Shown here: piece after piece, positions 1-27,302 of the stretch
Numbering within the stretch: the first letter of the stretch is position 1
How the letters are laid out: the number at the start of each line of letters is the position of its first letter
Virus record (IMG/VR): IMGVR_UViG_3300004369_000112
Location: 1-27,302 of that record
DNA from: a virus
DNA length: 27,302 bases
Reading direction: 5' to 3' (one strand)
The notes under the pieces: model-generated
What the model saw: only the letters and a program-made list of their open reading frames with translations
Told to the model about the DNA's origin: nothing
The model's database searches: none
Position numbers and translations under genes: made by a program

Positions 1-725
1 ATGTAATCACTAATATCAGTATTGACAACGATGGTAATTTAATTAGAAATATACAAAAAACAGAAAATGAGAAATTGTCAACACTGAATGTAGTAAACAC
101 TACATATTTAGAACTTGATATATTCGTCCTTGATAATCAAATTAAGCTTTCAAAAAACGGTATACCTACCGGAACTAACTGGACAAATTATTTCTTAGCA
201 TTTTCAGATAGCTTTTACGAACCGTGGATAACCGAAATAAGATTGCAAAACTCAAATTTTGCCAGTGACATTATAGGAACTGTAAAAGTAAACATAGACG
301 ATCAATCTATCTTAGATGTGCGGTGGGATACTGATTCTATACCAGGTGATACAGTTATCAGTGGTCCAACTGGTAGCAAAAATAAAATAGATTATATAAT
401 TGATCCAACTAAAACAAATCCAGAAAATCTAAAATTTATTGGATTAAGGATGATATTATTAGGTCAGGGTATTGGTGCAGCAATTAATGATGACGGAGCA
501 GATGCCTGGAAAAACACAGATGGCTCTGATTTTATTGCACAAGCAAATGACATCGTAGAATGGGACGGTTCTAAATGGCATGTTGTATTTGATTCGCTAA
601 ACGCAACTTCAATCGTTTACACTACTAATCTCAATACTGGCATCCAGTATAAATTTGATGCAGGAGAATGGTTATTGTCTTATGAAGGAGAATATCCAAA
701 AGGATCTTGGAGAATAGTGTTTTAA
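1..725 (+). CDS. Virion structural protein, C-terminal part (5' end outside window)
   Basis: The frame is open from the left edge of the window, so the gene starts upstream. I read about 24 in-frame residues before the first possible start (a TTG at 75), with no stop, so that TTG is not the true start. The visible part is about 240 aa with beta-rich composition and no membrane segment or signal peptide. It ends in a block with 'IVEWDGSKWHVVFD', 'NLNTGIQYKF' and 'SYEGEYPKGSWRI'. I associate this type of C-terminus with structural proteins of T4-like marine phages; a T4 gp14-like neck protein is one candidate, but I cannot confirm it from the sequence alone. The next gene starts 13 bp after the stop and has no clear ribosome-binding site, which suggests translational coupling. 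Being structural is fairly likely; the exact identity is open. Confidence 0.6.
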   Translation, partial: VITNISIDNDGNLIRNIQKTENEKLSTLNVVNTTYLELDIFVLDNQIKLSKNGIPTGTNWTNYFLAFSDSFYEPWITEIRLQNSNFASDIIGTVKVNIDDQSILDVRWDTDSIPGDTVISGPTGSKNKIDYIIDPTKTNPENLKFIGLRMILLGQGIGAAINDDGADAWKNTDGSDFIAQANDIVEWDGSKWHVVFDSLNATSIVYTTNLNTGIQYKFDAGEWLLSYEGEYPKGSWRIVF

Positions 726-738
726 TATAACTACTTGT

Positions 739-1170
739 ATGAAAGAGATTATATGTAGTGGTGCATTGTTTTTTGCTGTTGACACACAGAGATTTTTATT
801 TTTACACAGAGCGCAAGGCAAACATAAAGATGTATGGGGGTTAGTAGGCGGGTTAAATGAAGATACTGAATCTCCGTGGACCGGATTGCAGCGTGAAATA
901 ATAGAAGAAATTGGTAATGTTGATATTAAAAAATCTATACCTTTAGAAACATTCATCAGCAAAGATAGTAAATTTTTATTTCATACATATCTATGTATAG
1001 TTGACAATGAATTTATACCACAATTAAATCATGAACATAATGGTTATTGTTGGATGATTCCTCGTTACTGGCCTTACCCATTACATCATGGCTTAAAACG
1101 TACCTTAAATGACAAAATTAATCAAGTTAAATTAGACACAATCCTACAGTTAATAAGTTATTTTAAATGA
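739..1170 (+). CDS. Nudix hydrolase
   Basis: A 143-aa protein with a complete Nudix box at residues 38-59: G38, E44, then R52-E53-I-I-E56-E57-I-G59, matching GX5EX7REUXEEXG. The glutamates of the REUXEE core normally bind the divalent metal. Upstream, 'HKDVWGLVGGL' (29-39) is the usual strand leading into the box. Nudix enzymes cleave nucleoside diphosphates linked to another moiety; the substrate cannot be told from sequence. T4 itself carries a Nudix gene (nudE), so a phage role in nucleotide or alarmone clean-up is plausible. An alternative, suggested by the cupin that follows, is handling of sugar nucleotides (some GDP-mannose hydrolases are Nudix proteins). ATG at 739 is the first in-frame start before the conserved strand. 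No Shine-Dalgarno is evident. The stop overlaps the next start as ATGA. Confidence 0.88.
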   Translation: MKEIICSGALFFAVDTQRFLFLHRAQGKHKDVWGLVGGLNEDTESPWTGLQREIIEEIGNVDIKKSIPLETFISKDSKFLFHTYLCIVDNEFIPQLNHEHNGYCWMIPRYWPYPLHHGLKRTLNDKINQVKLDTILQLISYFK

Positions 1171-1514
1171 GCAATAATCCTGGAATAATTGAACAAACTT
1201 GGGGATATGAACTAGTATGGGCAAGTAATGAATTATATTGTAGTAAATTACTTGTTTTTAATGTTGCAAACGCTCAAACTAGATTAATTTTCCATAAACA
1301 AAAAGATAAAAGTTGGTTTGTTAATGTTGGCAGTTTTAAACTTACTTATATTGATATAACCAATGGTAAAACTTTCCAAAAAGTTTTAAACGAAGGAGAA
1401 GTTTTTAATATTCCACCTAGTTTGCCGCATCAAATAGAATTAATTGGCAACAACGGTAGTATATCAGAAGTAGGAACTGCTGATATTGATGATGATACTT
1501 TCTATTTAACCTAG
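1167..1514 (+). CDS. Small cupin-fold protein, sugar-isomerase-like
   Basis: A 115-aa single-domain protein. 'EQTWGYELVWA' (9-19) resembles the start of the cupin domain in mannose-6-phosphate isomerase/ManC-type proteins ('E.pWGyeliwa'). 'FHKQKDKSWFVNVGSFKL' (42-59) and 'GEVFNIPPSLPHQIE' (77-91) fit the two cupin motifs. Only H43 and H88 of the usual metal ligands remain: the second His and the Glu of motif 1 are replaced and the Gly of the PxG turn is Leu. Catalysis by the standard metal site is therefore doubtful, and it may be a binding protein or use another mechanism. It overlaps the Nudix gene by 4 bp, so the two are co-translated. Its stop codon overlaps that of the convergent gene on the other strand. 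The cupin fold is likely; the reaction is unknown. Confidence 0.7.
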   Translation: MSNNPGIIEQTWGYELVWASNELYCSKLLVFNVANAQTRLIFHKQKDKSWFVNVGSFKLTYIDITNGKTFQKVLNEGEVFNIPPSLPHQIELIGNNGSISEVGTADIDDDTFYLT

Positions 1515-2395
1515 TGTAAGAAAAGATTATATGCTAGTGATCTATAATTAACAAATTTTTTATTAGTTAATTTTGTATTATCAGCAGGAAAAAGTTCTAC
1601 GGTTACTTCTGTAAATTTTGCAGTCGATGGTGTGGTTAACCCTATTGTTGAATCATTTATCACTGATTCATTTAGTGTAGAAGATGAAATATCTGTTGTA
1701 GTTATAGTGGTATCGTGCACTGGTATTGTTGTTCCAGCATCGTCTATTATTCCTATAACTCCGCTGTCTTCACCTAATACTGTAATCCTTGTATCTAAAA
1801 AACTAACTGTTGAAATTTGTAAATCACCGCCAACAGATAAATTTTTCTGTATACCAACTCCGCCTAGTACAGTTAATGCACCATTATCAGGAAATGTTGA
1901 ATCTGTTTTAGTATCAACTGTAACAGTTGCAAAGGTAGGACTGGTGTAAACTATATTAATTGGATAGAAAGAACTAGAACCAGTTGCATTGTAATATATT
2001 ACATTCTGATCATAGTATTTTGGTATAGTTAATAAAACATATCCTGTTGATTTTCCTTGTGCTTCAATTCCTTCTACCTGTGTACTATGTCGTAAAGGAG
2101 CCGAAATAAAAGTTGTTTTATCACTGTCATACAAATTAAAATTTAAGTTTTCTAATGACAATTTAAAAACATACTCTTTGTCTCTTTCTAGTGTTATCGT
2201 AGGATTTGATGATAAATTATCGGTCCAATAAAAATTGCCGTTATTTTCTGTGATTTCAAACGAAGGTCTGCTTACATTAACTGGAAAATCTAATGTAATT
2301 TGATTTGCAATTATATTTCCGTAATGGTCTACAGAAAAGAATGGGCTTTTGTATCCTATTTCCGAGTCAAACTGAACTGATTCTGCTTTGATCAT
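1511..2395 (-). CDS. Fibre-like virion protein
   Basis: A 294-aa protein, last gene of the minus-strand block. Residues of about 60-150 contain 'NPTITLERDKEYVFKLSL' and 'APLRHSTQVEGIEA', which resemble a cupredoxin-like beta domain common in marine T4-like phage fibres. The middle has 'GALTVLGGVGIQKNLSVGG', a repeat type typical of such fibres. The C-terminal third has 'DSTIGLTTPSTAKFTEVTV', another fibre repeat, and ends in a short hydrophobic/aromatic tail ('YRSLAYNLFLH'). No enzyme motif is seen. The ATG at 2395 has only a weak GGTG upstream, and lies directly after a five-codon ORF (ATG GTG TTG TTA TAA). The upstream gene ends 21 bp away. It is probably a short tail fibre or fibre-associated protein; it could also be a trimmed relative of the giant fibres, because its modules are the same kind. 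Confidence 0.65.
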   Translation of the reverse strand: MIKAESVQFDSEIGYKSPFFSVDHYGNIIANQITLDFPVNVSRPSFEITENNGNFYWTDNLSSNPTITLERDKEYVFKLSLENLNFNLYDSDKTTFISAPLRHSTQVEGIEAQGKSTGYVLLTIPKYYDQNVIYYNATGSSSFYPINIVYTSPTFATVTVDTKTDSTFPDNGALTVLGGVGIQKNLSVGGDLQISTVSFLDTRITVLGEDSGVIGIIDDAGTTIPVHDTTITTTDISSSTLNESVINDSTIGLTTPSTAKFTEVTVELFPADNTKLTNKKFVNYRSLAYNLFLH

Positions 2396-2416
2396 TTATA
2401 ACAACACCATTTAATG

Positions 2417-2815
2417 TTACAAAGGTGTTTGATTGTAATAGTAATTCACCTGATACATACAATCTAACCCTTCGATCCTTTGTCTTTTAGGTGAAATTAT
2501 GACATCTACATAGCTTTCATTAACTGTTGAATACACATCTATTAATTCGATATTAGTAGACAATCGAGAATGTATTCTAATTTTAGAACTATTAACAACT
2601 CCAATTACTGAAAATTTTAATACTTCTTTATTTAGACTATCGAATCCTACGTGTACAGTGTACTCTGCTAGATAAAAATCACTTACATACCATCTGTCTA
2701 GTGTTGTATTTTCGTAGATCTTGTTCCACGGTCCATGATATGCGTATCCATTACTGTTTTGAACTAGTAATGTATTATTTGGTCCAGACTGGAATGGTAC
2801 GAGTGTAGTTGACAT
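2417..2815 (-). CDS. Hypothetical protein, probably virion-associated
   Basis: A 132-aa protein without a recognised family. It has no signal peptide or membrane segment and is predicted beta-rich, with alternating hydrophobic stretches such as 'KEVLKFSVIGVV' and 'SYVDVIISP'. The opening 'MSTTLVPFQSGPNNTLLV' and the 'SKIRIHSRLSTNIELIDV' stretch look to me like small structural proteins of T4-like marine phages, but this is a weak resemblance. The start has a Shine-Dalgarno (AAGG) about 9 nt upstream, and an ATAAATA late-promoter-like motif 20 nt before the ATG, so the gene may be transcribed separately from the carbamoyltransferase upstream, whose stop lies inside that motif. Confidence 0.6.
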   Translation of the reverse strand: MSTTLVPFQSGPNNTLLVQNSNGYAYHGPWNKIYENTTLDRWYVSDFYLAEYTVHVGFDSLNKEVLKFSVIGVVNSSKIRIHSRLSTNIELIDVYSTVNESYVDVIISPKRQRIEGLDCMYQVNYYYNQTPL

Positions 2816-2835
2816 AATTTATACCTTCTAGTAAA

Positions 2836-2842
2836 TATTTAT
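2836..2842 (-). promoter_or_regulatory. T4-type late promoter motif (AATAAATAT)
   Basis: The minus strand reads AATAAATAT, overlapping the TAA stop of the carbamoyltransferase gene. It lies 20 nt before the ATG of the 132-aa gene, the same spacing as the motif before the 1680-aa fibre. In such AT-rich DNA the motif alone is weak; the position is what supports it. Confidence 0.45.
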
Positions 2843-4662
2843 TCATTTTTAATGATAATTAATTTACTAATCTCTGGCAGATATAAATACTCAATTTTAC
2901 TCGTTCTTAGTGTTGCAATAGCATGATCGAGTGTTTCAACAAGCGGTTCCCCGCCTAGATTAAAGCTGGTATTGAAAAGTACTGGTACTCCTGATTTCTT
3001 ATAAAATTCATTAATTAAATTATAAAAATGTTCGTTTTGATCTTTAGTTACAGTTTGTATCCTACAAGACCCGTCTACATGGATTATTGATGGAATTTTT
3101 TCTGCTTTTCCAGGTTTACACGAAACAGCATACATCATATACGGTGATTCGGATAAACTTTCCATTTCAAACCATTCGGCTGCGTGTTCTTGTAAAATAG
3201 TGCCTGCAAATGGTCTAAAATATTCTCTATTTTTTACAGTATTAACAAAATCTTTTCCATCCGCAAAGGTAGGATCAAATAATATACTACGATTTCCTAG
3301 CGCACGAGGACCATTTTCGCTCTTACCTTGGAATATTGTAACAATATTTTTTGCTTGTAGCAAATTAACTACATCTTCGTAAGAAGCATCTATCATAGTT
3401 TCGTTTTCTGCAGTTAATTCTTTTTCAATATCATCTATATTAAGTACAAATTGTCCACCTAAATAAAGAGTTTGTAAAGATTTGTTTATTTCCTGTGATT
3501 TAGTAATTGCATGATGGGTTAATAAAGCAGCGCCCATTGCAATTCCTGAATCATTACTAACTGGTTCTACATATATTTCAATTCCTTCGTTGCGAAGCTG
3601 TTGTAGATAATAATAATTAGCAACACAATTTAATCCATAACCTCCACTTATAGTAATGCGATTATTATTAGAAATTTTTGCGGCATATTTAATTAACTTT
3701 ACCATTTCTTGTTGTGATTGTATCTGGCAAGCATATGCCATATTTTTTTGCATTACATGAAATTCTTCAGCGTCTTTTGGTGCTTCAAAAATTGCATTTG
3801 TATTAACTATACCAGACTGTGGATAAAAAGGAATAACATATCTGCGATCTGATATTGGAAATTCTTTCTCTTTAGAATCAAACAAAGACGGAATTCTTTC
3901 ATCTGGTCCACCGTAAGGAAATAATCCCATTGTTTTACCTGCTTCAATAGCATTAAATCCGCAAAATAAAGTTACTCCTTCGTATACTTTAACTAACCCT
4001 GCACAATCATTCATAAAAGATCTATGAGTATTATTAGGTTCTCCTAACAATTTGGAATCACTTTCTATAAATTGAGTTTCAGTTGGTTCATTTGTACCAT
4101 AATGTTTAAAAAGTGTTTTAAAATTAAAAGGATATTCGCAAGAAATAATTGATTCTGTCTCAAAGTAAACAAAAGGTTTTTCATTGTTTGATTTCATAGC
4201 TGTATAAACAGAACCTGCTCCATCAGCAACTACAGCAGTACAATCTTCCCATCCTGATTTATAGAATGCCAATGCAGCATGTAATTTATGATGATATTGT
4301 CCTAGGTCAATAACCTGTGGATGATACATTAATCCTTCTTCTAAATATGGATATGCAGGATCTATTAATCCTAGCTTTCTGGCTAGTGCAGTATACATAT
4401 CATCACCTGCATAATCTACATTCATAGCTCCATAGATAGGAGATGTTCCTGCTATTACTAAATAATCTATTTTTTTAGTGTAATCTAAAATTTTAACCAT
4501 AGAAGCAAACGGAGTGCCATCGTACTTTTTCCGCGAAAGTCGTTCTTCTTCTATACTGTAAACAATATTTCCATCTTTGAGTAAACAAACACCAGCATTA
4601 TGACCTCTATTGATACCAGCGATCCAACCAGTTGTATATTTTAAATTTTCTAATTCCTTCAT
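2839..4662 (-). CDS. Carbamoyltransferase, NodU/CmcH/TobZ family
   Basis: A full-length (607 aa) member of the family that moves a carbamoyl group from carbamoyl phosphate, via carbamoyl-adenylate, to a hydroxyl on a sugar or other small molecule. The N-terminal Kae1-like domain shows 'GINRGHNAG' (16-24), 'EEERLSRKK' (38-46), the metal-site block 'HHKLHAALAFY' (124-134) and 'VVADGAG' (144-150). Then come 'SGGYGLNCVAN' (339-349) and 'VSNDSGIAMGAAL' (368-380). The YrdC-like C-terminal domain has 'QGKSENGPRALGNRSI' (445-460), 'REYFRPFAG' (479-487), 'HVDGSCRIQTV' (528-538) and 'VLFNTSFNLGGEPLV' (561-575). All core motifs are intact, so I expect an active enzyme. One variation: Asn22 stands where Asp is common ('GHDA'). 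The start overlaps the glycosyltransferase stop (ATGA), so the pair is co-translated. The acceptor is probably a sugar on a surface glycan; that part is inference. Confidence 0.93.
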   Translation of the reverse strand: MKELENLKYTTGWIAGINRGHNAGVCLLKDGNIVYSIEEERLSRKKYDGTPFASMVKILDYTKKIDYLVIAGTSPIYGAMNVDYAGDDMYTALARKLGLIDPAYPYLEEGLMYHPQVIDLGQYHHKLHAALAFYKSGWEDCTAVVADGAGSVYTAMKSNNEKPFVYFETESIISCEYPFNFKTLFKHYGTNEPTETQFIESDSKLLGEPNNTHRSFMNDCAGLVKVYEGVTLFCGFNAIEAGKTMGLFPYGGPDERIPSLFDSKEKEFPISDRRYVIPFYPQSGIVNTNAIFEAPKDAEEFHVMQKNMAYACQIQSQQEMVKLIKYAAKISNNNRITISGGYGLNCVANYYYLQQLRNEGIEIYVEPVSNDSGIAMGAALLTHHAITKSQEINKSLQTLYLGGQFVLNIDDIEKELTAENETMIDASYEDVVNLLQAKNIVTIFQGKSENGPRALGNRSILFDPTFADGKDFVNTVKNREYFRPFAGTILQEHAAEWFEMESLSESPYMMYAVSCKPGKAEKIPSIIHVDGSCRIQTVTKDQNEHFYNLINEFYKKSGVPVLFNTSFNLGGEPLVETLDHAIATLRTSKIEYLYLPEISKLIIIKNE

Positions 4663-5597
4663 TTTTGTTTTTTTCCAATTATTGCGTTAATAATGTAATC
4701 TATAATTTCAGGAGTCATCATCATAATTTTTTCAGATTGTCTGTCAATTCTTTCGTCTTGGCAAATCCTAATCGGACTAAATTCTCTATCGTGTTCTCCT
4801 AAATCAAAAATATTAAAATTTTTATTTTCTGGATATGAGACATTTATTGGAAATGTAGATCCGATAACAACCGATGTCAGTGTATCAACTGCATACGCTA
4901 AATGTTGTCCAACACTATCACAACCAAAAAAATGATCGCAATATTTTATTATTGCAGCCCATTTCCTTAAATTTATATTTTGTAATATAACTATGTCGTC
5001 TTTAAATTTATCTTTTGTAAAGTCAAACTGATATTCACTCATAATTATAATAGCATAATTTTTTTCTTGGAATTTAGTTATTAATTTTTTTAGATCACTG
5101 TATTCAATACTACGTCCAGAAGGATCAAAAAAAGTTTCGTCAATATATTGAATACCTCTACCAAATGGTTGTATAATTAATAATTTAGTTTTATTTAACT
5201 TTTTTTTAATATCTGAAACAATTTGTCTGCCAGTTAGTAATTCTTCTTTAGATAATACAAAAGTAGGTTTTGCTAACGGTCTTATACCTTTGTTGTTTAT
5301 TTGTATATCAACTGCTTGTGAAATATTACATTTTTGATTATAATATTCCCAAACACGATATGGTTCAACAGTTACAATATCTTTATCTTTAATTTTTTCT
5401 TTGAATAAATTCTTATGCCAATGATCGTATGTTCTATAATCTAATGTTGGGTGACCTTTAAGCATTTCTGTGCCACCTTCACATACAATTATAAAATCTT
5501 TATCATTAGATTCTTGTTCATATTTTTCAAGGGCTGGTATCGAACATAACATTCTACCAGCACCTCCATTTAAAAAAAACGCTTTTGATCTTTCCAT
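4659..5597 (-). CDS. GT9-like (heptosyltransferase-type) glycosyltransferase
   Basis: A 312-aa protein with the GT-B layout of the ADP-heptose:LPS heptosyltransferase family (GT9). The N-terminal 'FFLNGGAGRMLCSIPALEKY' (7-26) corresponds to the 'GiGD.l.t.PAl..l' loop. The inter-domain segment 'LLIIQPFGRG' (139-148) begins the second Rossmann domain. 'DHFFGCDSVGQHLAYAV' (221-237) corresponds to the 'fiG.DSG..HlAaa.g.p' donor-site motif, followed by 'TSVVIGST'. The usual Asp of 'GiGD' is replaced (GGAGR), so donor or acceptor use may differ from true heptosyltransferases. It has a good Shine-Dalgarno (AGGAG) before the ATG and a possible TATAAT box 19 nt before the start. It forms a 4-bp overlap operon with the carbamoyltransferase. 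Likely role: adding a sugar that is then carbamoylated, on a virion protein or on host surface glycan; not proven. Confidence 0.75.
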   Translation of the reverse strand: MERSKAFFLNGGAGRMLCSIPALEKYEQESNDKDFIIVCEGGTEMLKGHPTLDYRTYDHWHKNLFKEKIKDKDIVTVEPYRVWEYYNQKCNISQAVDIQINNKGIRPLAKPTFVLSKEELLTGRQIVSDIKKKLNKTKLLIIQPFGRGIQYIDETFFDPSGRSIEYSDLKKLITKFQEKNYAIIIMSEYQFDFTKDKFKDDIVILQNINLRKWAAIIKYCDHFFGCDSVGQHLAYAVDTLTSVVIGSTFPINVSYPENKNFNIFDLGEHDREFSPIRICQDERIDRQSEKIMMMTPEIIDYIINAIIGKKQK

Positions 5598-5616
5598 TCG
5601 TCTCCTGAATAATATT

Positions 5617-5622
5617 ATTATA
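5617..5622 (-). promoter_or_regulatory. Possible -10 box (TATAAT) before glycosyltransferase gene
   Basis: The 65-bp gap between the chaperone-like gene and the glycosyltransferase is one of the longer gaps in the window. Read on the minus strand it holds a perfect TATAAT, 19 nt before the ATG and followed by an AGGAG. No TTGACA-like -35 is found at 16-18 bp, so this may be a middle/early-type promoter needing an activator, or only AT-rich chance. Confidence 0.3.
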
Positions 5623-5662
5623 TATCATAAGACTCAGGATCGGCGAATAGGTTGTGGTTTTT

Positions 5663-6310
5663 TTAATTTACTGATGGTAAATCAGTTGGCCATTGGATTT
5701 TCCATGGATCTACATCCGCATATTGGATAGGTAAAGATTCTAACCATGTTTTATGATTTTGTAATTTCAGTAATTGATCATCTGTATACCAATCACGTTT
5801 ATTATTAATTGCATTAATTACTGCTTCTAATTCAGATGTAACAGCATTATTAAATTTTTCTTTTGTTTGATCGTGGACTTGAAATAAAGGCTCGGTCCAC
5901 GTGTTATTGATATATTTTAATGAATTTATATCATACCAACTTATAATATTCCCCCATGAAAAAGTATAGGTCATGTTTTCATTTATCACCTCTTCATAAT
6001 CGGCAATTTCCTCATGTGTAACTGTCCAAGACTGTAAAATTGCAGCTACTATTGGAGTTTGAGCAGAATCAACTACGATAAATGCCGCATTATCTTGCCT
6101 AGATTTTAATGTATCTAATTCTAAATCGTCAATTGAATTATCTGATGTTTTATCTAAATAATATATTTTTCCGTTAATATTATTAATGCAAACTGCTAGA
6201 TATCTTGGTCCATTATAAGTACAATTTACAGTTGTATTTTGTTCAAAAACATTTTTATATGGTTCATCTGGCATTACTATAGTAAAATTTTTAGTCATAA
6301 TTTTTTCCAT
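5663..6310 (-). CDS. Tail-fibre/tail assembly chaperone-like protein
   Basis: A 215-aa protein. The C-terminal 50 residues have the layout of phage tail assembly chaperone proteins (Pfam Phage_tail_APC type): 'NNKRDWYTDDQLLKLQNHKT' (169-188), then 'WLESLPIQYADVDPWKIQWP' (189-208), matching the family pattern of a DW.., an aromatic-rich helix, '...L..LP', and a terminal 'P...WP..P'. The N-terminal part (about 1-140) is beta-rich and not recognised. In other phages such proteins help fold or attach fibre adhesins and lie directly after the fibre gene, as here after three adhesin-like genes. Two starts are possible: ATG at 6310 (whose A is shared with the upstream TAA) and ATG at 6298, which has a GGA about 8 nt upstream; the latter would remove four residues. 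I keep the first but either could be used. Confidence 0.6.
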   Translation of the reverse strand: MEKIMTKNFTIVMPDEPYKNVFEQNTTVNCTYNGPRYLAVCINNINGKIYYLDKTSDNSIDDLELDTLKSRQDNAAFIVVDSAQTPIVAAILQSWTVTHEEIADYEEVINENMTYTFSWGNIISWYDINSLKYINNTWTEPLFQVHDQTKEKFNNAVTSELEAVINAINNKRDWYTDDQLLKLQNHKTWLESLPIQYADVDPWKIQWPTDLPSVN

Positions 6311-7434
6311 TAAAAAGTATTTAAAGTATTACTAGCGGAGAGAAATGTTATTTTTACAGCACCCATTCCGCCTCTATGTCCACAATCAGCAACACCAGCA
6401 CATCCATATCCTGCAGGAGCGCCTGTTCCTATGGGTACTAAAGAAATGCATCTAATATGCTGATGACAAGCACATATGCTTCTGCCTACATGGCAATTAA
6501 ACGGGTGCAGAGCCGACGGTCTTCGTCTAGCCCAGTTAGTTGCATTCATCACAGCATAGATAGATTGGTCGCCCGGATGAGGCATTCCGCCTGGTCCATC
6601 TGCAACTCTTGCCATTGCATATGTAGCGCCTAGTTGTGCATCAGGATCACTGGAGTGAGTTTGACCACTGTGGAATAATCCATATGGATAAGGAGTCCAC
6701 GGTTCTGTACAACATCTATTAACATTACAAGCACTACCCCATATTTTTGCCCAACTAATTGGTCCAGGCATATTTACATCTCCGCCAAATGCTAGAGCTT
6801 CGTCGCCGTGACTACCAGCTGTGCAGTGTTTGTTACAAATAATTCCACAACCTGTACATTCTATTGCATCGTTATTAATCCAATGTGTATGATAAAAATC
6901 AGCGGCGGTGTAACAACAATACATGTTGGTACCATTAGAACAGACGCGATAACCACTAGCTCCACCTTCTGCACACATACATCCTGAAATCAAATTACTA
7001 TAAGGTGCAGGCACCACGTGCGTATAACAAATTGTTGTTGCACAAGATCTATCCCAAATTACTCCAGGATTATCATTCCATGTTGAATCACCTATCTTAC
7101 CGGTTATGTATGAGATTCCTTGTTGTACCGGTATTGTTTTTTTGGCATAAGCTCCTGCATTACCTGGTAACGAGAAAGCACAATCACATGTATAAGGAGT
7201 GCTACCACCTCCTCCCCAGATTTCTATAATTGCAGTTCCGTTACCTGGCGCACTCCAGCAAAAGCAATCATTTGCTGCTACTACTGCATCGTTAACATGG
7301 GTTGGATCTGGCACATAATAATGGGTTTTTTCATTTACCGGACGTGAATAAAAATATATTTGTCCTTTTTCAATCAATCTATCTGTATCAGCAGATCTAT
7401 CGTGAAGTAATTTGCTTAATTTTATTGCAGCCAT
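6310..7434 (-). CDS. Cys/His-rich, glycine-rich adhesin-like protein, paralogue 3
   Basis: A 374-aa protein with 24 Cys (about 6%). It shares a framework with the two upstream genes: 'RLIEKGQIYFYS' (19-30), 'IIEIWGGGGS' (69-78), 'CDC' (83-85), 'GNAGAYAKKTI' (91-101), 'AEGGASGYRVC' (155-165), 'FGGDVN' (216-221) and a C-terminal 'GGMGAVKITF' (355-364). The 'IEIWGxGG...YAKK' arrangement is typical of glycine-rich domains at phage fibre tips. It has an HTH tripeptide (H182, H184) and a striking 'CACHQHIRC' (321-329), which could bind metal. No signal peptide or membrane segment is present. A GGAG lies about 14 nt before the ATG, within the end of the upstream gene region, a long spacing. It is followed directly by the chaperone-like gene, consistent with an adhesin and its helper. 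The function is inferred from framework and position. Confidence 0.7.
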   Translation of the reverse strand: MAAIKLSKLLHDRSADTDRLIEKGQIYFYSRPVNEKTHYYVPDPTHVNDAVVAANDCFCWSAPGNGTAIIEIWGGGGSTPYTCDCAFSLPGNAGAYAKKTIPVQQGISYITGKIGDSTWNDNPGVIWDRSCATTICYTHVVPAPYSNLISGCMCAEGGASGYRVCSNGTNMYCCYTAADFYHTHWINNDAIECTGCGIICNKHCTAGSHGDEALAFGGDVNMPGPISWAKIWGSACNVNRCCTEPWTPYPYGLFHSGQTHSSDPDAQLGATYAMARVADGPGGMPHPGDQSIYAVMNATNWARRRPSALHPFNCHVGRSICACHQHIRCISLVPIGTGAPAGYGCAGVADCGHRGGMGAVKITFLSASNTLNTF

Positions 7435-7442
7435 GTTTAATA

Positions 7443-8408
7443 TTAACTCCGTAAAAACTTTATTTGTACTTGTCCATCACCGCCACCGAATGCCATATTT
7501 CGACAATCTGGTGTATGCAAAGTAGGGGACCCTGGAAATGCCGGAGGCAACTGATTTAAGTATTTGTGACTATCTGAGCAGGCATAGTGAGCACAGCCAT
7601 AACAAGTTGCCATTGCATATCCTTGTCTGCCCATTAATCGTATCATATTAATATATTCTATATTACCACTATATTGACAACAATAAAAATCGTTAGTGCA
7701 GGAAATTGGTACTACAAGGGTTGTTCCACATGTACTAAATCGCATAGGAGGAGTCCTCATAAAATAAACATATACACATTTTCCTTCAGGTGCGCAACAG
7801 CCTACATACATACAACTTATACCACCACAAATATTAATATCTCCACCAGATGCCCTTGCATAACTAACTGTATCATTAGCACAATAACTCTCGTTAAACT
7901 TATTACAATAGTAACCGCATATTGAACTATGAAATCTTGTTGCACACATTTCATTGGTGATATTTGTAATCATATTGGCTGTAGATGTGGCGCACCATGA
8001 TGAACCATTCTGACCACTTGCAGCACACATAGTTGCATTTAATCTATCCTCTACACAAACTACAGTAGGAAATCCAATAGATCTTCTAGGAACGGCTGAA
8101 TCTTTGTTTGCACAAGCTACACAACCACGAATGCGTTCTCCTTTTTCAACAAACAGTGTTTTCTTTGCATATGATCCAGGATTTGGAGGTACTGATAGCA
8201 TACAACAGCAAGTAGTAGCTGAACTGCCTCCTGCTCCCCATATTTCGATTTCAACATAACCAGATTGAGGAGCTGCCCAACATACACAACAGTATTCTTG
8301 ATTGTCTTTGTCTCTACCGTAGACAAAAATTTCTCCTTTTTCAAGCAAATCCGTTGGACTACCGGCTCCTTGCCATCTACGTTGTAATAAATTTGAAAGT
8401 GTAGCCAT
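7443..8408 (-). CDS. Cys-rich, glycine-rich adhesin-like protein, paralogue 2
   Basis: A 321-aa protein with 28 Cys (about 9%). The framework is shared with its neighbours: 'LLEKGEIFVYG' (21-31), 'EIEIWGAGGSS' (53-63), 'CCC' (67-69), 'PPNPGSYAKKT' (74-84), 'AASGQNGSSWC' (129-139), 'SGGDINICGG' (187-196), 'PPAFPGSP' (288-295) and C-terminal 'FGGGDGQVQIKF' (307-318). Its closest relative by layout is the 347-aa protein upstream: both have CC/CCC clusters in the same place and a 'PP.FPG.P' block near the end. It lacks the HxH tripeptides of the other two. No enzymatic motif is visible. There is a strong Shine-Dalgarno (AAAGGAG) before the ATG at 8408. The Cys density is far above that of every other protein in the window, so these are either highly disulfide-bonded after release or metal-binding. 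Confidence 0.7.
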   Translation of the reverse strand: MATLSNLLQRRWQGAGSPTDLLEKGEIFVYGRDKDNQEYCCVCWAAPQSGYVEIEIWGAGGSSATTCCCMLSVPPNPGSYAKKTLFVEKGERIRGCVACANKDSAVPRRSIGFPTVVCVEDRLNATMCAASGQNGSSWCATSTANMITNITNEMCATRFHSSICGYYCNKFNESYCANDTVSYARASGGDINICGGISCMYVGCCAPEGKCVYVYFMRTPPMRFSTCGTTLVVPISCTNDFYCCQYSGNIEYINMIRLMGRQGYAMATCYGCAHYACSDSHKYLNQLPPAFPGSPTLHTPDCRNMAFGGGDGQVQIKFLRS

Positions 8409-8412
8409 TGAA

Positions 8413-9456
8413 TTATTCTCCTTTAATCCATGTAATTCTAACTCCGCCGTTACCGCCTCTCATTCCCTGTGTCCTGAAATTCTCGTGACAATGTCCTAAA
8501 TTCGGTCCTGGAAATCCTGGAGGAAAGGTATTATAGCAGGTTTGTATAGCGTCATAACAGAAACACAGATGATGTTTAGTATCTTCTTGGCTTCCAAGGT
8601 GGTGTCCTTCAACTCCACCGTGCCAGCGTCCTACAATTTTTTGATGATAATTGTCATAAGCACCTTGTGCTTTGTTGCAGCAACTACATGTATGGGTATG
8701 TCTTATATAGGCCTGTTTTTCTGAATAGTATCCACCAGGAACACTAATACAAGTCATATTACAACAATCTTCGTTATTAGGTAACTGTTGTCCATATGGC
8801 TTTTCTATTGATGGTCTAGCATTTTGATAAATATCGTTTTCACAAATTGTGTATTTTCCACATTGATAAACATGGGCCTGATGCATTTGACAGCAATTGT
8901 TGTAGATCGTGGCTTCACAAATGTCACCATTACCGCTCATATGCATATCTCCGCAATTATAATTTAGGTAATATGACTGATTGTTTATTAAAGCAATTAG
9001 TGAGGCTTCTCCACAATACCATCTACCTCCGTATCCTCCTTCCACACACAAGCATGAGCAACAAGAATCTGGGCAGCTACAACATTTATATTGCAACTTT
9101 AAACACACTGCTTGGCTACACATATTCTGACAGTTTCCTTGATAACAAGCAATACCTAACCTACCACAAATATAAGATCCTAAATAATCGTCACCGTTAT
9201 AGCAAATATATTTTTTTGCATATGCTCCAGGATTAGGAGGCATAGTTGGCCCGCAACAACAATTACACGACGATGATCCGCCTGCACCCCATGCTTCTAG
9301 TATAGCGGTTCCTGGTCCAGGAGGTCTAAAGCAAATCTCTGGTTCATAATTATATTGATTATTTTGATACAGATAAACGGTGCCTTTTTCTAAAAGTGGA
9401 TCAACCCACGATGTAATATTTCTTGCTTTAAGTAAAGCACTTAGATTAAAACTCAT
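8413..9456 (-). CDS. Cys/His-rich, glycine-rich adhesin-like protein, paralogue 1
   Basis: A 347-aa protein with 35 Cys (about 10%), the richest of the three. Framework: 'PLLEKGTVYLY' (20-30), 'ILEAWGAGGSSSC' (52-64), 'CNCCC' (64-68), 'PPNPGAYAKK' (73-82), 'VEGGYGGRWYC' (138-148), 'FPPGFPGP' (311-318), 'RGGNGGVRITW' (333-343). Residues 125-137 read CCSCPDSCCSCLC: 7 Cys in 13 residues, a spacing resembling metallothioneins. Histidines gather as HTH (253-255) next to 'CSCC' (257-260), and as HH pairs at 285-286 and 295-296. T4 fibre gp37 binds iron through HxH motifs, so metal binding at a fibre tip has a precedent. The start has AGGAT about 8 nt upstream. It probably is a fibre-tip or baseplate adhesin; assignment rests on the glycine-rich framework and its place between fibre genes and a chaperone-like gene. 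Confidence 0.7.
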   Translation of the reverse strand: MSFNLSALLKARNITSWVDPLLEKGTVYLYQNNQYNYEPEICFRPPGPGTAILEAWGAGGSSSCNCCCGPTMPPNPGAYAKKYICYNGDDYLGSYICGRLGIACYQGNCQNMCSQAVCLKLQYKCCSCPDSCCSCLCVEGGYGGRWYCGEASLIALINNQSYYLNYNCGDMHMSGNGDICEATIYNNCCQMHQAHVYQCGKYTICENDIYQNARPSIEKPYGQQLPNNEDCCNMTCISVPGGYYSEKQAYIRHTHTCSCCNKAQGAYDNYHQKIVGRWHGGVEGHHLGSQEDTKHHLCFCYDAIQTCYNTFPPGFPGPNLGHCHENFRTQGMRGGNGGVRITWIKGE

Positions 9457-9467
9457 AATTTATCCTA

Positions 9468-9809
9468 TTAGGCACATATTGCCCATTTACTATTACCAAG
9501 ATTATCACTATACCATATAAATGTTACAGTTGCTCCTGGTAAATCTAAAACTACACTATTACCGCCATAGACCTGTATTCCGTTGCTTGTAATAGTAATT
9601 GTAGCACTGGTTGTAGCATAACCTACGTCAATTACCTGTATAATATCACCAGTTTGTATTGTTGAATCACTTGGCAAAGTTATCGTTACATTGCCTACTG
9701 CTGGATCAGTTTTCACCAATATACGTTCATTTACATTTGCAGTATAATTAGTTTCCTTGTATACTGTTATCATGTTTGTACTGTTTGTACTAGATACTGC
9801 TCTCGCCAT
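9468..9809 (-). CDS. Small beta-type virion protein, paralogue of the 124-aa neighbour
   Basis: A 113-aa protein, all-beta by composition. The core 'ETNYTANVNERILVKT' followed by 'VTITLPSDSTIQTGD', 'IIQVIDVG' and a hydrophobic C-terminal strand ('ATVTFIWYSD') ending in 'KWAICA' is the pattern of a short structural domain frequently found in phage fibres and decoration proteins. The upstream 124-aa gene has the same pattern ('SDYTAEVNETILIDS', 'FTINLPYSDTVGDSLQIIDVG', ending 'YWAISG'), so they are tandem paralogues. A Shine-Dalgarno (AGGA) precedes the ATG. There is no catalytic motif. The probable role is as a structural or capping protein of the fibre assembly. Confidence 0.65.
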   Translation of the reverse strand: MARAVSSTNSTNMITVYKETNYTANVNERILVKTDPAVGNVTITLPSDSTIQTGDIIQVIDVGYATTSATITITSNGIQVYGGNSVVLDLPGATVTFIWYSDNLGNSKWAICA

Positions 9810-9823
9810 TTATTTTTCCTTTT

Positions 9824-10198
9824 TTATCCTGAAATTGCCCAGTATAATGCACCTAATCCTCCAAATGCACCTGGTGCTTGATATACAATTAGTGTTGTAA
9901 TACTGCCAGGTATATCAAGAAATATAGTAGAGTAATTCATTCCACTAGTGTCGTTCATAGGGTTGAATTGTGGTTGTGAATTTGGTTGATGTAGTTTTAC
10001 TGGATAATCTTTTAATTTAGCCCCTACGTCTATAATCTGTAAACTATCGCCTACTGTGTCAGAATAGGGTAAGTTTATCGTAAAACTGCCATCGGATGAA
10101 TCAATTAAAATAGTTTCATTAACCTCAGCAGTATAATCACTACGGATCACTGATACAGTATTATCTGATAAAGAAGGTCTATTTGTATATCTTCCCAT
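9824..10198 (-). CDS. Small beta-type virion protein, paralogue of the 113-aa neighbour
   Basis: A 124-aa protein with 'RSDYTAEVNETILIDSSDGS', 'FTINLPYSDTVGDSLQIIDV' and a C-terminal 'LYWAISG'. The order of strands and the key words 'YTAxVNExIL', 'ITLP/INLP', '(I/L)QVIDVG/QIIDVG' and 'WAI' match the downstream 113-aa protein, while the central loop (about residues 58-95, 'AKLKDYPVKLHQPNSQPQF...') is different and longer. The variable loop between conserved strands fits a surface-exposed binding loop. It has an AAGGA about 11 nt before the ATG. Function is not known; virion structural is likely. Confidence 0.65.
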   Translation of the reverse strand: MGRYTNRPSLSDNTVSVIRSDYTAEVNETILIDSSDGSFTINLPYSDTVGDSLQIIDVGAKLKDYPVKLHQPNSQPQFNPMNDTSGMNYSTIFLDIPGSITTLIVYQAPGAFGGLGALYWAISG

Positions 10199-10213
10199 TT
10201 ATTTAATTTCCTT

Positions 10214-10534
10214 TTATACTTCGCTTTCAATACCATAAGCTACTGCACTAATCGGTGTTCCTGTTGTTGATACTACAAGTTTTTCACCAGCAGCTAAAAC
10301 TAACCCAGTTCTTTCTAGTACACTTTTTGGATATACTTCAGTATCATATTCTATCCATTCGTCGTCAGTAGGTGTATCTACATCAGCTATTGCTAATCTT
10401 ACACTAACAACAGAGTTAGATCTATTGCATAAGGATACTGTAGCAACTGTAAATGTAGATGCTGGCACAGTATATAATGTTGTATTTGTTGAGGCAGATG
10501 TTATATTTTGACTGCCTAATTTTCCAGAAGCCAT
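10214..10534 (-). CDS. Small virion structural protein, paralogue of the 109-aa protein at 21315
   Basis: A 106-aa protein with the order: 'LYTVPASTFTVATVSLCNRS' (early strands), 'VSVRLAIADVDTPTDDEWIE' (middle), 'VYPKSVLERTGLVLAAGEKL' then 'VVSTTGTPISAVAYGIE'. The pattern 'AxVxxxxLxNRSxxxVxVxLxI...LPxxSxLxxxGLxLxxGExLxVxS' is a beta-sandwich-like layout common in small phage structural proteins, and it is repeated in the 109-aa protein next to the other fibre group ('TRAVILGINLSNLIDNVVYC', 'ANSTLKALAGGEKLVLEPEN', 'SIDAVLSYAE'). Shine-Dalgarno GGAG lies 6 nt before the ATG. It follows the 1680-aa fibre by 10 bp and is likely co-translated with it. The role is probably as an attachment or decoration partner. 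Confidence 0.65.
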   Translation of the reverse strand: MASGKLGSQNITSASTNTTLYTVPASTFTVATVSLCNRSNSVVSVRLAIADVDTPTDDEWIEYDTEVYPKSVLERTGLVLAAGEKLVVSTTGTPISAVAYGIESEV

Positions 10535-10544
10535 TTTTTCTCCA

Positions 10545-13500
10545 TTATGATTTCAAAAAGTAATTCATTGCAACTGGATATCCTGAAACTGTTTTTGTAA
10601 AATTTATTTTTGTTACTATACGGACATCGTTGTTTAAAACATTACTTATTTCATTACTAGTTATATTTATGTCTCCAGCTGTTATACTGTTAACATTTAA
10701 TTGACTTGCTCCACTTCCTATTAAACTATTTATATAAGTTTTAATTGCTCGCTGGGTAGGTACTATGCTATCACTATTAGCTGTAAAAGTTCCATCTGTT
10801 GAAAATTCTGTAATAGTAGCGCCTGTTCCACCTAATGACAAGTTACCTAAAGTTAGTTCATTTAATCCTGCAAGATTAAATGATTCAACATTTAGACTAG
10901 CTGTTCCTGTTGCTTGCTCTACACTAAATAGTTCACCTACACGGAAATTTCCGTCTTGGTCAGTTGACGTGTAGAAGACCCTTCCTTCTCCAAATTCATT
11001 TGTTTCAACGGTTGGGTCTGGATCAATTAAAGGAGCATTAGGATAATTTGTATTTGTAAAATTACCAGTTCCTACATCTAGGAAATCATGCCCTGTTAGT
11101 CTAACTTGACTATATCTTATTGTAATATCAATTGTTTCACCATGATCAGGGGCATCTGAAATTGCTAGATCTGGGCTCATTTGCAGAGTTGCACTGTATG
11201 CAGGAGCAGATCCGGCTAGCTCACGTAATTGTACTAATTTATAGAATACTCCAGGATTGTTATTAATTTCAATATTTGCTCCTTCTTTTGGAATTTCTGT
11301 TAAATTATCTACTATTAAATAATTTTCATATTGATATTGATCTGCATATCCATCTCCTGTAACAGTTGCTGTTGCTGTACCATAATCTGTACCTCTATTA
11401 CTCCAGGTAGGTTGTGTTAATACTCCATCACCTACTCTAACCTGATACTCACCGTCGTAAGTGTTGTTAGGATCAGTAATAGTCATATTAGGAGGACTCC
11501 CGCTGATATAACCTGTTCCAGGATCCCATATTAAAATTTTTATAATTTTATTATCTGAAACAACTGCCCTAGCTTTTGCTGAGTCTGCATATGTTCCTGC
11601 CGTAGGTAAATCAAACATGAGTCGTGGTTCAATGCTATATCCTGTGGTACTGTCTAGGACAGTTTCAATTGTTGTACCTGGTATAACATGATCCCAACCA
11701 GCCGTATCATCACTGTACTTTTTTACAGTTGCTATTTTATTGCTAGCGTTATATGTATCAATATATGCATATTGTCCAACTCCTTTACCGCTAGTTATCC
11801 AAATAGCCATTCCTATATATGCTGCACTTGAAAAAGAATCGGTATTAGAAATAATAATTTGCGTTTGGTTACCAGATTGGGCTACATTTTGACTATTAAC
11901 ATAACCTTCTCCGCCAAATTGTCCGGTTGTAGTGTTTGTATCTAATATCCTAACCCTAAAAACCCCGCCTGTAGAAACTACATTCACAGCACTTATTGAT
12001 TCGCCAAATCCACCGCCAAAAATATCTATTGTAGTACCACCAGATGTATAATTAACACCGGCATTTTCATAAAACAAAGTTAATATTCCGCTACCGTCGG
12101 TTAATACATCGCCTATGATAGCTTCGGTACTTTGATTATTAACTGTTGCAGTAATTGCCGTTTCGGCAGGATCTGTGCCTTCTGCTACTACTCCATACGT
12201 ACCATAAGAACTGTTACCATTTGTTGCTCGTATCTTACCGCCATTTTCTGCTAGATATCCTATGTGTGCATAATAACTAAACACCGAAACTAATTCAGCT
12301 CTGCCTAAATTTGTAATCCATGCGCCAATACCGTCGCTTATAATTTGAGTAAAATCATTAGCTACAATAGAATCATTACCTCCAGAATGTAAATCACCAT
12401 CTACTTTAAGTCCAACACAAGCTTCGCCAAACGTTGTTACATTCTGCACATAAGGAGATCTTGTAATTATGTGAGTATCTACATCTGCAGGACCATATCC
12501 AGGATCTAAACTGGCATATGCTCCAGCAAGAGGCCTTTTTGTTCCATATGCATTTGCACTGGAAAGACCGTCTCCGCCTTGATCGGTGTCGCCATCGGTT
12601 TTACCATTGAGATTATCAACCGTGCAATTACGCAATCCTGCTCCATTTCGCAGATAGAACATATCTTCAAGTCGAGAACCTTTAATATCATTTGTTATAA
12701 ATCTTGCTGCGGCTAATGATTTATTAGTTCCTGCATAAATCAAATCATATTTTACAGCATCTAACACTTTATCAATATTCCTGCTGTAGTCTGTCTGATT
12801 AACTGTTACAGTAACTGTCATAGTTCCTGTTGCAGTAGTAACTGATAAAGCACCTCCATCTAATTGATCTGCGATTTGTACAGTTGTGGCATCAACTATT
12901 GTTTTCACGTAATAAGTTTGATCTTGTACAATACCTCCAAAAACAGTGCCTGTAAATTTGACAGGCATTCCTGTAACCATCCAACTGGTATCGCCAACAG
13001 TTATGTTTGAGCTTACGTTATCAGTTGCAGTTGCTGTAGTTGTAAATTGATCAGCTATGTAAGCAAATGCTTCTGCTTTAAGGAATTCTCTGTTTGCTTC
13101 TATATTTTCAACTGAATATGTATAATCGGTTGCTGTATATGGAGTATTTGTTCCACTTAGCGTTGGTAAAACACCATTAGCGTTAATTTTAAAATCGATA
13201 TAAAGATTAATTTTATCTATTAAATCTTGTGCTTGTAAGCCTACTGCTTGTGTTCCTGCTGGATGGGTTGTTACTGGATTCAGTGCATTTCCAGTAGTTT
13301 TTGTTATTGTCCCTGGATTTGTAACTATAAGTTCAATAATTGCAGAAAACCTACTTAGTACACTTCGAGTAATAGGATCATTACTTATGTGAGTTTTAGA
13401 TCCCGCTGCATGAATCTTTGTGCTCCTTAATTCGTCACCTACGACAGCAGTATTTTCTGGTATTACAATTGGTAAAATTTCTTGTTGTAATCCTGTTAAA

Positions 13501-15587
13501 ACAAAAATAGTGTTTGACGCAATTTGTTCAGCTACTAAATTATTGCTGGTTTGTAATGTTAAAGTATCTATTATAATGTTTAATAAATTATTAATAATAC
13601 CTTGCGATTCGTCGTCTATTATATAATCAGTGTCAATTATTTGTGTAAAACTACTGTATGCTGTAGAAACTGGAACATTTTGTAGTATAGCTGGGATTGT
13701 ATCTCTTAGGAATACAAGTGATGCAGCTAGTTGTTCATCTTCGTCGGCTATTGCAGCTATAAGATTACCATTATTGTCAAAATAACTAAGTGTAGCTAAT
13801 CTTGTTTTAACATTTCCTCCATGACTTAAATCATACATTAATGCATCAAGTATTTGTCCAATATCTCTACGACACTTAGCAATGTCACTATTAGTAAATC
13901 CATCCCATATACTGCCTGCGGTAGCATTTGCAATCTGGTAGTTTACCCATTCAACTACTTCTTCTTGCAGGAAGCTTCGATTGATTTCTAATAAAAATTT
14001 AGCATCATAGTGTAAAATACCATTCAAAACATTGTATGCACAGTATTCTATCGTAGCATAAGGCGATGTCTCGCTTAGACCAGAAGCTTTTGTATCACTG
14101 CCTTTTTCGCTAGACACATAAAATATATTATTAATCTTGCCAAAATAATCCCATCTTGGTTCTATACCGTTACTAACAAGTACTTGGTTTTCTCTGCCAA
14201 CAGGTAATCTTTCTTGTCCAGCTGATCCGTAAATTAATAAATCGCCTTGTGTTGTTAATACTTCTGTTTCAGTTCCGCCTACTAATAAATTCCAATGATT
14301 TCCAGCATTTGCCTGATCAGGTCTATTTAAAGCGGTGGTTTCATCGGAATCGTGCTCTAATACACAAATATAACTAGAATTTGCATATCTTACTGAGTCG
14401 CCAAGATCATAATGTACACCATCAGTCCATGCATCTTGCCACTCAATACCGCTGTTTAATTTTTCCCAGTAGGTAGTATTAGGTGGTCTAAATCCTTCAT
14501 GCTTTTTAATACAGAGATAACTGTAACCACCAATACGTATAACATCGCCTTCTATGTATTCTCTCTGGGTGCTATCCCCGTCGTAATCTCCAACAAATCT
14601 AAAACCAGTGTTGAACAAATCCCAATCGCTGGTATTGTCAGACGGCTTTAATCCTTCGTTGTTGGTTACAGCAACATATGTATAACCGCCATAGGTTACA
14701 ACATCTCCATGTTGGTAAAGTATCGATGGATCCCAACTGTCATCAAATTCTAAACCTTCAACAAATTGATCCCACTTTGATTCATCATCAACAAGTCTTG
14801 CCTGACTGGTATGATATACGGTACAAATCCATAATCCTCCGCCCCATTTAACGATATCATTAATTTTATATCGGAAATTAGATTGCCAGGTATTTTTATA
14901 TTCTACGCCTTTATGATAATAATCCCATTTGGCTTGATCTGCTTCAAGTCCAAGTGTAATGTCTGCTGCAGAGGTATGCCCTGTATTACAAAGATATAAC
15001 TGTCCGCCATATTTGACTATATCATTACGTCTATATCTATAGGCAGTTGTCCAGTCTCCTAACCACTCAAGTCCTTCGGAAAAAATTTGCCATTTGGCTT
15101 GATCTGCTTCAAGTCCAAGTGTAATGTCTGCTGCAGAGGTGTGTTCTTCAATACAGGTATAAACTATTCCGTTATATTTTGCAAGATCGTTAATTTTATA
15201 GCGGAAATTAGGTTGCCAATCGTTTTTCCAATCTAATCCTTCTATAAACAAATCCCATTTAGCTTGATCCGCTTCTAATCCTAAGGTTATATTTGCTGCT
15301 GAAGTATGCGCTGTATTAGCAACATAAAGATATCCACCATATTTGACTATATCATTTACTTTATAGTAGGTATTTGTTGTCCAAACGTCTTTCCATTCTT
15401 GTCCGTCGGATATTTTGTTCCAATGTTGTGGTAGATCAACATAAAAATCGCTTGTACTAGTATGTCCAACTACACAAACATATGTATTTCCACCATTCCT
15501 AATAATATCATCTTTATAATAAACTGTATTTATAATCCAGTCGTTTTTCCAAACAAATCTAATTCTACCTAATTTATACTCAGACAT
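10545..15587 (-). CDS. Giant fibre protein with carbohydrate-binding-like repeats and beta-helix (1680 aa)
   Basis: Architecture: residues 1-435 hold about eight tandem repeats of the form W...W....Y..xD(I/V)V.(Y/W)GG..Y.C...H(T/x)S...W, resembling chitin/cellulose-binding CBM5/12-like modules. At 487-526 a pectin-lyase-like beta-helix begins ('IFYVSSEKGSDTKASGLSET') and resumes at 696-730 ('LPIVIPENTAVVGDELRSTK') and from 973 ('DMFYLRNGAGLRNCTV', then 'ITRSPYVQNVTTFGEACVGL'). Two segments break it: 527-695, with a helical 'CRRDIGQILDALMYDLSHGG' (572-591), and 731-972, with a second helical 'NIDKVLDAVKYDLIYAG'. Neither is in the 1761-aa paralogue. The C-terminal 1532-1680 has 'STDQDGNFRVGEL' and 'PTQRAIKTYI'. 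There is no peptidase motif. Shine-Dalgarno CGGAG, and an ATAAATA late promoter 20 nt before the ATG. It is very probably a tail fibre binding surface glycans; the exact part of the tail is not known. Confidence 0.85.
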   Translation of the reverse strand: MSEYKLGRIRFVWKNDWIINTVYYKDDIIRNGGNTYVCVVGHTSTSDFYVDLPQHWNKISDGQEWKDVWTTNTYYKVNDIVKYGGYLYVANTAHTSAANITLGLEADQAKWDLFIEGLDWKNDWQPNFRYKINDLAKYNGIVYTCIEEHTSAADITLGLEADQAKWQIFSEGLEWLGDWTTAYRYRRNDIVKYGGQLYLCNTGHTSAADITLGLEADQAKWDYYHKGVEYKNTWQSNFRYKINDIVKWGGGLWICTVYHTSQARLVDDESKWDQFVEGLEFDDSWDPSILYQHGDVVTYGGYTYVAVTNNEGLKPSDNTSDWDLFNTGFRFVGDYDGDSTQREYIEGDVIRIGGYSYLCIKKHEGFRPPNTTYWEKLNSGIEWQDAWTDGVHYDLGDSVRYANSSYICVLEHDSDETTALNRPDQANAGNHWNLLVGGTETEVLTTQGDLLIYGSAGQERLPVGRENQVLVSNGIEPRWDYFGKINNIFYVSSEKGSDTKASGLSETSPYATIEYCAYNVLNGILHYDAKFLLEINRSFLQEEVVEWVNYQIANATAGSIWDGFTNSDIAKCRRDIGQILDALMYDLSHGGNVKTRLATLSYFDNNGNLIAAIADEDEQLAASLVFLRDTIPAILQNVPVSTAYSSFTQIIDTDYIIDDESQGIINNLLNIIIDTLTLQTSNNLVAEQIASNTIFVLTGLQQEILPIVIPENTAVVGDELRSTKIHAAGSKTHISNDPITRSVLSRFSAIIELIVTNPGTITKTTGNALNPVTTHPAGTQAVGLQAQDLIDKINLYIDFKINANGVLPTLSGTNTPYTATDYTYSVENIEANREFLKAEAFAYIADQFTTTATATDNVSSNITVGDTSWMVTGMPVKFTGTVFGGIVQDQTYYVKTIVDATTVQIADQLDGGALSVTTATGTMTVTVTVNQTDYSRNIDKVLDAVKYDLIYAGTNKSLAAARFITNDIKGSRLEDMFYLRNGAGLRNCTVDNLNGKTDGDTDQGGDGLSSANAYGTKRPLAGAYASLDPGYGPADVDTHIITRSPYVQNVTTFGEACVGLKVDGDLHSGGNDSIVANDFTQIISDGIGAWITNLGRAELVSVFSYYAHIGYLAENGGKIRATNGNSSYGTYGVVAEGTDPAETAITATVNNQSTEAIIGDVLTDGSGILTLFYENAGVNYTSGGTTIDIFGGGFGESISAVNVVSTGGVFRVRILDTNTTTGQFGGEGYVNSQNVAQSGNQTQIIISNTDSFSSAAYIGMAIWITSGKGVGQYAYIDTYNASNKIATVKKYSDDTAGWDHVIPGTTIETVLDSTTGYSIEPRLMFDLPTAGTYADSAKARAVVSDNKIIKILIWDPGTGYISGSPPNMTITDPNNTYDGEYQVRVGDGVLTQPTWSNRGTDYGTATATVTGDGYADQYQYENYLIVDNLTEIPKEGANIEINNNPGVFYKLVQLRELAGSAPAYSATLQMSPDLAISDAPDHGETIDITIRYSQVRLTGHDFLDVGTGNFTNTNYPNAPLIDPDPTVETNEFGEGRVFYTSTDQDGNFRVGELFSVEQATGTASLNVESFNLAGLNELTLGNLSLGGTGATITEFSTDGTFTANSDSIVPTQRAIKTYINSLIGSGASQLNVNSITAGDINITSNEISNVLNNDVRIVTKINFTKTVSGYPVAMNYFLKS
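14925..14975 (-). repeat. 51-bp exact direct repeat, copy A
   Basis: Identical over 51 bp to 15090-15140, 165 bp (55 codons) away, inside the W...W repeat region of the 1680-aa fibre gene. It encodes the conserved 'TSAADITLGLEADQAKW' block. A third unit one period further on (starting about 15255) codes for almost the same residues but differs at many synonymous positions. Confidence 0.95.
15090..15140 (-). repeat. 51-bp exact direct repeat, copy B
   Basis: Second copy of the 51-bp match at 14925-14975; the bases just outside differ on both sides. The 165-bp spacing equals one full protein repeat, so loss or gain of a unit by recombination between copies would stay in frame. Confidence 0.95.
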
Positions 15588-15607
15588 TTAGTGCTCCGAT
15601 TTTAAAG

Positions 15608-15614
15608 TATTTAT
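15608..15614 (-). promoter_or_regulatory. T4-type late promoter motif (CATAAATAC)
   Basis: In the 49-bp gap before the 1680-aa fibre gene, the minus strand reads CATAAATAC, one base from the T4 late -10 element TATAAATA recognised by the gp55 sigma factor. It lies 20 nt before the ATG, with a CGGAG ribosome-binding site in between. Position and spacing match the motif at 2836-2842. Confidence 0.6.
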
Positions 15615-15636
15615 GACTTTTTAATATCATTTCTAT

Positions 15637-18600
15637 TTACATAAACATTTGTGCTAGTAAGTGGCCTTTAAAACTTTTGATATTTGTTTTTGTAATAATT
15701 TTAATTTCATTTGTTGCAGATGATATTTCGTTATTTTGTATAATGATACTACCTGCACTCAAAATATTTGCAGTTGGATTGCTTCCTCCGCCGCCTATAC
15801 GAGTATCTAAAAACGTTTTTATTGCTCGTTGTGTTGGTACAATCTCATTAGAATCAGCAACAAATTTGGTTTCTGTTGAAAACTCTCTTACAACAGCGTT
15901 AGTTCCGCCTAGTCTTACAGCGCCTAAACTTAATTCTGTTAATCCTGCTAGATCAAATTGTCCCGCATTTATTGTTACAATTCCTGTCGCTTGCTCAACA
16001 GCATATAATTCTCCAACTCGGAAATTTCCATCTTGATCAGTTGAAACATAAAAAACCCTGCCAAAATCACTCTCAACTACTTCATTTGCTGGTACAGGAA
16101 GATATGATCCTTGCTCTGCCTGTAAATATAAATCTGGATAATTAGTAGAATTTTTATTTCCAGTTCCGATATCTAAGAAATCATGGAAAGTTAATCTTAT
16201 TTGACTGTATTCTGATCTAATTTGAACAGTAGTAAAATGGGTAGGAGAATTTTCTATATCAATACTAGGGTTTATGGTAATGCTGGTAATGTTATCCTGT
16301 GTACCTTCTATCCTAGTTATCCTATAAACGTCATTAATTCCAGCTATTAAAATATTAGCACCCGGAGACGGTATCTCTGAGATATTAGAAAACTTAATAA
16401 GACTGCCAGTCTGATAGATTTCTGCATAACCGTTACCTGTTATAGTTGCGGTTGCTGTGACATATCCAGTTCCTCTATTGGTAATAGAAGGTGGTCCTAG
16501 CACACCATTGTTTTTATATACAGTAAAGTTAATTGGTGTGGAAGTTAAATTATCATATACAGTCACAGTAGGAGTAGTTGTAAAATTACTTCCTGAATTA
16601 TAGATAATGAATTTTGTAATTGTTGAGCCAGATACTATTGCCCTGATTTTAGCTCGTATACCCGGTACAACAGAAACATAGTTTGCACCATTGCGTAAAT
16701 TAAATGCATTGTCCCAATAAGCTACAGTTGAACTATTTGGTATAATAATATTAGTCGTATACTGGGTACTGTCATTGTCAAATGTACGTATTGTAGCTAG
16801 ACTTTCGCCTATACCAATTGTGCTGCCTGTCCCATCTGGTATAGTATTTTGTGTTGCTACATAAACACCATTTCCATAACTTATGTTTATGTATTCAATG
16901 TTTTCTTGTGTCTTATGTAAAGTCCACCCTACATTAACATCTGTCATTTCTCCAATATAGTGTGTACCTTTGTCGTCTTCTAAACCAGTACAAATAAACT
17001 TATTGTTAATAAAAAATATCTTTTTATCTTTATCTATTAGATTTATTGTATCTGAAAAAGTACCGTCATACCAAAGTCCGGCTAGTTCCCATGCATATGC
17101 GTTGTAGTAAGATACAACAACAGGTATATTATCATCATCTGGATATGCCGGCCATGCTAGCGCCCAATCTGTTGCTATATAAATCCCATTACGTTCAAAT
17201 CCGTGGCTAAAATCGGCTATATTAATAGGAGTGTTCGGGGTAGTAACTACTCCTTGAATGTTATAATAAAAGGCATTAGTATCTTCAAAATACAAGTTGT
17301 TATATCCGTCAAATAACTTAATCTCATATTTTGCAAGGGTGTCTATATATTTCCAACTCCAATGAACTAAACTACCATCTGAATATTTCAGTGTATAATA
17401 AAAATTAGTCGGGACGCTCTGGTAAGATGGATTAGGCCCACCAAATATTTGTATTGTATAAGATGCCTGAAAATGCAGCATAATTTTATAATCTGTTGGA
17501 TCTAGTTCATTACTTTCGTTATGGATAATTTTTGCGTGTACTAAGCTTATATTGGACACGGTAATTGCGTTAGCATTATCACTGATTCCATTTTCCCAGG
17601 GATTAAATGTATATGATGTATTAGTTGATTTATTTAATATTGTGATATTCCAGTTTGATCCTACGCCAGTGCTTCTGATCCAGGCATAAGCTAATCCATC
17701 GGCAGATATTACTTCTGTGTCCCAACTTGTTATTCCATTAACCGTTGTCTGGGTAAAATCTGGCTCGTCAACTGTTACTTTTGGTTCTATAGAATATCTG
17801 GTGTCATTTGATAGTATAGGTTCTATAGGCCATTCTGGAGTGAAATGATCCCATCCGGCTAATCCGTCGCTTTCTCTGCTAACTGTGGCTATTTTTGTTA
17901 CATCGTCATATGCTATAATTTCTGCGTATTGCCCTATTCCTACACCAGAATTTATCACTATCCGTTGTCCGACATAATCTGCTGCTGTACCATCGTCTCC
18001 TGTTGCTAATCTAATTTCAGTTTCGTTACCACTTCTAGCATAGTTTTGTACTAGGGTATAATTTTGTCCGCCAATATTTCCATTACTATCTGGTATGATA
18101 CGTATATTGCTGATAGCATTGTCTCTAAATTGATTTATAGAAGCTGCAGCATTTACACCTGTGCCTGCAAAAGAAATAGATGCCGAAGAATATCCTTGTC
18201 CTGCATGTTCATAACCAACAGATAAAATTTCTTGATTGATAATATCATATGAAAGTATTTGGCCTACGATAGCTTCATTATCTATATTATAAATCCTACC
18301 TGTAATAGCGATTTCTGTTGGATTATATCCTTCACTAACACTACCATAGTTTCCATACGAGTTGTTGCCATTGGTAGCTCGTAGTATACCACCATTTGTT
18401 GTAAAATAGCCAATATGACAATAGTATGTAAAAACAGAAACTAATTCTGCTTTTCCTAAATAATTTGCCCATATACCAATACCGTCAGACAATACTTGGG
18501 TAAAATCATTTGCTACTATTGATCTATTGCCATTATCATGCAATGTTCCATCTATCTTTAAACCAATACATCCAGTACCAAATGTAGTAACATTTTGTAC

Positions 18601-20922
18601 ATATGGAGACCGGGTTGTAATATGTACTGCTGTATCATTTGGTCCTAAACCCGGATCTAAACTTACATATGCTCCTGCGGTTGGTATTTGAAATGTTGAA
18701 GTTTGTGAATTTTGTAATGTTCCTTGCAGTCCTTGCAATGTCAAATTACGTATACCTGAACCGTTCCGTACGTAAAACATATCGTACGTTTCGTATCCTG
18801 CTGCTGGCATGATCGTGGTGCCACGCAATTCATCTCCTACGATAGCGCAATTTTTAGGTACGATTAAAGGCAAGACCTCCATATATACGCCGTGTTTTAC
18901 AAAAACAGTTGTATTGTATTGATCTAATCCATTACTAATAATTTGATCAACTGCATGTTTTACTGTCCTAAAAGAATTTTCTAATGATAAACCCGTGTTA
19001 ATTGTATCATTACCTTTTAACGTTACGTAAAAAATGTAATCTGAATCATTCGCTGACCAAACTGTATCGCCATTTTTAACAGTTAGTATTTTTCCAGTTG
19101 TATCGTAAATAGGTAATCTATTTGGACTGGTAGTATATACTTTAAGATCACCCCGTTTTGCCAAATATCTGTTAGCATTTCCCTGTATAAAAACTATCCA
19201 GTAAGTATTACTAACATCTAGGTCAGGTCTTGCATTTGATGCAGTTGATTGGTGCCTGTTTATACATCTATATGCAGTTCCTTTGTATAGAACAATATCA
19301 CCTATAAAATATTCAACTGTATTAATATCTTCCCATTCTGCTCTATAAAAATCCTGATCAACAATTAACTTCCAGTTGTTAATATTACTATCAGTATAAT
19401 ATCCTAGATTATCCTGTATGCAAACATACAAACGTCCATTGTTCCTAACAACATCACCTGTGCGGTATTGAACACTGTTTTGCCAGTCCCCTACTAATTC
19501 GTATGCACGGTAAATTAATTCCCAATCGCCGGTGTCTTGTTGTAAAAGATTTACACTTGGTACGGAATTAACGTTATTCTGTAGTGCGATATATGGATAA
19601 CCACCATAATTAACAATGTCACCTTCGGTGTATTCGACTGCAGGATTCCAATCCTTGTCGAACTCAACACCTGGGACAAAAATATCCCAGTTTTGATCAA
19701 CATCTTCTCTAAAAATTGTGTCAGAAATATGATTTGTTTTAGATTTCCATAATGCTCCACCAATTTTTATGATATCAGATATTTTATATTTGAAATTGTC
19801 GGCCCATTCTCCTTTATATTCGATACCTTCGTGTACAATTTCCCATTTAGATTGATCAGCTTCTAAACCTGCATTAATAGTGGATGAACTTACATGATGT
19901 TGTGTGCATCTTAGTGTCCTAGCACCGTACTTAACAATATCATCTACGTAATATCTAGTAGCAACAGTCCAATCACCTCTCCAATAATCTGCCCTAACAA
20001 CAACAGTCCATCGAGATTGATCAAATTCTAATCCAAGTATTGGATCATTACTAGATTGATGTTTTTCTGTACAAAGATAAACAATACCATTATTCGTTAC
20101 TATATCTCCTAAATCATAGTATGTACTCACTGTCCATTCATTTAACCAGTTATAACTTGTTGCAAATATTTTCCAATTTGCTATATCTGGAATTGGTCCA
20201 GCATCTGCATCTGCGTTACTGGTGTGACTAACTGTGGTTTGATAGAGATATCCTTCCCATTTAATAATATTATCTTCAGCATAAAAAGTACTAGGTTGCC
20301 ATACATTTTTCCAGGTGTAACCGTCGTGCAACAATTCCCAATAGCTGTTATATTCAAAATAAATTTTATTACCTAGATCATAACTGTTAGGACTAAAATA
20401 AAATAGTTCTTCAACATCGGTATCAGGTATCGTAACATAAACTTTCCTTACAGCATCAACAGTAAAGCTATCCACGTACTGTTGTTCAGTTACGGCAACA
20501 GCATCAACTTCATAAGAGATTCCAATTTGATGGGCTAAACTTCCATTTAATGAACCGTTTTTAATTATACTAAACAGGAAAGGATTAGCAGTATTATTAA
20601 AAGTCCTATTACTGCTATCAGATTGATCAAATATGTATGTCCTGCTGGACAGTAATTCTAAACTTGGATTTTCTATGCCGTTGATATAAAAATGTCCTTG
20701 TGGATTGCTGTTTATAGTATCTGGTCCAACTGTAATTGTAAATGCTTGAGTTATCTTAGTTGCATAAAAATCATCATAAAAATCAGAGCGAGATCTGTGT
20801 CCAATTGTTGAAACAAATGCCTTACCATCATAGTATACAATATCATCTTTGATATAACTAATGTTTGGATACCAATTTCCCTTCCAGTTAAATCTTATTC
20901 TGTTAATATTAAAATTTTGCAT
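15637..20922 (-). CDS. Giant fibre protein with carbohydrate-binding-like repeats, beta-helix and a 365-aa insert (1761 aa)
   Basis: It starts like the 1680-aa protein ('INRIRFNWKGNWYPNISY'), but the first W...W repeat is split: residues 53-195 hold an extra beta domain with 'NPSLELLSSRTYIFDQSDSS' (86-105) and 'ELFYFSPNSYDLG' (172-184), a cupredoxin-like fold seen in marine phage fibres, before the repeat closes at 'YWELLHDG' (194-201). About seven more repeats run to 578. The beta-helix begins at 629 and includes 'LPLIVPKNCAIVGDELRG' (684-701) and 'TRSPYVQNVTTFG' (770-782). Compared with the 1680-aa protein, residues 1055-1420 are additional; they include 'ERNGIYIATDW' and 'ISYGNGVYVATQN', reminiscent of beta-propeller blades. 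The C-terminus has 'STDQDGNFRVGEL' (1627-1639) and 'PTQRAIKTFL' (1696-1705). AGGA precedes the ATG. Tail-fibre function is very likely. Confidence 0.85.
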   Translation of the reverse strand: MQNFNINRIRFNWKGNWYPNISYIKDDIVYYDGKAFVSTIGHRSRSDFYDDFYATKITQAFTITVGPDTINSNPQGHFYINGIENPSLELLSSRTYIFDQSDSSNRTFNNTANPFLFSIIKNGSLNGSLAHQIGISYEVDAVAVTEQQYVDSFTVDAVRKVYVTIPDTDVEELFYFSPNSYDLGNKIYFEYNSYWELLHDGYTWKNVWQPSTFYAEDNIIKWEGYLYQTTVSHTSNADADAGPIPDIANWKIFATSYNWLNEWTVSTYYDLGDIVTNNGIVYLCTEKHQSSNDPILGLEFDQSRWTVVVRADYWRGDWTVATRYYVDDIVKYGARTLRCTQHHVSSSTINAGLEADQSKWEIVHEGIEYKGEWADNFKYKISDIIKIGGALWKSKTNHISDTIFREDVDQNWDIFVPGVEFDKDWNPAVEYTEGDIVNYGGYPYIALQNNVNSVPSVNLLQQDTGDWELIYRAYELVGDWQNSVQYRTGDVVRNNGRLYVCIQDNLGYYTDSNINNWKLIVDQDFYRAEWEDINTVEYFIGDIVLYKGTAYRCINRHQSTASNARPDLDVSNTYWIVFIQGNANRYLAKRGDLKVYTTSPNRLPIYDTTGKILTVKNGDTVWSANDSDYIFYVTLKGNDTINTGLSLENSFRTVKHAVDQIISNGLDQYNTTVFVKHGVYMEVLPLIVPKNCAIVGDELRGTTIMPAAGYETYDMFYVRNGSGIRNLTLQGLQGTLQNSQTSTFQIPTAGAYVSLDPGLGPNDTAVHITTRSPYVQNVTTFGTGCIGLKIDGTLHDNGNRSIVANDFTQVLSDGIGIWANYLGKAELVSVFTYYCHIGYFTTNGGILRATNGNNSYGNYGSVSEGYNPTEIAITGRIYNIDNEAIVGQILSYDIINQEILSVGYEHAGQGYSSASISFAGTGVNAAASINQFRDNAISNIRIIPDSNGNIGGQNYTLVQNYARSGNETEIRLATGDDGTAADYVGQRIVINSGVGIGQYAEIIAYDDVTKIATVSRESDGLAGWDHFTPEWPIEPILSNDTRYSIEPKVTVDEPDFTQTTVNGITSWDTEVISADGLAYAWIRSTGVGSNWNITILNKSTNTSYTFNPWENGISDNANAITVSNISLVHAKIIHNESNELDPTDYKIMLHFQASYTIQIFGGPNPSYQSVPTNFYYTLKYSDGSLVHWSWKYIDTLAKYEIKLFDGYNNLYFEDTNAFYYNIQGVVTTPNTPINIADFSHGFERNGIYIATDWALAWPAYPDDDNIPVVVSYYNAYAWELAGLWYDGTFSDTINLIDKDKKIFFINNKFICTGLEDDKGTHYIGEMTDVNVGWTLHKTQENIEYINISYGNGVYVATQNTIPDGTGSTIGIGESLATIRTFDNDSTQYTTNIIIPNSSTVAYWDNAFNLRNGANYVSVVPGIRAKIRAIVSGSTITKFIIYNSGSNFTTTPTVTVYDNLTSTPINFTVYKNNGVLGPPSITNRGTGYVTATATITGNGYAEIYQTGSLIKFSNISEIPSPGANILIAGINDVYRITRIEGTQDNITSITINPSIDIENSPTHFTTVQIRSEYSQIRLTFHDFLDIGTGNKNSTNYPDLYLQAEQGSYLPVPANEVVESDFGRVFYVSTDQDGNFRVGELYAVEQATGIVTINAGQFDLAGLTELSLGAVRLGGTNAVVREFSTETKFVADSNEIVPTQRAIKTFLDTRIGGGGSNPTANILSAGSIIIQNNEISSATNEIKIITKTNIKSFKGHLLAQMFM

Positions 20923-20936
20923 GTAAAGTCCTATTT

Positions 20937-21305
20937 TTAACCTAAACTAGATGAGTTTTCATCATATTTGTGAGTTTGATTTATTTTTGCAACTAATTCG
21001 CCTTCATCATTAATATAGTAATTAATATTTGCTGAATCAAATCTGTATTGTTCGTATTTTAAGTTTTTATATAGTAAATTATGATAAATTGTCCTACCTT
21101 CAAAAAAATTCTGACCTTCTCTAAATCCAAGATAGTTTTCGTCAGGATTTCCAGGAGTGTTAATCTGAACATTAGCATTTTTGTCTACAGCATCAATTTT
21201 TCCTACAAATAACTCACCGTTTTTTGTCCTTCTTAATCCATAAAAATATCTGTTACTAACTGATTCAATTACTTGATCTGATGATTGTCCTACATAATAT
21301 GTCAT
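20937..21305 (-). CDS. Hypothetical small structural protein
   Basis: A 122-aa protein, soluble, charged and aromatic, with no membrane segment. 'SNRYFYGLRRTKNGELFVGK', then 'NPDENYLGFREGQNFFEGR' and 'YEQYRFDSANINYYINDEGE' are the most distinctive parts. I do not recognise a named family, though similar proteins sit between fibre genes in T4-like marine phages as far as I recall. The start has AAGGAT about 8 nt upstream and the stop is 14 bp before the 1761-aa gene, so it is probably co-expressed with it. It could be a fibre hinge, collar or attachment protein; nothing in the sequence decides this. Confidence 0.6.
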   Translation of the reverse strand: MTYYVGQSSDQVIESVSNRYFYGLRRTKNGELFVGKIDAVDKNANVQINTPGNPDENYLGFREGQNFFEGRTIYHNLLYKNLKYEQYRFDSANINYYINDEGELVAKINQTHKYDENSSSLG

Positions 21306-21314
21306 TTTTTATCC

Positions 21315-21644
21315 TTATACAATTTCTGCATAACTTAATACTGCATCTATACTATCACTTTCGTCTGAAACAAAATAAAGTTGATTTTCTGGCTCTAGCA
21401 CTAATTTTTCACCGCCTGCAAGTGCTTTCAAAGTACTATTAGCAGGTAACATTATATTTTTTAAGTAATATCCTTCTACACTTGTACTATCGTGTATTGT
21501 AATTGTACAATAAACTACATTATCAATTAAATTAGATAAATTTATACCTAATATGACTGCTCTAGTCCCTGGATTGGTCTCTACTGCTAAAATTGGCACT
21601 GTTCCAATATCTTTAATTATTGTGTTTTTTAATGTTGAAGCCAT
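21315..21644 (-). CDS. Small virion structural protein, paralogue of the 106-aa protein at 10214
   Basis: A 109-aa protein with 'GTRAVILGINLSNLIDNVVY' (28-47), 'YCTITIHDSTSVEGYYLKNI' (47-66), 'MLPANSTLKALAGGEKLVLE' (67-86) and a C-terminal 'SIDAVLSYAEIV'. The order of hydrophobic strands and the 'LPxxSxL...GEKLVL/GEKLVV' centre match the 106-aa protein near the other fibre cluster, so the two are paralogues that accompany different large fibres. The ATG is preceded by AGGAT and lies 3 bp after the stop of the 1238-aa fibre. Function not known; a structural role is inferred. Confidence 0.65.
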   Translation of the reverse strand: MASTLKNTIIKDIGTVPILAVETNPGTRAVILGINLSNLIDNVVYCTITIHDSTSVEGYYLKNIMLPANSTLKALAGGEKLVLEPENQLYFVSDESDSIDAVLSYAEIV

Positions 21645-21647
21645 GTT

Positions 21648-24600
21648 TTATCCTAATATTAATACGTTTTCAATTGCTATTTCTTCTGCTTGTGCTCTGT
21701 TAACGGCTCCGGTTTGGCCAGCAACAGGTAACCATTGTGTTCCAGTATATATTTCACAATAAATTCCTTGACTATTATATCTTAACATTCCTACTTCTGT
21801 ATCTGCTTGCACAGGTCTTGTTGGATTTCCTCCATGTGGTATAACTAATCCAAATGTTCCAGCAAATTTTACATATCCGTTATTGGTGTTTATAAACTCT
21901 GTGATACTACCATTTACAGTGTTAGTAATTTGATTATTTTTTATTGTAAAATTATCAATAGTAACCTTGCCTGTGCCTAATGCATTAATTTCAAGATCAG
22001 TGCCAGCAGTATTTGTTGTAATAACATTATTATCTATTAAAACTTCATCTACGAGTAGCCTGTCAACTCTTAGCCTAGTTTGATCTATATCTGCTATGGT
22101 GTTTCCAGCAACAATAAATCTTATTGTATTATCATTCGCCCCTTGAGTTAATTCGGCTGTAATTTTGGTATCCCCATCTACATCTTCTACACCATGTAAT
22201 TGTATCCAATAATTTCCATCATAACCTTCAAAACGATTTAGTTGAGAATTAAATCTTATTTGTCCACTTTGCACACTTGGTCTATCGGCAGTAGTACCAA
22301 CTGGTAATCTAAGAGCTTTATTAGAATCAATAATCGCAATACCATTACCTGGATTGATATTGATTTCATTAATTGAACTTATCGTACTGTTGTACAAGTT
22401 TAAATCATCAATCTGTATTGACCCTGTACCATTTGCTCTTAATTCTAAGTTTGAATTAGAATCTAACGTTGTGATATAATTTGTGTTGATTTCAATATTA
22501 TCTACTAAAACTTCATCTGTGAATAATTTTGACCAAGTATTTGACAAACTTCCTAAATTATATGTACTACCATAAATAGGAACAATGTCACCTTGAATAC
22601 CTGCTAGTATACTTATGGTATCAGTAACTTCTCCGCCTAATGTTAAATTTCCGCCAATTGTTAAATCACCATCGATATCTAAATTACCAAAAATATTAAC
22701 ATTGTTTTTTAGATTTATTACATCACTGTACGCATCTAAATTTATGTCACCTGCTACGCTTGATATTGTATTAGTTTGAAATCGTAAATTACCAGTATCT
22801 ATTTTTTCGCCACTAATAAAAGTTGTACTACCGTTTGTTGTAAATGTTATGCCGTTTGTTACATCTATATCTAAATTATTAGTTGCAAATGAAATTGCGC
22901 CACTTTCTTGATTAACATAAAAGTATTCGCCTACCCTAAAATCGCCTTTATGATTAACAGATGTATAGTAAATTTTTGCGTTATTTAATTTAGTTATTTC
23001 TCTTGTTTGAATCACCGTAATAGGATCATTAGTAACTTCTTTTCCGTTTCCGATGTATGCTAAATTGTGACCTATCGCATAAATTAAAACTCCTGGTCCG
23101 TCACCATATAATCCATAGTTTCCATATATAGACGCAGACCCTATCATACGTATTTCAGCACCAAACTCTCTATAATCAACTAGTGTTAATTCTGTCGCTG
23201 TTGCACCACCGCTGAATCTTATATCTTGAGCATAAATAACATCATCTTCAATAGCAGTATCAAATCTAAGCATTAAAACTGTTTCAGCAGTAACTGTTAA
23301 TTGGAATGTTGGTGCAGTAAAATTACTTGTATACGCAGCCTGACCTTTTATTACCCTAAAATCATCAAAAAATGCATTACATCCATTGGCTCCGTCAAAC
23401 CGAGCTCCAATTGTACATGGTTTTGTACTACCATAATCATTAGTATCTGTATAGGTTACGCCTACTTGAGATCCATTTACATACAATCTTGTGTTACCAT
23501 TATCTCTAACAAGTGCTATATGATACCATGTATTACTGCTTAAAGATGTTCCAATAATCCTAGACGAATTATACACATAATATTGTAGTTGTCCTCCATT
23601 GGAAACATAAACAACCGGTGAAATGTCTGCGACATTACCCGATCTAAAATCAAAAATTTGTTGATTATCTATAAGATCATTCAAATAAATCCATGTTTCT
23701 ACAGTAAAGTCTCCGGTTCCGAACCCAAAATCGTCATTTGCATCTATACTTAAATAATCGCCTACACCGTCTAGTTGTAGGCTCCCTATCCCATATTTTT
23801 TTGTTGCGGTGTTGATTTGTGCATCGCCGTTTATGACAACAGTTTTTCCTCCTCTAACATCTGGTTCTAAAAATTCTCCTGTACCTTTATTAGTTAGAGA
23901 AATTTTTCCATCAATGTCAATACTGTCTATAGTTCCTGATGCAAGTAATGTTGTTCCGTCTTGATCATAGTAAGATATTGTTTCGCCTACGGTATATGTT
24001 CCTGATAATCCGTCAACTCGTAATTTTGTTTTTCCAATATTATATTTTCCATTTGTTCCATCAAATGCATTAACACTTTTATCTGCAAAATAAGTAAAAC
24101 AATTTAACCATTCAATCCTTACACCATTAGTTGCATTTACGCAATTAACGCCAGGGCAAATGAAAGTTGCACTGTGAAACAACATGCTGGCTTCATTGCT
24201 ATTAGAATTAACAACGCTACCATCTGCATATACTCCTTTACCTGCGTCTCCTGTATTAAAACCTCTAGGATCTTCTGCAGTTGTTGAGCTGCCTTCGGTT
24301 ATTACAGTTACATTCCTTATGTAAGGACTACGTGAACTTACTAATACATTTGAAGCAAACCGGAAAGCATGACCTGTATTTGCTACACTGTTATAATAAA
24401 ATCCAGTTACAGTTAAATCTTCTAAAGTAGTTTCGCCATTTAACAGGAAAGCATCTTGATCATTTGTACCTTCTGTAGGTCTAATTGAAACTGATCTTAT
24501 ACTATGACCTTTTACACTAACGCCAGTAGGCACAATTAAAGGAAAAATTTCTGTGTATACACCTGGATATATGTGTACGGTATCTCCGCTAGAAGCTTGA

Positions 24601-25364
24601 GACAACGCATGTTTTATTGTTAAAAAAGGATCCTGAGGATGTGTTCCTGTGTATGAATCATTGCCATTTTCAGCAACATAAAAAATATTTCCTTGTTGTA
24701 GGATAGGATTTATTGAACTAATTGTTGCAGAATTTACAGAAATGTTGGTTGAAAATAAATTTTGTGCAAAAATATTACTCCACTCATTTCCTCCTGTTGT
24801 AGGATCACTTCCTAAAGAATATGTATCATTTAGATCAGGAATAACATTACTTGCTATTTCAGAATTGAATACTATATTGTCAGTGTTTGCATCGCCGATT
24901 GTAATGTTTCCATTTGCGGTTATATTTCCTGTAGCATGTATATCTCCATCTACATCCATTGATGCAAATACTTCAATAGTACCTGTTCCAGCCGCTTCTA
25001 ACTCTAAATTAGCGTTAGAATTTATTGTTCTTATAATATTATTTTCTACTTGTATACTGTCAACAATTAATTTTTTTTGATATACAATATTGTCAAAACT
25101 ATTAAGATATAAAACAGAATCAGAAGTAGAAATAGAATTTTCTTTTATTTCAATGGTAGCTATATTAGCAGAATCAGATATTTGAGAATGAAAAGATTTT
25201 ACAGTTCCATTTACATCTAATTCAAATTGAGGATTGTTATTATTAACGCCTATTTTTTGATTATTAACATCTAAATATAGTAAATCAGTCTCAAATGCTA
25301 AATTTATTCCATTTCTTTCTAGATTATCTTTTAATAGCGGTCCAGAAATTCTTCCTACAGGCAC
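21648..25364 (-). CDS. Large fibre protein with beta-helix and inserted LamG-like domain (1238 aa)
   Basis: The start is GTG, preceded by AGGAG 6 nt upstream; the next residues 'PVGRISGPLLKDNLERNGIN' are the conserved opening of such fibres in T4-like marine phages, which supports this start. Residues 1-215 are shaft-like with 'TGNITANGNITIGDAN' repeats. At 228-297 a pectin-lyase-like beta-helix starts ('FYVAENGNDSYTGTHPQDPF', 'VHIYPGVYTEIFPLIVPTG'). Residues about 507-700 form a LamG/concanavalin-A-like domain: 'SLQLDGVGDYLSI' (528-540), 'FTVETWIYL' (553-561), 'TWYHIALVRDNGNTRLYVNG' (612-631), 'FFDDFRVIKG' (665-674). This domain is absent from the neighbouring paralogue. After 733 the shaft resumes and ends 'EEIAIENVLILG'. 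LamG domains often bind glycans or proteins. It is very likely a receptor-binding fibre. Confidence 0.88.
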   Translation of the reverse strand: MPVGRISGPLLKDNLERNGINLAFETDLLYLDVNNQKIGVNNNNPQFELDVNGTVKSFHSQISDSANIATIEIKENSISTSDSVLYLNSFDNIVYQKKLIVDSIQVENNIIRTINSNANLELEAAGTGTIEVFASMDVDGDIHATGNITANGNITIGDANTDNIVFNSEIASNVIPDLNDTYSLGSDPTTGGNEWSNIFAQNLFSTNISVNSATISSINPILQQGNIFYVAENGNDSYTGTHPQDPFLTIKHALSQASSGDTVHIYPGVYTEIFPLIVPTGVSVKGHSIRSVSIRPTEGTNDQDAFLLNGETTLEDLTVTGFYYNSVANTGHAFRFASNVLVSSRSPYIRNVTVITEGSSTTAEDPRGFNTGDAGKGVYADGSVVNSNSNEASMLFHSATFICPGVNCVNATNGVRIEWLNCFTYFADKSVNAFDGTNGKYNIGKTKLRVDGLSGTYTVGETISYYDQDGTTLLASGTIDSIDIDGKISLTNKGTGEFLEPDVRGGKTVVINGDAQINTATKKYGIGSLQLDGVGDYLSIDANDDFGFGTGDFTVETWIYLNDLIDNQQIFDFRSGNVADISPVVYVSNGGQLQYYVYNSSRIIGTSLSSNTWYHIALVRDNGNTRLYVNGSQVGVTYTDTNDYGSTKPCTIGARFDGANGCNAFFDDFRVIKGQAAYTSNFTAPTFQLTVTAETVLMLRFDTAIEDDVIYAQDIRFSGGATATELTLVDYREFGAEIRMIGSASIYGNYGLYGDGPGVLIYAIGHNLAYIGNGKEVTNDPITVIQTREITKLNNAKIYYTSVNHKGDFRVGEYFYVNQESGAISFATNNLDIDVTNGITFTTNGSTTFISGEKIDTGNLRFQTNTISSVAGDINLDAYSDVINLKNNVNIFGNLDIDGDLTIGGNLTLGGEVTDTISILAGIQGDIVPIYGSTYNLGSLSNTWSKLFTDEVLVDNIEINTNYITTLDSNSNLELRANGTGSIQIDDLNLYNSTISSINEININPGNGIAIIDSNKALRLPVGTTADRPSVQSGQIRFNSQLNRFEGYDGNYWIQLHGVEDVDGDTKITAELTQGANDNTIRFIVAGNTIADIDQTRLRVDRLLVDEVLIDNNVITTNTAGTDLEINALGTGKVTIDNFTIKNNQITNTVNGSITEFINTNNGYVKFAGTFGLVIPHGGNPTRPVQADTEVGMLRYNSQGIYCEIYTGTQWLPVAGQTGAVNRAQAEEIAIENVLILG

Positions 25365-25404
25365 AGTTTCTCCTACTTAACTGAGAATAATATTCCCATA
25401 AGTA

Positions 25405-25411
25405 TATTTAT
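25405..25411 (-). promoter_or_regulatory. T4-type late promoter motif (GATAAATAT)
   Basis: The minus strand reads GATAAATAT immediately after the stop of the upstream fibre gene and about 40 nt before the GTG start of the 1238-aa fibre, leaving room for a short leader with an AGGAG. The 48-bp gap is among the longest in the block, consistent with a real promoter. Confidence 0.55.
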
Positions 25412-25412
25412 C

Positions 25413-27302
25413 TTAACCATAAATTAAAATTATTTCGTCAACTATTTCTGCCATAATATCTGCATCTATCGGAATGTCTTCTTGACCTTGGGCTAGGATC
25501 CAGTTAGACCCTGTAAATACTTCAAGATTATCAATGTCAGTATTAACACGTAATTCGCCTATATAATTTGTTGTGCCTCTTGAATTGGAATCTCCAGCTG
25601 GAATTACTACACCATTTGTTCCTATAATTTTACTATATTTTGTAGTATTATCTATTATCAATCCGTTTGTGCTTGTGTTTGATATTGTATTGTCTTTAAA
25701 TAAAATATCTGATACGTTTATACTGGCATTTAAATTAGATGATAACAAAATATTAGTATTGGTGTTTTTACTGGTTATATAATTATCATCTATTATCAAG
25801 TCGTCTATTTCTAACTTGTTGATGTTTAATTGTTGATTATCAATTGTGCCTAGTAAATTATTGTCTGTTGTAAATGATAAAAAATTACTAGTTGGATCTG
25901 CAATTACTTTAGTCTGTTTATCACTACTGTAAACTCCTGCTAATACTATTGCATCATTATTTCCAATTACTTCAAATAAATTATCATCGTTATTAAACTT
26001 CATATAACCAGCAGACACAACACGATCGTTTGTTGAACCTATTGGTAAAATTAAAGAACCAGTGCTTATTATGTTAACATTTGAATTTGAAGATAATGTG
26101 AAAGAATTATTTATTGTTTTAATGTTTTTGCCATTAATATAAATATCTTCTAGTACAATGTCGCCTGTTCCGTTTGTTCTTAATTCTAAATTAGTATTAG
26201 AACTAGTTGTAGTAATGTAGTTATTAGTAATAGTGATATCGCTAATATTAGCTTCATTTAAAAATATTTTTTTGTATTTTTTATCTGCAGAACCTATGTT
26301 GTAAGCCCCACTATTAGTTGGTATTAAATCATTGTTAAATTCTATTTCTATATTTAAAATATCTGTTGGCGTAGTTCCAAACGTAACGTTTCCGCCAGAC
26401 ATTGTTAAATCATTAGTTAGATCCAAGTTTTTATAAATGTTCGTATTGCTTTGAAAATTTAATATTTTAGTTTGACTATCAAGTATTAAATCTCCTGCAA
26501 GTGTCTTAATATCATTGTTTTGAAAAATAAAATTACCAACATTTATTTTTTCACCATCAATAAATATTGTCTGATTATTGGTGGTTACAGTTAAGCCTGT
26601 TAAAGAACTTATTGCTGTTTCATCAATAGTCAAACTAGTTGTGTTAGTAGATTGATCTACAAAGAAATTATTTCCTACTGAAAATTTGCCTTTATGATCA
26701 ATTGCTTGATAATAGACTTGTGCATTGTTAGATTTTACAATTTCATTTGCACTAATAACTTTAGTAGGATCGTTTGTAACATCAGTTCCAGCGCCAATGT
26801 AAGCAAGATTATGATTGATAGCATAAACTATAACCTCATTGCCATCGCCTACTATACCATAATTTCCATATATGTTAGCACTGCCTATGCTTCTAATTTC
26901 AGCACCATAGTTTATTGTGCTACCGTCTGTGCTAAGATGTCCTGTGGTACCATTGTATGCATATATTCCACGATTAGCAAAATATGTAAACGAATTAAGC
27001 CATTCAACTCTCGCTCCATTAGTTACAGTTAATGCATCTGTATTAGGAGTTAAAAACGTACAACTATGAAAAAGCATACCTGCTTCTTGACTATTAGCAT
27101 TTACATCAGCACCGTCTACTAATGCACCATTGGCACCATTTATTGTAGTAATTACTGTTACATTTTGGATATAAGGACTTCGGGTGGTTATTAAAGTATT
27201 GGCAGCGAAGCGAAAAACATAACCACTAATAGTATCTTTAATAGTTAAATTTTGTATGGTAGTTTCACCGTTAAGTAAAAATACATCATTACCTTCATAA
27301 CC
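25413..27302 (-). CDS. Large fibre protein, C-terminal part (5' end outside window)
   Basis: The frame stays open to the right edge. The first ATG (27077) lies inside a conserved block and is not the true start: the 75 codons before it, read in frame, include 'FLLNGETTIQNLTI' and 'TRSPYIQNVTVI', matching residues 306-354 of the 1238-aa paralogue. About 630 aa are visible. From 'MLFHSCTF' on, the paralogues align closely ('EWLNSFTYFA', 'GAEIRSIGSANIYGNYG', 'NHNLAYIGAG', 'DHKGKFSVGNNFFVDQ'), except that this protein has only a short link ('HLSTDGSTINY') where the other carries about 294 extra residues with the LamG domain. The rest is shaft-like with 'TNLELRTNGTGDI' repeats, ending 'AEIVDEIILIYG', as in the paralogue. 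It is a tail fibre or fibre-associated structural protein. Confidence 0.85.
   Translation of the reverse strand, partial: GYEGNDVFLLNGETTIQNLTIKDTISGYVFRFAANTLITTRSPYIQNVTVITTINGANGALVDGADVNANSQEAGMLFHSCTFLTPNTDALTVTNGARVEWLNSFTYFANRGIYAYNGTTGHLSTDGSTINYGAEIRSIGSANIYGNYGIVGDGNEVIVYAINHNLAYIGAGTDVTNDPTKVISANEIVKSNNAQVYYQAIDHKGKFSVGNNFFVDQSTNTTSLTIDETAISSLTGLTVTTNNQTIFIDGEKINVGNFIFQNNDIKTLAGDLILDSQTKILNFQSNTNIYKNLDLTNDLTMSGGNVTFGTTPTDILNIEIEFNNDLIPTNSGAYNIGSADKKYKKIFLNEANISDITITNNYITTTSSNTNLELRTNGTGDIVLEDIYINGKNIKTINNSFTLSSNSNVNIISTGSLILPIGSTNDRVVSAGYMKFNNDDNLFEVIGNNDAIVLAGVYSSDKQTKVIADPTSNFLSFTTDNNLLGTIDNQQLNINKLEIDDLIIDDNYITSKNTNTNILLSSNLNASINVSDILFKDNTISNTSTNGLIIDNTTKYSKIIGTNGVVIPAGDSNSRGTTNYIGELRVNTDIDNLEVFTGSNWILAQGQEDIPIDADIMAEIVDEIILIYG

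Follow-up and report, generated by a model that had tools for sequence, protein, structure and literature searches.

Three adjacent genes in the window (the whole stretch of viral DNA that was analysed, 27,302 nucleotides) encode proteins in which a predicted fibre-tip adhesin framework is combined with an extreme enrichment in cysteine. The trait is not peculiar to the window; it is widespread in marine cyanophage-like viruses. The triplet can be regarded as a Cys-hyper-rich variant of a known adhesin type, with the Cys framework as the added trait. The explanation which we favour, though by no means firmly, is that the proteins are fibre-tip adhesins of the glycine-rich type of Pam3 gp24, made with a dedicated chaperone, and that their Cys framework would be oxidised to disulfides after release.

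The Cys-rich triplet and its relatives

The Cys counts of the three adjacent ORFs (Table 1), as obtained from the minus strand translations, agree exactly with those of the initial annotation. Its remark that other proteins of the window contain few Cys was likewise borne out: values for all 17 of the remaining proteins were 0–2.1%, and CC, CxC and CxxC were absent from every one of them. In an alignment of the three paralogues, pairwise identities were 30–31%; invariant columns were found in the WGxGGS, CxC, Gly-x-Tyr-Ala-Lys-Lys and C-terminal GGxGxVxI regions, in agreement with the common framework that had been proposed. An artefact of coding was considered and rejected, since hundreds of contigs preserve the frames at full length. 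Neither Rfam nor a tRNA scan gave a match in the window.

Table 1. Fibre-related genes of the window, with coordinates, strand and sequence evidence
Feature	Coordinates	Strand	Properties
Helper, probable tail-fibre assembly chaperone	5663-6310	-	215 aa; PHROG_9740, E 6.7e-6
Copy 3, Cys-rich fibre-tip adhesin (predicted)	6310-7434	-	374 aa, 24 Cys (6.4%); PHROG_4205, E 1.3e-12
Copy 2, Cys-rich fibre-tip adhesin (predicted)	7443-8408	-	321 aa, 28 Cys (8.7%); PHROG_4205, E 2.2e-6
Copy 1, Cys-rich fibre-tip adhesin (predicted)	8413-9456	-	347 aa, 35 Cys (10.1%); PHROG_4205, E 4.3e-6
Small fibre-associated protein	9468-9809	-	113 aa; PHROG_9648 and PHROG_972 tail families, E about 1e-5
Small fibre-associated protein	9824-10198	-	124 aa; PHROG_9648 tail protein, E 6.9e-6
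Small fibre-associated protein	10214-10534	-	106 aa; PHROG_11338 tail fibre, E 2.8e-9
Large fibre protein, seven CBM5/12-like repeats	10545-15587	-	Pfam CBM_5_12, E 3.2e-39

No other members diverge as far as those of the window. Neither tblastn against annotated phages nor a single-sequence scan of viral contigs gave a match with any of the three, whereas a profile built from them led to 29 viral contigs, nearly all with 2–4 tandem copies of 24–40 Cys each. A typical family member, used as the tblastn query, reached Synechococcus phage S-CAM1, unlike the window proteins. In this phage three consecutive "hypothetical proteins" (SXBG_00226 to SXBG_00224) contain 36, 31 and 25 Cys and are flanked, as is the window triplet, by fibre genes and a Nol-like carbamoyltransferase. 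The annotated start of SXBG_00225 (L033:7943-8779) seems to be late, as the upstream frame gives about 312 residues with the usual N-terminus of the family. Cys-rich genes were found at the equivalent locus also in S-CAM3, S-SSM7, Sf-FS3, P-SSM2 and single-cell marine viruses, the cultured phages having two or three of them. Profiles of further types matched at least 206, at least 249 and at least 59 contigs, sets which may overlap.

Altogether 510 distinct full-length relatives in four sequence groups were collected from 245 loci, with S-CAM1, S-CAM3, S-SSM7, Sf-FS3 and P-SSM2 as the cultured representatives. Their Cys content was 6.05–12.3% throughout; the profiles used for gathering members include Cys columns, so close Cys-poor relatives may be missed, though the 245 loci showed none. 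For 973 other ORFs at the same loci, the median was 1.1% Cys and the 95th percentile 2.6%; the enrichment is thus far beyond what chance would give. A fibre protein of the window matched 248 records, 247 of which are named as cyanophages and one just as "Phage", and the window therefore belongs to a cyanomyovirus relative. A scan of bacterial genomes showed at least two MAG contigs which encode Cys-rich proteins (L254 and L255, from Flavobacteriales and Actinomycetota); these are probably phage contigs that were binned into MAGs.

Fold, helper gene and variants of the locus

The AlphaFold model of copy 2 (pLDDT 76, pTM 0.78, from an alignment of 44 rows) had as its top Foldseek match in the PDB the fibre of cyanophage Pam3 (7ypx; E 2.2e-5, probability 1.00, TM 0.40/0.50), followed by Bxb1 tail-tip proteins and the glycine-rich domains of ALK/LTK. 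In BFVD, the Cys-rich proteins of S-CAM3 and P-SSM2 were matched with E 2.6e-14 and 1.6e-8, as were many glycine-rich phage proteins. A profile search against PDB sequences gave nothing useful. No sequence match to the Pam3 fibre was obtained. Pfam searches with the three window proteins yielded no match up to E 1, Gly_rich_2 (PF21722) included; relatives in S-CAM1, S-CAM3, S-SSM7 and Sf-FS3 passed the Gly_rich_2 cut-off. PHROG_4205, whose entry states no function, was matched by all three window proteins and by the S-CAM1 copies (E about 1e-94 to 1e-99). The fold match and the Gly_rich_2 relatives thus speak for the fibre-tip adhesin framework which had been suggested from the sequence. Glycine-rich proteins from other places in the genomes of these phages contain few Cys: 2 in 485 aa for P-SSM2, 1 in 723 aa for S-CAM1 and 3 in 537 aa for S-CAM3 (that of P-SSM2 alone passes the Gly_rich_2 cut-off). 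Hence, the richness in Cys belongs to the tip set, and neither to the fold or domain nor to the phage. With all 510 relatives above 6% Cys, the designation as a distinct class appears justified.

The start of the helper gene overlaps the stop codon of copy 3 by one base. Over the loci, three Cys-rich genes followed by the helper (CCCh) was the order at 162, and a helper between Cys-rich genes (ChC) at 54; three Cys-rich copies were present at 176 of 245 loci, and the helper adjoins Cys-rich genes in most. In some loci of the window group (L007, L009, L014, L018, L026) two consecutive helpers follow the triplet. Phage_tail_APC (PF16778) matched 8 of 51 helper homologues, with a best E of 7.6e-12; those of S-SSM7 and Sf-FS3 exceeded its cut-off with 38.4 and 42.6 bits (cut-off 26.6 bits). 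The window helper itself had no match to this Pfam family. Its AlphaFold model (pLDDT 95) consists of a beta-rich part of N-terminal strands and a C-terminal helical hairpin; this two-part build resembles the description of Pam3 gp25, and Foldseek against the PDB gave no match under E 0.4. Domain homology in the relatives, together with gene position, suggests that the helper is probably a chaperone, as had been supposed for this neighbour.

Copies at the same position were each other's best match in 83% of cases in the S-CAM group and 81% in the S-SSM7 group (33% expected), and in 70% in the P-SSM2 group with two copies (50% expected); in the window group the effect was weak (46% vs 33% by chance). 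The set of copies is old and has been kept, which fits a heteromer as well as three distinct tips; the data do not distinguish between the two.

Upstream of the tip genes, the large protein with CBM5/12-like repeats is likely the fibre shaft, and the adjacent 106-aa protein aligns with copies from S-CAM3 and P-SSM2. On the other side, between positions 739 and 5597, lie genes for a likely NUDIX-type protein, a small cupin-like protein, a Nol-like carbamoyltransferase and a PHROG_8954 member. The first two names are a reading of the sequence, and relatives of the cupin-like gene are labelled "cysteine dioxygenase"; the last two genes are common to the window, S-CAM1, S-SSM7 and P-SSM2. In S-SSM7 (L035:8311-8970) and Sf-FS3 (L036:8305-8937) a further gene follows triplet and helper, which is annotated as "minor coat protein" in the former and as 2OG-Fe(II)/prolyl 4-hydroxylase in the latter; its product could modify the tip proteins.

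Other types of Cys-rich proteins occur at the same locus. AG-345-O18 (L040:5024-7300) and a viral contig (L253:5001-7274) encode a fibre protein of 757–758 aa with 73–75 Cys, which looks as if a Cys-rich stretch of about 600 aa had been inserted between the two ends of the 106-aa fibre protein. The two large proteins are 74% identical overall and share 68 of 73 Cys, and both sources encode at this locus also a protein of 290 aa with 31 Cys. A further type was found in AG-345-P14 and in contigs L227/L252. None of these proteins was matched by the four family profiles. At L252:3232-5597 (the same contig as L227) one glycine-rich copy has given way to a Cys-rich protein of unrelated sequence, which lies across the helper gene; we regard this as a modular swap of tips. 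The presence of Cys-rich proteins with unrelated sequences at one locus suggests that Cys is selected for at the tip as such; dissimilar sequences may still share a fold. One could go further and regard extreme Cys enrichment as a selected strategy of fibre tips in marine cyanophage-like viruses, which would have arisen at this locus in at least two unrelated folds and would act by chemistry at the cell surface or in seawater, beyond fold stability. A redox-locked or metal-loaded heteromeric tip would then be expected, which might react with thiols of the host upon contact; we consider this extension to be rather unlikely.

Conservation of cysteine and its possible use

Retention of residues was scored between homologues of 40–70% identity in each sequence group. 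Cys was the best-kept residue in three groups and tied with Gly in the fourth, with values of 0.81 (window group), 0.80 (S-CAM), 0.91 (S-SSM7) and 0.71 (P-SSM2); those of His were 0.27, 0.22, 0.43 and 0.21, respectively. A lack of conservation of the Cys columns in homologues had been named beforehand as evidence against the proposed class; it was looked for and not found. In the S-SSM7 group the column entropy was 0.15 for Cys vs about 1.36 at neighbouring positions. In 27 family columns 50% or more of the members have Cys; each window protein occupies 17–18 of these columns. The claim of equivalent places for Cys pairs and triplets held to this extent, but the CCC triplet is CDC in copy 3.

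The initial annotation had also called the proteins His-rich and had considered Cys/His metal sites. His is not a family trait: copies 1, 2 and 3 contain 16, 4 and 13 residues, few other amino acids are conserved as poorly, and only two of its columns reach 75%. A Cys/His site is disfavoured by this poor retention (0.21–0.43). Binding of iron, zinc or copper by the same adhesins could still make use of Cys-only or cluster sites, which would stabilise the tip or present metal to the host, in the sense of the "Ferrojan Horse" idea for marine phages. In favour of such sites are the frequencies of CC (4.0 per protein, 2.8 expected) and CxC (4.4 vs 2.8), both above expectation, and odd Cys counts and unpaired change would pose no obstacle; metal-binding phage fibres are also discussed in the literature. 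However, CxxC, the usual spacing for zinc and Fe-S, was rarer than expected (1.75 vs 2.78 per protein). With some 30 Cys in roughly 320 aa, the proteins have too many for a few metal sites, yet at a lower density than would be expected of a metallothionein. Metal binding thus seems improbable to us.

Disulfides are favoured by the extreme conservation of Cys, the poor conservation of His, the presumed exposure to oxygenated water after lysis, and the precedent of phage Milano (see below). Pairing was sought from the joint loss of Cys, and no significant pair was obtained, independent pairs being too few. The candidate columns 315/395 (C155 and C205 of copy 2) had a raw phi of 0.86 and were rejected as not significant on the tree, with 3 joint changes where 1.0 would be expected (p 0.08, uncorrected for the 171 pairs). 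Variable Cys columns showed no paired change along the trees; Cys was gained and lost singly, and one column of the S-SSM7 group changed 27 times without a partner. Odd Cys counts were present in 27 of 54 proteins of the window group and in 81 of 165, 99 of 195 and 43 of 96 of the other three groups. Since odd counts are as frequent as even ones and changes are unpaired, not every Cys is in a fixed intrachain pair. On the basis of these alignments, the conserved Cys core may be bonded, and many of the variable Cys must be free, bonded between chains or otherwise used.

Independent gain and loss and the odd counts would also be in accord with unbonded Cys serving as small hydrophobic side chains, which pack in or beside a glycine-rich lattice and have no redox or metal role; the Cys-rich members contain about 16% Gly, compared to 27.6% in the Cys-poor Gly_rich_2 protein of P-SSM2. 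Ala, Ser or Val should then be frequent substitutes, whereas Arg, Thr and Tyr led the replacements observed; the overall retention of Cys equals or exceeds that of Gly and Trp, and the Cys-rich fibre proteins of unrelated sequence at the same locus lack the glycine framework. Packing of this kind is therefore an unlikely explanation.

The distribution of Cys over columns differs between groups. Columns in which fewer than half of the members have Cys account for 45% of the Cys in the S-CAM group and for 46% in the P-SSM2 group, and they lie beside variable segments. This could be understood if a fixed core and shifting Cys formed alternative crosslinks in hypervariable binding loops and so diversified receptor specificity, as in Cys-rich antibody loops or conotoxins. 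Such a role is very doubtful, since in the window group 24 columns of at least 80% Cys contain 73% of all Cys, and in the S-SSM7 group 86% of Cys are in columns of this kind.

Disulfide formation by the Cys framework, probably after release, is the use that we prefer. The three proteins would be receptor-binding tips of the tail fibre of a T4-like cyanophage relative; location in the virion and binding of receptors are deduced from fold and gene context. Each tip would follow the Pam3 gp24 fibre in its architecture, with a beta domain and a glycine-rich domain in addition to a short N-terminal helix for docking; folding would be aided by the chaperone, whose gene immediately follows those of the tips. 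When lysis frees the particles from the reducing cytosol, the conserved Cys would oxidise to disulfides, within and probably between subunits, and the resulting framework would fix the variable loops around these residues. The three copies may form a heterotrimer or serve as three alternative tips.

Comparison with known systems and significance

To our knowledge, the receptors of these viruses are mostly unknown. The nearest counterpart, Pam3 gp24 (PDB 7ypx), has in common with the triplet the fold as matched by copy 2, the glycine-rich domain, the N-terminal helix, a neighbouring chaperone gene (a probable one in the window) and a cyanophage origin; it is encoded by one fibre gene, in contrast to three paralogues in the window, and the helper model was not matched to gp25. 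Gly_rich_2 phage tail proteins, with which we presumably may group the Bxb1 tail tip and S16 gp38-like adhesins, differ in that the window proteins are below detection by this family and have the Cys framework in addition. Pam3 gp24 is a trimeric fibre made with chaperone gp25, and its glycine-rich domain, which was proposed to bind the host, has a conserved stem and a variable distal tip proposed for receptor binding (PMC9608196).

Structural proteins of phages are normally poor in Cys, and about 2% in Agrobacterium phage Milano was called remarkable. Milano resembles the present case as a tailed phage with Cys-enriched structural proteins; they contain 2.1–2.4% Cys, extensive disulfides were seen by cryo-EM, and DTT weakens the virions (PMC10491603, PMC10811340). 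In Milano, Cys are distributed over capsid, neck, sheath and baseplate, whereas here 6–12% are confined to the predicted tips; also, disulfides were observed in Milano, whereas those of the triplet are predicted. The family was absent from the full-text literature on cysteine-rich cyanophage or phage fibre proteins that was searched (few subscription journals, no bioRxiv), and the word cysteine is absent from the main comparative genome paper of these cyanophages.

Hundreds of ocean phage contigs encode predicted tips with roughly three to five times the Cys of Milano, strongly conserved, which raises the question whether disulfide bonds or metal lock phage adhesins in place. In the case of disulfides, oxidation of the adhesins must take place once the particles have been released, and reduction would provide a simple test of infectivity. 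If they bind metal, the proteins would be strong candidates for the idea of metal-carrying fibres. Under either reading, several "hypothetical proteins" of cultured cyanophages would obtain an annotation, as fibre-tip adhesins with their chaperone.
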